Positions 1 to 64,000 of a stretch of DNA of 64,000 bases are shown piece after piece. The notes under the pieces were generated by a model. It worked only from the letters and a program-made list of their open reading frames with translations. It was not told the DNA's origin and made no database searches. The number at the start of each line of letters is the position of its first letter. The stretch's first letter is position 1. Made by a program: the position numbers and the translations under genes. This stretch comes from Odoribacter sp. (GTDB lineage Bacteria > Bacteroidota > Bacteroidia > Bacteroidales > Prolixibacteraceae). The DNA lies in NCBI GenBank assembly GCA_013824715.1, contig PNOH01000007.1, positions 1 to 64,000 on the forward strand, in the 5' to 3' direction.

Positions 1-48
1 AATTCGTGATCAAAATTGAAGTTACATAAGATGGATGGGCCTTTCCAT

Positions 49-921
49 TTATTCCTTTCCCATCCGGAACAGAATTTCCTTTTCTTCTTTCGTAAGTGAG
101 TCGTAACCTGATTTGCTAATTTTATCCAGGATGCCGTTGATCCTGGTTTTATCCTGATTTTTCATCCGGTTATATTCGATTTCGTCAACCGGTTTGCGGT
201 ACGAAACTTTTACTTTTGGTTTGGATGCCAATTGTTTTTTCAGGAATGATAAGATATGAGTTATCCCTTTTCCTAAATCAATACCTCTCCGAAGTTGAAG
301 AATGTAAACCATTCCCCAAAATGCGCCTCCCAGATGGGCCAGATTTCCTCCCGCATTGGTTGATGAAATTCCAATCACATACATTAAAACCGAAAAAAGT
401 GCAATGTATTTCATCTTCACCGGCCCGATAAATATGAGGTAAAGGGTATGATTGGGCGCATGCATGGCCAACGCAGTCACGATTGCAATTACAGAAGCTG
501 ATGCCCCTAAAAGCCTCGAATCAACAACAATTTCAGAAAAAACAGGGAATAAATTGTACCCGGCCAAATAAAACAAACCACCACAAATTCCACCCAATAA
601 ATAAATGGCAATCAGTTTCCCCTGATCAAAATAACCCAGAAATATCTGCCCCATCCAATACAGCCATAGCAGGTTGAACAGGATATGAAGAAAACCGAAG
701 TGCAGAAACATGTAGGTTAGCAAAGTCCAAGGCCGACTGGCAAGCATTCCAAAATCTGCTGGCAGGGCCAACCAGTCTAAAAATGGGAAAGTACTGCCCG
801 ACAGGAAATAAAATACATTGATTATCCTGACCAAAAGAAATATCCCCAGGTTAATGTATATCAGTCGGGTTAATGCTGATCCTTCCCTAAACGATTCTTT
901 TATTTCTTCCAGTAGGTTCAT
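49..921 (-). CDS. Rhomboid family intramembrane serine protease
   Basis: A 290-residue polytopic protein with the rhomboid signature. The catalytic serine is in GASAS (Ser141) and the catalytic histidine in NLAHLGG (His196) of a later membrane segment. An HxxxLHILFN-like stretch near residues 74-84 matches the conserved loop of the family. The hydrophilic C-terminal tail of about 80 residues is rich in Lys and Glu and is probably cytoplasmic. Rhomboids cleave membrane-anchored substrates within the bilayer; the substrate here is unknown. It is the last gene of a mutL-rhomboid-rhomboid run on the minus strand and starts only 2 bases after the stop of the upstream rhomboid, so the two are very likely co-transcribed. 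Confidence 0.93.
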   Translation of the reverse strand: MNLLEEIKESFREGSALTRLIYINLGIFLLVRIINVFYFLSGSTFPFLDWLALPADFGMLASRPWTLLTYMFLHFGFLHILFNLLWLYWMGQIFLGYFDQGKLIAIYLLGGICGGLFYLAGYNLFPVFSEIVVDSRLLGASASVIAIVTALAMHAPNHTLYLIFIGPVKMKYIALFSVLMYVIGISSTNAGGNLAHLGGAFWGMVYILQLRRGIDLGKGITHILSFLKKQLASKPKVKVSYRKPVDEIEYNRMKNQDKTRINGILDKISKSGYDSLTKEEKEILFRMGKE

Positions 922-923
922 GC

Positions 924-1661
924 CTAATAAAAATGGGTGGTTTTTTTGTTCCAGTATTTAATCAGGATAAAGCCAAAAAGCATTCCTCCCAAATGGGCAA
1001 AATGAGCTATGTTGTCTCCTGTGTTTGCTATGCCGCTAAATAGTTCAATTGCCCCGTAACCTATTACAAAATATTTTGCTTTTATCGGGATAGGCGGAAA
1101 TAACAACATCAACTGTGTATTTGGGAAAAGCATTCCAAATCCGAGCAAAACTCCAAACACTGCTCCTGAAGCTCCTACCGTCGGAACATTTAAAAGTAAA
1201 TTTAGCTTACCTGCAAGTTCTGTGTAATTTTGTCCCTGTTTTAAAATTTCTGCTCCGTTATCCATCACCTTCTGAACATATTCCGGTGACATTCTGGAAG
1301 CAATATATTGAAATTCAATAAAATTGACAAAACTATAAAAAACTGCGGCCCCCAGTCCGGTAACAAAATAGTAAATAAAAAATCGTTTGGGTCCCCAAAC
1401 ACTTTCAAGTACCCGGCCAAACATCCAAAGGGCAAACATGTTGAATACAAGATGCATTAATCCGCCATGCATAAACAGATGAGTAACGAGCTGGTATGGC
1501 CTGAAATCGGGCGATGCAAAATAGTGCAGGCCTAAGATTTTGGTCAGGTCTATTCCACGCATTTCAAGCACATAAGTAGCCAGCAACATGATGGCATTGA
1601 TGATGATCAGGTTTTTGACAACTGGCGGAATAGTATTGATACTGGGTCTGAAATTATGCAT
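924..1661 (-). CDS. Rhomboid family intramembrane serine protease
   Basis: A 245-residue membrane protein with complete rhomboid catalytic features: GASGAVFG with Ser165, and HFAHLGG with His223 (His220 precedes it). The conserved HGGLMHLVFNM loop is near residues 65-75. It differs clearly from the second rhomboid downstream, so the pair is an old duplication or two separate paralogues rather than a recent tandem copy. It sits 36 bases downstream of mutL and directly before the other rhomboid; the three form one probable transcript. I infer no functional link to mismatch repair; the arrangement seems to be a recurring Bacteroidota gene order. Confidence 0.93.
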   Translation of the reverse strand: MHNFRPSINTIPPVVKNLIIINAIMLLATYVLEMRGIDLTKILGLHYFASPDFRPYQLVTHLFMHGGLMHLVFNMFALWMFGRVLESVWGPKRFFIYYFVTGLGAAVFYSFVNFIEFQYIASRMSPEYVQKVMDNGAEILKQGQNYTELAGKLNLLLNVPTVGASGAVFGVLLGFGMLFPNTQLMLLFPPIPIKAKYFVIGYGAIELFSGIANTGDNIAHFAHLGGMLFGFILIKYWNKKTTHFY

Positions 1662-1697
1662 TGTATTTTTTTTTGTTTTTGTTTTTCGGTCAAATTG

Positions 1698-3539
1698 TTA
1701 TTTTAATAATTTTTCAAAATCTTCCAAAGGCATAATCGAAAGTATCTTTTTCCCTTTGGGCGAAAAATTAGGAGTCTGGCAGGCAAAAAGATTATCAATC
1801 AGTTCGCTGATTTCTCCGGTTTTAAGGGTTTGCCCATAAGGTATCGCAGAGGCCTGAGCAAGTGATATGGCAACGGTTTCCCGTGCTTTCTCCTGAAGGT
1901 TGGCCGGCGAATTTTTGTATTCCTCCAGCAAACTTTCAATAATTTCGATGGGCGATGAGGTGTTCAGAACTCCCGGAGTTCCGTTAATAATAAAGCTGTT
2001 TTTGCCAAAATCACGTATGTCAAACCCCAAAGCTCTCAGGTCGGGCAGTATGCTGGTAAGCAAAGTGGCATCTGAAGCATTCAACTCAAAGGTTTCGGGG
2101 AAAAGCTGCTGCTGGCTGGCCACCTCATTATTTTCGAGTACCTGCATCAATCGTTCATACAAAATGCGTTCGTGCGCCCGTTTCTGATCAATGACCATCA
2201 AGCCCGATTTTACTGGGGTCAGGATATATTTATTCTTAAACTGGACTGAATTCTTTATCGTTTGCTGTTCCTCTATTTTAAACTGAACCGACTCGTCGTC
2301 CCATGTTTCTGGTTGTGTCTCAAAATTCGGTTCAAGACCTTTATAAAGCGACTGCCAATTCGTTTGATTCGATCGTTCTGATGGTTTTAAAAATGAACTG
2401 TTTCCTGATCCGGAATGGTTCTTTGTGCTGTCAAACGGATTATAGTCCGGATTTATTCTGATTCCGGGCATGCTCACATTGCTGAATTCGCGGAGAGGCA
2501 TGGGAATTTCAACACTTCCTGCCTGATCAAAATCAATCGAGGGTACAATATTGAATTTTCCAAGCGCTTCGCGAACCGAAGCCTGAAGAATTTGCCAGAT
2601 GGCCGACTCGTTTTCGAACTTGATCTCCGTTTTGGTTGGATGAATATTCACATCTATGTCGGCCGGATCGAGATCAAAATAGATGAAATACGATGGGAAG
2701 GAATCGGGAGGTAATATTTTTTCGTACGACTGCATGATGGATTTGTGGAAAAACGGATGTTTCATGTATCGTTTGTTCACGAAAAAGAATTGCTCGCCAA
2801 AAGTTTTCCTGGCATACCTAGGTTGACCAATGAATCCGGAAATTTTAACGACTGAAGTTTCGGTATCAAGGGGAATCAGGTTTTGGTTAATATTTTTTCC
2901 AAATAGAGACACGATCCGAATCCGCTTATTTGTTCCGGTCAGTTCATAAATTACTGAGCCATTGTGGTGCAGCGAGATGGCAACCTCCGGATTGGATAAC
3001 GCAATACGCTGTATTTCGTTTATGATGTGCTTCAATTCTGCCGGATTCGACTTCAGGAATTTGCGCCGGGCCGGAACATTATAAAACAGGTTCTTGATTT
3101 GGAAATTGGTGCCGCTATCGCAACGAACTGGCTCTTGGGTTATGATTTTAGAGCCTGAAATGTGGATAAAAGTCCCAATATCATGATCATGCTCTTTGGT
3201 TCGCAGTTCAACTTCAGCAATGGCCGCAACTGAGGCAAGCGCCTCACCCCTGAATCCCAAGGTACGAATGGCAAAAATATCGTCAGCCGATCTTATTTTT
3301 GATGTGGCATGCCGCTCAAAAGCCATCCGGGCATCGGTATCCGACATACCGCATCCATTGTCGATGATCTGGATCAATGTCCGTCCGGCATCTTTAATAT
3401 TTACTTTGATTTGGCCTGCACCTGCATCAATGGCATTTTCGACCAGTTCTTTCACTACAGAAGCTGGCCGTTGAATGACCTCGCCGGCTGCAATTTGGTT
3501 GGACACCGAATCAGGAAGTAATTGAATGATATCTGCCAC
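1698..3539 (-). CDS. mutL: DNA mismatch repair endonuclease/ATPase MutL
   Basis: A 613-residue MutL. The N-terminal GHKL ATPase shows IAAGEVIQRPASVVKELVEN, the DAGA turn, DNGCGM, and the RHATSKI and TLGFRGEAL motifs, all within the first 100 residues. A less conserved linker rich in Ser, Asn and Pro (about residues 350-420) is followed by the C-terminal dimerisation domain. MutL couples MutS mismatch recognition to downstream excision. The start is GTG (3537-3539), directly before the conserved ADIIQLLPDSV N-terminus, with no good upstream alternative. mutS is in the same window at 37.5 kb, on the other strand. Confidence 0.97.
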   Translation of the reverse strand: MADIIQLLPDSVSNQIAAGEVIQRPASVVKELVENAIDAGAGQIKVNIKDAGRTLIQIIDNGCGMSDTDARMAFERHATSKIRSADDIFAIRTLGFRGEALASVAAIAEVELRTKEHDHDIGTFIHISGSKIITQEPVRCDSGTNFQIKNLFYNVPARRKFLKSNPAELKHIINEIQRIALSNPEVAISLHHNGSVIYELTGTNKRIRIVSLFGKNINQNLIPLDTETSVVKISGFIGQPRYARKTFGEQFFFVNKRYMKHPFFHKSIMQSYEKILPPDSFPSYFIYFDLDPADIDVNIHPTKTEIKFENESAIWQILQASVREALGKFNIVPSIDFDQAGSVEIPMPLREFSNVSMPGIRINPDYNPFDSTKNHSGSGNSSFLKPSERSNQTNWQSLYKGLEPNFETQPETWDDESVQFKIEEQQTIKNSVQFKNKYILTPVKSGLMVIDQKRAHERILYERLMQVLENNEVASQQQLFPETFELNASDATLLTSILPDLRALGFDIRDFGKNSFIINGTPGVLNTSSPIEIIESLLEEYKNSPANLQEKARETVAISLAQASAIPYGQTLKTGEISELIDNLFACQTPNFSPKGKKILSIMPLEDFEKLLK

Positions 3540-3785
3540 AGTTGAGTTTCGCTATTTCAGGAAAAAATTATTTGGATTGATGCGGTAAAAATAACATTTC
3601 CGAAGGACATTCAAACAGTCTGCCAATAGTGATGAGTTCCAAATTCGCGATTAAGAAAAGTCCAGGGTACAGTATCGAATGAGAAATAAAAATTTACAAA
3701 CACGCAGGGCGGGAGTTTCCCGTTGAACTTCCTACGAAGAGTTGCTTTTTGAATTCTATCAATTAATTTGGCCATTTGATTAAAC

Positions 3786-6700
3786 TCACAAATCGTTAAT
3801 TCTTTCAAAATATAATTCAGGTAAAATAATCTTGACTTCAATCTTCTTTTCATCGTCAGTCCAATAAACGATGAAATTCACATTTGCTAATTTCAACTCA
3901 TAACCACAATTCTTAATCTCCACTAATCTATCAAGAAATTTTTTAGAGAACTTTAATATTAGTTCGCCTTTTTGGTTTTTGCAACCTTCATTGGAAATAG
4001 TAATTATATCTCCACTTGTCAAATTGTTTACTCGTTTCTGAATATATTCAAAGTATCCTAAGTTCAAATCTTTGTGTGAAAGGTGCAATGCCAATCCATT
4101 TGGTGGAGAGAAGGTGTTGCTGTTTTCAATCCTCTCCAATGCCTCGGTCTTAAATTTGTCAAGGTAACTTCCATTTAGATGTATTGTGAGATTTTGTTTT
4201 GCTCTTGTCATAGCCACATAAAGCTGTCGCTTTTTTTCGTCTTCTCTTGCATCAAAGTTCTCAAGAAGTAAAATCACATTGTCAAACTCTTTACCTTTCG
4301 CTTTGTGAATGGTTGAAACAAAGATTGTTTCTCCGCTTTCACTAATAAAATCTTCCAGCTTTGATTCCCGGATGAAAACATCAAAGTCTGATTTGTATTT
4401 TTTCTTTGTATTTGTTGTCTCAAAATCTTTGATAAGATTATAGCAGATTTCAAACTTCGAACTCAGTTTGTATCTGTCAATTAGTTTTCTTTTTGCTTTT
4501 CCCCATACATCATCACTGATAATAAAAACTTCATCATCTAATTTTAGTTCATTCAAAAAGAAACGGACTTCAGAAAGGTTATACAAACTAAAACTGTCGT
4601 TGGATTGAATCAATTTTGCCGGGAACCCGTTTTTAGTTAAAAGTCCTACAATCTGAAATGCTTCTTCGTTTTTATGCGTCAAAATGCAAGTTGTCCCTGA
4701 AAGTCCGGTAGAAAGTATGTCATCAATTAAAGGAGTAATAAGGTTTCCGTTTTTGTAACAAACAATTTTGATTTTCCCATTGTCTGATTGATTTGCTTTA
4801 ATTGGAATTTCCTTAAGTCGTTCCGAAATTGTCTTGACAAATTGATTAGTGAATGAAACCAAATTGCTTTTACTCCTGTAATTTGTAATGAGTTCGTATT
4901 TAGTTGCCTGTTTCTCGGAAATGAAACTTAACAGGTATTTCGAATTTGCACCACGCCATTCGTAAATATTCTGGTCATCGTCACCTACTGCAATCACTCT
5001 CAGTGATTCCTCGTTCTTTTCCATCAATGCCTTTATCAATTCAAATTCATTTTCATCCATATCCTGTGCTTCGTCAATTACCAAAACTGTTTTAGTAATA
5101 CGACTTACTTCAACCTCATTATTTTTTATTTTCTCTAAGGCCGATTTTAGAATTGAATCTGATTTATCAATTGTGCCGACTTTACCTAACAAGTCGAAGC
5201 AATAAGAATGAAAGGTTTTAATGTCAATAAAATTGGCTGCGTTTCCAATTAGTTCAATCAATCGCTTTTTGAATTCGGTAGCTGCTGCTCTTGAAAATGT
5301 TACCATGAGCAACTGTTCATGCTTAACATCTTCCATCAAAAGCAATGATGCTAATTTGTGAACCAAAACTTTTGTCTTCCCACTTCCTGGCCCTGCAGCA
5401 ACTACAATGTATCTTGAATCCTTGTCGTCAATAATTCTTCGTTGAACATCGGATAAAGAATCAAAAAGTTGTTTGTATTTTTTTGGAGTTATGTTTCTTT
5501 TTATTTCAAACTCTCTGCTGCCCTTGAAATATTTGCTTAGGAAAGATGGAAAGTTTAATTGGAAATAGTCGTCAACAAATTTCAATGCACCTGTATAATC
5601 GTCAATCATCTTCTTGGCATATTCGCCAACGATATGAATTTGTTGAACCTTGTGGTCATAATACTGACTTAGTTTTTGATAGTCCTGATCTTTGTATTGC
5701 ACTCTATTATTCTGCTCAATCCTGTCAATCGTAAGTTTGTTGTAAACCACAAGAAAGCCCCCTTCTATTTTTATTGCCTCTATTTTTGATAGATAAAACA
5801 AAGTATCTTCTATGTCTTCTATGGTTGCTTTCACTTCAAACATTCGAACTTGCTTGGAAAATGCTTCTTGTAATTCAAGAACAGAAAATTCAACTAATAT
5901 TTCATCCTTCTCTGTCTCATCTTTTTCAAGAAATTTGTTGCTCTTTTCATACAGGTAACCAACAATAAACTCAGCCAATAAGTGCCGTTTTTCTAACTTC
6001 TCTTTTAATTCCTCTTTTGGCTGGCAACTTATAGCCACAATATGATTCTTTGAATAATCTTTGTTGTGTCGTTTTATCCAATTCTTAATTGCCCAAAAGT
6101 TTAGGACGATTTTTATTCTGTTTGGCGAAACATCCTTGCATCCTCTTTCTTCTGCTTGCTCATTCAGTTCTTTGATGTGAAATGATTTTTCTTGTTCTTC
6201 AAACATCGGACAAAGAAAATTTTCAATCAGCCCATAACTTAGGGTAATAGCAAGAGAACGGTTTTTATTCTCTCCCTTTTTAATGAAAGCTGTTAAGTCT
6301 TTTGCATCTGCTAAAATCTTTTCATCACGCAACAGATTAACCACAGCAATCACATTCTTTATTTCAATTCCTAAATTATCAGATATGTAATCAACTCTTG
6401 ATTCGGCTTCATCAGGGTTTGACTGCTTTCTGCTTTTGCTAGAAAACAGATTTTTGATAATTCTTGTGGCGGTAATTTTTTGCTCTTCACTAAATTTTTG
6501 AGAATGCATAATTTTATCAATCGCCTCTTGTGCATTTTTTGACAAAATGCTATTAGCAAAAACTCTTGGCATGTTCTGTTTTCGTTTCACGTAGCCCGCA
6601 TCTTCCAATGCAGCAATTGCAGTCGTAACTCTCGTTTCAATTTCATTTAGGTTATCGTCCCAACCTGCTGCTCTTGCAATTTCCAAAGCAGATTTTTGAA

Positions 6701-8600
6701 CGCTTGATTTGAACTTGGTAATGAATTTTATTACGTTCCAAATTTGTTTTATCTCATGTATGTTGATTTTAGTTTGGTTCAACAAAATGAAATGCTTGCT
6801 CAAGTCTTCTTCGTTAAATAAAACATAACAGTCGGCGGTTATGTTCTCATCGCGTCCTGCTCTGCCTGCTTCCTGAACATAGTTTTCAAGAGAATCAGAA
6901 ATCTCATAATGAATAACCATTCCAACATCTTTCTTGTCAACACCCATACCGAAAGCAGAAGTTGCAACCATAATCTGAACATCACCAGATATAAAAGCAT
7001 TTTGGTTTTCAGTTTTCTCCTGACTTTCCATTTTACCGTGAAAGGCTCTTGCATTAAATCCATCAGTACTTAATCTTGTGGCAAGTTCTCTTGCTCGTCT
7101 TGTTCTTGAAACATAAATGATAGTCGGGCAATCGTTTTCCTCAATCAAATCACGAACTGCATTATACTTTTCTTCATCACCCCCCTTTTCAAAAACTTTG
7201 TAGTGCAAATTTGTTCTTGTTGATTTGGATGGGAATATTTCCAATTTGATTCCCAATTTATCTTTAAAGTAAGTACAAATATCTTCAATGACTTTTTGCT
7301 TTGCGGTTGCTGTAAAACAAGATACAGGAATTTGTTCTTCAAGATTTTTACTTTCCTGAAGTGATTTAATGAAATCACCGATATATAAATAATCAACCCT
7401 GAAATCCTGCCCCCATGAAGAAAAACAATGCGCTTCGTCAATTACAAATCTAACTATTTTTCTACCCAAGAGTAATTTTTCAGTTGTCTTTGAACGCAAT
7501 GATTCAGGAGAAATGTAGAGAATGGATGCTGAACCGTCTTGAATTCGTTCAATTGATTTTGCTCTTTCAATTGGATCAAGCAATCCGTTGATTGTAACTG
7601 CTTCTGTTATTCCTATTCTTTCAAGATTGTCAACCTGGTCTTTCATTAGCGATTGCAGAGGCGAGATCACCACTGTTAAACCTTTTACGTTTTCACCTGC
7701 CATTAGTGCAGGAACTTGAAAAGTAATTGATTTGCCACCACCAGTTGGAAATACTGCCAACAGAGATTTATTATCAATGGCTGCTTGAACAGCGTTCTCT
7801 TGCAGTGGTTCACCTGCGTATGTTCTGTAAGCGTCAAAACCAAAATAGTTTTTCAGTCCTTTGTTTATGTTTAAAGCTTCATCGCAATACTTGCACCCAG
7901 TCAAGCATGGATTGTTTCTTAGCAGAAACATTATTCTCTCAACTTTAGGAAAGTTTTTTAAAACCCAGGGAGGAGTTATTGAATATCGGTTATTGCAATT
8001 TATCAGGGCTAAACAATAAGCTAATTCAATTGGGTATTCTGAAATAATAATGGGAAGTTCTGCATTTTCGCAAATAACAGAATCAAATTTTTCATGGATA
8101 AGTTTTTCTGTTTGGGAATCACTATTTGTGTATGCAATGAAGCGAAAAAATGAGCGGAACTCCTTTTTATCGTTTAATAATAAATAAAAAATCTGTTTTA
8201 TCTTTTCGTCTGCTTTGTTGAAAATAGAAACTTCGTCAAAGAAAAGGTCTTTGGCTTTTATCGAATCATTAAGCGGATTATTCGTATCTTCAGTTTGTAG
8301 CTTGTCGTCTTTAAGCAAAGCATGGTAGGGCTTTGTTGGAAACAAAAGAGGAGAGAGAAACAAAGTGTCAATGATGTTACCTGAATTTACGTTAGCATCA
8401 GTAATCGCTTTATGAATATAATGTATATCGTGATTTAGAATATTGTGTCCGCAAATGAACTCTGTCCCAATTAAAAACTTAATAAAGTCAGTTATTGATT
8501 TGGAATGAAATGAATTGCCATCACCCTTGACACTTCCAATGTCAAGAATCTTTCGGCTTTTCGGCTCAATCTCCGTGTCAACAAATGCAATAGAATTCAT
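3786..8600 (-). CDS. DEDD exonuclease-RecQ-UvrD fusion helicase
   Basis: A 1604-residue multidomain protein. Residues 1-125 resemble a DnaQ-like 3'-5' exonuclease: FVDTE gives Asp8/Glu10, GHNILNHD gives Asp58, and HALLKD gives a His-x4-Asp pair near residues 93-98. A CLTGCKYC cysteine cluster follows. The RecQ superfamily-2 core has the Walker A FPTGGGKS near residue 285, DEAHCFSSWGQDFR near 390, and AGRAGRDE further on, then a winged-helix-like region. From about residue 1070 a UvrD/Rep superfamily-1 helicase begins with AGPGSGKTK and continues with IDEAQDMDENE and a late YVAMTRAK motif. It is probably a DNA repair or replication-fork helicase. The gene looks more A+T-rich than its neighbours and has a MITE-like element upstream, so acquisition by transfer is possible. 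The 246 bases between it and mutL hold no gene I can support. Confidence 0.9.
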   Translation of the reverse strand: MNSIAFVDTEIEPKSRKILDIGSVKGDGNSFHSKSITDFIKFLIGTEFICGHNILNHDIHYIHKAITDANVNSGNIIDTLFLSPLLFPTKPYHALLKDDKLQTEDTNNPLNDSIKAKDLFFDEVSIFNKADEKIKQIFYLLLNDKKEFRSFFRFIAYTNSDSQTEKLIHEKFDSVICENAELPIIISEYPIELAYCLALINCNNRYSITPPWVLKNFPKVERIMFLLRNNPCLTGCKYCDEALNINKGLKNYFGFDAYRTYAGEPLQENAVQAAIDNKSLLAVFPTGGGKSITFQVPALMAGENVKGLTVVISPLQSLMKDQVDNLERIGITEAVTINGLLDPIERAKSIERIQDGSASILYISPESLRSKTTEKLLLGRKIVRFVIDEAHCFSSWGQDFRVDYLYIGDFIKSLQESKNLEEQIPVSCFTATAKQKVIEDICTYFKDKLGIKLEIFPSKSTRTNLHYKVFEKGGDEEKYNAVRDLIEENDCPTIIYVSRTRRARELATRLSTDGFNARAFHGKMESQEKTENQNAFISGDVQIMVATSAFGMGVDKKDVGMVIHYEISDSLENYVQEAGRAGRDENITADCYVLFNEEDLSKHFILLNQTKINIHEIKQIWNVIKFITKFKSSVQKSALEIARAAGWDDNLNEIETRVTTAIAALEDAGYVKRKQNMPRVFANSILSKNAQEAIDKIMHSQKFSEEQKITATRIIKNLFSSKSRKQSNPDEAESRVDYISDNLGIEIKNVIAVVNLLRDEKILADAKDLTAFIKKGENKNRSLAITLSYGLIENFLCPMFEEQEKSFHIKELNEQAEERGCKDVSPNRIKIVLNFWAIKNWIKRHNKDYSKNHIVAISCQPKEELKEKLEKRHLLAEFIVGYLYEKSNKFLEKDETEKDEILVEFSVLELQEAFSKQVRMFEVKATIEDIEDTLFYLSKIEAIKIEGGFLVVYNKLTIDRIEQNNRVQYKDQDYQKLSQYYDHKVQQIHIVGEYAKKMIDDYTGALKFVDDYFQLNFPSFLSKYFKGSREFEIKRNITPKKYKQLFDSLSDVQRRIIDDKDSRYIVVAAGPGSGKTKVLVHKLASLLLMEDVKHEQLLMVTFSRAAATEFKKRLIELIGNAANFIDIKTFHSYCFDLLGKVGTIDKSDSILKSALEKIKNNEVEVSRITKTVLVIDEAQDMDENEFELIKALMEKNEESLRVIAVGDDDQNIYEWRGANSKYLLSFISEKQATKYELITNYRSKSNLVSFTNQFVKTISERLKEIPIKANQSDNGKIKIVCYKNGNLITPLIDDILSTGLSGTTCILTHKNEEAFQIVGLLTKNGFPAKLIQSNDSFSLYNLSEVRFFLNELKLDDEVFIISDDVWGKAKRKLIDRYKLSSKFEICYNLIKDFETTNTKKKYKSDFDVFIRESKLEDFISESGETIFVSTIHKAKGKEFDNVILLLENFDAREDEKKRQLYVAMTRAKQNLTIHLNGSYLDKFKTEALERIENSNTFSPPNGLALHLSHKDLNLGYFEYIQKRVNNLTSGDIITISNEGCKNQKGELILKFSKKFLDRLVEIKNCGYELKLANVNFIVYWTDDEKKIEVKIILPELYFERINDL

Positions 8601-8651
8601 GTGGGTCGAAAATAGACAATAATTAATAAAGATTTCAATCCTGTTTTGTTG

Positions 8652-8806
8652 TATTGTAATTCAATGTTGTTTAGTTAAGGATTTTAAACGCTGACAGGTC
8701 CTTCGGACGCTGTCAGGTTTTCCAGTAAAGATAGACCTTTCAGCGTCGTTAGACCTGAAATCGTCGAACTCAAAAACACTAACTAAACGACATTTTATTG
8801 TAATTC
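8652..8806. repeat. MITE-like element with 11-bp flanking direct repeat
   Basis: The 11-mer TATTGTAATTC occurs at 8652-8662 and again at 8796-8806. The 133 bases between start and end with imperfect terminal inverted repeats (8663-8685 and 8772-8795) sharing the core GTTTAGTTA, seen as TAACTAAAC on the right side. Inside is a hairpin, CTGACAG...CTGTCAG with GTCC-TTC-GGAC at its core (8691-8716), and a weaker CTTTCAG/CTGAAA pairing at 8737-8760. No open reading frame of note lies inside. The arrangement fits a short non-autonomous transposable element with a target duplication. It fills part of the 380-base gap between the helicase fusion and the downstream acyltransferase-like gene; the rest of that gap shows nothing clear. 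Confidence 0.6.
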
Positions 8807-8981
8807 CCGAATTCAGATTGCCATTATTGCAAAGCACTAAATGTCAAGATTTATGATTTGTCTGTTTAACTTTTTTTATCAGTTGAAAGTTTGCAATGTC
8901 GCACATAGCATGACCGGTACCAAGTGAATGACAACCAATAATGCAAAGCAAATGATAATAAACAACCACTGAACACTGCGA

Positions 8982-10136
8982 CTATTTCAGATCTTTCCCA
9001 AAAATCCTGAAACGCTTGTACACGACACCGCCCATTTTTTCCATTTCGGCGCGTACTTTGGTGTTATATTCCAGTTCGAGGTGCGAATCAATGACCGTTT
9101 TTCCATGAGCTTTGGCCGATTCGAGCATTTTTACCCCCATCATTACATCGAGTCCTTTGCCACGGAATGCCGGATCGATGCCGCCCAACAGCAAATTCAT
9201 CTGTTTTGATTTTCGGGCCGATGCAAAAATCTGAAAGATCCCGAAAGGGAACAGGTATCCTTTTGATTTTTGTATTCCATCGCCAATGTGCGACATGCCA
9301 ATCACAAAAGCCACCACTTCATTTTTATCAGTCACTACTATTTTAATAAAGTTAGGATTGATCAGGAAAAGGTAACGGTTTGCAAAATCGTCCATCTCAG
9401 CTTCAGTAAACGGAATAAATCCGAATATTTCGGTAAAAGTCCGGTTGAGAAGTTGAAGAACAGGGTGGATACATGGCTTTACTTTTCGTCTTGAGGTAAA
9501 TTCCAAAACTTGCAGGTTGGGATTCATCCGAATTGCCCTTTCCTGAATTTGGAGATAGAAATCGGGAATTGATTCAGGAATTTTAATCTGATAGACCACC
9601 AGATCAACTTCCTTCGAATAGAAATTCCTTTCAAGCAGTTCAACCTGATACGGAAAATTGCAATTCGACGCTATTACTGCAGGTTCATCAAATCCTTCAA
9701 TCAAAAAACCCTGCGGATCTTTGTCTGAAAAGGCGAGCGGGCCAACCATCTTTTTCATTCCTTTTTTACGGGCCCAGTTTTCAACTGCCTCAATCAAACC
9801 GGTGGCCACTTCTTCATCGTTCCATGTTTCGAAAAAGGCAAACCTGGCGCTATTTTCCTGATGTTGATCGTTGTATTTATGATGTATGATGCCCATAATC
9901 CGGCCCACTACATCGCTCGCACGATAGGCCAGCAACAAAATAGTATCGCACGACTGAAATGACTTATTTTTCTTCGGATTGAAAAACTCCCATTCATCCA
10001 TGTAAATCGGAGGAACCCAATTGGAATGGTTTTGGTGAATGGTCGCAGGCAAATGAATAAACTTCTTTAACTCTTTTTTTGATTTTACCTCCTGAATAAC
10101 AATGGGTTTTACACCCATTTTAATCTCTGTATCCAT
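8982..10136 (-). CDS. GNAT-like acyltransferase family protein
   Basis: A 384-residue soluble protein with the look of a double GNAT-fold protein. The N-terminal half has VGRIMGIIHHKYN (a beta4-like core) and a long conserved-looking stretch MVGPLAFSDKDPQGFLIEGF. The C-terminal half ends in LLGGIDPAFRGKGLDVMMGVKML, which resembles an acetyl-CoA-binding R/Q-x-x-G-x-G/A loop (FRGKGLD). The substrate cannot be read from the sequence. It is transcribed alone, divergently from the PAS/SpoIIE genes across a 198-base gap. No signal peptide is seen, so it is probably cytoplasmic. Family placement is by motif only. Confidence 0.7.
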   Translation of the reverse strand: MDTEIKMGVKPIVIQEVKSKKELKKFIHLPATIHQNHSNWVPPIYMDEWEFFNPKKNKSFQSCDTILLLAYRASDVVGRIMGIIHHKYNDQHQENSARFAFFETWNDEEVATGLIEAVENWARKKGMKKMVGPLAFSDKDPQGFLIEGFDEPAVIASNCNFPYQVELLERNFYSKEVDLVVYQIKIPESIPDFYLQIQERAIRMNPNLQVLEFTSRRKVKPCIHPVLQLLNRTFTEIFGFIPFTEAEMDDFANRYLFLINPNFIKIVVTDKNEVVAFVIGMSHIGDGIQKSKGYLFPFGIFQIFASARKSKQMNLLLGGIDPAFRGKGLDVMMGVKMLESAKAHGKTVIDSHLELEYNTKVRAEMEKMGGVVYKRFRIFGKDLK

Positions 10137-10334
10137 GTGCCTTTATTAAAGGTTACTATTCGAAATTGAATCAAACTTAAATAAAAAATGTCCATAAAGG
10201 ATTCCATTTTTCAAAAAGAAGATGAAATCCAATGATATCTCCCTTGCCTGTGATTTAATCCTTAAAAAAATAGATGGAATCCTTGTATGGATATTGCCAG
10301 ATGTTTCGTAATTTGAGTTCGAAATTTACACATC

Positions 10335-11261
10335 ATGATTTACGAAGAAAAACCGCTTAATCAGGGATTTATAGACGATCCCGAATTGCATCAGAAAATT
10401 ATTGATGCTTTGCCTATTCCCATTTTTTACCGCGATCTGAAAGGCGTTTACATGGCTTGCAACCTGGCTCAGGAAAAACTTCTCGGAGTTACAAAATCCC
10501 AAATTATCGGAAAGACTGTCTTTGATATTCAACCCTTTGGGATAGCCGAAATTTATGCTCAGCGCGATCAGGAATTATTAGACAGCCCGGGCGACCAGAG
10601 TTATGAAGCCAAATTCCGCGATGCTTCCGGAACTTTGCACGATGTAGTTTTCACCAAGGCTGTCATCCGCGATAATCAGGGCGAGATTATGGGAATTGTT
10701 GGTTCCATTTTCGATATCACTGAACGGAAAAAAGCCGAGCGGAGATTAGAAAAAGCACGTGAAGCAACAGTTATCGCCTCGGCCATGATGCATAAAATCA
10801 GGGCGGGTATCATCATTGTTGACAATGAACTTAAAGTGGTTGACTCGAACGAAGCCTTTGCGAAAATTTTCGGGACTGAAATTGAAGAGCTTTTTGAAAC
10901 TATACCCGGACTGCATGGGGCTGACCTGAAAGAACTGGTTCCGGATATTATTTTTAAAATGCTGTCCACCACACTGCAATCCGGAGAAAACATGATTGAA
11001 CGTGACCTGAAGATCCAGAATAAACTCATCCATGTATCTGTTATCAGCATATACAAACACCGGGTGGTCGGGGCTTTGATTCGCGATATGTCGGTACCTG
11101 CGCTGGTTCGCGAGGAAATTATCAGCCGGGCACAACGGGTAAACCGTAAAAATCTGGAAACCGTACAAAAAATTGCTTTTCTGCTTGGCGACAATGCGTC
11201 CCAAACCGAAGAACTACTGAATTCGATTATTGAATCGTATAAATACGGGGAAGAAGAATAA
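10335..11261 (+). CDS. PAS-domain sensor protein without output domain
   Basis: A 308-residue cytoplasmic protein with two PAS domains. The first covers about residues 20-130 (ALPIPIFYRDLKGVYMACN, then IVGSIFDITERKKAE as the PAC end). The second starts near residue 145 (MMHKIRAGIIIVDNELKVVDSN). The C-terminus is a short helical tail (VQKIAFLLGDNASQTEELLNSIIESY). There is no kinase, GGDEF or HTH domain, so it must act through a partner. Its TAA stop directly abuts the ATG of the SpoIIE-type phosphatase gene, and the pair is almost certainly translationally linked. Similar PAS plus SpoIIE pairs accompany [FeFe]-hydrogenase genes in some anaerobes. That link is from memory and is inference here, as no hydrogenase is in this window. 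Confidence 0.85.
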   Translation: MIYEEKPLNQGFIDDPELHQKIIDALPIPIFYRDLKGVYMACNLAQEKLLGVTKSQIIGKTVFDIQPFGIAEIYAQRDQELLDSPGDQSYEAKFRDASGTLHDVVFTKAVIRDNQGEIMGIVGSIFDITERKKAERRLEKAREATVIASAMMHKIRAGIIIVDNELKVVDSNEAFAKIFGTEIEELFETIPGLHGADLKELVPDIIFKMLSTTLQSGENMIERDLKIQNKLIHVSVISIYKHRVVGALIRDMSVPALVREEIISRAQRVNRKNLETVQKIAFLLGDNASQTEELLNSIIESYKYGEEE

Positions 11262-12443
11262 ATGCCTGATTTTCACATAGAAGTTGATGTTCAGCAGTTA
11301 AACCGTTTTGGACAGGTTGTTTGCGGAGACGTTTTTCATTCGAAACAAATCAGGGCTGAAGGCCGCTCTATCCTGGTACTTTCGGATGGGATCGGACATG
11401 GTGTAAAAGCCAATGTACTGGCGACTTTAACCGCTTCGATGGCCCTGAATTATACTTCATTCCATACCAAACCTGAAGTTGCGGCCAATATTTTTATGCG
11501 TGCCTTGCCCAAAAGTGTGGATGGGAAAGAAAGTTATGCCACTTTTACCATCATCGAAATCGAAGAGGCCGGACAGGTCCGCATTATTAATTACGATAAT
11601 CCACGGTCGGTCATTTTCAGAAATGGTCAAATTTTTAATCCATCTGAATTTCATATTCCGATACGAGGCGAAGAAAATGCAGATAAAATACTTCGCATCA
11701 GGGAATTTGTGCCTATGCTCGAAGACCGCATCATTTTTATGACCGATGGAATAAATCAGTCAGGACTGGGTAGTAAAAAGTTTCCAGCAGGTTGGGGGCT
11801 CGATAACATTGCCCGTTTTGCTGAAAACCAGATCGCCCGCGAATTCGAAATCTCAGCTACCAAACTGGCCCGGAAAATCCTTAACCAGGCTTCGATGAAC
11901 GATTCGTTCGAAATTCGTGACGATGCCACTTGTGGGGTTATCTATTTCAGGAAACCCCGCGAATTTATGCTGATTACCGGCCCGCCATTCTATAAAATTA
12001 AGGATAACGATTTTGTAAAAAGGATTCAGGAATTTCCCGGAAAAAAAATCATTTGCGGTGGTACAACAGCCGAAATTATTGCCCGTGAAATGGATCTCGA
12101 CATTGATATCCAGCACCGGTTTTCAGAAAAAACATTGCCTCCGGCAGCCAAAATGGAAGGTTTTGAAATTGTGACCGAAGGAATCCTTACCCTGGGCCGT
12201 GTGGAAGAAATTCTGGAAACTTACACCACCGACATCCATTTGGGAGATAGCCCTCCCGAAAAAGTTGTCAAGTTGCTAACCCAGCACGACAAGATACATA
12301 TCATCGTTGGTACCCGCATCAACTGGGCGCATCAGGATCCCGACCAACCCATCGAACTCGAAATACGTAAATTCGTGGTGAAGCGGATTGTCAGGTTACT
12401 CGAAACCCGGTTTTTCAAAAAGGTAACGGTTGAGTTGGTGTAA
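11262..12443 (+). CDS. SpoIIE family (PP2C-type) serine phosphatase
   Basis: A 393-residue protein. The N-terminal 230 residues are a PP2C/SpoIIE phosphatase: LVLSDGIGHGVKAN near residue 47 supplies the first metal-binding Asp, RIIFMTDGINQSG is a second motif, and IRDDATCGVIYF closes the domain. A C-terminal region of about 150 residues (from LITGPPFYKIKDND, with KKIICGGTTAEIIAREMDLDI) is not a domain I can name. The gene begins immediately after the PAS-protein stop codon, so PAS sensing probably gates phosphatase activity. No anti-sigma factor or antagonist gene is nearby. The histidine kinase 19 bases downstream may be part of the same operon. Confidence 0.85.
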   Translation: MPDFHIEVDVQQLNRFGQVVCGDVFHSKQIRAEGRSILVLSDGIGHGVKANVLATLTASMALNYTSFHTKPEVAANIFMRALPKSVDGKESYATFTIIEIEEAGQVRIINYDNPRSVIFRNGQIFNPSEFHIPIRGEENADKILRIREFVPMLEDRIIFMTDGINQSGLGSKKFPAGWGLDNIARFAENQIAREFEISATKLARKILNQASMNDSFEIRDDATCGVIYFRKPREFMLITGPPFYKIKDNDFVKRIQEFPGKKIICGGTTAEIIAREMDLDIDIQHRFSEKTLPPAAKMEGFEIVTEGILTLGRVEEILETYTTDIHLGDSPPEKVVKLLTQHDKIHIIVGTRINWAHQDPDQPIELEIRKFVVKRIVRLLETRFFKKVTVELV

Positions 12444-12462
12444 AAAATGATTATTTTGTGGC

Positions 12463-15400
12463 ATGATGGAATTTCGTAAATATATATTACCCATCCTTTC
12501 CGCCCTGTTTTTTATTATGGCGGTCGTTCAGGAGCATAGGACCCTGAATAAACATCCTGAAATAAGACTGGTTCAGAATTTCAGAAAAAGTTTACTTGTA
12601 CAGGAATCAAAACTTTCCGGTTACCTGGATACAACTGAAAAAAAATTGACAGATAGTTTAACATCCGAAAATTATTTTTCTGTTTTTTCCGGTTTAAACC
12701 ATTTATTTGAAGATGAGGGATTTGGATTTGTCATATTTCGGGGGGAAAAGATGGTTTATTGGTCAAGTAATCAATTTACATTCCCGAATATACCAAACTA
12801 TTTTTCGGGTCAAAACCGCCTTCTTGTCCTGCCAAATGGAATTTTTACAGCGCAGAAAAGAATTGTTGGCCAATATGTACTGATCGGACTGGTGCATATC
12901 AAATACAACTATTCGTACGAAAACCAGTTTCTTGAAAACTCCTTTGTTCTGCCATTCCGGCTTCCGGCAGATTATAAAATTGTCTCATTCACGGATAATA
13001 ATGTACTGGAGGTACACGATGTTACGAATCAATATTTATTTTCGATTGAACCTTCAGGAGCAAAAATTGCCAAAGAATCACAACTTTATATTCCTGCCTT
13101 TTTGTATTTGCTCGGATTTATATTTCTGCTTCTGTTTTTATATCATCGGATAAACCATTTTAATAAAGAATATTTTGTTGCTAAAATGGCGTTTGTAATG
13201 CTGTTTCTGCTTGTTATATACTGGATTCATATTACCCTTAGGCTACCGGAAATCCTTAACTATTTTGGCATATTTAGCGCCCAATATTATGCCGGTTCAA
13301 GCTGGATTCCTTCATTGGGCGATTTCTTCCTGATCTCAGTATTCTTCTTTTTCTGTAGCCTGGTATTTACCAGGGAGTTTGTATCTGCCGAGCGTTTAAA
13401 CAGGTATATCGTACTGCCGGCATTTGTCTTTACCGGAGTTTTGTACGAGATTGTTGGTGTTATGATCGGAAATCTGATCAGGAACAGCAGCATTACCCTG
13501 AAATTAAACCGGATTACCGACATAGATCAATATAGTGTTAGCAGCTATCTGGCTATTGCCATGTTGTTGTTTTCTGTTTTTCTCATTCATCTCAAGATTA
13601 TTGAACATGCAAAATTTATGGTGAGAAAGGATATTTTTCTGAAATTCAATCTGATTTCGGTTTTTATCCTTGTCATTTTTGGTATCCTTTTCCCTTCAGT
13701 TGGTATATATCTTCTAACACTTTTTTTTGCCGTCAACGTACTTCAGAGTCAGATAAGAAAAATGCATATTACGCTCTATTCTCTTTCATACTCTATACTT
13801 TTTATTTCACTTTTTTCAATTGTCAGTTTGCTGGTGGTTTACCATACCATCCAAAAACGCGCCATTGAAGTTCAAAAGCTTTTAGCAATTAACCTGAGCT
13901 CTGAGCAAGACCCGGTTGCCGAAGTTTATCTGGCCAGGATGCAGGATCAGCTAAATACCGATTCGGTAATTCCAACGCTGCTTACACCACCTTATATTGA
14001 CCTTGGAAATTATCTCTCACGAACTTATTTCAATGGGTATTTCCGAAAATATGATATTCAGGTTACGCCATGTACAAGCACCGACAGTGTTTTAATACAG
14101 CCGGAAAATGTATCTGAGCCCTGTTTTCCATACTTTGAGCAAATGATTGAAAAATCGGGGATCAAAGTTCCGGGAAGTAATTTTTATTTCATGAACAACA
14201 GGAATGGAAGGGTTTCTTATTTCGGCAGGCTTTATTATCCACTGATTGACCATGCAAATGGTATTTCCGTGTTTATCGAGCTTACTTCTAAGATTATTTC
14301 GGAGGGGATTGGGTTTCCGGAACTGCTTATGGACCGTTCGCTTGTAAAACCATTTCGGTACAGGTATCTTTCGTACGCCAAATATTTTGATGACAAGCTG
14401 GTAAACCAATCGGGGGAATATACTTACAATTATAATCTGGCGTCATTCAATTTAAAAGAATCAAATTCTGAATTCATACTCATGAAAGTGGATGGATATA
14501 ATCATCTGATTTACCATTTTGATGATAAAAGCCATATTATAGTGAGTGACCGAATGCTCACTTTTACTGATTACCTGATCTCGTTCCCCTATATTTTTGT
14601 TTTCTATTTTGTGTTTGTTTTAGCCATTTCTATGGTGGGCAATGCCAATTTCAGAAAACTGGTTATTCCGCCAGACCTACGTTTCCGTATTCAGGTTTCC
14701 ATTATCTCGGTTGTACTCGGATCACTTGTATTTGTAGCAACCGGAACTATTTATTATAACATTCAGGAATACCATAAAAGACATCAGTATGACCTTCAGG
14801 AAAAATTGAAATCAATTTCAGAAGAAATTAAAAACAGGCTCCAAACGGTGGATTCAATTTCGCCCGAATTGCAACAATGGCTTTTCAGGGAATTATACAA
14901 ATTATCGAATATTTTCAGGACCGACATCAATATTTATGACATAAACGGAGAACTGCTGGCGACTTCGCGACCCGAAATTTTCACCAAAGGGTTAATCTCG
15001 GAGCAAATGAATGCTGAAGCATTTTATGAATTATCAGTACGTTATCAACTCAATTACATTCAACCCGAAAAAATTGGAAGCTTATCTTATCTTTCGGCAT
15101 ACGAGCCAATTATGAATAATAAAGGTGATTATTTAGGCTACCTCAACCTTCCGTATTTTACCCGTGAAGATGACCTGAAACAAAGTATTTCTACCTTCAT
15201 CGTGGCTTTCATTAACCTTTACCTCATCCTTTTTCTGGCCAGTGTGATTGTGGCGTTGGTGCTGTCGGATAAAATTACCAAACCACTGAGCCTGATCCGA
15301 CAGAGAATCAGAGGTATTCAGTTAGGCAAGAAGAATGAGCAAATTAATTATCAGGCTGAAGACGAGATTGGGGCTTTGGTGATGGAATACAATCATAAGG

Positions 15401-16134
15401 TTGAAGAATTGGCCGAAAGTGTCGAAATGCTGGCCCGGTCGGAACGGGAATCGGCCTGGAGGGAAATGGCCAAACAAATTGCACACGAGATTAAAAACCC
15501 GCTTACCCCAATGAAGCTGAATATACAGTATTTACAAAGGGCCAAAGAGGAAGGAAACGAACATTACGACGACTTTTTTGAGAGGGTCACCAAAAACCTG
15601 ATTGAACAAATTGATACCTTATCGGGCATTGCCACCGAGTTTTCGAGCTTTGCACAAATACCAAAAGCTAATAACGAAGTGTTTAACCTTATCGAAGTTC
15701 TTCAAAACGTATGCTCTTTGTTCGAACCCAATCAGAACCTGCATTTTACGCTCGAAACCGGTTCTCTTTCCGAACTGAGGGTTTTTGCCGATAAAGAACA
15801 GTTTTCAAGAGCATTCCTGAACCTGATAAAAAACGGGATTCAGGCTATTCCTGTTGATCAGAAAGGTGAAATACGGATTACGGTTCAACTCAACGAATCG
15901 GTGGCTTTGATAACTATCAGCGACAATGGAATGGGAATCAGTCAGGAAGCACAGGAAAACTTGTTTCAGCCAAATTTTACCACCAAAACCAGTGGAATGG
16001 GACTTGGTTTATCCATCGTAAAAAGTATAGTTGATAATTTCGGGGGGAAAATATGGTATTCTTCTGAACCAGACAAGGGAACGACATTTTATATCGAAAT
16101 AGCGGTTTATAAAAATGGAAACAATCTAAATTAA
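12463..16134 (+). CDS. Large multi-spanning NtrY-like sensor histidine kinase
   Basis: A 1223-residue sensor kinase. An N-terminal anchor is followed by an extracytoplasmic segment, a block of about eight hydrophobic helices (roughly residues 205-470), a second extracytoplasmic segment, a helix near 705-725, a third sensing segment, and a final helix near residue 910-930. A HAMP domain follows (SDKITKPLSLIRQRIRGI), then the H-box IAHEIKNPLTPMKLN with His1008, and HATPase motifs DNGMGIS and GMGLGLSIVKSIV. The H-box is of the NtrY/PAS-kinase type. No response regulator is adjacent, so it is an orphan kinase or works with the upstream PAS/SpoIIE pair. ATG codons at 12463 and 12466 are both possible starts. 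Confidence 0.9.
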   Translation: MMEFRKYILPILSALFFIMAVVQEHRTLNKHPEIRLVQNFRKSLLVQESKLSGYLDTTEKKLTDSLTSENYFSVFSGLNHLFEDEGFGFVIFRGEKMVYWSSNQFTFPNIPNYFSGQNRLLVLPNGIFTAQKRIVGQYVLIGLVHIKYNYSYENQFLENSFVLPFRLPADYKIVSFTDNNVLEVHDVTNQYLFSIEPSGAKIAKESQLYIPAFLYLLGFIFLLLFLYHRINHFNKEYFVAKMAFVMLFLLVIYWIHITLRLPEILNYFGIFSAQYYAGSSWIPSLGDFFLISVFFFFCSLVFTREFVSAERLNRYIVLPAFVFTGVLYEIVGVMIGNLIRNSSITLKLNRITDIDQYSVSSYLAIAMLLFSVFLIHLKIIEHAKFMVRKDIFLKFNLISVFILVIFGILFPSVGIYLLTLFFAVNVLQSQIRKMHITLYSLSYSILFISLFSIVSLLVVYHTIQKRAIEVQKLLAINLSSEQDPVAEVYLARMQDQLNTDSVIPTLLTPPYIDLGNYLSRTYFNGYFRKYDIQVTPCTSTDSVLIQPENVSEPCFPYFEQMIEKSGIKVPGSNFYFMNNRNGRVSYFGRLYYPLIDHANGISVFIELTSKIISEGIGFPELLMDRSLVKPFRYRYLSYAKYFDDKLVNQSGEYTYNYNLASFNLKESNSEFILMKVDGYNHLIYHFDDKSHIIVSDRMLTFTDYLISFPYIFVFYFVFVLAISMVGNANFRKLVIPPDLRFRIQVSIISVVLGSLVFVATGTIYYNIQEYHKRHQYDLQEKLKSISEEIKNRLQTVDSISPELQQWLFRELYKLSNIFRTDINIYDINGELLATSRPEIFTKGLISEQMNAEAFYELSVRYQLNYIQPEKIGSLSYLSAYEPIMNNKGDYLGYLNLPYFTREDDLKQSISTFIVAFINLYLILFLASVIVALVLSDKITKPLSLIRQRIRGIQLGKKNEQINYQAEDEIGALVMEYNHKVEELAESVEMLARSERESAWREMAKQIAHEIKNPLTPMKLNIQYLQRAKEEGNEHYDDFFERVTKNLIEQIDTLSGIATEFSSFAQIPKANNEVFNLIEVLQNVCSLFEPNQNLHFTLETGSLSELRVFADKEQFSRAFLNLIKNGIQAIPVDQKGEIRITVQLNESVALITISDNGMGISQEAQENLFQPNFTTKTSGMGLGLSIVKSIVDNFGGKIWYSSEPDKGTTFYIEIAVYKNGNNLN

Positions 16135-16261
16135 GTACGGATGAAATTAGTTATATCAACACCGGGCTTAATAAACTGAAACTTGAATTGTAATTGGCTA
16201 TGACTTACCGGTGAAATAATCATACTGATCGAAAATTGGCAGTTGATTTATCAACATTCCA

Positions 16262-16269
16262 TAAATTTG
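16262..16269 (+). promoter_or_regulatory. Bacteroidota -7 box for the AIM24-like gene
   Basis: TAAATTTG matches TAnnTTTG, with a TTG 16 bases upstream (16243-16245). It lies 44 bases before the ATG at 16314, inside the 179-base gap after the kinase gene, which implies independent transcription of the downstream gene. Confidence 0.5.
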
Positions 16270-16313
16270 CTTCACATTGTTCAACTAAAATTATTCATCA
16301 AAAATTTTAATTC

Positions 16314-17081
16314 ATGCAATCACACGAAATTGACTACAAAATTGTGGGTAACGACATTCAGTTGGTAGAAATAGAACTCGACCCGGGAGAAACAATTATT
16401 GCTGAAGCCGGGGCTATGCTTTACATGGAAGATGGAATTAGTTATGAAGCCAAAATGGGAGACGGCTCAAATCCCCGCGCGGGATTATTCGACAAAGTGC
16501 TGGCTGCAGGTTCGAGGCTTCTCACAGGCGAATCTCTTTTCATTACCCATTTCACCAATCAGGGCTGGGGTAAAAAACGCGTTGCATTTTCAGCGCCATA
16601 TCCCGGGACTATTGTTCCGATTAGTTTACCTGATTACGGTGGAAGCCTGATTGTTCAAAAAGACGCATTCCTTTGTGCAGCTTTGGGCACAAAATTGTCC
16701 ATGCGCTTCAACCGAAAACTGGGCGCCGGTTTTTTTGGAGGCGAAGGTTTCATTTTACAAATCCTTCAGGGAGACGGGAAAGTTTTTATCCATGCCGGTG
16801 GAACTGTTATTGAACGACAGCTTAACAACGAAGTGCTTCGGGTTGATACCGGTTGCGTTGTCGGATTTGAAGAATCCATTGACTTTGATATTCAACAAGC
16901 CGGAGGACTTCGTTCGATGGTGTTTGGTGGCGAAGGATTGTTCCTGGCTACCCTGCGCGGAACCGGAAAAGTTTGGTTGCAGTCTATGCCTATCCGAAAA
17001 CTGGTGGCACAGCTCCGGTCATTTGGACCAAATAGCCGTAAGGAATCAAGCAGTGGGTTGCTAAATAATATATTTGAATAG
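16314..17081 (+). CDS. TIGR00266/AIM24 family protein
   Basis: A 255-residue protein of the AIM24/TIGR00266 beta-rich family. Typical features are the N-terminal [24 protein letters not shown]-type start, [12 protein letters not shown] in the middle, the repeated [27 protein letters not shown] segments, and [10 protein letters not shown] near residue 185. The family is widespread in bacteria and related to the yeast mitochondrial protein Aim24, but its biochemical role is not settled; I assign none. No signal peptide or membrane segment is seen. It has its own promoter-like box and a strong terminator downstream, so it appears monocistronic. Confidence 0.88.
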
Positions 17082-17128
17082 GAGCAATTTTCCCAATTGA
17101 TTTCGACCGGGTTAAAAGATTATTTCAC

Positions 17129-17162
17129 AAAAAATATCCGTATTTATGCGGATATTTTTTTT
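17129..17162 (+). terminator. Rho-independent terminator after the AIM24-like gene
   Basis: A hairpin AAAATATCCG / CGGATATTTT with an 8-base loop is followed by a run of T. It ends about 12 bases before the -7 box of the next gene, cleanly separating the two units. Confidence 0.8.
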
Positions 17163-17173
17163 AAGAAAGGCTC

Positions 17174-17181
17174 TACTTTTG
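17174..17181 (+). promoter_or_regulatory. Bacteroidota -7 box, probably leaderless transcript
   Basis: TACTTTTG fits TAnnTTTG exactly and ends only 4 bases before the ATG at 17186. With the usual start-site distance the mRNA would begin at or next to the start codon. Confidence 0.5.
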
Positions 17182-17185
17182 TGCT

Positions 17186-18415
17186 ATGAAATTCCCTTCA
17201 GTGTCAACTAACCCAATTATAGCAGTTTTGTTATTGGCCGGATTATTTTTATTGGGCTCATGCCAAACATACAAATACGGTTATTGGGGAAAATTACCCA
17301 ATTCAGTTATTGATGTTACTTGGGGAAGGGATTCAGCAAAAAGCGTTATTCAGTCCATGGCTTTGAAAAAACAAACACTTAACAAGGAAACCTATCAGCT
17401 TTCAGACGAAATTACAGATCATTTACAGAATTCGGATCCAATTCCCATGTTTACTTTTAATTCGTTATTCAGAAACCTTCACGAACAATATAGCGTTGAT
17501 ACAGTTTATCACCAAATTCTGCAGCAATCACCCGATGATTCAGCCCGTGATCAAAGCAAACAAGCACTGTTGGAGTCTGCGCTGAATTACAAAAAAGCTT
17601 TCCAGAAAAACAGGTTTTTACGAAGGACCATTAACCGTGGTGATCTGGCCTACGGAATTCCGGCGAATACGTTAAGTCAGACCCAGCAATTTTTATGGTC
17701 GGATAAAATGAATCGCAGCTATCTGGTCGAACACGAAAAAGATGAAAGGGCCACACACACCATTGCCGGCTTTCTGTTATCGAATAGCGTTGATAACTGG
17801 CAATCGTACCTGTACAAAACAGTGTATTTTTTAAGCAAGATATTTGGTCAGTTTGCAGGGCAGTTTCATGGGAAAATTGATAAAAAAACCAATGCCATGC
17901 TCCTAAGGTCTCATTTGCAGGAATATGATATTGTATTACAAAAATCACTTACCCACCTCACTGAAAAATTTATACCGGGATACTTTGGCCATGTTGGCGT
18001 TTATTTGGGAAATGACCTGATGATTGAAACGCCACGCAGCGGGGTTCGGATTTGTCCGACTGAAGAATTTTCGAACGGTGAAATTTATTTGATTGTGCGG
18101 CCTGTCAACCTGAGCGAATTTCAGAAGCAAAAAATCAGGGCTTCGCTTATGAATCAGTTGGGTAAGAAATACGATTTCAATTTTGATTCGCAATCACCCG
18201 ACCGGATCGTTTGTTCCGATCTGGTCTGCCTCGCATACGACTATGTTGACTGGCAAACAAAAATGAGGGCAGGTCATTACATTACTTCGCCCGATGATTT
18301 AGTTCGAACCATGTTGGATCATTCTGATTTTTCTTTTGAAATGTATCTCAACCAGGGTCAGTATATCAGCAAACCCGACTCAGCTTTCATTCAGGAATTG
18401 CTGAAGAAAAATTAA
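17186..18415 (+). CDS. YiiX/NlpC-P60-like lipoprotein hydrolase
   Basis: A 409-residue lipoprotein. The signal peptide ends at a lipobox-like LLGSC (Cys near residue 26). The first 250 residues show no family I recognise. The C-terminal third has the permuted papain-like (YiiX/NlpC-P60) pattern: FGHVGVYLGNDLMIETPRSGV supplies the His, and DRIVCSDLVCLAYDYV supplies the likely nucleophile Cys. In permuted members His precedes Cys, as here. The family hydrolyses amide bonds in cell wall or lipid substrates; the substrate here is unknown. The protein probably sits in the periplasm or outer membrane. It has its own promoter box close to the start. Confidence 0.78.
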   Translation: MKFPSVSTNPIIAVLLLAGLFLLGSCQTYKYGYWGKLPNSVIDVTWGRDSAKSVIQSMALKKQTLNKETYQLSDEITDHLQNSDPIPMFTFNSLFRNLHEQYSVDTVYHQILQQSPDDSARDQSKQALLESALNYKKAFQKNRFLRRTINRGDLAYGIPANTLSQTQQFLWSDKMNRSYLVEHEKDERATHTIAGFLLSNSVDNWQSYLYKTVYFLSKIFGQFAGQFHGKIDKKTNAMLLRSHLQEYDIVLQKSLTHLTEKFIPGYFGHVGVYLGNDLMIETPRSGVRICPTEEFSNGEIYLIVRPVNLSEFQKQKIRASLMNQLGKKYDFNFDSQSPDRIVCSDLVCLAYDYVDWQTKMRAGHYITSPDDLVRTMLDHSDFSFEMYLNQGQYISKPDSAFIQELLKKN

Positions 18416-18488
18416 TTGTTTTATCTTCGCCCAACCTAAATTGACCATCAGAAATTCAAAAAATGATTACCAATAAGTTGAAAAAGTA

Positions 18489-19835
18489 ATGGCAAAGAAA
18501 AAAATAGGGAAAGTTATCCAAATGCTTAGCCCGGAAAATTACATCAGGAAAAAATCGCGTAGCTTACCTATATACGAATGTCTGGTGAACACGAATTGGC
18601 AGAAAGATGGAATTGCCCATGTGATAGTTGCCCGTAGCCACACCAACGGAAATATTACAGTGTGCTTTTACCTGATTGATTTATATTGTCTTGGCGTAAA
18701 AGATACCCAGTACCTTTTTAATATCTCAGAAACTAAATATCAGGAGAAGAAAGAAGGAATGGAACATGTTGACTTCGAGCCTATCGATTATCCATTAGCT
18801 CACAACATTGTATTTGCCGGACTTGAATTTGCTGAGGAATATGGGTTCAAACCTCATAAAGACTTTACTTCAATCACACAATTTATGCTTGAAGAAGATT
18901 CTGAAGATATTGAGCTTATTGATATTGAATGTGGCAAAGATGGCAAACCATTTTTCGTGAGCGGCCCTTACGACGATCAGGTTAAAATTAACCAGGTGAT
19001 GGCTCAGCTTGAACGAAATGCCGGCCCGGGGAAATATGATTTCCTGATAGAAGATAACCCAGATTCTGAAGAAGACGGATTTAACATTCTCAGCTATGAG
19101 CAAAAGCGTGATCTGTTTCATGATCTGTACTCCAGAAGAGACGAATTGGAGGATGAAGAATTTGAACAACTTAACAACCTGACCAACCACATATTCGACA
19201 ATGTGACAGATACTGAACTGGTTGATCAGTTTTCGGAAGAGTTTCTCGACGATTTCGATTTTGAATTGACTCAGGAATTTGTAACCGAGGAAATGCTGGG
19301 GCTACATGATCAAAACATTGGCTCAGATACCAGAGAACTATTTCTCGGAATTTATAGCAAAGCCTCCAGCAATAGCGTAAAGGCGAGGAGATTGTTGAAA
19401 AAATTCAATAGTGAAACTCCTGAAAATCCGGCTTCCTGTTTTCTTGAGCTGATTATACTCAGGGAGGAGAATTCTGTTGACTATTCCGAAAAGTTGAAGC
19501 AGTACTTTTCCAGATTCCCGGAGTATCCATTATTAAGAATTTTGATGACGATTGACAATTTTTTCAATGATGAAATTGAAGTTGATATAATCATGGAAGA
19601 TTTTACGATGCAATCAGTTTTTGCCGGAAGAACATTGATCCACAGCATGGAAGTATTTAATTACCTGTCCGTTTTGTTTATGGGATTATTCCGACTGGGG
19701 GATATCGACCGGTTTGAAGGATTATGCCAGGCATATCACAATCTGGAACTATCTGATCTGGAATTTGAGTTGTCAGATCATTTGGTATTTGTTATTAAAA
19801 CCAATTTAGTAAACAGTCTTTTTGAACTGGCTTAG
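18489..19835 (+). CDS. Acidic protein of unknown family
   Basis: A 448-residue, strongly acidic, probably cytoplasmic protein with no signal peptide or membrane segment. The first 50 residues are basic (MAKKKIGKVIQMLSPENYIR). A domain to about residue 180 contains HVIVARSHTNGNITVCFYLIDLYCLGVKDTQY, a pattern also seen in uncharacterised proteins linked to SEC-C motifs (from memory, uncertain). The middle is very rich in Asp and Glu, and the C-terminal half (ARRLLKKFNSETPENPASCFLELI onward) looks helical and TPR-like. I assign no function. It is closed by a strong bidirectional terminator shared with the convergent oxidoreductase gene. Confidence 0.75.
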   Translation: MAKKKIGKVIQMLSPENYIRKKSRSLPIYECLVNTNWQKDGIAHVIVARSHTNGNITVCFYLIDLYCLGVKDTQYLFNISETKYQEKKEGMEHVDFEPIDYPLAHNIVFAGLEFAEEYGFKPHKDFTSITQFMLEEDSEDIELIDIECGKDGKPFFVSGPYDDQVKINQVMAQLERNAGPGKYDFLIEDNPDSEEDGFNILSYEQKRDLFHDLYSRRDELEDEEFEQLNNLTNHIFDNVTDTELVDQFSEEFLDDFDFELTQEFVTEEMLGLHDQNIGSDTRELFLGIYSKASSNSVKARRLLKKFNSETPENPASCFLELIILREENSVDYSEKLKQYFSRFPEYPLLRILMTIDNFFNDEIEVDIIMEDFTMQSVFAGRTLIHSMEVFNYLSVLFMGLFRLGDIDRFEGLCQAYHNLELSDLEFELSDHLVFVIKTNLVNSLFELA

Positions 19836-19849
19836 CATCCTGAAAATTC

Positions 19850-19889
19850 GTTAAAAAGCCCGGAACATTGCACGATGGGCTTTTTTAAC
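19850..19889. terminator. Bidirectional terminator between convergent genes
   Basis: A long stem, CGTTAAAAAGCCC against GGGCTTTTTTAACG with a short loop, gives T-tracts on both strands. It lies between the stop at 19835 (plus) and the stop at 19901 (minus) and serves both genes. Confidence 0.85.
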
Positions 19890-19900
19890 GGGCAACCTTT

Positions 19901-21343
19901 TTACAGTTTGTAAAACTCTTCCCAACCTTTGCGTGGTGGCGCTCCAACAAGCATTTGATTGGCCAGTTTGTTGTTGGTAATTTGTTTGGTTTCGCGGTCG
20001 AAAACCAGTTTGGCATTCAGTTGCTGGGCCAACACACCTAGGTTGAATACCTGACTTAACGGACCGGCAATTTCAAATGGGGAACGGGTCTTTTCCTCTC
20101 CTTTACAAGCTTTCAGGAAATTGGCATAATGGTTCGATGAACTCTTTGGCACTTCAGGTAATTTCGATTCCATATCTTTTGCCTTTTCAGCCGGAATAAT
20201 TGATAAAGTACTGCCATGTGATCCTCCTTTGAAGGTCAAATCCTTACCGTAAATCTCCTTGCCCGGGTTTAGTTTGGCGGGTTGTATTTTGCCAACACTG
20301 GTTGGAGGAATGTTCGGATCAAGTTCTGAAACTCCAAAACCTTCAGGAACCTGTGGAACATTATTTACCCCATCGTACCACATAATTTCGCAAGGAGGCA
20401 TATTTCCCCGCTTCGGAAATTTAAATGAAAGTGTTGACGACATCGGGAAAAAGAAAGGATTGTGCCCCTCCAATTTCACCGGATCAACTTCATAAGGTAA
20501 TCCGAGATTCAGGAATTGGTGAGCGGTATCAATGATGTGTGCGCCCCAGTCGCCCAAAGCGCCCATTCCGAAATCGTACCAGCAGCGCCATTGTCCGTTG
20601 ATAAAATCTTTGTTGTAACCGTGCATTTTAACAGCCGAGTGCCAGGTATCCCAGTCCAGGGTTTCAGGAATTGGTTCCGCATCGGGGAATTTCGTGATTT
20701 TGGTATCCCACCCGTGCCAGCGGCGTGCTGAATTCATGTGTGCTGTAATCGCGGTAACATCTTTAATAATCCCTGCTTCAGTCCAGGCTTTGAACTGAAA
20801 ATAGTTCCCTTCCGAATGACCTTGATTCCCCATTTGGGTAACTACCTTGAATTTACCGGCAGCTTTCATCATCAGCTCAACTTCGTTGAATGTACGGCCC
20901 ATAGGCTTTTCCACATAAACCGCTTTACCTAACGACATGGCCAACATGCTTATTGGAAAATGTGAATGATCGGGCACTCCAACCAAAACGGCATCAATCT
21001 GATTGGCCATTTTGTCGAACATTTTCCTGAAATCCTGAAAACGCGGCACATCCGGAAATTTTTCGAGTACTTTCCTGGTATGGGGCGCACCCATATCGGT
21101 ATCGCAAAGCGCTACTATATTGCAGAACCCGGTGTTGTATAGCGACATCACATCCGATCCTCCCTGGTTTCCGACACCGCAGCAAGCCAGGTTAATGCGT
21201 TCATTTGCCCCGGCCAATCCGGCTTTCGGGGTATCAACACCAGACATGGCTTTGGTAAGGATAGTGGGCAATACCATCAGTGATGATAAAGCAGCAGCCT
21301 GTTTTAAAAACAACCGCCGGGAAGCTTCATTGTATTTAGTCAT
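19901..21343 (-). CDS. Gfo/Idh/MocA family oxidoreductase, Tat-exported
   Basis: A 480-residue NAD(P)-dependent oxidoreductase. A twin-arginine signal (SRRLFLKQAAALSSLMVLP, residues 8-26) suggests export of the folded protein with its cofactor. The Rossmann region is near residues 49-60 (NLACCGVGNQGG), and the family lysine motif VEKPMGRTFNE is near residue 145. GDWGAHIIDTAHQFL is the typical C-terminal catalytic region with His. Such periplasmic members act on sugars or glycosides. It lies downstream of a GH51 gene on the same strand, separated by a hairpin, so a role in sugar metabolism fits but its substrate is unknown. Confidence 0.9.
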   Translation of the reverse strand: MTKYNEASRRLFLKQAAALSSLMVLPTILTKAMSGVDTPKAGLAGANERINLACCGVGNQGGSDVMSLYNTGFCNIVALCDTDMGAPHTRKVLEKFPDVPRFQDFRKMFDKMANQIDAVLVGVPDHSHFPISMLAMSLGKAVYVEKPMGRTFNEVELMMKAAGKFKVVTQMGNQGHSEGNYFQFKAWTEAGIIKDVTAITAHMNSARRWHGWDTKITKFPDAEPIPETLDWDTWHSAVKMHGYNKDFINGQWRCWYDFGMGALGDWGAHIIDTAHQFLNLGLPYEVDPVKLEGHNPFFFPMSSTLSFKFPKRGNMPPCEIMWYDGVNNVPQVPEGFGVSELDPNIPPTSVGKIQPAKLNPGKEIYGKDLTFKGGSHGSTLSIIPAEKAKDMESKLPEVPKSSSNHYANFLKACKGEEKTRSPFEIAGPLSQVFNLGVLAQQLNAKLVFDRETKQITNNKLANQMLVGAPPRKGWEEFYKL

Positions 21344-21450
21344 GGATCAAGTTTTATGAGTTGGTTTTCAAATAAAATCAATTATTACGCCGAAAGGTAC
21401 GAATAGTAATTTGTGTTTTGAAAAGCGAAATGAATAAAATCGGGGAAAAT

Positions 21451-21497
21451 AAAAAGGACTTCCCCGACAGAACCACTTTTGTCAGAAAAGCCCTTTG
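21451..21497 (-). terminator. Probable terminator after the GH51 gene
   Basis: On the minus strand, AAAGGGCTTTTCTGACA pairs imperfectly with TGTCGGGGAAGTCCTTTTT, followed by T-rich sequence. It ends the GH51 transcript or attenuates read-through into the oxidoreductase gene. Confidence 0.6.
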
Positions 21498-21516
21498 TTC
21501 ACGAACATCTGAGTTC

Positions 21517-23481
21517 TTATTTTTTCATCGGAATCCTTGCAACAGTCACCGAATAACCATCCATGTTCAGAATTATTTTTCCTCCTGAAATTTTCTGTTT
21601 CCGTTCAACAGGTGTAACAACTTCGGGTTTTCCTACCTTATTAAAGGCGCTCAAGTCAGCATTCGTCAATACTTGAAGATTGATCTCACTGCCCGAAATT
21701 TTGCGCCCTTCCAACGAAATATTCAGGCTTGCCGGCTGTTTAGCAACATTAACCAATTTCACAACAAGTTCCGAAGTTTTTGAATCAATGGTGGCGCTGG
21801 CATATAAACTATCCTGACCAGTTAACGGTTTCCCATCGGCTAACGCTGAAACAACATCGGTACCTGCATTGGTCGAGAACAACTTCTGTACGTAATAATT
21901 GGGAGTCGCAACCACATTCTGATTATCGAACCATATTAAATCGGGGCGCCACTGCCATGCATTCACATGACCAAATAACGGTGCATACGAGGCCATGTGG
22001 ACAACATCCGCATTACGTTCAAGTCCGGTCATTAATGCAGCTTCGGCCAGGGCGCTTTTCCAGGTATTGCGCGACTCGGCATCTTTCCCCTCCTTATCGT
22101 GGGCAGCATATTCGCCTGCAAATACTTTGGGGCCTTTACGATCGTACGAATCATATCGCCCGGCATTTTGAAGGAACCACTCCGGACTGCGATAATAATG
22201 CTCGTCAACCATTTTGACTTTCATTTCGCGCATTTGCGTCCAGAGGTAATCAAAATCCTTTCCGTCGGGCGAGGGGCCGGAACCACCAACAAAAATTATT
22301 TCAGGATGTTTCTCGCTTAAAACCTTCATAAATATTTTCAGGCGATCAACATATTGCGTACCCCACTGTTCGTTGCCAACTCCAACCAATTTCAGGTTAA
22401 ACGGCGCCGGATGTCCCATATCGGCACGCAGTTTTCCCCATTTGGTAGCGGCTGTTCCGTTTGCAAATTCGATCAAATCAAGCACATCCTGAATGTATGG
22501 ATCGAGTGCATCGGGAGCGACAAGTTCGCTTGAGTTGAATTGACAGGCCATGCCGCAATTCAGGATAGGAAGCGGTTCGGCGCCAATATCTTCGGCAAGT
22601 AAAAAGTATTCATAAAATCCAAGTCCATACGACTGAAAGTAATCTGGTGCATTTTTATGCGGGAATTCAGTATTCCAGCGGTTGATATTGAGTTGGCGGT
22701 CTTCAATATTTCCAACTGTCTTCTTCCATTGGTAGCGGGTTTCGAGTTCATGGCCTTCCACAATGCAGCCACCGGGGAAGCGGATAAATCCTGGTTTCAG
22801 GTCGGCCAACTTCTGCACCAAATCGGCACGCAAGCCATTCTTTCGGTTTTTCCAGGTATGTTCCGGAAAAAGTGAAACCATGTCTATTTCGAGAATTCCT
22901 TTTCCTGTAAGTGTTATACGAAGTTTTGCTTTAGGATTGGTAGCAGAGCTTATAAATATTGATTCATATTTTTCCCATTTTCCTGAAATATTTTTCACTT
23001 CTGAATGACCGATAACTACATCAACTGAATCAAGTAATTCAATTTTTAACACTGACTTACCTTCACTTTGCCTTGCGAATACTGAAAAAAGATAATTCTC
23101 GCCGGCCATAACTCCCATTCCGCGAAAGCCTTCATTTATCAGTCCCAATTCTTTTCCCTGAAGTGATTCTAGCCGTAAAAAACGGGGATTGTCTTCATCC
23201 TGACTATTTATGACCTGAAATTGTCCGGTATATTCTTCCCCAAGCTTTTTCCAGCCCATCAGAGGTTTATAAAACTCGAACGAACGGTTTTTGACCAGCT
23301 CGGCATAAATCCCGCCATCGGCCGCAAAATTAATATCTTCAAAAAACAATCCCCACATGGTTGGCTGAATCGGGGCAACCGGGGTTCCGGCTTTAACAAC
23401 CAGCGTTTTAGGTTGTGCCTTCGCTCTAATTAATCCGGCAAACAACACACAAATTAGAAAAATGGAGAGTTTTAGTTTCAT
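21517..23481 (-). CDS. Alpha-L-arabinofuranosidase, GH51-type
   Basis: A 654-residue secreted glycosidase. An N-terminal signal peptide (LSIFLICVLFAGLIRAKA) is followed by the GH51 start, TMWGLFFEDINFAADGGIYAEL. A beta-sandwich-like insertion (residues 80-210) resembles a carbohydrate-binding module. The barrel follows with FIRFPGGCIVEG, the acid/base motif GVGNEQWG, and a nucleophile candidate in KVFAGEYAAH. A C-terminal beta-domain ends the protein. GH51 enzymes release terminal arabinofuranose from hemicellulose or pectin. The gene has its own -7 box (23514-23521, minus strand) and is followed by an exported oxidoreductase, which suggests plant polysaccharide use. Confidence 0.93.
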   Translation of the reverse strand: MKLKLSIFLICVLFAGLIRAKAQPKTLVVKAGTPVAPIQPTMWGLFFEDINFAADGGIYAELVKNRSFEFYKPLMGWKKLGEEYTGQFQVINSQDEDNPRFLRLESLQGKELGLINEGFRGMGVMAGENYLFSVFARQSEGKSVLKIELLDSVDVVIGHSEVKNISGKWEKYESIFISSATNPKAKLRITLTGKGILEIDMVSLFPEHTWKNRKNGLRADLVQKLADLKPGFIRFPGGCIVEGHELETRYQWKKTVGNIEDRQLNINRWNTEFPHKNAPDYFQSYGLGFYEYFLLAEDIGAEPLPILNCGMACQFNSSELVAPDALDPYIQDVLDLIEFANGTAATKWGKLRADMGHPAPFNLKLVGVGNEQWGTQYVDRLKIFMKVLSEKHPEIIFVGGSGPSPDGKDFDYLWTQMREMKVKMVDEHYYRSPEWFLQNAGRYDSYDRKGPKVFAGEYAAHDKEGKDAESRNTWKSALAEAALMTGLERNADVVHMASYAPLFGHVNAWQWRPDLIWFDNQNVVATPNYYVQKLFSTNAGTDVVSALADGKPLTGQDSLYASATIDSKTSELVVKLVNVAKQPASLNISLEGRKISGSEINLQVLTNADLSAFNKVGKPEVVTPVERKQKISGGKIILNMDGYSVTVARIPMKK

Positions 23482-23513
23482 ATTTCAGTTCGGTGTTCGG
23501 TTAATATTGAATA

Positions 23514-23521
23514 CAAATATA
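23514..23521 (-). promoter_or_regulatory. -7 box upstream of the GH51 gene
   Basis: On the minus strand this reads TATATTTG, an exact TAnnTTTG match, 32 bases before the ATG at 23481. Confidence 0.5.
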
Positions 23522-23659
23522 ACAGTACAAAATACACTTAAACCAAAAAATTGACAGGCAAAAGTTAAAAGTTTGAAGAAAAAGACTGTTTACCTTTAAA
23601 AATTGGTCGTTCACAGAAAATAATTTTTGGTAGGGATTCTGTTTTTTAAGTTTGATTTC

Positions 23660-23797
23660 GGAAACACATAACGCGATTTTTTTCATGTAAAGAATTAAAC
23701 AGCATCAAATTCATTCATCAAACGGTATGTGTTAACGCCTTGCATATTGTTGTAAAGGTATTTAAGCCATCGAATCCCCCTTCGGTGGCTTTTTGAT
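23660..23797 (+). ncRNA. Candidate small RNA (promoter plus terminator, no ORF)
   Basis: On the plus strand a TTTTTGG block (23624-23630) and a TAAGTTTG -7 box (23647-23654), spaced about 17 bases, form a reasonable Bacteroidota promoter. A hairpin AAGCCATCGAA / TTCGGTGGCTT with five T (23764-23795) could end the transcript. Between them, AACACATA (23663-23670) pairs perfectly with TATGTGTT (23726-23733), which would close a stem near the 5' end. No convincing plus-strand ORF lies here, and both flanking genes are on the minus strand, so the terminator has no other plus-strand gene to serve. The size would be about 135 nt. This is inference; it fits no RNA family I can name. The rest of the 456-base gap shows only the GH51 promoter and the terminator of the next gene. 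Confidence 0.35.
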
Positions 23798-23822
23798 TGG
23801 CAATTGTGCTGAACTACAAACC

Positions 23823-23857
23823 ACAAAAAAAAACGGCCGGAAAAATTCCCGGCCGTT
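23823..23857 (-). terminator. Terminator of the poly-proline protein gene
   Basis: ACGGCCGG / CCGGCCGT stem with a 7-8 base loop, followed on the minus strand by a long T-run. It lies 80 bases after the stop at 23938. Confidence 0.8.
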
Positions 23858-23937
23858 CATTCTGATTGGTTGTTTAATTGTTTTCCTGTTCAAAGCTTTA
23901 ACCAAAGTCTGCAACATGATAAATAAATCTGAACGTA

Positions 23938-24780
23938 CTATTTATTCTCTTTGGACTTAACTTCCACTTTAATTTCCTTACCCTCTTTACCGTCAACTTT
24001 AACTTTCTTTTCAATAACCTTGATGTTTTGGTCCCCATCGTTGAATTCTCTGATCATCTCAGGAGCGGGAGGTGGAGGAGGTGGAGGCATCAATTGATTA
24101 TCGAAATTAAAGTCAAAAGACATGTTTTCATTATCTGCCGTTTTTTTACGGATAATCTCAATCTTTTCGCGGCCACCACTCATTTCTTTTTTCCTGTACG
24201 AAACGATATTGGGATCATTCAAATTGATGATTTGTCCGGATTGTTGCATTTTCATCATTTTCATAGGCAGAACAGGTGGCATAGGGGGAAAATGCCCCAT
24301 ATCGCCATTTTTGAAATAGAACACCTGATTTTCGTCCCCATCTCTGAGCCTTTTCCTGACGACAATCCGTTTTCCCGTTGAATCGTTGTCTTCAGTAATA
24401 ATTTCCATATCATCGCCCGAATCCATGCGCCAGATCATCGGTTCACCTGCTTTTCCACCTTTGTGTTTGATGATCATTACTTTTTCATTCCCGCCCTTGT
24501 GTTCGACTTTTACATCAACCTGATGCGCTTTATCAAATCCCGACGGACTCAGGTGTTTCATGTGTTTGACCGGATTCACGGTATCGCCGTTCCAAACAAA
24601 AACCTGGTCGTCGGTGAAAACGGTGTCGAGTTCCATTTTTTTACCGTTTTCAATTTTAGTCATTTTAATGTGACGTCCTTTTTTGGGTTCCTGAACTTCG
24701 TGGCTCTTTTGGATGATCGTAAATGACACCAGTGTCAATGTAAGTCCGGCCAATCCGAATAATAGCAAAGTGTTTTTCAT
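23938..24780 (-). CDS. Exported charged protein with poly-proline tract
   Basis: A 280-residue protein of unknown family. The N-terminal hydrophobic segment (TLLLFGLAGLTLTLVSFTII) is a signal peptide or anchor. The rest is rich in Lys, Asp, Glu and Met, with beta-like repeats of the pattern K-x-E-x-x-K and a seven-proline run near residues 232-238 (MPPPPPPPAPEMI). It is transcribed divergently from a two-component system whose kinase also has a proline run in its extracytoplasmic part. The parallel suggests one partner or target set, perhaps a periplasmic regulator of the kinase. Its own -7 box is at 24814-24821. The proline run would call for EF-P during translation. Confidence 0.75.
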   Translation of the reverse strand: MKNTLLLFGLAGLTLTLVSFTIIQKSHEVQEPKKGRHIKMTKIENGKKMELDTVFTDDQVFVWNGDTVNPVKHMKHLSPSGFDKAHQVDVKVEHKGGNEKVMIIKHKGGKAGEPMIWRMDSGDDMEIITEDNDSTGKRIVVRKRLRDGDENQVFYFKNGDMGHFPPMPPVLPMKMMKMQQSGQIINLNDPNIVSYRKKEMSGGREKIEIIRKKTADNENMSFDFNFDNQLMPPPPPPPAPEMIREFNDGDQNIKVIEKKVKVDGKEGKEIKVEVKSKENK

Positions 24781-24813
24781 GGTTATCTGATATTAATGAT
24801 TAATTGCATGGAA

Positions 24814-24821
24814 CAAAGATA
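24814..24821 (-). promoter_or_regulatory. -7 box upstream of the poly-proline protein gene
   Basis: On the minus strand TATCTTTG, an exact consensus match, 33 bases before the ATG at 24780. It lies back-to-back with the kinase promoter about 90 bases away. Confidence 0.5.
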
Positions 24822-24908
24822 CATTTGAAATACTAGATGCCGGAGTTAAAGGCCGGTTAAAATCTGTTAAGGAAAAGTTAAAGTCCTGTTTGTGCGCCAT
24901 TTAATCAT

Positions 24909-24916
24909 TATCTTTG
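24909..24916 (+). promoter_or_regulatory. -7 box for the two-component operon, start-site deciding
   Basis: TATCTTTG (exact consensus) with TTTG at 24889-24892 upstream. It ends 5 bases before the ATG at 24922. This argues against the in-frame GTG at 24892, which lies within the promoter, and predicts a leaderless or nearly leaderless mRNA. Confidence 0.55.
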
Positions 24917-24921
24917 ACGCC

Positions 24922-26583
24922 ATGAACAAAAAAATAATCACCGGACTGATCGCTTTAATGGGTATTTCGATTCTCGGAATAATCATTATTCAGTTGGTAT
25001 GGATGAATAACGCCATCCGGGTCAGGAATGAACTGTTCGACCGAAGCGTGAATGAAGCTCTTAACAGCACATCAAACCGGCTCGAAACTATGCAGGATTT
25101 CCGGATGATCAATTATTTTGCTTTTGGCGACACGGTTCATATTGCTGGCTCAACACCTTTTCCACCGCCACCGCCTCCACCACCGAAAATAATCCGCTAT
25201 GAATCAAAACGAAATTCATCGTCCAAATCTCCGAAAAATAAATCAGGCCGGGAAATCGAAATGATTGTGGAAGCCGGGAAAAGTAAGAATGGCTTTGAGT
25301 ATCATATATCAACGCAAAACGGCAGAAGACAATCAGGAGACGAACGCATTGTTATAATAAATGCCGACAGTTTGGGCAGAAACCTGGACTCGGCTTATGC
25401 TCAGGGAATCAACAAATTCGATTCCCTGGTTGGAAAATATGACGCATGGAAAGATTCGGCTGGAAACCTGAAAGAGCGCTTTGAGTTAAAAACTCATAAA
25501 CTAAAACGGGTTGCCAATCAGGTGGTCAGGGAAATTTCGACCTGGGAAGAAGATGTTCCAATTGAACGGGTAAACGAGGTGCTGAAAAAAGAACTCGCAA
25601 ACCGGAACATTCCCATTCCATTTGAAACCGGAATTATCAAAGATTCGCTTATCACTTCGAAAACGGAAAAAGCAGATTCAGTACTATTGACAAAAAGTGG
25701 GTATATGGTAAATATGTTCCCCAATGACATATTTCAGAAAAACATCCGGCTTTCGGTCTATTTTCCTGAGAAAGAATCGTTCATATATAAAACGCTGAAC
25801 TGGTTGCTGCTTATTTCACTTATTTTTTCGGTTATCGTCCTGGTCACTTTTGCTGTAAGCATTTATTTTCTGCTGAAACAGAAGAAAATTTCGGAAATGA
25901 AGTCGGATTTTATCAACAACATGACCCACGAATTTAAAACACCTATCGCAACCATTTCGGTGGCAGCCGACTCGATTACCAATCAGAAAATAATCGAAAA
26001 TCCTGAGCGGATCAGGTATTTTGTTGAAATGATCAAAAAGGAAAATGTCCGGATGAACCGCCAGGTCGAAGATATCCTGAGCATTGCCCGCCTCGACAAA
26101 AAGGATTTTGAATTTAAATGGGAGGCTTTCGACCTGCACGAAGTGATTGAAGATGCCATGCAAAGCATTGTACTTCAGGTGGAAAAGAAGGGCGGCTCAA
26201 TTACAAGCGATCTGAAAGCGGTAAATCCGGTTGCCACAACCGATCCAAGCCATTTCGCAAACCTGGTTTACAACCTGCTCGACAACGCCAATAAATATTC
26301 GCTTAATGCTCCCGAGATTAATATTTCGAGCAGTAATACTTCAAAAGGCGTACTAATTACGGTTGAGGACAAAGGAATTGGAATGACTAAAGCTGTTCAG
26401 GGACGCATCTTCGAACGATTTTACCGACAAACCAGCGGAAATATTCACAATGTAAAAGGCTTCGGATTGGGACTTAGTTACGTGAAAGCGGTACTGGAAG
26501 CCAACCGTGGAAGCATTAATGTTCATAGTGAACCGGGAAAAGGCAGCCGGTTTGAGGTTTTTATTCCCTTTATTCGTGAATAA
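24922..26583 (+). CDS. Sensor histidine kinase of a two-component system
   Basis: A 553-residue membrane kinase. One helix (about residues 5-24) leads to an extracytoplasmic domain of about 260 residues with an eight-proline run (TPFPPPPPPPPKII) near its start and a charged region after it. A second helix (LLLISLIFSVIVLVTFAVSI) precedes the HisKA domain with the H-box MTHEFKTPIATIS (His336), then HATPase motifs LLDNANKYS, VEDKGIGM and GFGLGLSYVKAV. I chose ATG 24922 rather than GTG 24892 because the latter lies inside a promoter. The TAA stop directly abuts the ATG of the response regulator, so the two are co-translated. Confidence 0.93.
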   Translation: MNKKIITGLIALMGISILGIIIIQLVWMNNAIRVRNELFDRSVNEALNSTSNRLETMQDFRMINYFAFGDTVHIAGSTPFPPPPPPPPKIIRYESKRNSSSKSPKNKSGREIEMIVEAGKSKNGFEYHISTQNGRRQSGDERIVIINADSLGRNLDSAYAQGINKFDSLVGKYDAWKDSAGNLKERFELKTHKLKRVANQVVREISTWEEDVPIERVNEVLKKELANRNIPIPFETGIIKDSLITSKTEKADSVLLTKSGYMVNMFPNDIFQKNIRLSVYFPEKESFIYKTLNWLLLISLIFSVIVLVTFAVSIYFLLKQKKISEMKSDFINNMTHEFKTPIATISVAADSITNQKIIENPERIRYFVEMIKKENVRMNRQVEDILSIARLDKKDFEFKWEAFDLHEVIEDAMQSIVLQVEKKGGSITSDLKAVNPVATTDPSHFANLVYNLLDNANKYSLNAPEINISSSNTSKGVLITVEDKGIGMTKAVQGRIFERFYRQTSGNIHNVKGFGLGLSYVKAVLEANRGSINVHSEPGKGSRFEVFIPFIRE

Positions 26584-27279
26584 ATGAACACAAAACCCTT
26601 CATATTCCTGGTCGAAGACGATCTAAGCTTTGGGGCAGTCCTTAAATCATACCTCGAAATCAGCGATTTTGATGTGGTTTGGGTGGACGATGGCCAGCAA
26701 GCCCTCAATCAATTCAAAAAAGCAAGTTTTAATATTTGCATATTAGATGTGATGCTACCCAATGTTGACGGATTCACCATTGCCACCGAAATCCGTAAAT
26801 TAAATACCGAAATACCGATTCTTTTTCTCACCGCTAAAAATATGCGGGAGGATGTCTTAAAAGGTTACCGGATTGGCGCCGACGATTACATCACCAAACC
26901 CTTTGATACCGAAGTCCTGATTTTTAAACTCAAAGCAATTCTGAAAAGACAGTCAGGCAGTCTGGTAAAAGAATCTGGTGTTTACCAGATTGGAAGCTAT
27001 TCCTTCGATTTTAAACTTCGTACGCTTGAACATGACGGTTTGAAACAAAAACTTTCCCCCAAAGAAGCAGAATTGCTGAAAATGCTGTGCGACAACCTGA
27101 ATGAATTACTTCCGCGCGAAATTGCACTTAAAAAAATATGGGGCGACGATGGTTATTTTACCGCCCGGAGCATGGATGTTTACCTCACCAAAATCCGAAA
27201 ACTGTTTGCGGAAGATCCATCCATCGAAATCCGTAACATTCACGGAAGTGGGTTTATGCTCGAAATAAAAAACTCCTGA
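26584..27279 (+). CDS. OmpR/PhoB family response regulator
   Basis: A 231-residue regulator. The receiver has the acidic pair in VEDD near residues 10-13, the phospho-acceptor Asp55 in ICILDVMLPNVDG, TAKN with the switch Thr near residue 84, and the conserved Lys in DDYITKPFD. The C-terminal 95 residues are a winged helix (LSPKEAELLKMLCDN, then RSMDVYLTKIRKLF and GSGFML). It starts directly after the kinase stop and is the cognate regulator. The divergent poly-proline protein gene is the most likely direct target, by position only. Confidence 0.95.
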   Translation: MNTKPFIFLVEDDLSFGAVLKSYLEISDFDVVWVDDGQQALNQFKKASFNICILDVMLPNVDGFTIATEIRKLNTEIPILFLTAKNMREDVLKGYRIGADDYITKPFDTEVLIFKLKAILKRQSGSLVKESGVYQIGSYSFDFKLRTLEHDGLKQKLSPKEAELLKMLCDNLNELLPREIALKKIWGDDGYFTARSMDVYLTKIRKLFAEDPSIEIRNIHGSGFMLEIKNS

Positions 27280-27307
27280 TTATCCTCTTTCACTTAATCA
27301 GATTTTA

Positions 27308-27315
27308 TACCTTTG
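27308..27315 (+). promoter_or_regulatory. -7 box for the nadB-nadC-coaX unit
   Basis: TACCTTTG, an exact TAnnTTTG match, 27 bases before the ATG of nadB. The upstream response regulator ends at 27279, so this separates the two units. Confidence 0.5.
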
Positions 27316-27342
27316 CGCGCTCCCGGGAAATTTTTTCTGTAA

Positions 27343-28932
27343 ATGGCACATTCTAATTCCATAGAAATCAAAGAATTTGACACCATCATCGTTGGTAGTG
27401 GTCTGGCTGGCCTTACGGCTGCCTATCACGCCTCAAAAAACGGCAGTGTTGCCATAATTACCAAATCGCAACTCGACATCAGTAACTCCTATTATGCACA
27501 GGGAGGTATTGCAGCGGTTACTGTTCCCGAAGATTCTTTTGAATCGCATATTCAGGATACTGTTGTGGCCGGTCGTGGGCTTTGCGACTTCGACGCAGTA
27601 GAAATTCTGGTCCGCGAAGGCCAAAAATGTGTTCATGAATTAATTGATCTTGGAATGGAATTCGATAAGGAGAATGGCGAATTTGTTCTTGGACTTGAAG
27701 GTGGTCACAGCCATCGCCGTATTCTTCATGCCGGCGGAGATGCAACCGGCAAAGGGCTTACTATCTTTATGCTGAACAGAGTTCAGGAGCAAACCAATAT
27801 AAAAGCCTTCGAATATACTACGGTCGTCGAATTGCTGACCGAAAACCAGATTTGTACGGGAGTACAAGCTTTCGATTTTATGACCGGAAAAAATGTCATC
27901 TTCAGATCGAAGGCAACCATTATCGCGACCGGAGGTCTTTCACGCATATACGACCGGACAACCAATCCGCATACGGCCACCGGCGATGGAATTGCGTTGG
28001 CCTGGGATGCCGGGGCAAAAATTGCTGACATTGAATTTATCCAGTTTCATCCGTCAGCCCTGTATATTCCGGGCGAAGATGCATTTCTAATCAGCGAGGC
28101 CGTGCGTGGGGAAGGCGCCTGGCTGCTCAATCAGAAAGGCGAACGTTTTATGCAGCACATTCATCCTTTGGCCGAACTTGCCCCCCGCGATGTGGTAGCA
28201 CATGCTATTTACAACCAACTTCAATTACATCATTCTGATTTTGTTTATCTGAGTCTGAGACATCTCAACCCTGAACTGATCAAAAAACGTTTTTCAACGA
28301 TTTATCATACCTTATTAAAATATGATATTGACTTTACCAGCGATCTGTTACCCATTTCCCCTGCAGCACATTACATGGTTGGGGGAATTCAGACCGATTT
28401 GAACGGAGAAACGAACATTGAAGGGCTTTTTGCCTGTGGCGAAGTGGCATCAACCGGCGTTATGGGGGCTAACCGGCTTGCGAGTAATTCGTTGCTCGAA
28501 TGCCTTGTCTTTGGAAAAAGGGCAGCCGAAAGAGCTTCAGTAAAAAAAGAAGTCAAATTGAAACCTGAAAATGTCATCCCGATCAGTGTGAATCAGAATA
28601 ATGAAACATTTTTTCTTGAAACCAAAAATCAGGTTGCAGGTTTGATGAGTAAAAAGGCTGGTATTGTCAGGTCGGCAGAAAAACTCAACGAAGCAATAGT
28701 TGAACTGAATGTCATAAAAAAGCAACTTCCTGAAAAAATTAATGAATACAATCTTTTAAAAATCAAGCATATTACAGATATTTGCACCCTTATTTGCAAA
28801 TCGGCTTTGATTCGGACCGAAAGCCGTGGCGGACATATCCGGGAAGATTACAAAACCGAAAACCCGGAATTGTGCCTTCACCTGATTCAGCAAAAAGACC
28901 ATCCATACAAATTTCAGGAAGTCAGAAAATAA
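27343..28932 (+). CDS. nadB: L-aspartate oxidase
   Basis: A 529-residue FAD enzyme of the succinate dehydrogenase flavoprotein family. The dinucleotide-binding motif GSGLAGLTAAYHAS is at residues 18-31, SYYAQGGIAAV follows, HRRILHAGGDATGK is the substrate region, EFIQFHPSALY is the catalytic region, and HYMVGGIQTDLNG with ANRLASNSLLECLVFG is the C-terminal FAD region. It makes iminoaspartate from aspartate for de novo NAD synthesis. The next gene is nadC, one base after its stop. nadA, which is needed to make quinolinate, is not in this window. Confidence 0.96.
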   Translation: MAHSNSIEIKEFDTIIVGSGLAGLTAAYHASKNGSVAIITKSQLDISNSYYAQGGIAAVTVPEDSFESHIQDTVVAGRGLCDFDAVEILVREGQKCVHELIDLGMEFDKENGEFVLGLEGGHSHRRILHAGGDATGKGLTIFMLNRVQEQTNIKAFEYTTVVELLTENQICTGVQAFDFMTGKNVIFRSKATIIATGGLSRIYDRTTNPHTATGDGIALAWDAGAKIADIEFIQFHPSALYIPGEDAFLISEAVRGEGAWLLNQKGERFMQHIHPLAELAPRDVVAHAIYNQLQLHHSDFVYLSLRHLNPELIKKRFSTIYHTLLKYDIDFTSDLLPISPAAHYMVGGIQTDLNGETNIEGLFACGEVASTGVMGANRLASNSLLECLVFGKRAAERASVKKEVKLKPENVIPISVNQNNETFFLETKNQVAGLMSKKAGIVRSAEKLNEAIVELNVIKKQLPEKINEYNLLKIKHITDICTLICKSALIRTESRGGHIREDYKTENPELCLHLIQQKDHPYKFQEVRK

Positions 28933-28933
28933 A

Positions 28934-29776
28934 ATGAACGAACTCGAATTAAGAGCAGCCAAAACACTCATTGAACTAGCCTTAACAGAAGATATAGGTG
29001 AAGGCGATATCACAACCGACAACATTATTCCTGCTGAAACACAGCGCAAAGCTAAAATGGTAGCCAAAGCTGACGGGATTGTTGCCGGATTGCCAATTGC
29101 TGAAATGGTATTTAGAAGCCTTGATCCAAAGATGAGTTGGAAGGTGTTGGCTCCTGAAGGTTCGAAAGTAAAAAAAGGCGATGTGCTGGTGGAGTTCGAA
29201 GGAACTTACCGTGCTTTACTGACCGGCGAACGAACTGCACTTAATTTTTTGCAGCGTTTATCGGGAATTGCAACCATGTCGGGGAAATATGCCGATGCGG
29301 TAAAAGAATTCAAAACCATTATTTTGGATACCCGGAAAACCTTGCCTGGGTTCCGGATGCTTGATAAATATGCAGTAAAAACCGGAGGGGCCGGGAACCA
29401 TCGGATCGGTTTGTTCGACATGGCCATGATCAAGGACAACCATATTGAGGTGGCAGGGGGAATTACCAATGCAGTAAAGGCTGTCAGGAGTAAAATAAAA
29501 GAAGGAATCAAAATAGAAGTCGAAACTTCAACTCTTGCCCAGGTGCAGGAAGCCATTGATGCCGGCGCCGACATCATCATGCTCGATAATATGGATACCG
29601 AAACCATGCGAAAAAGTGTAGAATTGATAGCTGGCAGGGCCAAAGTGGAAGCTTCAGGAAATATGACACTCGAACGCCTGCGGGAAGTTGCAGCCACAGG
29701 TGTCGATTACATTTCAATCGGGGCGCTCACTCATTCAGTAAGTGCATTGGATATTAGTCAACGCTTAGAAAATTAA
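28934..29776 (+). CDS. nadC: Quinolinate phosphoribosyltransferase
   Basis: A 280-residue NadC: LTEDIGEGDITTDNI at the N-terminus, ERTALNFLQRLSGIATMS, LDTRKTLPGFRMLDKYAVKTGGAGNHRIGL (the substrate Arg/Lys/His cluster), IKDNHI, and the C-terminal MLDNMD and ASGNMTLERLREVAATGVDYISIGALTHS. It converts quinolinate to nicotinate mononucleotide. It is coupled to nadB upstream, and the pantothenate kinase gene starts 3 bases after its stop. Confidence 0.97.
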   Translation: MNELELRAAKTLIELALTEDIGEGDITTDNIIPAETQRKAKMVAKADGIVAGLPIAEMVFRSLDPKMSWKVLAPEGSKVKKGDVLVEFEGTYRALLTGERTALNFLQRLSGIATMSGKYADAVKEFKTIILDTRKTLPGFRMLDKYAVKTGGAGNHRIGLFDMAMIKDNHIEVAGGITNAVKAVRSKIKEGIKIEVETSTLAQVQEAIDAGADIIMLDNMDTETMRKSVELIAGRAKVEASGNMTLERLREVAATGVDYISIGALTHSVSALDISQRLEN

Positions 29777-29779
29777 CCA

Positions 29780-30517
29780 TTGATAAACCTCGTCATAGAT
29801 ATTGGCAATAGCCGTACAAAAATCGCTTTGTTCAATCAGCACGACCTGATGTTTAATGTTTCCATTGATTTTTTGACAGTGGATCATTTAAAGATGCTTA
29901 AAGAAGAACATCCGCAATTATCCAACGCAATTCTTTCAAGTGTGAAACCCAGCGACGAAGATTTGATCCGTTTTCTATCCCACCAGTTTGAGTTTTTTCT
30001 TGAACTTGATCAACAGACCGAACTGCCAATAGAAAATTTATATGAAACTCCTGAAACTCTGGGGAAGGATAGGCTGGCTGCTGCTGTAGGGGCCAACGAA
30101 CTGTTTCCGGATCAGAATTTACTGATCATTGATGCCGGTACAGCCATTACCTATGATTTAGTTTCAGAAAAGAATCAGTTTATTGGTGGTAATATTTCAC
30201 CCGGTCTGGAAATGCGTTTTAAAGCGCTGAACCTGTTCACCGGGAAACTTCCATTGATTAGTTATTCAGATGAATTTGAGCTAATTGGAAGAAATACTAC
30301 CGATGCAATTCGGGCAGGAGTTCAAAATGGAATGCTGTACGAAATAGGTCAAACCATCGCTATATTTAACAGAAATTATCAAAATTTACAAATCATTATG
30401 ACAGGGGGCGATTCTAATTTTTTTGATAAAAAGTTAAATTATTCCATCTTTGTACACTTTAACTTAACCCTTATAGGTTTAAACAGGATACTGGAATACA
30501 ATGCTAAAAAGAAATAA
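29780..30517 (+). CDS. coaX: Type III pantothenate kinase
   Basis: A 245-residue CoaX: the ASKHA phosphate-binding DIGNSRTKIALF is at residues 6-17, LGKDRLAAAVGA is near 95, IDAGTAITYDLV is near 117, and GGNISPGLEMRFKALN is near 135. It phosphorylates pantothenate in CoA synthesis. The start is TTG at 29780, three bases after the nadC stop; no better ATG leaves the DIGNS motif intact. Its 3' end overlaps the next gene by 17 bases. Confidence 0.93.
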   Translation: MINLVIDIGNSRTKIALFNQHDLMFNVSIDFLTVDHLKMLKEEHPQLSNAILSSVKPSDEDLIRFLSHQFEFFLELDQQTELPIENLYETPETLGKDRLAAAVGANELFPDQNLLIIDAGTAITYDLVSEKNQFIGGNISPGLEMRFKALNLFTGKLPLISYSDEFELIGRNTTDAIRAGVQNGMLYEIGQTIAIFNRNYQNLQIIMTGGDSNFFDKKLNYSIFVHFNLTLIGLNRILEYNAKKK

Positions 30518-31778
30518 TGCTTTACTAGTCGTGATGGTTTTGATTATCTGTGGATTCTCTGGCTTTGCGCAAAACAACAACACAAGCTCGCCTTTTTCCA
30601 GATATGGAATTGGTGATTTGCACCATTACGGATATGGCCGTACTGCTGCCATGGGTGGTGCATCGCTCGGAAGCCGTCATGCCGTTCAGATAAACTCTGC
30701 CAATCCGGCTTCCTACACAGCCAATGATAGTCTTTCATTTGTTTTTGATTTTGGGATTGACGGAACATTTTCCAGATATAAGGGCGATCAGGGAACAATG
30801 AATACGAAAGATGTAAATTTCAGGTATTTTTCGCTGAGCTGGCCTATAACCAAATGGATTGGTGCAGGCATGGGAATTCAGCCTTATTCTGACATGGGTT
30901 ACGAAGTGGGTTTTAACGAAGAATTGGTCGGTGCAGGTTATGTTTACCATAGTTATAAAGGAGAAGGAACCACTTCCAAAGCTTTCCTTGGCACATCAAT
31001 CAGTCCGTTTAAAGGCTTGTCGGTTGGGGCAAACCTCAATTACCTGTTTGGCCGGTTGAATCAAAATACCGACATTGGATTCAATAATCCACAGCTCTTT
31101 TATATTTCAAAAACAGAAGGAACCCGTCTTCGCGACTTTTCACTAACTTTTGGTCTTCAATACGATTATGAGCTAAAAAAAGATCAGTTCCTGACTTTAG
31201 GCCTTACTTTCGAACCACAATCAGATATCACTGTACTTCACCGGCTGTTTTCATACAAAGGTATCACGGTTGGAGCCAGCACTCTGACCGATACACTTGA
31301 ATTGGTGCCGGAAACCAAAGACATCATTAAACTTCCATCAACTTTTGGTATAGGTTTGTCGTATAATAAACTGAACAAACTCGAGATCAATGCCGATTAT
31401 TATTATGCCGGCTGGAGCAAGGCCACCTTTTTCGGAAAAACAGATGAGCTAATCACAGATCAGAGCAGGATTTCAGCCGGATTCGAATATATTCCTGAAG
31501 CTTTTTCAATCCGTAGCTACTTTAAAAGAGTCAAATATCGTGCTGGTATCCATCAGGAGAATTCGTACTTAAAATTAAACAATAAACAGATCAAGGAGTT
31601 TGGTGTAAGTTTTGGAGTTGGAATACCGTTCCCGAAATCAAAATCAACCGCTAATTTTGCAGTTGAATTTGGGAAAAAAGGAACAACGAAAGATAACCTG
31701 ATCAAAAACAATTATGCGAAGCTGAGTCTCTACCTCAATCTTTACGACTACTGGTTCGTTCAACGCAAATTTGATTAA
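30501..31778 (+). CDS. Outer-membrane beta-barrel protein
   Basis: A 425-residue protein with a signal peptide (NALLVVMVLIICGFSGFAQ). The mature part opens with NNTSSPFSRYGIGDLHHYGYGRTAAMGGASLGSRH, a start typical of FadL/OmpP1-like Bacteroidota barrels, and continues as alternating beta strands with aromatic residues. It ends with KLSLYLNLYDYWFVQRKFD, consistent with a barrel. The role is unknown; it may be a transporter or structural outer-membrane protein. It overlaps coaX by 17 bases and is followed by lptC, so it may belong to an envelope-biogenesis transcript. Confidence 0.82.
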   Translation: MLKRNNALLVVMVLIICGFSGFAQNNNTSSPFSRYGIGDLHHYGYGRTAAMGGASLGSRHAVQINSANPASYTANDSLSFVFDFGIDGTFSRYKGDQGTMNTKDVNFRYFSLSWPITKWIGAGMGIQPYSDMGYEVGFNEELVGAGYVYHSYKGEGTTSKAFLGTSISPFKGLSVGANLNYLFGRLNQNTDIGFNNPQLFYISKTEGTRLRDFSLTFGLQYDYELKKDQFLTLGLTFEPQSDITVLHRLFSYKGITVGASTLTDTLELVPETKDIIKLPSTFGIGLSYNKLNKLEINADYYYAGWSKATFFGKTDELITDQSRISAGFEYIPEAFSIRSYFKRVKYRAGIHQENSYLKLNNKQIKEFGVSFGVGIPFPKSKSTANFAVEFGKKGTTKDNLIKNNYAKLSLYLNLYDYWFVQRKFD

Positions 31779-31815
31779 GAAAGTCAGACCCAAACTCAAC
31801 CTGCCTTTGTCTATT

Positions 31816-32418
31816 ATGAAAATTGAACCCACTTTATCTGATATCTCAACGAAAATCAGTCTGTTACTGATTCAAAAAAAAGTATTGCTGTTCATGGTAT
31901 TAACAGCAATACTTTTTGTTTCGTGCGGAAAAGAAACTGCCAAAATCAAGATTAATTCAGTTGGCGAAGAATTGCCCTCACTCACCGCCGAAGATTTTGA
32001 AATGTTGGTGTCAGACTCATCTGTAATACGCTTTAAACTTCAAACGCCTGAATTCATCAGGCACAAGAACGAAAAGGATCCTTATACCGAATTTCCTAAA
32101 GGGGTAAAAATTGAGAAATATGACGCCAACATGAATATTGTTTCGAGTATTACTTGCCTTTACGCTAAAAATTTTGATTCCGACAATAGGTGGGAAGCTA
32201 AAAACAATGTAGTTGCTATTAATTTTAAGGGTGATACCCTGAAAACCGAATACCTGGTTTGGGATACTGAAAGGCAGAAGATCTACTCCGACCGGTTTGT
32301 TAAAATTATCCAAAAGGATCAGGTTTATACGGGTATTGGTTTTGAGTCCAATCAGGATTTTTCAGAATATCACATCAAAAACCTGAAAGGCAATATGTAC
32401 GTGAATGTGGATGAATAA
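31816..32418 (+). CDS. lptC: LPS export periplasmic protein LptC
   Basis: About 200 residues. A hydrophobic N-terminal segment ending in AILFVSCGK resembles a lipobox, followed by an OstA-like beta-jellyroll: FIRHKNEKDPYTEFPKGVKIEKYD, LYAKNFDSDNRWEAKNNVV, and TLKTEYLVWDTERQKIYSDRFVKI. LptC links the inner-membrane LptBFG complex to LptA for lipopolysaccharide transport. A TTG at 31771 would extend it by 15 residues and overlap the barrel gene by 8 bases; I prefer the ATG at 31816. The downstream DUF21/CBS gene starts 11 bases after the stop. Confidence 0.85.
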   Translation: MKIEPTLSDISTKISLLLIQKKVLLFMVLTAILFVSCGKETAKIKINSVGEELPSLTAEDFEMLVSDSSVIRFKLQTPEFIRHKNEKDPYTEFPKGVKIEKYDANMNIVSSITCLYAKNFDSDNRWEAKNNVVAINFKGDTLKTEYLVWDTERQKIYSDRFVKIIQKDQVYTGIGFESNQDFSEYHIKNLKGNMYVNVDE

Positions 32419-32429
32419 AGAAACAGGTT

Positions 32430-33704
32430 ATGAATTTGATTTTGGTCATCGGTATTGCCATTCTGTTTTCTGTTTTTTTTTCCGGAATGGAAATTGCTTT
32501 TCAATCGGCCAATAAACTCAGACTGGAACTCGATAAAAAACAGAATCGTTTTTTTTCTGGTTTAATCTCACTCTGTACGCAAAACCCGGCCCAGTTTGTC
32601 GCAACTATGTTAATAGGGAGCAACCTGGCGCTGGTCATATACGGAATAGCCATTGCCAGATTTCTCGAACCATTTCTGGCAAACTACCTGCAACCCTATT
32701 CACTGGTTATATTGGCCCAAACAATAATTGCCGCGTTATTCATACTCATTACTGCTGAATTTTTGCCAAAAGTAATGTTTCGGATCAATCCAAACGGACT
32801 GCTAAAGTTGTTTTCCTTCCCAATAACCTTTTTCTATTTTCTATTTTACCCGGTGACCAAAATTGCGATGTGGGTTTCAAAATTCATTTTGAAAGTCCTG
32901 TTAGACGAACCAACCCATCATATTAACGAAAAGGTGGCATTTAGCCGGATTGACCTCGACCAATTTGTAAAAGAACCCGAAAACAACAATTCATTTCAAG
33001 CTACTCAGGAAACAGACAGTGAAGTAAAATTATTCCGAAAAGCGCTTGATTTTTCCAAAGTCAGGCTTCGTGAAATCATGGTCCCGCGTACGGAAATGGT
33101 GGCTCTCCATATAGAATCTACCGTTGAAGAACTCCATCAGAAGTTCATCGAAACCGGTTATTCGCGCATCTTATTTTATGATGAAAACATTGATAATATT
33201 GTTGGTTACATTCACCATTCGGTCATCTTTACCAAACCTGATTCAATTAAATCCAATTTGAGAAATGTGTTGATTGTGCCTGAAACAATGTCGGCCAGCA
33301 AACTATTAAGCATGTTTATTCAGCAACGGCTTAGTATTGCTATTGTGGTTGATGAGTTTGGAGGAACTTCAGGAATGGTTGCCAGTGAAGATATTCTGGA
33401 AGAAATATTTGGAGAAATTGAGGATGAGCACGACACCATTGATTTAATCCAAAAACAAGTTGCTCCCGATGAGTTTGTCTTATCGGGCCGGTTGGAACTT
33501 GATGAATTGAATGAGAATTTTAATCTGGAATTTCCTGAAAACGAAAACTTCGAAACACTCGCGGGATTTATTCTCTTTCACCACGAAAGCATCCCCAAAA
33601 TAAATACAGTAATTACCATCCCACCCTATCGCTTCAAAATATTAAAAGCAACAAATACCAAAATAGAATTGGTACACCTGCAGATATTCGATGATCTAAA
33701 ATAA
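32430..33704 (+). CDS. DUF21/CBS/CorC-domain membrane protein (hemolysin family)
   Basis: A 424-residue protein. The N-terminal DUF21 (CNNM) region has four membrane segments (residues 1-165), followed by a pair of CBS domains (MVPRTEMVALHIESTVEELHQKFIETGYSRILFYDENIDNIVGYIH, then IAIVVDEFGGTSGMVASEDILEEIFGEIEDEHD) and a C-terminal CorC_HlyC domain. Members include the Bacteroidota gliding protein GldE and putative Mg/Co exporters. The order lptC, this gene, PpiD-like protein suggests a housekeeping role, and I do not call it gldE because the usual gldD neighbour is absent. Confidence 0.88.
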   Translation: MNLILVIGIAILFSVFFSGMEIAFQSANKLRLELDKKQNRFFSGLISLCTQNPAQFVATMLIGSNLALVIYGIAIARFLEPFLANYLQPYSLVILAQTIIAALFILITAEFLPKVMFRINPNGLLKLFSFPITFFYFLFYPVTKIAMWVSKFILKVLLDEPTHHINEKVAFSRIDLDQFVKEPENNNSFQATQETDSEVKLFRKALDFSKVRLREIMVPRTEMVALHIESTVEELHQKFIETGYSRILFYDENIDNIVGYIHHSVIFTKPDSIKSNLRNVLIVPETMSASKLLSMFIQQRLSIAIVVDEFGGTSGMVASEDILEEIFGEIEDEHDTIDLIQKQVAPDEFVLSGRLELDELNENFNLEFPENENFETLAGFILFHHESIPKINTVITIPPYRFKILKATNTKIELVHLQIFDDLK

Positions 33705-33793
33705 AAATTGAATGCAGGGGTTAATTATTGAAAATTATTATCTTCGTACCGCGAAATTTTAACGAATAATTATACTAAAATAACACACAGTAA

Positions 33794-35911
33794 ATGGCTA
33801 CTTTACAGAACATACGGAATCGCGGGAGTTTGATGATTGCGATCGTTATCGGTCTTGCCTTAGGCGCTTTTATTTTGGGCGACATGCTCAATTCAGGAAG
33901 TAATTTGATGAGGCCCAGTCAGATGGAAATTGCAGAAATTGATGGTGAATCTATACAATATCCTGAATTTCAAAAGAAAATTGAAGAGCTTTCTGAAATT
34001 TACAAGATGAATTCGCAGCAAACCCAAATTGATGAAAACACCTGGGAACAAATTCGTGAACAAGTATGGCAAGGATATCTTCAGGAAAATATTGTTGGCA
34101 AGGCATCTGAAAAACTTGGAATTACGGTAAGCGTTGAAGAACTTTTCGATTTGGTACAGGGAGCAAATCCCCATCCGATCATTCAGCAACTTTTCAGAAA
34201 TCAGCAGACCGGAGCAGTTGATAAATCTTCCATTATTCAATTCTTAAAATCTTTGGAAACCAATGCTACCCCTCAGCAGAAATCCTATTGGTTGTATATC
34301 GAAAACCAGATTAAACAAGATAAGATCCGGTCAAAATATAACAATCTGGTATCAAAGGGCTTGTATGTGACTTCAGAAGAAGCGAAAAAAAGTCTGGAAG
34401 CGAAAAACAGAAATGCTTCATTTCAGTATGTTTTGCTTAGCTATACTTCAATTACCGACACGGCTGTTACCGTTTCTGACAGCGATCTGAAAGCATACTA
34501 CAACAAACATAAAAACGATTACAAACAGGATAAAACAAGGAAGATTGAATATGTAACTTTCGAGGTACTTCCTACAGCGGCTGATAATACGGCCACTCAA
34601 AAATGGGTAACCGACAGTAAGCAGGAGTTTGCCACTGTTACCGATAATGCGCAGTATGTTAATGTTAATTCGGACACCCGTTTTGACCCGGGTTATTTTA
34701 AGAAGGATGAATTGCCCGCTGCTATGGCTGAATGGGCTTTTTCGGCTCAGCCCGGAGATTTCTACGGACCATACTTCGAAAACAATGAATACAAACTGGC
34801 GAAAATTGATCAGTTTAAAATGTTGCCCGATTCTGTTCAGGCAAGCCATATCCTGATCAACCCTCAAACGGTTGGAAGTATTGAAAAAGCGCGGGCTTTG
34901 GTTGATAGCTTAAAAAGAAATATCGAATCAGGCGGAAATTTCGCTGAGGTAGCTATGAAATATTCTGAAGATCCGGGTTCGAAACTTAAAGGTGGCGATC
35001 TGGGCTGGTTTAAACGCAAGCAAATGGTTGCTGAATTTGAGGAAGCCGCTTTCTCGGGCGAAATAAACAAACTTTATATTGCCGGTACCCGCTTTGGATT
35101 TCACCTGATCAAACCAACCCAAAAAGGAAAAGAAACGAATCAGGTGCGCATTGCAATACTTTCCAGAAAAGTGGTACCAAGTACTGAAACTTACCAGAAG
35201 GTTTATTCTGAAACAAGCAAATTTGCAAGCGAAAACCAATCTTACGAAGCATTTAACAAAGCTGTTGTTGATCAAAAACTGGATAAGAAAATATCTACCC
35301 TGAAAGAAAACGATCGGGAAGTGACCGGATTGGAACAGTCACGTGCATTGGTACGTGCAGCATTTAATGCAGAAAAAGGAAAAATTCTGGTGAATAACGA
35401 AGGATCAACAATCTTCGAATTTGGAAATAAATTTGTAATTGGCGCCATGACTGAAGCTACTGAGGAAGGACCTTCATCGTTCGAAGAAGCTAAAATACGT
35501 ATTGACTTAGCTGTTCGCAAAGAGAAAAAAGCTCAGATGCTTGCAGAAAAACTTAAAAACGCAGCTTCGGGCCAATCTGATTTGACAAGTATTGCTTCCA
35601 AGCTTTCAACCGAAGTGAAAGAAGCCGCCGGAGTAAATTTCTCCACCTTCTCAATACCCGCTGCAGGTTTTGAACCAGCAGTAATCGGAACTGTATGCAG
35701 CCTCCCTGAAGGTAAAATTTCAGCTCCGGTTGAAGGGAATGCAGGTGTTTATCTCACAAAAGTTACTTCGGTTGTTACCAACACCGACATTGACCTGAAA
35801 GGTGAAAAAGTCAGGTTGGCTCAAACTTTAAGCAGCAGGGCCGGATCACAGGTTTTCGAATCCCTGAAAAAGGTTGTTGACATCGAAGACAAACGGGCAA
35901 AATTCTATTAA
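33794..35911 (+). CDS. PpiD-like peptidylprolyl isomerase/chaperone
   Basis: A 705-residue membrane-anchored protein. A helix (LMIAIVIGLALGAFILGDML, about residues 12-31) anchors it in the inner membrane with the bulk in the periplasm. A SurA-N-like region follows (AEIDGESIQYPEFQKKIEEL, residues 47-66). A parvulin domain is near residues 345-450 (VQASHILINP, AMKYSEDPGSKLKGGDLGWFKRKQMV, and IAGTRFGFHLIK). A second, less conserved region completes it. PpiD/SurA-like proteins assist folding of envelope proteins. It is preceded by TATCTTCG (33741-33748), which is close to the -7 consensus. A strong terminator follows. Confidence 0.9.
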   Translation: MATLQNIRNRGSLMIAIVIGLALGAFILGDMLNSGSNLMRPSQMEIAEIDGESIQYPEFQKKIEELSEIYKMNSQQTQIDENTWEQIREQVWQGYLQENIVGKASEKLGITVSVEELFDLVQGANPHPIIQQLFRNQQTGAVDKSSIIQFLKSLETNATPQQKSYWLYIENQIKQDKIRSKYNNLVSKGLYVTSEEAKKSLEAKNRNASFQYVLLSYTSITDTAVTVSDSDLKAYYNKHKNDYKQDKTRKIEYVTFEVLPTAADNTATQKWVTDSKQEFATVTDNAQYVNVNSDTRFDPGYFKKDELPAAMAEWAFSAQPGDFYGPYFENNEYKLAKIDQFKMLPDSVQASHILINPQTVGSIEKARALVDSLKRNIESGGNFAEVAMKYSEDPGSKLKGGDLGWFKRKQMVAEFEEAAFSGEINKLYIAGTRFGFHLIKPTQKGKETNQVRIAILSRKVVPSTETYQKVYSETSKFASENQSYEAFNKAVVDQKLDKKISTLKENDREVTGLEQSRALVRAAFNAEKGKILVNNEGSTIFEFGNKFVIGAMTEATEEGPSSFEEAKIRIDLAVRKEKKAQMLAEKLKNAASGQSDLTSIASKLSTEVKEAAGVNFSTFSIPAAGFEPAVIGTVCSLPEGKISAPVEGNAGVYLTKVTSVVTNTDIDLKGEKVRLAQTLSSRAGSQVFESLKKVVDIEDKRAKFY

Positions 35912-35924
35912 TAGAATATCACAG

Positions 35925-35958
35925 GAAAAAAGCGGGCTATCAACCCGCTTTTTTTTAT
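35925..35958 (+). terminator. Terminator between the PpiD-like gene and guaB-like gene
   Basis: AAAAAAGCGGG / CCCGCTTTTTT hairpin with a short loop and a T-run. The -7 box of the next gene (35960-35967) begins just after it. Confidence 0.85.
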
Positions 35959-35959
35959 T

Positions 35960-35967
35960 TAAATTTG
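35960..35967 (+). promoter_or_regulatory. -7 box for the IMPDH-family gene
   Basis: TAAATTTG (TAnnTTTG) 28 bases before the ATG at 35996, abutting the upstream terminator. Confidence 0.5.
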
Positions 35968-35995
35968 CGCAATTTTTCATTTAAAAGACGAATAT

Positions 35996-37492
35996 ATGGC
36001 CAGATATTTTAACGATGTTTCCAGAACTTTTAATGAATACTTACTGATTCCGGGTTTAACAACCAAAGTTTGTTTTCCTGAGAATGTCTCATTAAAAACT
36101 CCCCTTGTTAGGTATCAGAAAGGGACAACTCCCGAATTGGAGTTAAATATTCCGTTTGTTTCAGCCATCATGCAGTCAGTATCCGATCATAAAATGGCTA
36201 TTGCCTTAGCTAAAAATGGAGGCCTCTCATTCATATTCGGTTCTCAGTCCATCGAATCACAAATCGAAATGGTACGGAAGGTGAAAAAATTCAAGGCCGG
36301 ATTTGTAGTCAGTGATGCGAATCTCACTCCTGAAAATACCCTGAAAGATGTTTTAGCGTTGAAAGCCGGAACCGGCCATTCAACCATCGGGATTACAGCC
36401 GACGGAACATCGAATGGTAAACTTTTGGGCATTGTGACCAGTCGCGACTACCGCGAGGGGAAGGATAATCCGGATACCAAAATCAGTGAGTTCATGACCC
36501 CTTTTTCAAAATTGGTTACCGGAGAATTGGGCGTTTCACTTACCGAAGCCAATGACATTATCTGGGACCACAAACTCAATACGCTCCCGATAATAGATAA
36601 AAACCAGAACCTGCAATATTTTGTGTTTCGGAAAGATTACGATGAACACAAGGAAAATCCGAATGAATTACTCGATCCGAATAAAAAGTTATTAGTGGGT
36701 GCAGGAATCAACACCCGTGATTACACCGAAAGGGTTCCCCAGTTGGTTGATGCCGGGGCTGATATACTTTGTATAGACTCCTCTGATGGTTTTTCGGAAT
36801 GGCAGGCCGAAACCATCGCTTTCATCAAAGACAAATACAACGGAAATGTAAAAGTGGGCGCCGGAAACGTGGTTGACAAAGATGGTTTTATCTATCTGGT
36901 TGAAGCCGGGGCTGATTTTGTGAAAGTCGGAATTGGCGGGGGCTCCATTTGTATCACCCGCGAGCAGAAAGGAATTGGGCGCGGGCAGGCAACTTCACTC
37001 ATCGAAGTAGCTGAAGCCAGAAATGAATATTTCGAAAAAACGGGCATCTATGTTCCGATTTGTTCCGATGGAGGTATTGTTCAGGATTACCACATGGTAC
37101 TTGCACTGGCCATGGGCGCCGATTTTATCATGATGGGGCGGTACTTTGCCCGTTTCGACGAAAGTCCGACCAAGAAACTTAAAGTGGGCAGCAACTACGT
37201 TAAGGAATATTGGGGCGAAGGGTCGAACCGGGCACGCAACTGGCAAAGGTACGACATGGGGGGCAACGAAGCGCTCAAGTTTGAAGAAGGCATTGACAGC
37301 TATGTTCCTTATGCCGGAAAGTTAAAAGACAATCTGGATATCACCCTGGGGAAAATCATTTCGACCATGTGCAGTTGTGGAGCATTAAGTATTCCTGAAC
37401 TGGAAAAAAATGCGAAAATTACGCTGGTTTCCTCAACCAGTATTATTGAAGGCGGAGCACATGATGTCATATTGAAGGAAGCTAATATTTAG
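35996..37492 (+). CDS. IMP dehydrogenase family protein, divergent type
   Basis: A 498-residue barrel enzyme with inserted CBS domains. The N-terminus [15 protein letters not shown] is followed by [30 protein letters not shown] segments at about residues 95-220, [19 protein letters not shown], and the catalytic loop [21 protein letters not shown] with Cys319. The family oxidises IMP to XMP in GMP synthesis. The long C-terminal part ([17 protein letters not shown], then a tail with [11 protein letters not shown]) differs from the usual bacterial GuaB, which typically begins with a TYDDVLL motif, so this is a divergent IMPDH type. It could be the cell's only IMPDH or a paralogue; the window cannot say. 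Confidence 0.85.
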
Positions 37493-37496
37493 ATCG

Positions 37497-37504
37497 TATC
37501 TTTG
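37497..37504 (+). promoter_or_regulatory. -7 box upstream of mutS
   Basis: TATCTTTG, an exact TAnnTTTG match, 22 bases before the TTG start of mutS at 37527. It begins 4 bases after the guaB-like stop. Confidence 0.5.
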
Positions 37505-37526
37505 CTCATCTTAAAAATTCAGATCA

Positions 37527-40160
37527 TTGACCACGACTCCCAAATATGTTGAGACTCCTTTGATGAAGCAGTATTATGCCGTCAAGGCAAAACATCCTGA
37601 TGCTGTTTTGTTGTTCAGGGTGGGCGATTTCTATGAAACATTTGGCGAGGATGCCATCCGTACCTCCGGAATTTTGGGTATTACGCTCACCCGTCGTGCA
37701 AACGGATCGGCCAGCTATGTTGAACTGGCCGGATTTCCATATCATGCGCTCGATACTTATCTGCCAAAGTTGGTTCGTTCCGGTGCGCGCGTGGCCATTT
37801 GCGAACAGTTAGAAGATCCGAAACTGACCAAAAACATCGTCAAACGCGGTATTACTGAACTGGTCACGCCGGGGGTTTCGTACAACGACAACATTCTGGA
37901 GCACCGTGAAAATAACTTTCTGGCATCAGTGCATTTCGATAAAAAATTGGCAGGAATTGCCTTCCTGGATATCTCAACGGGCGAGTTTTTAACCGCAGAA
38001 GGTTCGTTCGAGTATATCGATAAACTTCTCAGTTCTTTTCAGCCCAAAGAAGTTTTATTTCAGAAAGGGAAAGGGGCCGATTTTACATCCTTGTTCGGTG
38101 GCAAATACTATACTTTTTCGCAGGACGACTGGGTTTATACTGAAAGTGCAGCCAATGACCGGCTGATGCGGCATTTCGAGACCAAATCACTGAAAGGGTT
38201 TGGCGTTCACGAGCTGAATTACGGAATTATTGCTTCAGGAGCAATTTTGCATTATCTTGATCTGACCCAGCACCATCAGACGAAACACATTGTCAACCTT
38301 TCAAGAATTGAGGAGGATAAATACGTTTGGCTCGACCGTTTTACCATCCGCAACCTCGAGCTTTTTAATTCGATCAACGAGGGCGCAAAAACACTCGTAC
38401 AGGTGATTGATAAAACCATTTCGCCGATGGGCGCCCGTTTGCTGAAACGCTGGATTGCCCTTCCCCTGAAGGAAATCGCGGCCATCAACAACCGCCTGAA
38501 TGTGGTTGAATATCTGGTCAATGATGAAAGCCTGAAAGAAAATCTGGAAGACCACATTCGTCAGGTTGGCGATCTGGAACGTATCATTTCCAAAGTTGCT
38601 GTCGTCCGTATCAATCCGCGCGAAGTGGTGCATCTCAAACATGCGCTTCAGGCCATTGCGCCCATCAAAGATATTTGCAGTCAAACCGACAGCCTAAATC
38701 TGAAACGTTTTGCCGAGCAACTCAATCCCTGCGAATCTATCAGGATGCGAATCGAAAAGGAAATTCATCCCGATCCGCCAGCGCTCATCAGTAAAGGACA
38801 TGTGATTGCTTCGGGTGTTTCGCCTGAATTGGACGAACTTCGCGAACTTGCTTTCTCCGGAAAAGATTACCTGGCCAAAATGCAGGATCGGGAATCTGAA
38901 CGGACCGGTATTTCAAGCCTGAAAATCGCTTTCAACAATGTCTTCGGCTATTATATCGAAGTTCGAAACACGCATAAAGATAAAGTTCCATCGGAGTGGA
39001 TCCGTAAACAAACATTGGTTGGCGCCGAACGATACATTACTGAAGAACTTAAAGAATACGAATCGAAAATACTGGGCGCGGAAGAGAAAATTCTGGCCAT
39101 TGAGGTTCGCCTGTTCAACGAACTGGTGGTTGCTTTGGCCGAATATATTCAGGCCATCCAATTGAATGCCGCTATTATCGGGCAATTGGATTGCTTGCTT
39201 TCATTTGCTACAACTGCCATCGAATACAAGTATTTCCGGCCTGAAATCAATGACTCGAAAGATATCATCATCAGAGGGGGCCGCCATCCTGTCATCGAGC
39301 ATCAGTTGCCTATGGGCGAATCGTACATTTCGAACGATGTAATCCTGAATCAGGATGATCAGCAGGTGATCATTATTACCGGACCAAATATGGCCGGGAA
39401 GTCAGCACTATTGCGGCAAACAGCCTTGATTGTGCTGATGGCGCAGATTGGAAGTTTCGTTCCGGCTGAGGCTGCTCAGATTGGCTTTGTCGATAAAATA
39501 TTCACCCGGGTCGGAGCGTCCGATAACATTTCTCTGGGCGAATCAACATTCATGGTCGAAATGAACGAAGCAGCCAGTATCCTGAACAACATTTCGGACC
39601 GTAGCCTCATCCTGCTCGACGAACTGGGCCGCGGAACTTCAACTTATGATGGCATTTCTATTGCCTGGTCGATTGTTGAATACATTCACGAACATGCTAA
39701 GTCACGGGCAAAAACCATGTTCGCCACTCATTATCACGAGCTGAACGAGATGGAAAAATCGTTTGGCCGGGTGAAGAATTTCAATGTATCGGTAAAAGAA
39801 GTTGGAAATAAAGTGATTTTTCTCCGGAAGCTCGTTCCGGGCGGAAGCAACCATAGTTTTGGTATCCATGTTGCCCGGATGGCCGGAATGCCGCCTTCCG
39901 TGGTTCGCCGTGCCGACGAGATCCTGCTTCAATTGGAAGATACCCACCGGAAAGATGGACTTTCGAAGCCTTTGGAAGGCATGGCCGAAAAACGGGAAGG
40001 CTTTCAACTGAGTATTTTTCAACTCGACGATCCGGTTTTGAAGCAAATCCGCGATGAGATCAAGAATCTGGACATCAATCAACTCACTCCGCTCGAAGCC
40101 TTGAACAAATTGAATGACATCAAGAAGATTACCGGGCTGGATCGTCCATTTAAAAAATAA
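37527..40160 (+). CDS. mutS: DNA mismatch repair protein MutS
   Basis: An 877-residue MutS. The mismatch-binding domain has [16 protein letters not shown] (Phe-x-Glu motif near residues 33-39). The core and clamp regions follow, and the ATPase has [17 protein letters not shown] near residue 620, [29 protein letters not shown] and FATHYHEL. The C-terminal tail is of normal length. The start is TTG at 37527, 22 bases after a -7 box; the protein opens [15 protein letters not shown], and the first ATG at 37563 would remove 12 residues ahead of the conserved MKQYY segment. mutL lies 34 kb away on the other strand. Confidence 0.97.
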
Positions 40161-40190
40161 GCGTTCGAAACTCTCATTATAGTAGAAATT

Positions 40191-40224
40191 AAAAAAGCAC
40201 CCCGTTTTCGGAAGTGCTTTTTTT
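40191..40224. terminator. Bidirectional terminator between mutS and the tRNA unit
   Basis: AAAAAAGCAC / GTGCTTTTTTT stem with a CCG-TTTT-CGG inner pairing. T-tracts on both strands let it end mutS (plus) and the tRNA transcript (minus). Confidence 0.8.
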
Positions 40225-40225
40225 G

Positions 40226-40298
<73 letters not shown>

Positions 40299-40331
40299 AA
40301 TAAATTTTTTGAACTTGATTTTCCAAGAAAG

Positions 40332-40414
40332 TACCCGGAGCGGGACTTGAACCCGCACAGCCAATGGCCACAGGATTTTAAGTCCTGCGTGTCTACCGAT
40401 TCCACCATCCGGGC
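40332..40414 (-). tRNA. tRNA-Leu (TAA)
   Basis: On the minus strand an 83-nt class II tRNA: acceptor GCCCGGA / TCCGGGT with discriminator A, anticodon stem CAGGA / TCCTG around CTTAAAA (anticodon TAA), a long variable arm (GGCCATTGGCTGT region), and a T-arm GCGGG-TTCAAGT-CCCGC. CCA is not encoded. It lies between the two tRNA-Gly genes in one transcript. Confidence 0.95.
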
Positions 40415-40426
40415 CTCCTTAAAAAG

Positions 40427-40499
<73 letters not shown>

Positions 40500-40547
40500 A
40501 TTTTTTTGGTTTGAACATACTGTTTAGTGCTTTTTTAAACAGCGTTG

Positions 40548-40578
40548 CAAATATAGTCCTATTTTTTCTTTCTCCAAA
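40548..40578 (-). promoter_or_regulatory. Promoter of the tRNA unit
   Basis: On the minus strand the -7 box is TATATTTG (40548-40555) and the -33 box TTTG (40575-40578), with a 19-base spacer. This is the best full consensus promoter in the window, as expected for a tRNA operon. Confidence 0.75.
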
Positions 40579-40628
40579 AAGTGACAAAACTTTAACAAGA
40601 TTTCTCCAAAATATTAATGAAACCATAC

Positions 40629-40692
40629 AAAGGTCGGTGTCGCTAGTTTCCCGCCAGATGTTACATCAGGTGGGGGGGTCTCGTTTCTCGCT
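40629..40692 (+). pseudogene. tRNA-Gly 3'-half remnant interrupted by a palindrome
   Basis: On the plus strand, opposite to the tRNA genes, AAAGGTCGGTGTCGCTAGTT (40629-40648) matches the anticodon-stem to T-arm portion of the neighbouring tRNA-Gly with a few changes. GTCTCGTTTCTCGCT (40678-40692) is an exact copy of its 3' end. Between them are about 27 bases forming a hairpin (CCGCCAGATG / CATCAGGTGG). The 5' half is missing. A terminator like that of the real tRNA follows. Confidence 0.65.
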
Positions 40693-40698
40693 CTTTTA

Positions 40699-40732
40699 AG
40701 AAAAGCACTTCGGATGACCGGGGTGCTTTTTT
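40699..40732. terminator. Terminator hairpin, homologous to 40191-40224
   Basis: AAAAGCAC / GTGCTTTT stem with an inner CGG / CCG pair and T-tracts on the plus strand. It resembles an inverted copy of the terminator behind the tRNA unit and lies between the tRNA remnant and a minus-strand GNAT gene, where it may end that transcript too. Confidence 0.65.
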
Positions 40733-40748
40733 ACTTTCTGTCCAACCT

Positions 40749-41351
40749 TTAATCCTCCGTATAATACCTTACCATCGGTCTGTTTTTCGATGTGCGATCA
40801 ACGATCTGAAATCCTGACTGCTCAAATGATCGGTACAATCCGATCCAGGCAAACGAATCAGGTAGTTTTTCAGTAGTAGGAATGGTTGGGTAAGCTTCGA
40901 TGATTTTAATTTTTTCCTTTCGTGCGTATTCGATTACTCCTTTTAAAAGTTGAACAGAAACACCCAGTCGCCTGAATTTTTTATTGACGAAAAAGCAGGG
41001 AATAGACCAAGCAGGCTGATCGTCAATTCGCCTATGAACACGCGATTTCTCCAATTTCAGGAAATCTTCGCGAGGGGCAAAAGCGCACCATGCAATAGGA
41101 AGGTCCTCATAAAATCCAAGAATTCCGGTTGGTTTGCCTGCCCAAACAAGCTCTTTCATTGCCAACTTGTTGCCATCATTTTCTTTTCCTTCCTGAAAAT
41201 CCTGTTTCCGGAGACGGGGCCACATGCACCAGCAGTTTCCGCAGGCTCCACGTTCACCAAAAAGCTGAACAAACTTTCCCCAGTTTGCCTTTGTCAGAGG
41301 CTCAAAAGTCAATTGATTTAAGAATTCCGGAACATTGGGTTTAATAGCCAT
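40749..41351 (-). CDS. GNAT family N-acetyltransferase
   Basis: A 200-residue protein with a GNAT fold. The acetyl-CoA-binding region is FVNKKFRRLGVSVQLLKGVIEYARK (R-x-x-G-x-S/A), followed by IIEAYPT and a C-terminal LYRSFEQSGFQIVDR typical of the beta5-alpha4 region. The N-terminal part has a cysteine-rich GACGNCWCMWPR, a pattern seen in a subgroup of GNATs of unknown substrate. No membrane segment is present. It is transcribed alone. Confidence 0.85.
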   Translation of the reverse strand: MAIKPNVPEFLNQLTFEPLTKANWGKFVQLFGERGACGNCWCMWPRLRKQDFQEGKENDGNKLAMKELVWAGKPTGILGFYEDLPIAWCAFAPREDFLKLEKSRVHRRIDDQPAWSIPCFFVNKKFRRLGVSVQLLKGVIEYARKEKIKIIEAYPTIPTTEKLPDSFAWIGLYRSFEQSGFQIVDRTSKNRPMVRYYTED

Positions 41352-41423
41352 TTTTATTCTTTGAAAGCTTTATATTACTGATGTAATTCAAAAATACTTG
41401 ATAATTCTTTATTTTTAAAGCAA

Positions 41424-41461
41424 TAAAAAAAAGCGTCTGAAATCAACTTTCAAACGCTTTC
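41424..41461 (-). terminator. Terminator of the aminotransferase gene
   Basis: AAGCGTCTGAAA / TTTCAAACGCTT stem with a short loop, followed on the minus strand by eight T. Confidence 0.8.
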
Positions 41462-41485
41462 TTTTTTTCCTTATTTCTCTTTCCT

Positions 41486-42712
41486 TTATCCTTCTGCCAC
41501 TGTAGCTGCTTGCCTCACTTTACTTCCGGGATAAACTTTCAGGGCTTCTTCCAGAATTTTCAATGAAGTAGCCAAATCTTCCTTTTTCAGCACATAAGCG
41601 ATGCGGACTTCATCTTTTCCGTAACCCGGAGTGGTATAAAATCCTGAAGCGGGCGCCATGAAGATGGTCTGATTTTCATATTCAAAATCGCTAAGAAGCC
41701 ATGCACAAAACACATCGGCATCGTCAACCGGAAGGCGTGCTACGGTGTAAAATGCTCCCATCGGGATGGGCGAGTAAACACCGTGAATGCGGTTTAATCC
41801 GTCAACTAAAAACTTACGGCGTTCAACATATTCGTCATACACATCGTGCATGTAGGCCTTGTTGTTTTCGAGCGATGCTTCAGCGGCAATTTGTCCGATC
41901 AAAGGCGGACTTAAACGCGCCTGACAAAACTTCATCACATTCTTTTTTAGGGCTTTATTCTTGGTAATGAGTGCGCCAATACGCAAGCCACATTCGCTGT
42001 AGCGTTTCGAAACCGAATCAATCAGTACCACGTTCTGCTCAATTCCTTCCAGATGAAAAGCCGAAATGTATGGTGCGCCTGTGTAGCAAAATTCGCGGTA
42101 AACCTCGTCGGAGAATAAATACAGATCGTATTTCTTGACCAGGTCCCTAATCTGGCTCATTTCGGTGCGGTTGTAAAGATATCCTGTTGGATTATTCGGG
42201 TTGCAGATCATGATCCCCTTGGTTCGCGGGGTAATCAGCTTTTCGAATTCGGCAACGGGAGGCAAGGCAAAACCTTCATCAATTTTCGATGGAATGGATT
42301 TAATAACAGCGCCCGCCAGAATAGCAAAAGCCGTGTAATTGGCGTAAGCTGGTTCTGGCACAATAATCTCATCGCCGGGATCGAGACAGGCCAAAAATGC
42401 AAAAGTCACTGCTTCCGAACCTCCGGAAGTAATGATTATATCTTCGGCAGAAACATCAATTTTAAATGTATGATAGTATTTCGCCAGCTTTTCACGGAAC
42501 GATTTGATCCCTTCACTCGGAGAATACTCCAATATTTTGCGGTCAATGTTCCGGATAGCGTCAATCGCACTTTGAGGGCTTGGCAAATCCGGTTGCCCGA
42601 TGTTCAGGTGAAACACCTTTCTTCCCATTTCCTTGGCTTTGTCAGCCAGGGGAACCAGCTTCCGGATGGGCGAATCCGGCATCAAATTACCACGTTCAGA
42701 TGTATTTGGCAT
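41486..42712 (-). CDS. Class I/II pyridoxal-phosphate aminotransferase
   Basis: A 408-residue fold-type I aminotransferase of the aspartate aminotransferase superfamily. It has LNIGQPDLPSP near residue 39, TSGGSEAVTFAF near 91, ICNPNNPTGYLY near 170, SDEVYREF near 205, and the catalytic lysine in SVSKRYSECGLRIG near residue 237. A C-terminal EVRIAYVL supplies the carboxylate-binding Arg. The exact substrate is not readable; aspartate or another amino acid is likely. A -7 box lies upstream at 42742-42749, divergent from ald. Confidence 0.92.
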   Translation of the reverse strand: MPNTSERGNLMPDSPIRKLVPLADKAKEMGRKVFHLNIGQPDLPSPQSAIDAIRNIDRKILEYSPSEGIKSFREKLAKYYHTFKIDVSAEDIIITSGGSEAVTFAFLACLDPGDEIIVPEPAYANYTAFAILAGAVIKSIPSKIDEGFALPPVAEFEKLITPRTKGIMICNPNNPTGYLYNRTEMSQIRDLVKKYDLYLFSDEVYREFCYTGAPYISAFHLEGIEQNVVLIDSVSKRYSECGLRIGALITKNKALKKNVMKFCQARLSPPLIGQIAAEASLENNKAYMHDVYDEYVERRKFLVDGLNRIHGVYSPIPMGAFYTVARLPVDDADVFCAWLLSDFEYENQTIFMAPASGFYTTPGYGKDEVRIAYVLKKEDLATSLKILEEALKVYPGSKVRQAATVAEG

Positions 42713-42741
42713 GTTTTAGAAAATATTATCAATGAAGCCGG

Positions 42742-42749
42742 CAAATATA
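42742..42749 (-). promoter_or_regulatory. -7 box upstream of the aminotransferase gene
   Basis: TATATTTG on the minus strand, an exact consensus match, 29 bases before the ATG at 42712. Confidence 0.5.
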
Positions 42750-42933
42750 CGATTATCAATCTTAAATTAAAATTTTCGCTTTTCATTTAATGTGAAATCT
42801 TAACAGCACAATAACTTTCAATTTCATAGGCTGATAAGACAATTTGAGCAAGATCGGTTTTAAATCCTTTACCAGATTTTCGAACCTGAAAAATTCATTG
42901 TATTTTATCATGGTTTGCATGGTCAGAATAGTC

Positions 42934-42941
42934 TAATTTTG
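42934..42941 (+). promoter_or_regulatory. -7 box upstream of ald
   Basis: TAATTTTG (TAnnTTTG) with TTTG at 42914-42917 upstream, 31 bases before the ATG of ald at 42973. It forms a divergent control region of about 260 bases with the aminotransferase gene. Confidence 0.5.
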
Positions 42942-42972
42942 AGCGCTGAGAAAACTTTAAAATATTACGACA

Positions 42973-44085
42973 ATGATTATTGGAGTCCCAAAAGAAATTA
43001 AAAACAACGAAAACCGGGTTGCTTTAACCCCGGCTGGAGCGGCTGAATTGGTTAAAAATGGTCATACTGTGTATGTACAGTCAACTGCCGGTATGGGAAG
43101 CGGATTTGAAGATGAAGATTATATTTATGCACACGCTACTATTCTTCCTACCATCGAAGAGGTATATGCCATTGCTGAAATGATCATTAAAGTGAAAGAG
43201 CCCATCGAATCTGAATATAAGCTGATCAAGAAAGATCAGATTTTATTTACTTATTTCCATTTCGCATCAGGTGAGCCGTTGACAATGGCCATGATCGAAA
43301 ACGGATCGATTTGCCTGGCATACGAAACTGTTGAAATGGCCGATCGTTCCTTACCACTGCTTATTCCGATGTCAGAAGTTGCAGGTCGTATGTCGGTTCA
43401 GGAAGGCGCTAAATATCTTGAGAAAACGTTTGGCGGATATGGAGTTTTACTAGGAGGAGTTCCCGGAGTTCCACCTGCCAAAGTGCTGATTATCGGTGGC
43501 GGGATTGTTGGTACCGAAGCCGCTAAAATGGCCGGGGGTCTGGGAGCCGATGTGACCATCATTGATGTGAGCCTGAAACGCCTGCGCTACCTCGACGATA
43601 TTATGCCTGCCAACGTGAAAACCATGATGAGCAACGAATACAACATTCGCGAAATGGTGCGCAATGCCGATGTGATCATCGGTGCAGTGTTGATTCCCGG
43701 CGCTCTTGCTCCAAAACTGATTACCCGTGATATGATCCCAACCATGAAACATGGAACGGTTTTGGTTGACGTAGCTGTTGATCAGGGTGGCTGTTTTGAA
43801 ACAACTGTGCCAACCACACACGATCATCCAACTTTCGTAATTGACCATGTTATTCACTACTGTGTGGCCAATATGCCCGGAGCGGTGCCACGCACTTCAA
43901 CCCTGGCTTTGACCAATGCAACTCTGCCTTATGCTTTGGAAATCGCAAACAAGGGCTGGAAAAAAGCCTGTACTGAAAGTGAACCTTTGAGAAAAGGATT
44001 GAATGTGGTTGACGGGAAAGTCGTTTACCAAGGTGTTGCTGATGCATTTGGTCTTCCTTATCAGGAAGTTCAGACAGTATTATAA
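42973..44085 (+). CDS. ald: Alanine dehydrogenase
   Basis: A 370-residue enzyme with the classic start IGVPKEIKNNENRVALTPAG. Substrate-binding Arg15, catalytic Lys75 (IIKVKEP) and His96 (FTYFHF) are present. The NAD-binding motif is LIIGGGIVGTEAAKMAGGLGADV, with the usual later VDVAVDQGGCFETT. It interconverts alanine and pyruvate with NAD. It is monocistronic, with its own promoter and a terminator 25 bases after the stop. Confidence 0.97.
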   Translation: MIIGVPKEIKNNENRVALTPAGAAELVKNGHTVYVQSTAGMGSGFEDEDYIYAHATILPTIEEVYAIAEMIIKVKEPIESEYKLIKKDQILFTYFHFASGEPLTMAMIENGSICLAYETVEMADRSLPLLIPMSEVAGRMSVQEGAKYLEKTFGGYGVLLGGVPGVPPAKVLIIGGGIVGTEAAKMAGGLGADVTIIDVSLKRLRYLDDIMPANVKTMMSNEYNIREMVRNADVIIGAVLIPGALAPKLITRDMIPTMKHGTVLVDVAVDQGGCFETTVPTTHDHPTFVIDHVIHYCVANMPGAVPRTSTLALTNATLPYALEIANKGWKKACTESEPLRKGLNVVDGKVVYQGVADAFGLPYQEVQTVL

Positions 44086-44108
44086 GTCCAAAAATATATT
44101 TTTTGCAG

Positions 44109-44140
44109 AAGGCCGGAATCGTAAGTTCCGGCCTTTTTTT
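44109..44140 (+). terminator. Terminator of ald
   Basis: AAGGCCGGAA / TTCCGGCCTT stem with a short loop and seven T. Confidence 0.85.
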
Positions 44141-44184
44141 AATTTTCTACTATTGGATTTCTTCGGTCAACGGACTTATTTTTC

Positions 44185-44192
44185 TATTTTTG
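44185..44192 (+). promoter_or_regulatory. -7 box, likely for valS, with a long leader
   Basis: TATTTTTG (TAnnTTTG) lies 280 bases upstream of the valS ATG at 44474, so the leader would carry the palindromic repeat at 44288-44380. Confidence 0.4.
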
Positions 44193-44287
44193 CAGCTTCG
44201 TTTAAATTGCATGCCTGAAAGTTGAGGATTGGTTTACTTGAAAGTAAATTGAACCCACTTCGGGGTTCTGATTCTCATTTCATCTTT

Positions 44288-44380
44288 ACCCACTGGTTGC
44301 ACCGGAGGTTATTCAGATTAAAGTCCTTCGGACTTTTCTTTTGCAAACCCAGAATGGGTTAAATTTGAATAACCGTGGGT
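44288..44380. repeat. Nested palindromic repeat upstream of valS
   Basis: The outer arms ACCCAC (44288-44293) and GTGGGT (44375-44380) pair. The inner arms GGTTATTCAGATT (44307-44319) and AATTTGAATAACC (44362-44374) pair with one mismatch. Within are AAGTCC-TTC-GGACTT (44321-44335) and AACCCAG-AATGGGTT (44346-44360). Together they form a multi-branched hairpin of about 93 bases. Elements of this build recur in intergenic regions of Bacteroidota (from memory). With the ald terminator and the -7 box it fills the 388-base gap before valS. Confidence 0.65.
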
Positions 44381-44473
44381 GAAACTCACAGGAAACGGAG
44401 ATGTATGAGAGCAGCCCTAAAAGGGTTGAATATTATTATACAAAAAGTGAAAATATATTTAAAAAATACACCT

Positions 44474-47176
44474 ATGGATATCCCCAGCAAATACAACCCC
44501 GCCGAAGTAGAAAACAAATGGTACCAATACTGGATGGAAAACAAATTTTTCCATTCTGAACCCGACGAACGCGAACCTTACACCATTGTCATTCCACCAC
44601 CAAATGTCACAGGCGTATTGCACATGGGGCACATGCTCAACAATACCATTCAGGATATCCTGACTCGTCGAGCCCGGATGCTGGGTAAAAATGCCTGCTG
44701 GGTTCCCGGAACAGACCATGCATCGATTGCCACCGAAGCCCGTGTGGTGAACAAACTGAAAAATGAAGGAATTTCAAAATTTGACCTGACCCGGGATGAA
44801 TTCCTGAACCATGCCTGGGAATGGACCCACAAACACGGCGGAATCATTCTGGAACAGCTTAAAAAACTGGGAGCTTCGTGCGACTGGGACCGCACCGCTT
44901 TTACAATGGACGAAATTCGCAGCGAATCGGTGATCAAAACTTTTGTTGATTTGCACGATAAAGGACTCATTTACCGTGGTGTTCGCATGGTGAACTGGGA
45001 TCCGGCTGCAAAAACAGCTTTGTCTGACGAGGAAGTGATTTTCAAAGAAGTTCAGTCGAAATTGTATTATTTGAAATACCGCATAGAAAGCTCCCCCTCC
45101 GGGGGAGTTGAGGGGGCTTCTTTTATAACCATCGCAACCACGCGTCCTGAAACGATTTTGGGTGATACTGCCGTTTGCGTGAACCCAAATGACGAGCGTT
45201 TCTATCACTTGAAAGGCAAAAGGGTATTGGTTCCGCTGATCAACCGCTCCATTCCGATTATTGAAGATGAATACGTGGATATGGAATTTGGAACGGGCTG
45301 CCTGAAAATCACGCCATCGCACGATGTGAACGACTACGAAATTGGTCTCCGCTTCAATTTGCCAAGTATCGATATTTTCAACGAAGATGGAACCATGAGC
45401 GAAGCAGCCGGATTGTTTATCGGAGAAGATCGTTTTGTAGTCCGTGAAAAAATCATGATCGAATTGGAAGCTGCCGGAAATGTGGCCAAGGTTGAAGATT
45501 ATACCAATAAAGTTGGTTTCTCCGAACGGACTCATGTTCCTATCGAACCCAAATTGTCTGCACAATGGTTCCTGAAAATGGGATCAATTATTCAGCCTGC
45601 CATTGATAATGTGCTGAACGATACCATTCAGTTTTATCCTCCGAAATTCAAAAATATCTATCGCCACTGGATGGAAAACATCAAAGACTGGTGCATCAGC
45701 CGACAGTTGTGGTGGGGACATCGGATTCCTGTTTGGTACATCAGCCCCTCCCCGGCCCTCCCCCAAGGGGAGGGAGAAAGCAACTACGGATTTGTGGTTG
45801 CTGCAACAGAAGAGGAGGCACGAAAATTGGTTATCGAAAAATTCCCCTCCCTCGGAGGGGTTAGGGGAGGCTCTGGGGGAGGCTTCTTTCTTCATCAGGA
45901 TGAAGATGTGCTTGATACCTGGTTCTCCAGTTGGTTATGGCCGATCTCGGTTTTCGACGGAATCAGTAATCCGGATAACAAGGAAATCAACTATTATTAT
46001 CCTACCAACGATCTGGTAACCGGTCCGGATATTATTTTTTTCTGGGTAGCACGCATGATTATTTCCGGCTATGAATATCGAGATCAGTTTCCTTTCAAGA
46101 ATGTATATTTCACCGGAATGGTGCGCGACAAACAACGTCGCAAAATGTCTAAATCGCTGGGCAATTCGCCCGATCCGCTCGACCTGATTGAAACCTACGG
46201 AGCCGATGGCGTTCGCGTTGGAATGTTGCTTTGCTCACCAGCAGGCGGCGATTTGATGTTCGATGAAAGTTTACCACAGCAGGGTGCCGGTTTTGTTACC
46301 AAAATATGGAACTCATTCCGTTTGGTTAACGGCTGGGAAGTGGACAAGAAACTTCCGCAGCCTGAACATTCCCGGATTGCCATCAGTTGGTTCCATGAAA
46401 AGTTCAGCCAGATTGTTGAGCAAACCGATGACCATTTCGATAAATTCCGCATTTCGGACGCTTTGATGAATGTTTACACCACCGTTCGCGACGAGTTCTC
46501 GGGCTGGTTGCTCGAAATGGTGAAACCAGTCTATCAACAGCCAATTGACGGAAAAACATACGAGGAACTGATTGATATTTTTGACGAAGTATTGCGCTTT
46601 CTCCATCCGTTTATGCCTTTCGTGAGCGAAGAAATATGGCAGTTGCTGAAAGAACGCAAACAAGGCCACAGCATCACAATCAGCTCGTGGCCAAAATCAA
46701 CCGGCTACGACGAAACTTTGATTGCTCAGTTTGAAGATGTGAAAGAAGCCATCGCTGGTTTACGCACCATCCGGACCAAAAATAACATTCCGAACAAAGA
46801 TCAACTCGAGTTGTCCATTATGGTTGGTGACAAAGGTTTTGCTCCTGAATTCAACAGCGTGTTGGTGAAAATGGGCAACCTTTCGGCCTTGAATCTGATT
46901 ACGGAAGAAGTAAAGGCTGCGGCATCCTTCCTGGTAAAATCAACTACTTTTTTTGTTCCAATGGGCGGAACAATTGATGTGGCAGAAGAACTGAAAAAAC
47001 TTCAGGCGGAACTGGATTATGCCAAAGGTTTCCTGAATTCAGTAGTGAAAAAACTATGCAACGAACGATTTGTAAGCAGCGCCCCTGAAGCCGTAGTGGC
47101 CATCGAACGTGCCAAACAAGCTGATGCCGAAGCAAAAATTAAGGTTCTGGAAGAACAGATTGTGGGATTGAGATAG
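44474..47176 (+). CDS. valS: Valyl-tRNA synthetase with in-frame repeat insertions
   Basis: A 900-residue class I synthetase. N-terminal [18 protein letters not shown], the HIGH-type motif [17 protein letters not shown] near residue 46, the editing domain ([17 protein letters not shown]), GRIPVW-region [11 protein letters not shown], and the KMSKS-type motif [14 protein letters not shown] are all present. A C-terminal coiled-coil arm ([20 protein letters not shown]) completes it. ATG 44474 is the start; upstream GTG readings run into an intergenic repeat. Three GC-rich palindromic inserts (45089-45124, 45744-45780, 45841-45895) are translated in frame. They lie at surface-type positions and the reading frame stays open, so the enzyme is probably functional. 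Confidence 0.95.
45089..45124. repeat. In-frame palindromic insertion 1 in valS
   Basis: AGCTCCCCCTCCGGGGGAGT contains a perfect palindrome (CTCCCC-CTC-CGGGGGAG) followed by a GGGGGCTTCTTTT tail. It is translated as [12 protein letters not shown] at the start of the editing domain, just before the conserved [14 protein letters not shown] segment. Confidence 0.7.
45744..45780. repeat. In-frame palindromic insertion 2 in valS
   Basis: CCTCCCCCAAGGGGAGGG gives a hairpin with a CCCTCCCCGGC lead. It is translated as [14 protein letters not shown] between [11 protein letters not shown] and [10 protein letters not shown], where related synthetases have only a short loop. Confidence 0.7.
45841..45895. 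repeat. In-frame palindromic insertion 3 in valS
   Basis: CCCCTCCCTCGGAGGGGTTA followed by GGGGAGGCT twice. It is translated as [16 protein letters not shown] before [13 protein letters not shown]. It lies 60 bases after insertion 2 and shares the CCCCTCC/GGAGGGG core with the other inserts. Confidence 0.7.
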
Positions 47177-47222
47177 ATATTCAAAGGGAGAGTGAGAGTC
47201 TGACTTCAAGTCAGGCCCTCAC

Positions 47223-48527
47223 TCAACTTATCGCCGCCGAAGCAGCGTAGTAAATTGGAATAAATGAAATTTTTTGTGCCGATATTTGACCGAAACTGGA
47301 GTCGGAGAATACATAAGCTTCATTCACGTTTGGGTAGGTTTCCAATAATAGGTGCAGGCTTTTTAGGCTTCCACCTTTCCCGCTCTTAACTTCTATCGGG
47401 ATGACTTGATCCTGTTTTTCAATCAGGTAATCAGTTTCGGCATTGCTGCTTTTTGCTTCCCTCGACCAATAAAAAAGATCGTTACCGGTAGCTGCCAGAA
47501 TCTCCTGTCCAACAAACTGTTCGGCCATCGAACCTTGAAAAATGGACAATAGATTTGATTTTTGATATTCTATGGACCGGGAACTACCCATAAGGCAACC
47601 CAGTAATCCAACATCCAACATGACCGCTTTGAATTTTTTATCGGAGGCGCTGGCTCCTAAAGGCAATCCGGATGGCGAAGCTGTGCTCACTTTTCTGAAA
47701 AGCCTTGCAGTCTCCAGCAAATCGAATGCTTTTTTTATAGTAGGGTTTGAATAACCTTCGGCCAGGTTCGAATACTTGATTTGCTGACCAATTTTTTGTG
47801 GGATGCTTGCAAGAACAGAATTGAGGCAGCCCGAATCCATTCTGGGAGTGTATTTCATGAAATCCTGCCTGAAAGTTGCCAACAAATCCGCCTGAATTTC
47901 AAAAACGTCATTCATGCTTTGAGTTTCAGTATATGTTTTTACGCATTCGGGCATTCCACCAACAAAGAAGTATTTCTTCAATTCGCCGATCAGCATATTG
48001 TGAATGTTTTCAGACAATATTTCCGGGGCTTCCTGAATGAGTTGCGCGGCAGGTTCGTTTCCTGATGCCAGTAAAAATTCAGAAAAGTTCATCGGATACA
48101 TATTCATCAGTTGTACCCGGCCAACCGGGAAAGGAATATTTCCGAGAGCAAATTCAAGTAGCGAACCCGCGGCAATGACATGCAAACCGGGCATTTGTTC
48201 GTAAAAATAACGAAGAGAGGCTATGGCATTCGGGCATTCCTGAATTTCGTCGAAAAAGAGCAAGTCTTTTCCGGCAACAATCCGTTTACCCAAATTGATT
48301 TCGAGTTCGTTCACGATTCTTGTTACATCAAGATTCAGGTTAAAAATTGAATGCCAATCAATCCTCTTTTCAAAATTGATTACATGAATTGCACCTTCGA
48401 AATACTTATTCCCGAATTCGGTGATCGAATAAGATTTTCCGACCTGTCGCGCACCTCTTACAATCAGCGGCTTACGTGTGGCGCTGCTCTTCCAGTCCAG
48501 TAGTTTCGCAGTAATCTGACGTTCCAT
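47223..48527 (-). CDS. AAA ATPase with DUF4143 and PD-(D/E)xK-like C-terminus
   Basis: A 434-residue protein. The N-terminal ATPase has Walker A GARQVGKSYS near residue 26 and Walker B DLLFFDEIQECP near 88, then HVIAAGSLLEFAL. The middle matches the DUF4143 (archaeal ATPase-like) pattern, and the C-terminus has ETDYLIEKQDQVIPIEVKSG, which resembles a PD-(D/E)xK nuclease signature. The cellular role of the family is unclear. It lies between valS and a divergent duplicate of the valS 3' end, so it may have arrived with that segment. A -7 box lies upstream at 48552-48559. Confidence 0.88.
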   Translation of the reverse strand: MERQITAKLLDWKSSATRKPLIVRGARQVGKSYSITEFGNKYFEGAIHVINFEKRIDWHSIFNLNLDVTRIVNELEINLGKRIVAGKDLLFFDEIQECPNAIASLRYFYEQMPGLHVIAAGSLLEFALGNIPFPVGRVQLMNMYPMNFSEFLLASGNEPAAQLIQEAPEILSENIHNMLIGELKKYFFVGGMPECVKTYTETQSMNDVFEIQADLLATFRQDFMKYTPRMDSGCLNSVLASIPQKIGQQIKYSNLAEGYSNPTIKKAFDLLETARLFRKVSTASPSGLPLGASASDKKFKAVMLDVGLLGCLMGSSRSIEYQKSNLLSIFQGSMAEQFVGQEILAATGNDLFYWSREAKSSNAETDYLIEKQDQVIPIEVKSGKGGSLKSLHLLLETYPNVNEAYVFSDSSFGQISAQKISFIPIYYAASAAIS

Positions 48528-48551
48528 GATACTTGAGATATAAATTCAATA

Positions 48552-48559
48552 CAAAAATA
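48552..48559 (-). promoter_or_regulatory. -7 box upstream of the DUF4143 ATPase gene
   Basis: TATTTTTG on the minus strand, an exact TAnnTTTG match, 24 bases before the ATG at 48527. Confidence 0.5.
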
Positions 48560-48666
48560 CGAATTTAAAAACATGATTGTAAATTTAAAATTAGATTTTA
48601 AAAATGCAACCATAATTTTAAATACAATGATTGGAATACCATTTCGTGGCCATACAAAAATGCACG

Positions 48667-48817
48667 ATTGATTTGGAAGAAGAACTGAAAAAAACCGGGC
48701 AACGAACGCTTTGTGAGCAGCGCTCCCGAATCAGTTGTGGCCGTTGAACGCACCAAACAGGCCGATGCTGAGGCTAAAATTAAAGTTTTGGAAGAGCAGA
48801 TTGCGGGTTTACGATAG
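48667..48817 (+). pseudogene. Divergent valS 3'-end fragment
   Basis: ATTGATTTGGAAGAAGAACT (from 48667) matches the valS stretch at 46973-46992, then about 56 bases are missing, and from 48695 the fragment follows valS from 47058 to the TAG stop (48815-48817). The last 38 codons encode 34 identical residues ([10 protein letters not shown]...VLEEQI.GLR), and most base changes are at third positions. It is headless and cannot be expressed as a synthetase. The divergence pattern shows it evolved under selection elsewhere before arriving here. Confidence 0.8.
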
Positions 48818-48984
48818 ATATTATAAGAGTCCCTCAGCACAAAAATGTGCAGCCCATAAACGAATAACTGGGAAATGCTGGGGATAAGACAATTAAAAAT
48901 TGAAAATTACGAATGACCGGTTAAATTTTGAAATAATACTGTTTCGTACCTACGATACTCGTGGAATTATGGCTTAATGTTGTT

Positions 48985-49058
48985 CTACAAATATTTCGTG
49001 CCGCTGGCACGTTTACCTTCCCGTTTGGTAGTGCCCCAGCGGGGCAAAATATTTATAG
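48985..49058. repeat. Palindromic intergenic repeat
   Basis: The arms CTACAAATATTT (48985-48996) and AAATATTTATAG (49047-49058) pair. Inside are two hairpins, GTGCC-GCT-GGCAC (48998-49010) and TGCCCC-AGC-GGGGCA (49032-49046). Elements of this form recur in Bacteroidota intergenic DNA (from memory). It occupies part of the 380-base gap between the valS fragment and the YncE gene; the rest of that gap shows a weak hairpin (49172-49197) near the YncE stop and otherwise nothing clear. Confidence 0.65.
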
Positions 49059-49197
49059 GAAATGGAAATTGGAGTAGAAACCGGCCGTGCGAAAGCCTTT
49101 TTCAAAACATAAAACTTCTTTCGGACGGAACAGCATCCGCCTTCAAAAAACAAGTTCCATAAAAAAAGTAAAAGTTAGACTTTAAGTAAGGCCCTCA

Positions 49198-51645
49198 CTA
49201 ATCATCATCTTCTTCCTTCTCCACCGTAAAGAATGCCGCATGTACCGGCGCCGGGCAAGGACTGTCAAATCCTTTGATGGCAGCCCAGATCACTTCATTA
49301 AACTGGGCATCGGGTACACGATCTTCTTTGCTGAAATCGAATGTTTCGCTTAATCTGGAAAATTTATTATCAGCGGTATTTTTGAGGTTTAAATCTACCA
49401 GATTTGGAGTTGACTTAAAAGGTGGATGATTGGCAGTTTTGTTGAAACATCGCCACATGGGTTCGGCAGCGGCATCGTATTGGCTCATCGGCGGCAATCC
49501 CAGGATTAATTCGATGGTTCGAAGTGCCGAGGAGGTTGAATACATGGTGTGGTCAACAAATCCCTGTTTCACAAATCCCCCGGCAATGTAGGCTGTTGTT
49601 CGGTGGGCATCCACATGATCTGGCCCGTTTTGCGCATCATCTTCCACAATAATAACCACACTTTCATTCCAGATGGAAGAATGGCTGAGGTGCTCGACAA
49701 AAAGTCCAACAGCCAGGTCATTATCGGCTGCATGTGCCAACGGGGTAGGCCGGCCTATTCTTAAACCTTCGGTATGATCGTTGCCAAACCGGATGCTGTT
49801 AAATTGGGGTACTTTGCCTGCAGCAAGCAACTTTTCGAAATCCTGTTTCCACCACCGAAACCGGACAGTGTCACGAATAGACATATCCCAGCCAATATAA
49901 TTTTCGCAGAAATGATCTTTTAGAACAGGGATGCTTGGTTTATTATTATCACCGATAAACTCACCGTAACTCCGATACGAAACACCATATTTTTTACAGA
50001 AATCCCATAAAAAGCCACTTTTGTTATTAGCTATTTCGCGCGAGCCTTCTCCGGGGTATGAGCCTCCCCTTCCTCCATAACTGCTTGGCCAGTTCTTTTC
50101 AAGGTAATCGGTGGCATAAGCTCCCATGGTCCAGTTATGGCCATCGGCGCTCACTTCGCCATCCACGTAAAAGTTATCGAGCAAAACAAATTGTTTCGCT
50201 AAGGCATGTTGGTTTGGAGTTACGTCTTTCCCGAAAAGCACCAGGGTTGAATCGCCGTTGCCCTCCGGAATATCTCCCAGTACCTGATCGTAGGTGCGAT
50301 TTTCCTTAATGACATAAAAAACATATTTAATGGGAGATAATTCGCCAACACGCGATGGAATTGGATTCCCTTCTTCTCCGGTTGAATGCATTTCATTCTC
50401 CTTGATGTATGGGGTGTTTTTGTAAACTGCCTGCGAATATATACTTAACTGATCTTCGGTTGGTTTTTGAATCGCCTGAAGGGTTCCTGTAAACAGTCCT
50501 CCGATGTATTGCACTTTAGGTTTCTTATTCAAATCGGTGTGGTGGGCTACATCCTCTCTTTTAGGACTTGGCCCGAAAGGATTGGCTTTGGAACTCAACC
50601 CCTTACCATTGGCAACAAAAATGGTATTTTTGACCACGCGTACACAAGTTGGATACCAGCCTGTCGGTATAAATCCCTTGCTGAAACTCTTGCCTGGATT
50701 GCTTACATCGAAAACCGCCAGACAATTGTTGTCGGCATTGGCGATGTACAAGGTATTTTCATCCCCGCTCAGCGCTAAACTGTTGGTTGTCGATCCTGAA
50801 GGTGAGTCTGGATAAAGGGCCGTATTTAATATTTCAATTACTCTTTTCTGTTCAAGCGAAATGACCGAAACCGAATTGTCATTAGCATTGCTTACAAACA
50901 GATATTTCCCGTTTTGAGTGATGCATAGGTCATTGGGATTGTCGCCAACCGGAATCCATCCTGCCATACTTTGTTTTTGAGTATCGAATAAAATGACTTT
51001 GTCGCAACCCCAGCAGGTAATGTAAAGCATTTTGTTGTCATCAGCCAATAAACAGGTGTATCCTTCGCCGCCCAAAGGAAATTGAGATTTGACTTTTTTC
51101 TCTTTCAGATCGTAAACGTACAGCGAATTGTTTTCTTTGGTAACGGTGTAAAGCAGTTGCTTATCATCATCAACTGCAATGCCCGCAATCGAAATTTTCT
51201 CAGGCCAGGGTTTGCCGAAAACCAATGTGTCGTATGGAATCAACTTTTTGTTTTTGATTTGATATTGTACGATCCAGTTGTCGTTTCCACCCGAAGCATA
51301 CAAATATTTTCCATCTTTTGAGAAAGTTAAGCCCAGCCAGCTTTTTTCAATGGTCACTGAATCGAGTAACTGCATTTCCCCGGGATCAATCAATTGAATA
51401 CTTTGATCACTTTGCCCGTTATTGGTTATGGCCAGCATCTTTCCGGAAGGCGATACAGCAATATTTAGTGGTAAATCACCGAGAGGCAGCATTTTGCCAA
51501 CTGGTGAAAGCTTCCATCCATTCGGTAAAGAGACGCGACCCGATTCAATTTTTTCCAAACTCTGCCCGTTTACCTGGGATACTAAAACTGATAAAAGATT
51601 CAGGCAAAGCAATACAATCACGGTTTTAAATCTGGAGTAAATCAT
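49198..51645 (-). CDS. YncE-like beta-propeller fused to phosphoesterase
   Basis: An 815-residue exported protein. A signal peptide (TVIVLLCLNLLSVLVSQVNG) is followed by a YVTN/YncE-type beta-propeller (about residues 50-360) with repeats such as KYLFVSNANDNSVSVISLEQ and NTLYIANADNNCLAVFD. The C-terminal half is an alkaline-phosphatase-superfamily phosphoesterase (VFYVIKENRTYDQVLGDIPEGNGDS near 450, YVDGEVSADGHNWTMGAYATDY, and SVVIIVEDDAQNGPDHVDAHRTTAYI with metal-ligand Asp and His). The substrate is unknown. It is probably periplasmic. It is transcribed toward the valS fragment and has a 412-base upstream gap containing a repeat element. Confidence 0.9.
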   Translation of the reverse strand: MIYSRFKTVIVLLCLNLLSVLVSQVNGQSLEKIESGRVSLPNGWKLSPVGKMLPLGDLPLNIAVSPSGKMLAITNNGQSDQSIQLIDPGEMQLLDSVTIEKSWLGLTFSKDGKYLYASGGNDNWIVQYQIKNKKLIPYDTLVFGKPWPEKISIAGIAVDDDKQLLYTVTKENNSLYVYDLKEKKVKSQFPLGGEGYTCLLADDNKMLYITCWGCDKVILFDTQKQSMAGWIPVGDNPNDLCITQNGKYLFVSNANDNSVSVISLEQKRVIEILNTALYPDSPSGSTTNSLALSGDENTLYIANADNNCLAVFDVSNPGKSFSKGFIPTGWYPTCVRVVKNTIFVANGKGLSSKANPFGPSPKREDVAHHTDLNKKPKVQYIGGLFTGTLQAIQKPTEDQLSIYSQAVYKNTPYIKENEMHSTGEEGNPIPSRVGELSPIKYVFYVIKENRTYDQVLGDIPEGNGDSTLVLFGKDVTPNQHALAKQFVLLDNFYVDGEVSADGHNWTMGAYATDYLEKNWPSSYGGRGGSYPGEGSREIANNKSGFLWDFCKKYGVSYRSYGEFIGDNNKPSIPVLKDHFCENYIGWDMSIRDTVRFRWWKQDFEKLLAAGKVPQFNSIRFGNDHTEGLRIGRPTPLAHAADNDLAVGLFVEHLSHSSIWNESVVIIVEDDAQNGPDHVDAHRTTAYIAGGFVKQGFVDHTMYSTSSALRTIELILGLPPMSQYDAAAEPMWRCFNKTANHPPFKSTPNLVDLNLKNTADNKFSRLSETFDFSKEDRVPDAQFNEVIWAAIKGFDSPCPAPVHAAFFTVEKEEDDD

Positions 51646-51836
51646 GGCGTTTTATAGTTGTTTAGTTTGAATGTTCAAATTCAGGCTTAAAAATAAGGTT
51701 CTTCCCAGAAATGCCTACCTCCATATTTGAAAAGGTAGATTTTAAGCAAATTACAGTAAAAAATTTATCAATCCTTTTCATAATGTGATTTCATGCTAAA
51801 ATAGTTTTATTCATAAAAACCTTATTTTTATTTAAC

Positions 51837-51972
51837 CAACCTTAGTAGAAATCATAATCTGCGTTGTTTTTTAACCTTATTTGTCTATTGGTAAATCAAA
51901 TAGATAATAAGGTTGAAGCTTCTTGCCCCATTAATTCTACTAAGGTTTCTTTGGCAAATAAGGTTAAAAAAC
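51837..51972. repeat. AACCTTA-type dyad element, copy A
   Basis: Two perfect inverted repeats interleave: AACCTTAGTAGAA (51838-51850) pairs with TTCTACTAAGGTT (51935-51947), and GTTTTTTAACCTTATTTG (51866-51883) pairs with CAAATAAGGTTAAAAAAC (51955-51972). An alternative near hairpin uses TAGATAATAAGGTT (51901-51914). It lies in the 412-base gap before the sulfatase gene; the rest of the gap shows nothing clear. A diverged copy is at 60900-61027. Confidence 0.75.
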
Positions 51973-52057
51973 AATTCATTTTGCGAAATCAGGTTTCTAA
52001 ATTGATAATATCAGGTATAATTATCTATAGTTTCCATTATAAAGAATCAGGTACGCA

Positions 52058-53515
52058 TTATTGTGATGACCCAAAAATAAAAACTTCCGAAGGCGTTCTC
52101 GAGTTATTCAGAATTTCGAGCATTTCCTTTACTAATTCAGGATGTTCTGCTGCAACATTCTTTTCTTCACCCAGGTCAGTTTTCAGATCGTATAATTCTG
52201 TGGTCGTATTATCCGGAGTCAGCACATTATACCGAACCAGCTTCCAATCGCCCATCCGAAGAGCCTGTCTTCCTTTTAATTCGTGAAACTCCCAATATAA
52301 GGTTTTGTGCTGGCGTTGAGTTCCTTTTCCTGTCAGGCTGGGTAAAAATGAAATTCCATCGAGATTTGCGGGAATCGGAACTCCGGTAATTTCAGCCAAA
52401 GTGGGCATCACATCCCAGAAAGCAGAAACATGATCGGTTGTTGTTCCGGCTTTGATCGTTCCCGGCCAGCAGGCAATCATTGGAACCCGGATTCCGCCTT
52501 CGTACAAATCGCGTTTGTATCCTTTCAAAGGGCCGTTGCTGTCAAAATAGTCAGGGTCGGCGCCGCCTTCAAGGTGAGGGCCGTTATCTGACGAAAAAAT
52601 GATTATCGTGTTTTTATCCAGATCAAGTTCTTTAAGTTTATTAACCACTTCGCCAACTTGCCTATCGAGTAATGTGACCATAGCCGCAAAAGCAGCGTGT
52701 GATTCATCCTGGGTTCCATATCCGCCTTTCCTGAAAGTGGCGGCTTCTGGTTCTACCCCTTTATAAATCTTTTCGGGGAGCAATTTTCCCCTGAACTCAA
52801 CCATATTTTCATCAGGCAATAACAATTCTGCATGAGGGATTATATTCGCATAAAACAGGAAAAATGGTTTCCCGGTTTGATTTGGGTTATTTTTCTCAAT
52901 GAACTGCAGCACGCGGTCATGGATTAATTTTGGCGCATATTCCTTGTACTGGTTGTCGGAATTTCCACTCAGAACAACCTTTATATCGTTGTTCCACAAA
53001 TATTCGGGATAGTAATTATGTGCCAGGGTTTGGGAATTGAATCCGAAAAATTCATCAAATCCCTGTTTGTTTGGATCACCCTCTGTACCAAAAAAACCAA
53101 GTCCCCATTTGCCGAACGCTCCGGTGGTGTATCCGGCTTGTTTCAGCATTTCGGCAATGGTAAAGGCATTGGCAGAGATTGGATATTCTCCTTCAGGCTT
53201 CCATCCTTTATTTCCCCGGATAGGAGTGTGCCCGGTATGTAACCCGGTCATCAGCGATGAACGCGATGGGGCACAAACTGTACTTCCGGAATAATGCTGA
53301 GTGAATAGCATCCCGGCCCTGGCCAGTTTGTCGATGTTTGGGGTCTTGAATTTTTTCTGTCCATAGCAGCTTAAATCTCCATAACCCAAATCATCGGCTA
53401 AAATGTACACGATATTTGGTTTTGTAATTTTCAGGGTTCCTTGAATGCTTATGCTTCCTGACGAAAGAAATGAAAGAGCCGCCAAACTGGTAAAGATAGG
53501 TTTGCCTGGGTTCAT
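52058..53515 (-). CDS. Arylsulfatase-type sulfatase
   Basis: A 485-residue formylglycine sulfatase. A signal-like N-terminal segment is followed by NIVYILADDLGYGDLS with metal ligands Asp41/Asp42, the modification motif STVCAPSRSSLMTG with Cys81 as the formylglycine precursor, then FGKWGLGF and FSSDNGPH with further metal and substrate ligands. Cys-type maturation is expected. It follows the sugar porter gene by 6 bases on the same strand, so the two are likely co-transcribed for use of a sulfated carbohydrate. Confidence 0.93.
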   Translation of the reverse strand: MNPGKPIFTSLAALSFLSSGSISIQGTLKITKPNIVYILADDLGYGDLSCYGQKKFKTPNIDKLARAGMLFTQHYSGSTVCAPSRSSLMTGLHTGHTPIRGNKGWKPEGEYPISANAFTIAEMLKQAGYTTGAFGKWGLGFFGTEGDPNKQGFDEFFGFNSQTLAHNYYPEYLWNNDIKVVLSGNSDNQYKEYAPKLIHDRVLQFIEKNNPNQTGKPFFLFYANIIPHAELLLPDENMVEFRGKLLPEKIYKGVEPEAATFRKGGYGTQDESHAAFAAMVTLLDRQVGEVVNKLKELDLDKNTIIIFSSDNGPHLEGGADPDYFDSNGPLKGYKRDLYEGGIRVPMIACWPGTIKAGTTTDHVSAFWDVMPTLAEITGVPIPANLDGISFLPSLTGKGTQRQHKTLYWEFHELKGRQALRMGDWKLVRYNVLTPDNTTTELYDLKTDLGEEKNVAAEHPELVKEMLEILNNSRTPSEVFIFGSSQ

Positions 53516-53521
53516 ATTGGG

Positions 53522-54847
53522 TTATTTGATTATTTCTTTCTGAAGGGCTTCCAACGATTTTCCTTTGGTTTCAACGTATATGAATTTCACCACAAAAAAC
53601 TGAAGCAGCATCATAGCAGCAAAAAACAGGAACGGGTAGCCCCCCGATTTTTCAGCCATTACAGGGAAAGTCCACGAAACAACAGCGGCCATGATCCAAT
53701 GGGTAAAACTTCCCAACGCCTGTCCTTTTGAGCGCACCGTGTTGGGAAATACTTCGCTGATGTAAACCCAGATAACCGCTCCCTGCGAAAAACCAAAAAA
53801 TGCGATATAGCTGATTAAAAGCCATACCAATAAATTCTGATGGCTGTTGGTAAAAAAAATATAAGCCACTCCTGAAAGCGAAACCGCAGTACCAATTGAA
53901 CCAATCAACAACAGGATTTTTCGGCCTACTTTGTCAATGATTGACATGGCAAGCATGGTAAACAGCAGATTGGTGAAGCCAATGGCCACACTTTGCAAAT
54001 CGCTCGATACTTTACTGAATCCGGCCTGAGCAAAAATATCGTTCAGATAATAAAGCAAGCCATTTATTCCAGAAAGCTGATTAAACATGGCAATCGAAAC
54101 AGCCAGAAAAATTGGATAACCGAATTTTTTACTGAAGAGAATTTCTTTTCCGGTTTTCTTTTCTGACTCAATAGATTCCTGTATTTCTTCAATTTCTTTT
54201 TCAACAAATTCTTCTCCCGTTTCGTAGAGAACAGAGCGGGCTTCATCAACCAATCCCATTTTTATAAGCCAGCGCGGACTGCGGGGAATAAAGAACAGCG
54301 TAATGAAAAACAGGATAGATGGAATAGCCATAACTCCAAGTTTCCAACGCCATTCCGTTTCACCTAAGCCAATCAAACCGACTAAATAATTGGAAAAATA
54401 GGCCATCAGGATTCCAAGCACCACATTAAACTGAAACATGCCGACCAATCGTCCCCGGTATTTGGCCGGCGCAATTTCGGCGATGTACATGGGACCAACC
54501 ACAGAAACACCACCTACCGCAATTCCACCAAGAAACCGGAAAAAGAGAAGCGAAATCCAACTAAATGAAAAAGCACAACCAAGGGCTGATAAGGCGTAAA
54601 ATATGGCGAGAAAAAACATAATTTTCCTTCGCCCATACAAATCTGCTGGTTTTCCTACTACCATCGTGCCGATAATTGTCCCTATCAAGGCGATGGAAAC
54701 GGTAAATCCAAGCCAGAATTTATCCAGAATGAATAGCTTTTCGAGCGACGAAGTTGCACCAGCTATAACTGCAGTATCGAATCCGAACAGAAATCCACCC
54801 AGAGCTGCGGTCAGGGTAATAAAGATTAGGCGTTTGTTTAGTTTCAT
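53522..54847 (-). CDS. Sugar porter family MFS transporter
   Basis: A 441-residue transporter with 12 predicted membrane segments. Family motifs: GGFLFGFDTAVIAGA (residues 17-31), GKPADLYGRRKIMF, RFLGGIAVGG, PRSPRWLIKMG near residue 189, QLSGINGLLYY, and VETKGKSLEALQ at the C-terminus. These place it with the proton-coupled sugar symporters. Its stop lies 6 bases before the sulfatase start, so the two probably form one operon, in which desulfated or released sugar would be imported. A -7 box is at 54882-54889. Confidence 0.93.
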   Translation of the reverse strand: MKLNKRLIFITLTAALGGFLFGFDTAVIAGATSSLEKLFILDKFWLGFTVSIALIGTIIGTMVVGKPADLYGRRKIMFFLAIFYALSALGCAFSFSWISLLFFRFLGGIAVGGVSVVGPMYIAEIAPAKYRGRLVGMFQFNVVLGILMAYFSNYLVGLIGLGETEWRWKLGVMAIPSILFFITLFFIPRSPRWLIKMGLVDEARSVLYETGEEFVEKEIEEIQESIESEKKTGKEILFSKKFGYPIFLAVSIAMFNQLSGINGLLYYLNDIFAQAGFSKVSSDLQSVAIGFTNLLFTMLAMSIIDKVGRKILLLIGSIGTAVSLSGVAYIFFTNSHQNLLVWLLISYIAFFGFSQGAVIWVYISEVFPNTVRSKGQALGSFTHWIMAAVVSWTFPVMAEKSGGYPFLFFAAMMLLQFFVVKFIYVETKGKSLEALQKEIIK

Positions 54848-54881
54848 AGTACCGGATGTAGATGAATGATTTGCTATTCTT

Positions 54882-54889
54882 CAAAAATA
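54882..54889 (-). promoter_or_regulatory. -7 box for the sugar porter-sulfatase operon
   Basis: TATTTTTG on the minus strand, an exact match, 34 bases before the ATG at 54847. Confidence 0.5.
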
Positions 54890-54968
54890 AAGAAATAATA
54901 TTCGGACACCTCAACAATACATTTTTTATTTCTTTTTCGCACAATAAAATTTTCGGCACTGAACTCCT

Positions 54969-54976
54969 TATATTTG
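54969..54976 (+). promoter_or_regulatory. -7 box upstream of glmM
   Basis: TATATTTG, an exact TAnnTTTG match, 41 bases before the ATG at 55018. It is divergent from the porter promoter. Confidence 0.5.
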
Positions 54977-55017
54977 CTTAAATTTTATTTCAAATCAATT
55001 ATTATCAAAGATAAGCT

Positions 55018-56403
55018 ATGACTTTAATCAAATCAATATCAGGAATTCGGGGAACAATAGGCGGGAAACCCGGCGAAGGTTTAAGCCCGCTCGATGTGGT
55101 CAAATACACCGCGGCTTATGCCGAATGGGCGAAACAGCAACACATCGGACAATCTACAACCATTGTGGTTGGCCGCGACGCACGGATTTCCGGTCCAATG
55201 GTGCAATCGCTTGTTGTGGCAACGCTTTCAGGAATGGGCTGCATGGTTGTTGATTTGGGTATGGCAACTACTCCAACTACTGAAATTGCAGTGAAAGAAG
55301 AACAGGCACAGGGCGGAATAATCCTGACAGCAAGCCATAATCCCAAACAGTGGAACGCGTTGAAATTGCTGAATTGTGATGGTGAATTTCTGAATGCTGA
55401 CGAGGGTGTGCTGGTGTTGGAAATCGCCGAAAATGAAACCTATCAGTTTGCTGAAGTTGACGATTTAGGCGAAGTTTTTACCAAAGATTATACCGATATT
55501 CATATACAGCAGGTCCTCGATCTGGAATTAGTTGATGTGGAAGCAATCCGGAATGCAAATTTCAAAGTAGCGATTGATGCAGTAAATTCGGTTGGTGGAA
55601 TTGTAATTCCGAAGTTGCTGAAAGCTCTGGGCGTGAAAGAAATTGTTGAAATCAACTGCGAAGCCACCGGCCATTTTGCCCATACTCCTGAACCACTTCC
55701 TGAAAACCTGGTGGAAACCGCTGACATAATCCGCGAAAATTCTGTAGATGTTGGTTTTGTGGTTGATCCTGATGTTGACCGTTTAGCTATTATCAGTGAA
55801 GATGGTTCGATGTTTAACGAAGAATATTCGCTGGTTTCGATTGCTGATTATGTGCTTGGCCAGACTCCCGGAAATACGGTTTCCAATTTGTCGTCGTCGC
55901 GGGCTTTGCGCGATATTACCGAAAAGCATGGAGGCAACTATTCTGCTGCTGCGGTTGGCGAAGTGAATGTGGTAGCCAAAATGAAAGCTACCAATGCCGT
56001 AATTGGCGGCGAAGGAAATGGCGGAATCATCTATCCTGCCTCGCATTACGGACGCGATTCGCTGGTTGGTATTGCTTTGTTCTTAAGTTTACTGGCCAAA
56101 TCCGGATTTAAATGTTCGGAGTTGCGCAAAACATATCCCGATTATTTTATCTCGAAAAATAAAATCGAACTCACTCCTGATATTGATGTGAATGGCATTC
56201 TTTTGAAAATCAAGGAGAAATACAACCAGGAACAGGTAACTGATATTGATGGCGTAAAAATCGATTTTGCGGACCGGTGGGTACACCTAAGGAAATCGAA
56301 TACAGAGCCTATCATCCGGATTTATGCCGAAGCTCCATCAATGACTGAAGCCGATAATCTGGCCCGACAGATTATTCAGGATATCCGGACGTTGATTATT
56401 TAA
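55018..56403 (+). CDS. glmM: Phosphoglucosamine mutase
   Basis: A 461-residue alpha-D-phosphohexomutase. The N-terminus is SISGIRGTIGGKPGEGLSP, the phosphoserine loop is TASHNPKQWNALK near residue 102, the metal loop is VVDPDVDRLAI near residue 246, the sugar-binding loop is GGEGNGGIIYP, and the phosphate-binding loop is LRKSNTEPIIRIYAEA near the end. It converts glucosamine-6-P to glucosamine-1-P for wall and lipid A synthesis. Its stop overlaps the convergent hutI stop by 4 bases, with no terminator visible between. Confidence 0.94.
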   Translation: MTLIKSISGIRGTIGGKPGEGLSPLDVVKYTAAYAEWAKQQHIGQSTTIVVGRDARISGPMVQSLVVATLSGMGCMVVDLGMATTPTTEIAVKEEQAQGGIILTASHNPKQWNALKLLNCDGEFLNADEGVLVLEIAENETYQFAEVDDLGEVFTKDYTDIHIQQVLDLELVDVEAIRNANFKVAIDAVNSVGGIVIPKLLKALGVKEIVEINCEATGHFAHTPEPLPENLVETADIIRENSVDVGFVVDPDVDRLAIISEDGSMFNEEYSLVSIADYVLGQTPGNTVSNLSSSRALRDITEKHGGNYSAAAVGEVNVVAKMKATNAVIGGEGNGGIIYPASHYGRDSLVGIALFLSLLAKSGFKCSELRKTYPDYFISKNKIELTPDIDVNGILLKIKEKYNQEQVTDIDGVKIDFADRWVHLRKSNTEPIIRIYAEAPSMTEADNLARQIIQDIRTLII

Positions 56404-57611
56404 CACCAGATTTTTGTCGGCTTGAGCGAGCCTTGATAGTACAGGATTTCCCGATAGTTTTTACATGGAAAGGCTATCAGGTGTGCCAGACTGCCTTCGC
56501 TTAACGAACCACGATCCGAAAGTTGCAGGGCTTTTGCAGCACGGAAGGTAAGTGCCGCAAATGTTTCAGCGGTGGTGAATTTTTCGGATGCGCCAAACAC
56601 AGCCGCCTGTGTGAGTAAATCGCCCATAGGCGCCGAACCCGGATTCCAGTCGGATGCAATAGCAATGCACATCCCTTTGTCGAGCATTTCCCGACCTTTT
56701 GCATAAGGCATGCCCAAACCCATTGAAGCGCCTGGCAGCAAAACTCCCACGACATCGGATTTGGCAAGCAGGTTAATATCCGAATCCGAACTCGCTTCTA
56801 AATGGTCGGCGCTGCTGGCGTGATACTCAATAGCCAATCGGCTACCTAAACTTGAGAACTGATCGGCATGAACGGTGATTTCAAACCCAAGCCTTTTTGC
56901 CGCATCCAAATAAAAACGTGCTTCAGGTTCGTCAAAAGCAATTGTGTCAACAAAAATATCAACCCGGTTGCTCAGCTTTTGAAGTTTTACCTGCGGAAGA
57001 ATTTCATTAACTGCAAAGTTGATGTACTCATTTTTCGTCGAAAACTCTGCCGGTTTGGTATGCGCAGCCAGACAAGTAGAAATAAGTGAAATCTGATGCG
57101 ATTGATTTGCCTTTTGGATGCACCGAAGCATTTTTAGTTCATCATCAACCGAAAGTCCGTAGCCACTTTTTACTTCGCAGGTGGTTATTCCGTTTCTCAG
57201 GTGCATGTCGCAACGACGAAGAAGTAGTTCTGTCAGCTCCTGTTCGCTGGCATTTCGGGTATGGGTGACCGTACTGCTTATTCCTCCGCCATTCAGGGCA
57301 ATTTCCTGATACGACTTTCCTGAAATACGCATGGCGTAGTCATTGGCCCTGTCGCCGGCAAAACAGATGTGTGTATGTGCGTCAACAAAACCGGGCAGAA
57401 GTACCATTGGTTCCGCAATCACTTCCTTTTCTGAAGTGGGGAATTTCGTTTCCAAATCAGTATATATCCCAACAGCCAGAATTTTTCCATCTGAAACCAC
57501 CACACCGCCTTGTGCAATGACTTCAAGTTGATCTTCGCTCAACGCACCCTTTAGTGGTAGGTTGCACATGGTGACGATTTGGGCAAATGGGCCAATCAGT
57601 TTAGTTACCAT
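56400..57611 (-). CDS. hutI: Imidazolonepropionase
   Basis: A 403-residue amidohydrolase. The metal-binding motif is [21 protein letters not shown] near residue 75, with [17 protein letters not shown] near 140, [11 protein letters not shown] near 243 and [13 protein letters not shown] near 315. It converts imidazolonepropionate to formiminoglutamate. It is the last gene of hutH-hutU-hutI, and its start overlaps the end of hutU by 7 bases. Confidence 0.96.
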
Positions 57612-59281
57612 ATTTTGAGTCCAAATTTTGTTGCCCAGTCAGTTGCTTTTTCATAACCTGCATCGGTGTGGCGCAAAACGCCCATAGCCGGGTCGTTGAA
57701 TAACACCCGACGGATACATCGTTCAGCGCGGTCGGTCCCGTCTGCCAGAATGACCATTCCGGCATGTTGCGAAAAGCCAATTCCAACCCCACCTCCATGA
57801 TGAAATGATACCCAGGTTGCGCCACCCGAAGTGTTTGCAAGCAAGTTAAGCAAAGGCCAGTCGGAAACCGCGTCTGAACCATCTTTCATGGCTTCGGTTT
57901 CGCGGTTTGGAGAGGCCACCGAGCCACTATCCAGATGGTCGCGGCCAATCACGATGGGGGCTTTTACTTTTCCTGTCCTGACCAAATCATTGAATATAAG
58001 CCCGGCTTTTTCGCGTTCGCCTAATCCGAGCCAGCAAATACGTGCCGGAAGTCCCTGAAAAGCAATTTTATGGCGGGCTTCCTTCAGCCACCGAACCAGG
58101 TTTTTGTTTTCAGGGAAGGCTTCCATTAGCGCCTGATCAGTCGTGTAAATGTCTTCAGGATCGCCTGACAGGGCTACCCAACGAAAAGGGCCTTTGCCTT
58201 CGCAGAAAAGCGGTCGTATGTATTCAGGCACAAAACCGGGAATGGAATAGGCATCGGTTGTGCCTCCCTGCAACGCATATTCACGGATGTTGTTGCCGTA
58301 ATCGAATACCTTCGAACCCCTGGATTTCATTTCTAGCATAAACGCCACATGACGCGCCATTGAAGCGATTGATTTTTGTTTGTACAATTCCGGATTCTCT
58401 TTTCTCAGAACCAGAGCTTCGGCCAAAGTCATTCCGTTGGGAACATAGCCGTAAACAGGTTCGTGAGCCGAGGTCTGGTCGGTAAGAATATCAGGAATGA
58501 TATTGTCTTTCAATAAATGTTCCAATACATCACCGGCATCGCCCACCAGGCCGATTGAAATAGCCTGGCCTTTCTCTTTCGCATCTAAAGTCCACCGGAT
58601 AGCTTCTTCATAAGAGAAAGTCATTTTATCAATGTATCGCGAGGCGATCCGTTTTTTGATGCTTTCAGGATCGATATCCATACCCAGAAAAGTTGCTCCT
58701 GCCATGGTAGCAGCCAGTGGTTGTGCGCCGCCCATTCCGCCCATTCCTCCTGAAACAATCAGGCGATGTTTGAGGTCTCCGCCAAAATATTTTTCACCAC
58801 AGGCGACGAAGGTTTCGTGTGTTCCCTGAAGAATTCCCTGCGAGCCTATGTAAATCCAACTGCCGGCAGTCATCTGGCCATACATCATCAGCCCTTCTTC
58901 CTTGAGTTTGTAGAAATGTTCCCAGGTCGCCCATTTGGGAACTAAATTGCTGTTGGCAATCAGAACACGCGGCGCTTCAGGATGGGAGCGCAGGATGCCG
59001 ACAGGTTTGCCCGATTGAACCAACAGGCAATGGTTTTCGTCGAGTTCGAGTAAAATTTCGATAATTTTCTGCACCGATTCGCGATTGCGGGCTGCCTGGC
59101 CAGTTCCACCGTAAACCACCAGTTCAGCAGGATTTTCGGCCACTTCTGCATCCAGATTATTCAGGAGCATACGAAGTGGCGCTTCAGTTTGCCATGATAA
59201 GGCGTTCAGTTGGCTGCCACGCGGCGATTTGTAGCCGGGGTGCGCAGCGTATTGCTTAGTAAATTCCGTAAACTTCGTCAT
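57605..59281 (-). CDS. hutU: Urocanate hydratase
   Basis: A 558-residue urocanase. NAD-binding features are [18 protein letters not shown] near residue 178, followed by conserved [14 protein letters not shown] and the catalytic region [14 protein letters not shown] near 405. The C-terminal [24 protein letters not shown] is typical. It converts urocanate to imidazolonepropionate. It overlaps the end of hutH by 26 bases and the start of hutI by 7 bases, which implies tight co-translation. Confidence 0.97.
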
Positions 59282-60818
59282 ATTGACTTGTTTTAATGTT
59301 GTTGTTAATGGCAGTTTCGTTTAAAACTGAAACTAACTTTTTCGATGAAATCAGGTTGATGCAAGTCTGGATATCTTCGCCAAAAACACGGTCTTCTTCA
59401 GCATGGTGGATGAATTGACGCACGTAAATGTGACAAGCTTCAAGCAAAATACCTGAACGGAGGGGACGGCGGTAATCAAAAGCCTGGGAGGCCGAAAGTA
59501 ATTCGATGGCCAGAATTTTTTCCAAATTGTCAACAATCTGTAATGTTTTTCTTCCGCTGATCGAACCCATGCTCACGTGGTCTTCTTGTCCCAGCGATGT
59601 TGGAATACTATCAACCGAAGCAGGAAAACAGAGCGTTTTATTTTCCGAAACCAGTGCTGCGGATGTGTATTGCGGAATCATAAACCCGGAGTTTAATCCG
59701 GTATTTTTCATCAGTAACAACGGCAAACCTTCTTTACCTTCCAGTAGTAAATAACTCCTTCTGTCGGAAATGTTTCCTGTTTCACTGGCAGCCATCGCAG
59801 CATAATCGAGGGGCAAAGCGATGGGTTGACCATGAAAGTTCCCACCACTGTAAGTATGGTCCGAATCAACAATAATCGGGTTGTCGGTCACCGAATTGAT
59901 CTCAATTTGGATCATCTCTTTCAGATGGAGCCAGGCATTTCGCGACGCACCGTGAACCTGCGGCATACAGCGCAGCGAGTACGGATCCTGAACGCGTGAA
60001 CACCCGATATGCGAATGAAGGATTTCTGAATCTTTCAGCAGCGACCGGAGACGTTCAGCAACATGGATATTTCCCTGAAATGGTCGGATTTCGTGCATGA
60101 TCGCTTCGAAAGGCTTTACCGAACCCAGCAATGCTTCAAGGGACATGGCGCCAATAATATCGGCAGCATCGAGGCAATTGGCTAATCGCTCAACGATTTT
60201 AATGCCATGAGCCGCCATAAATTGAGTGCCATTGATAAGAGCCAAACCCTCTTTGGCGCCCAATTGGATGGGCTGAATGTATAATGATCTTAGAACGGTT
60301 GATGTATCTGTTGTTTCGCCCTTGTAGCTCACTTTTCCGAGGCCGATGAGGGGCAGAAACAGGTGTGCCAGCGGAGCCAGATCGCCCGATGCTCCAACCG
60401 ATCCCTGACAAGGTACTTTGGGAATGATGTCGTTTTCAATGAACCAAATTATCCGTTCGACTGTCGAAAACTGAATGCCTGAATATCCTTTAGAAAGAGC
60501 GTGAACCTTCACGATCATCATTAGCTTGGCCAGCTCATCGTCAATAAAATTTCCAACTCCTACACTGTGGCTTATTAAAAGGTTATACTGAAGCCTGGCC
60601 GTGTCTTCGGGCGAAATGAGGGTAGTGCATAGAGGCCCGAATCCGGTGTTGATGCCGTAAACGTTATTTTTTCTGCTCACAATTTCCTCAACAGCATTCC
60701 GGCTAAATAGTATTTTTTCCTTGGTATCATCCGAAATCACCCCATTTATCCGGCCTTTTGCAAGGTCGAGGGCAAGGCCGATACTCAGGAAATCTGATCC
60801 ATATTTGAATTCGTTCAT
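59256..60818 (-). CDS. hutH: Histidine ammonia-lyase
   Basis: A 520-residue lyase. The MIO-forming triad Ala143-Ser144-Gly145 is in [28 protein letters not shown] near residue 54, [27 protein letters not shown] and [10 protein letters not shown] are typical. It deaminates histidine to urocanate, the first step of the pathway. It is the first gene of hutHUI on the minus strand. The 386-base gap upstream holds repeat elements that separate it from marR and ftcD. Confidence 0.96.
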
Positions 60819-60868
60819 GTTTCTTATTTTTCGTAACTATCTTGTATTTGATGATATAGTCAATAGCA

Positions 60869-60884
60869 ACGGCATAAATGCCGT
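60869..60884. repeat. Short perfect palindrome upstream of hutH
   Basis: ACGGCAT-AA-ATGCCGT, 16 bases, about 50 bases before hutH. It could be an operator or a relic of an intergenic repeat; a second short palindrome, CGTAGCC-TGAA-GGCTACG (61126-61143), lies near the end of marR. Confidence 0.5.
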
Positions 60885-60899
60885 AGAATTCTATTTAAA

Positions 60900-61027
60900 C
60901 AACCTTAGTAGTAAGCATAATTCCCCTTGTTCTTAACCTTATTTATTCATCTGTAAATCAATAAGGTAATAAGGTCAAATTCACATTCACGAACCATTAC
61001 TACTAAGTTTCTCAGACAAATAAGGTT
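60900..61027. repeat. AACCTTA-type dyad element, copy B
   Basis: Same layout as copy A at 51837-51972, but diverged: AACCTTAGTAGTAA (60901-60914) pairs with TTACTACTAAGTT (60997-61009) with one base missing, TTAACCTTATTT (60933-60944) pairs with the closing CAAATAAGGTTTTT (61017-61030), and AATAAGGTAATAAGGTC lies between. It occupies the gap between hutH and marR. Confidence 0.7.
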
Positions 61028-61204
61028 TTTAAAAATGAAAATTCCTGTACCCACCACAAAAGAGGCTACTCCGGACAAAGCTATAATACCCACAGCATTC
61101 GTTATAGAACCTTTTTTTTATTTTGCGTAGCCTGAAGGCTACGTCTATTTATGAAAAACCCATTTACCAATTAATCTGTTTTAGATATGATTCTCATTTC
61201 ACTT

Positions 61205-61687
61205 TCAACTCCTGGCCATCCTTTCAGTCAAAGGTTTTTCATCCAGATTATTTTCAATTTCAGTAATCGCTTTTAAAATGTTTGCGCTATGGTCGCCTTC
61301 AGAAAGAAAGGTAATCATCATCTGATCAATTTCATTCCATACAGGCTTAATCAACTCCAAAAGACGTATTCCATAATCAGAAAGTTCGATCATCCGTTTT
61401 CGTTTGTCCAAAGGATCAACGCTTATTTTCACAATATCTTTTTTCTCTAAAACACCAACCACCTGAATGACTGAAGGGTGTGACACCTGCAACATTTCTG
61501 AAATCTGGGTGATCGACATCTTTTCGTTTTCAGAAAGTAAAAACATGATATGAAACCAGCCAGGTTCGAAATCAATGTTCCGGCTCCTGTAAATGTTTCC
61601 CATTTCGAGCATTAACCTTTCGCTGAGTTTCCGAAGCCGCGAACCAAGAATAAGTTGTCCAAGTTTTTCGTAGTAATTATCGCTCAT
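61205..61687 (-). CDS. MarR family transcriptional regulator
   Basis: A 160-residue winged-helix regulator. Conserved region: ISEMLQVSHPSVIQVVGVLEKKDIVKISVDPLDKRKRMIELSDYGIRLL, with the DxRKR wing. I set the start at the ATG at 61687 (MSDNYYEKLGQ), which overlaps the ftcD stop as ATGA; an ATG further upstream lies inside ftcD. The overlap implies translational coupling to ftcD. It lies in the histidine-degradation cluster, so it is a good candidate to regulate it; the ligand may be an intermediate such as urocanate, by inference only. Confidence 0.88.
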   Translation of the reverse strand: MSDNYYEKLGQLILGSRLRKLSERLMLEMGNIYRSRNIDFEPGWFHIMFLLSENEKMSITQISEMLQVSHPSVIQVVGVLEKKDIVKISVDPLDKRKRMIELSDYGIRLLELIKPVWNEIDQMMITFLSEGDHSANILKAITEIENNLDEKPLTERMARS

Positions 61688-63306
61688 TTGTCTCTTTTGT
61701 TGATGCATTCTATAGACTGAACACACATTTCATTAGCCCTTTGAAGCAGGGTATTAGCTTCTGTCAATATCTTTTCTTTATAGACTTCATCCTGAATTTC
61801 TTTCAGGTTGATCAGTACATTTTTATGCGCCCCCCAAATACCGGTCTCCAGTGATTTTGCCCCAACTTCCACATCCGATTTCGAGGCAATATTTCCAAAC
61901 CTGGCTACTTCAAGCATCATATCCCAGGCAGAATCGGCAACCCGTATGGTCGTAAGCGGCACTTCAATTGCCTTTATCAAACCATTTTGCATGGCATTGT
62001 TCCTGAATTGCTTTTCGTCATCAGTAGCTTTTGGCAAACGCATGGCCTCCACATAATCGTTGAAAGCGTTGGTGTCGGCATCAATCAATGGAATAAGATC
62101 GTTCGTTACCTGATGTAAAACCGGAATAATTTTCCGCATTTCATTTTCAACATTTTCGAATTTGCGAACACCGTAAGTCAACTGAGCCACCATGCAACCC
62201 AGGCCAGCGCCAATGGCCGCAACTGCCGCTGAAGCAGAGCCACCACCGGGAGCCGATGTCCTGGCTGCAATGCTTTTTACAAAATCGCGTACCGAAAGAT
62301 CGGCTAGCGGTTCATTTTTTTCTTCGCGGACCATATATTCGATGATGCGTTTCGCCGGATCAAAAGGAGTTATAGAATTTAATCCCAGTCTATCAACAAC
62401 CAAACTGATCTTTTGAGCTTCTTCTACAATCATCAGATTTTCTTTTTGAATGTAATATTCAGCCGATTGTAACATGGCATCAAGTGGTACCAAACCCACC
62501 AATTCAGAACCTGTTACAGCAATATTAAGCGATGCTGCAATGGATTTACATGTCTCAAATGCGGTGTGAATTCCTGTTACCTTGTAGTCAGTGAGGTTAA
62601 TCGAGATTTGGGCCAGGTTATATTCATCAACATACCATCCTATTGCTTTGGTTTCCTTCAACAAGCCGGGCGCGCCATTGTTTCGGCCATTGTCGCGGAT
62701 GTCGAGCGCAATGCGATGGGCTTGTTCTTTAGTTCCTAAAAGATTTACGTTATAAGCAATCAGGAAATTACGGGCGCCAGTAACTGTCGCTCCCCATTCA
62801 GGAACAAATTTCGCCGGTCCAAAATCCGGTTTCCATTCGGGTTTGATAATCCGATCGGGAATAGCTTCGTATTCGCCCTCCCTGATTTGCGGTAATTTCT
62901 TCCGGTATTCCTTGGGTTGAGCTTCTTCATACAGGTAAATAGGAATATGAAGTTCCTCTGAAGCCAGACTGGCAAATTCTTTCGCACATGCCACGCATTC
63001 CTCCATGGTTACATTGGAAACCGGAATAAACGGACAAACATCCAAAGCTCCCATTCTGGGATGTTCGCCGCTGTGGTGGCGCATATCTATGAGTTTGCGT
63101 GCTACTTTAGCTGCATTTACCGCCCCCTGAACGACCGATTTTGGATCGCCAACAAAGGTGATAACCGTTCTGTTTGTGGATTTCCCCGGATCAACATCGA
63201 GTAACTGACATCCAGTGGTTTGTTTGATGACATTGGCAATGGCTTCAATTATTTTGCTGTCCCGTCCTTCAGAAAAATTGGGAACACATTCAATGATCTT
63301 TTTCAT
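61684..63306 (-). CDS. ftcD: Formiminotransferase-cyclodeaminase (bifunctional)
   Basis: A 540-residue two-domain enzyme. The N-terminal formiminotransferase part runs to about residue 330: KKIIECVPNFSEGRDSKIIEAIA, LLDVDPGKSTNRTVITFVG, and MRHHSGEHPRMGALDVCPFIPV. The C-terminal cyclodeaminase starts near residue 345 (SVRDFVKSIAARTSAPGGGSASAAVAAIGAGLGCMVAQL). It moves the formimino group from formiminoglutamate to THF and makes 5,10-methenyl-THF, giving glutamate. The ATG at 63306 is preferred; the longer TTG reading at 63333 lies inside a -7 box. Confidence 0.95.
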   Translation of the reverse strand: MKKIIECVPNFSEGRDSKIIEAIANVIKQTTGCQLLDVDPGKSTNRTVITFVGDPKSVVQGAVNAAKVARKLIDMRHHSGEHPRMGALDVCPFIPVSNVTMEECVACAKEFASLASEELHIPIYLYEEAQPKEYRKKLPQIREGEYEAIPDRIIKPEWKPDFGPAKFVPEWGATVTGARNFLIAYNVNLLGTKEQAHRIALDIRDNGRNNGAPGLLKETKAIGWYVDEYNLAQISINLTDYKVTGIHTAFETCKSIAASLNIAVTGSELVGLVPLDAMLQSAEYYIQKENLMIVEEAQKISLVVDRLGLNSITPFDPAKRIIEYMVREEKNEPLADLSVRDFVKSIAARTSAPGGGSASAAVAAIGAGLGCMVAQLTYGVRKFENVENEMRKIIPVLHQVTNDLIPLIDADTNAFNDYVEAMRLPKATDDEKQFRNNAMQNGLIKAIEVPLTTIRVADSAWDMMLEVARFGNIASKSDVEVGAKSLETGIWGAHKNVLINLKEIQDEVYKEKILTEANTLLQRANEMCVQSIECINKRDK

Positions 63307-63330
63307 CCCAGATATGTATTTTTTAAAATG

Positions 63331-63338
63331 CAAAAATA
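63331..63338 (-). promoter_or_regulatory. -7 box upstream of ftcD, start-site deciding
   Basis: TATTTTTG on the minus strand, an exact TAnnTTTG match. The TTG at 63333 that would extend ftcD lies inside it, so the ATG at 63306 is used. Confidence 0.55.
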
Positions 63339-63564
63339 AAACAATTATTACGTAAGTACCTACACAAAATAGTGAATATTTTTTTTAAACCCCAAATATT
63401 ATTTCAAAAAATCATTAGTGGCCCGGACAGCAATATTTATTGTGATTGAAAGTCAAATGTGTTATTGACAGGCATAACCTGAACAGGAAATACCCAGGTT
63501 GTCATGGATTCATAACTTCTGCTGAAGACTGAGTAAACTCATTAGAATAGTATGAAATATTTAA

Positions 63565-63572
63565 TACGTTTG
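63565..63572 (+). promoter_or_regulatory. -7 box upstream of the cysteine synthase-family gene
   Basis: TACGTTTG (TAnnTTTG), 124 bases before the preferred ATG at 63696. The 362-base gap between ftcD and that gene shows no other feature. Confidence 0.4.
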
Positions 63573-63695
63573 GCCAGACTTGTACTATGAATAACCAACA
63601 ACCAGGAAGTTAATGTCTTCATTACATTTATGATGGGGCAAAACTCTGCGAATAAAAAATATCGAAATAAACAACCACTCATTTTGCACAAATCG

Positions 63696-64000
63696 ATGAC
63701 AGAAAGATATCCGGAGATAATCAAAAAAATTGCTGAACTCTGGCGAATTGTCGGAAATTCACCCATGTTGGCCATTCGCTATAAATACTTTGGAGAAGAG
63801 CGCACGATTTATGCCAAGAGCGAACAATTCAATATTACCGGTAGTATCAAAGACCGGATGGCGCTTTACATCCTGCAGCAGGCATACCTGACAGGACAAA
63901 TTAAACCTGGAGATACTATTGTTGAAGCAACAAGCGGGAACACAGGGATCGCATTTGCAGCTATTGGAAGAGCGATTGGACATAAAGTAGTCATTGTTAT
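63696..64000 (+). CDS. Cysteine synthase family PLP enzyme, partial
   Basis: The visible 101 residues match the N-terminus of fold-type II PLP enzymes: IVGNSPMLAIRYKYFG, NITGSIKDRMALYILQQA with the PLP lysine in GSIKDR, and the substrate loop EATSGNTGIAFA. Members make cysteine from O-acetylserine or related substrates. The gene runs off the end of the window. In-frame ATGs at 63630 and 63633 would add 21-22 residues; I prefer 63696 because the extension is basic and unlike the family. Confidence 0.9.
   Translation, partial: MTERYPEIIKKIAELWRIVGNSPMLAIRYKYFGEERTIYAKSEQFNITGSIKDRMALYILQQAYLTGQIKPGDTIVEATSGNTGIAFAAIGRAIGHKVVIV

Follow-up and report, generated by a model that had tools for sequence, protein, structure and literature searches.

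Triplex-type repeats in frame in a valyl-tRNA synthetase gene of Odoribacter sp. as probable relics or ends of a homing-like DUF559 element

How did three related GC-rich repeats come to lie in frame within a single intact gene for valyl-tRNA synthetase (ValRS), and what kind of sequence are they? The gene, valS, lies in the window, the whole stretch of 64,000 nucleotides that was analyzed, which belongs to a draft genome (G000; 4.60 Mb, 98.9% complete). Both Pfam and NCBIfam identified its product as valine--tRNA ligase. The original prediction of three related GC-rich blocks in frame in an otherwise intact valS was borne out by a strict detector, for which the three repeats, here called TM1, TM2, and TM3 (sites 1 to 3), were the sole matches in the 64 kb, and by the single 900-aa frame (Table 1). 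Sixty dinucleotide shuffles of the window gave a mean of 0.03 matches, always with stems shorter than 7, and 500 shuffles of valS gave 0 matches. Chance or low complexity as the origin of the blocks was ruled out by these shuffles and by the reversed-pattern control given below.

Table 1. Features of the valS region (positions in the window; parts of TM2 are given on the minus strand)
Feature	Position	Strand	Description
valS, valyl-tRNA synthetase gene	44474-47176	+	900 aa, single open frame spanning all three repeats
TM1 (site 1)	45091-45116	+	found by the strict detector and in relatives' valS; encodes SPSGGVEGA
TM1 arm	45091-45097	+	CTCCCCC
TM1 loop		+	TCC
TM1 arm'	45101-45107	+	GGGGGAG
TM1 spacer		+	TT
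TM1 mirror tail	45110-45116	+	GAGGGGG
TM2 (site 2)	45745-45774	-	left half of inverted pair, tail outward
TM2 parts		-	arm CCCTCCCC, loop TTG, arm' GGGGAGGG, spacer CCG, mirror tail GGGAGGGG
Native valS coding sequence	45775-45843	+	69 nt flanked by TM2 and TM3, with homology to relatives that lack the repeats
TM3 (site 3)	45844-45870	+	right half of inverted pair, tail outward
TM3 arm	45844-45850	+	CCCCTCC
TM3 loop		+	CTC
TM3 arm'	45854-45860	+	GGAGGGG
TM3 spacer		+	TTA
TM3 mirror tail	45864-45870	+	GGGGAGG
Extra tail-like sequence	45875-45883	+	GGGGGAGGC, directly after TM3; unique to this genome among 8 with a site-3 repeat
Copy of valS 3' end	48686-48814		about 1.5 kb downstream of valS

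The blocks had been described as plain palindromes with a CCCCTCC/GGAGGGG core. That core belongs to TM3 only, TM1 having CTCCCCC/GGGGGAG and TM2, on the minus strand, CCCTCCCC/GGGGAGGG, and each unit is a hairpin followed by a mirror-image tail. When 24 hairpins of the same genome were placed side by side, they followed a common plan of a C-rich arm, a short loop, a G-rich second arm (arm'), 2-3 nt, and a G-rich tail ending in C, in which the tail repeats arm' in mirror order. All three tails in the window are perfect mirrors of their arm'. Since all three repeats thus contain an arm, a purine arm', and a mirror third strand within one strand, they are class II intrastrand triplex motifs (pyrimidine arm, purine arm, mirror purine tail) by base order, and judged by sequence the blocks are almost certainly triplex-type motifs (TMs).

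The mirror rule was evaluated on hairpins gathered by their arms and the G content of the tail, with the base order of the tail left unused. This set comprised 214 distinct hairpins, of which 202 have an A in arm', with 40 different arm' sequences among these 202. In these 202, mirror agreement between the tail and its own arm' was 0.923, against 0.591 (sd 0.016, z 20.4) for permuted tails, and the best of 500 permutations reached 0.641. Direct (non-mirror) agreement was at chance (z 0.9), and among the 186 hairpins with asymmetric arms the mirror score exceeded the direct score in 136, equaled it in 43, and fell below it in 7. An antiparallel purine-motif third strand follows a code of G over G-C and A or T over A-T. 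In elements with a mirror score of at least 0.7, the tail has G opposite G in 1072 of 1078 cases, and opposite A it has A 180 times, T 58 times, G twice, and C once. The spacer lengths (3 nt in 129, 2 nt in 34, 4 nt in 17, and 1 nt in 1) are compatible with a foldback. This mirror pattern points to selection on the pattern itself, and the covariation of arm and tail lends evolutionary support to the view that selection has favored a purine-motif foldback triplex. DNA folding calculations gave arm-tail Watson-Crick pairing as the lowest-energy fold of TM1 and the arm-arm' hairpin for TM2 and TM3. Despite being the lowest-energy fold for TM1, arm-tail pairing was rejected as the explanation of the covariation, because a mirror tail pairs in this way only with a nearly symmetric arm.

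As had been predicted, the repeats form a dispersed family. The core palindrome occurs 21 times in G000 versus 0 for the reversed control pattern, and a covariance model found at least 100 matches at E ≤ 1 and at least 58 at E ≤ 0.01, so further genome copies do exist; these counts are lower bounds, as only part of the first-look candidates was scored. We mapped 96 of 100 matches and excluded the other 4, which lie outside the stretches examined. Neighbors within 250 nt were arranged '-+' in 20 cases, '--' in 3, '++' in 2, and '+-' in 0; opposed neighboring TMs thus point their tails outward, and TM2/TM3, which enclose 69 nt of native valS, are one such inverted pair. The interiors of the 20 inverted pairs share matches of just 19-31 nt; the pairs therefore did not arise by copying of a single unit, which also rules out a MITE with a conserved interior. 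Eighteen of the 96 copies lie well inside an open frame of at least 150 aa, a count that takes in only copies in open frames and that gene-breaking copies escape. Eleven of them are in seven Pfam-supported genes, namely valS (3 TMs), two histidine kinases (3), PurL (2), and genes for an Eco57I methylase, a NAD epimerase, and DegT, as the prediction of in-frame copies in conserved genes had it; 1 lies in a long frame without a Pfam match and 6 are in frames judged spurious. On one contig (C76; L175, 5473-5580 and 9130-9156), two histidine-kinase paralogs have a common left TM inside the ATPase domain, and the right TM is found in one alone, a possible recent gain or loss.

We compared the three sites among relatives. 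All 60 family genomes searched have a valS, and the alignment took in 38 loci of 37 genomes. Site 1 carries a DUF559 domain in 5 genomes, a TM only in 4, and neither in 28; an extra valS-DUF559 fusion lies on a short contig of G050. The insert of G035 scored 111.9 bits for DUF559 (PF04480) against a gathering cut-off of 20.6. In G018 and G035, site 1 holds TM(-)-DUF559-TM(+) in frame with both TMs outward, and TM1 of the window is identical to the right end of this element at the same valS site in both genomes. G002 and G003 have an inverted TM pair without DUF559 at this site, so that four states exist there: the full unit, the inverted pair without the nuclease, a single TM, and an empty site. 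The endonuclease gene between such repeats in relatives had originally been missed. Sites 2 and 3 co-occur in 8 genomes, and no DUF559 was seen at either site among the relatives.

The same alignment bears on how the repeats sit in the protein. Some relatives lack the inserts, as expected: G047, of the same genus, is without all three, in addition to the 28 genomes without a TM or DUF559 at site 1. The notion of simple insertion needs qualification at sites 2 and 3, where native residues look replaced and not solely added to. Whether relatives carry the same loops with unrelated DNA received a mixed answer, in that their same-site repeats share the plan and sometimes belong to another sequence class; intact ones obey the mirror rule, and some copies are degenerate, e.g. 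in G003 and G034. Against the solved Thermus thermophilus ValRS (1gax), the positions of the repeats are unaligned or gapped, in line with the placement between conserved motifs that had been stated. AlphaFold models were poor for both the window ValS (mean pLDDT 55.0) and the Tangfeifania ValS-DUF559 protein (54.4; about 67-80 per block in the DUF559 stretch), and the 50 matches listed of 399 in a Foldseek search with the latter model were all synthetases. Downstream of valS in the window lies a copy of its 3' end (84% to residues 858-900) that contains TGA (Table 1), and similar fragments occur near valS in G047 and G018 too.

In a quick valS tree built with insert columns removed, G000 (single TM) is sister to the DUF559 carrier G018 (SH-aLRT 84), the empty G047 joins these two at 98, and G035 (DUF559) follows at 100; G034 (TM) is sister to G046 (DUF559) with support of 99. 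Because the empty G047 lies among carriers, the tree fits gain or loss alike, and neither a target duplication nor an exact boundary between empty and filled alleles was established. The single TMs at site 1 are nevertheless best read as relics, since G000 and G034 are each sister to a DUF559 carrier, and we infer loss as against gain on this ground. The striking count of three in one gene thereby reduces to a likely endonuclease-element relic at site 1 and one inverted pair at sites 2 and 3.

The association of DUF559 with TMs extends well beyond valS. PF04480 was found in 41 of 60 family genomes, and around the 30 family loci listed we looked for strict TMs within 250 bp. A TM was present on the left in 23, on the right in 22, and on both sides in 18, of which 13 were tail-outward and 5 otherwise. 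These 5, like the 12 loci of 30 in which at least one side is free of strict TMs, count against the element reading; by eye, several one-sided or bare loci show shorter or imperfect TMs. Controls gave 0 for shuffles, 0 of 11 for the Y1_Tnp genes of G000, and 1 of 26 and 0 of 26 for the outer flanks of valS. A second set consisted of the best 80 of 544 relatives, obtained when an alignment of valS/ileS inserts was run against named genomes, and nearly all from Bacteroidota. Here TMs were present on the left in 64, on the right in 70, and on both sides in 55, all 55 of which have an outward TM on each side, against 1 of 1600 shuffles per side. We found 77 of these 80 DUF559 genes inside larger open host frames (one cut by a contig end) and 3 standalone. 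The hosts were recG (31), valS (21), ileS (17), spoIID (3), leuS (2), purL (2), and cca (1), counts that are biased because the query consisted of valS/ileS inserts. Two recG records, L205 and L240, are labeled Pseudomonadota and may be misbinned. By eye, the junction is constant within recG, within valS, and within ileS; the two leuS loci are entered before TTRPDT and valS before its TTRPET stretch. Further in-frame or terminal hosts in the family, named by eye, are restriction enzymes, HisD, and TrpF. Intein/Hint families were absent from 7 fused proteins (Pfam, E ≤ 1e-5), which contained host and nuclease families only, and 12 fused loci gave 0 matches to intron RNAs at Rfam gathering scores, the host frame being continuous. 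TMs in relatives are thus the inverted, mostly outward-facing ends of small DUF559-carrying units, and from their reading frames these units appear to be translated, unspliced domains at fixed junctions in valS, ileS, recG, and other genes. A nuclease gene can evidently live unspliced inside conserved, partly essential genes (those for ValRS, IleRS, LeuRS, RecG, and PurL).

Across the family, TMs occur in 32 of 41 genomes with DUF559 versus 3 of 19 without, genomes that are not independent of one another; with genus means, the Spearman coefficient was 0.77 (n=23). Two genomes count against the element reading. G000 itself is among the 3 exceptions, with 58 TMs at E ≤ 0.01 and no DUF559 found in this draft by a PF04480 search, and G047 has two DUF559 genes and just 4 TMs.

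Palindromic elements of Rickettsia, to which the window repeats had been likened, are in-frame palindromes in protein genes, and we know of no nuclease that goes with them. A neutral, non-autonomous repeat of that kind, which merely adds loops, would accommodate the copies that conserved genes carry in frame (in G000, 11 elements in 7 Pfam-recognized genes), but it would not account for the triplex architecture with its mirror covariation or for the 78 of 96 G000 copies whose position is not well within a 150-aa open frame, and the nuclease gene between repeats in relatives had already weakened it; we regard it as very improbable. The likeness is one of description, and the comparison is an analogy and not a membership. 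Elements of this kind are cited in PMC3733652.

What kind of nuclease is DUF559? A profile of the inserts (A3) matched the solved structures 3hrl, endonuclease-like (4.5e-27), and 3r3p, a 'mobile intron protein' (2.2e-6). YcjD, the E. coli DUF559 protein, detects Vsr at 1e-5 (PMC1189080). The dN/dS ratio of DUF559 was 0.04-0.11 in 9 of 14 pairs and 0.24 in one nearly identical pair, with 4 pairs saturated, and host genes gave 0.03-0.07 where computed; the inserts are under purifying selection. Such selection would also be expected of a housekeeping repair nuclease acting on triplex or hairpin DNA, fused copies of which were domesticated in RecG, ValRS, and other proteins, with TMs as substrates or signals and not mobile ends, and the Caulobacter DUF559 protein VsrA is tied to DNA damage and presented as a Vsr-like repair endonuclease (PMC12907096). 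The domain is patchy in close relatives, though, with four states at one site, and its hosts are unrelated (RecG, aminoacyl-tRNA synthetases, PurL, SpoIID, and restriction enzymes), with TMs adjoining the domain in most cases, which makes a housekeeping role quite unlikely as the explanation. In a tree of 80 DUF559 loci, with 23 further rows (standalone, family ileS, and trpF) left out, copies group by host gene (11 changes versus 42 when shuffled), and there are jumps, e.g. the valS copy of G058 (L238) beside an ileS copy.

Taking these results together, we favor, with a probability of about 0.7, the reading that the window repeats are relics or ends of a homing-like DUF559 element that settled in frame in conserved genes. 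For TM1 such a relic is very likely. For TM2/TM3, as a related inverted pair, it is reasonably probable, the link being weaker because neither site 2 nor site 3 showed a DUF559 and because the pair encloses native sequence. In the proposed mechanism, the DUF559 nuclease (Vsr-like, PD-(D/E)XK) would cut repeat-free alleles near the junction, and repair of the break would copy the unit into the cut allele; we put homing of this kind at even odds. The folded TM ends might guide cutting or joining as recognition points, the host would survive because both the ends and the nuclease are open in its frame, and later loss of the nuclease would leave in-frame TMs. The repeats in G000, a draft in which we found no DUF559, are probably immobile now.

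Short palindromes of the REP/REPIN type also form inverted pairs and are thought to be moved by the RAYT (TnpA-REP) genes that they flank, as 'REPtrons' (PMC6006769, PMC3733652). Like TMs, they occur in many copies with a flanking nuclease gene and some in-frame insertions, and some RAYT subclasses of the Bacteroidetes go with REPs that are atypical or in frame (PMC6006769). TMs might accordingly have spread by other machinery, such as RAYT/Y1 transposases or replication slippage, DUF559 merely collecting at TM-rich unstable spots; the many TMs of G000 beside no DUF559 found, the mostly unrelated interiors of the inverted pairs, an outward orientation that is not universal (13 of 18 in the family set), and the existence of those RAYT subclasses would all suit this explanation, as would a RAYT-like C-terminal fragment, recognized by eye, on contig C3 of G000 near 11.6 kb (L116:2700-3031), about 0.5 kb from a TM. 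This fragment is outside the 11 Y1_Tnp matches, and two more TMs lie further off. However, TM units contain DUF559 and not HUH/Y1, have a triplex tail, and lack the GT[AG]G or CGTC foot: among the 96 hairpin feet of G000, GTAG occurred twice, GTGG once, and CGTC once. None of the 11 Y1_Tnp genes of G000 has a TM within 250 bp, so RAYT as the driver is unsupported. With two-sided TMs outward in 55 of 55 loci of the second set (best 80 of 544) and the same junction within recG, valS, and ileS, we consider spread by other machinery rather unlikely. The proposed element resembles homing endonuclease elements (inteins and introns) in that its nuclease occupies a constant position within a conserved gene and in its profile match to 3r3p, and differs in that DUF559 stays as an unspliced domain of the host protein and that the unit has TM ends.

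TMs themselves are already known. TMECO and PIT elements are described as intrastrand triplex repeats whose spread is unexplained, in a paper that also names earlier work by Hoyne and Maher (PMC4666352). The window repeats share with them the class II order of pyrimidine arm, purine arm, and reverse-Hoogsteen tail, a 3-nt second loop, a GC-rich composition, and inverted pairs of unlike types. They do not fit the TMECO consensus (CCCTCNCCC N3-6 GGGNGAGGG N3 GGGNGAGGG), having stems of 7-8 and other sequences. Single-stranded TMECO is reported to form a triplex in solution by CD and NMR, and Holder et al. report that neither duplex DNA nor in vivo footprinting gave evidence of one (PMC4666352). 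In the same account, TMECO is always intergenic in MG1655 without a linked mobility gene, and mobility activities were never found around its sites (Holder et al. 2015, PMC4666352), whereas the copies described here lie translated within conserved genes and, in relatives, accompany a DUF559 gene. TMs have a long record in bacteria, with neither a clear function nor a mobility gene attached to them. The open-licence literature that we searched yielded no paper linking TMs to DUF559 or reporting in-frame DUF559 in these genes.

Beyond Bacteroidota, a tblastn search found DUF559 in 40 plasmid-collection records. All of the 10 that were examined have at least one TM-detector match within 271 bp, in raw detector counts that include some GC-rich loci and one match with a weak tail. 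Two of the 10 are E. coli chromosomes with TMECO adjoining the DUF559 gene. The region of that gene, ycjD, was matched in 3365 of 5426 E. coli genomes, K-12 MG1655 included. Of five E. coli loci examined, four have TMECO next to ycjD, exclusively on its 3' side, strain 2015C-3107 being the one in which it was not found beside the gene. It is somewhat better than an even chance that bacterial intrastrand triplex repeats, TMECO included, derive from a widespread mobile element, as its ends or as its relics. This element would use DUF559 as its engine, would home in frame at constant positions in conserved genes, where it would stay as a translated domain that is not spliced out, and would have the foldback triplex as its recognized end; it would then represent a class of mobile element that spares its host by staying in frame instead of splicing. 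Through the link to DUF559, the question becomes open to direct test in E. coli K-12, where ycjD has TMECO next to it. Cyanobacterial plasmid DUF559 genes with TMs (L267, L270, and L273) adjoin DUF1156 or BREX PglX genes, surroundings that look defence-like, and a Photobacterium DUF559 gene (L269:970-1450) is followed by five TM-detector matches in series.
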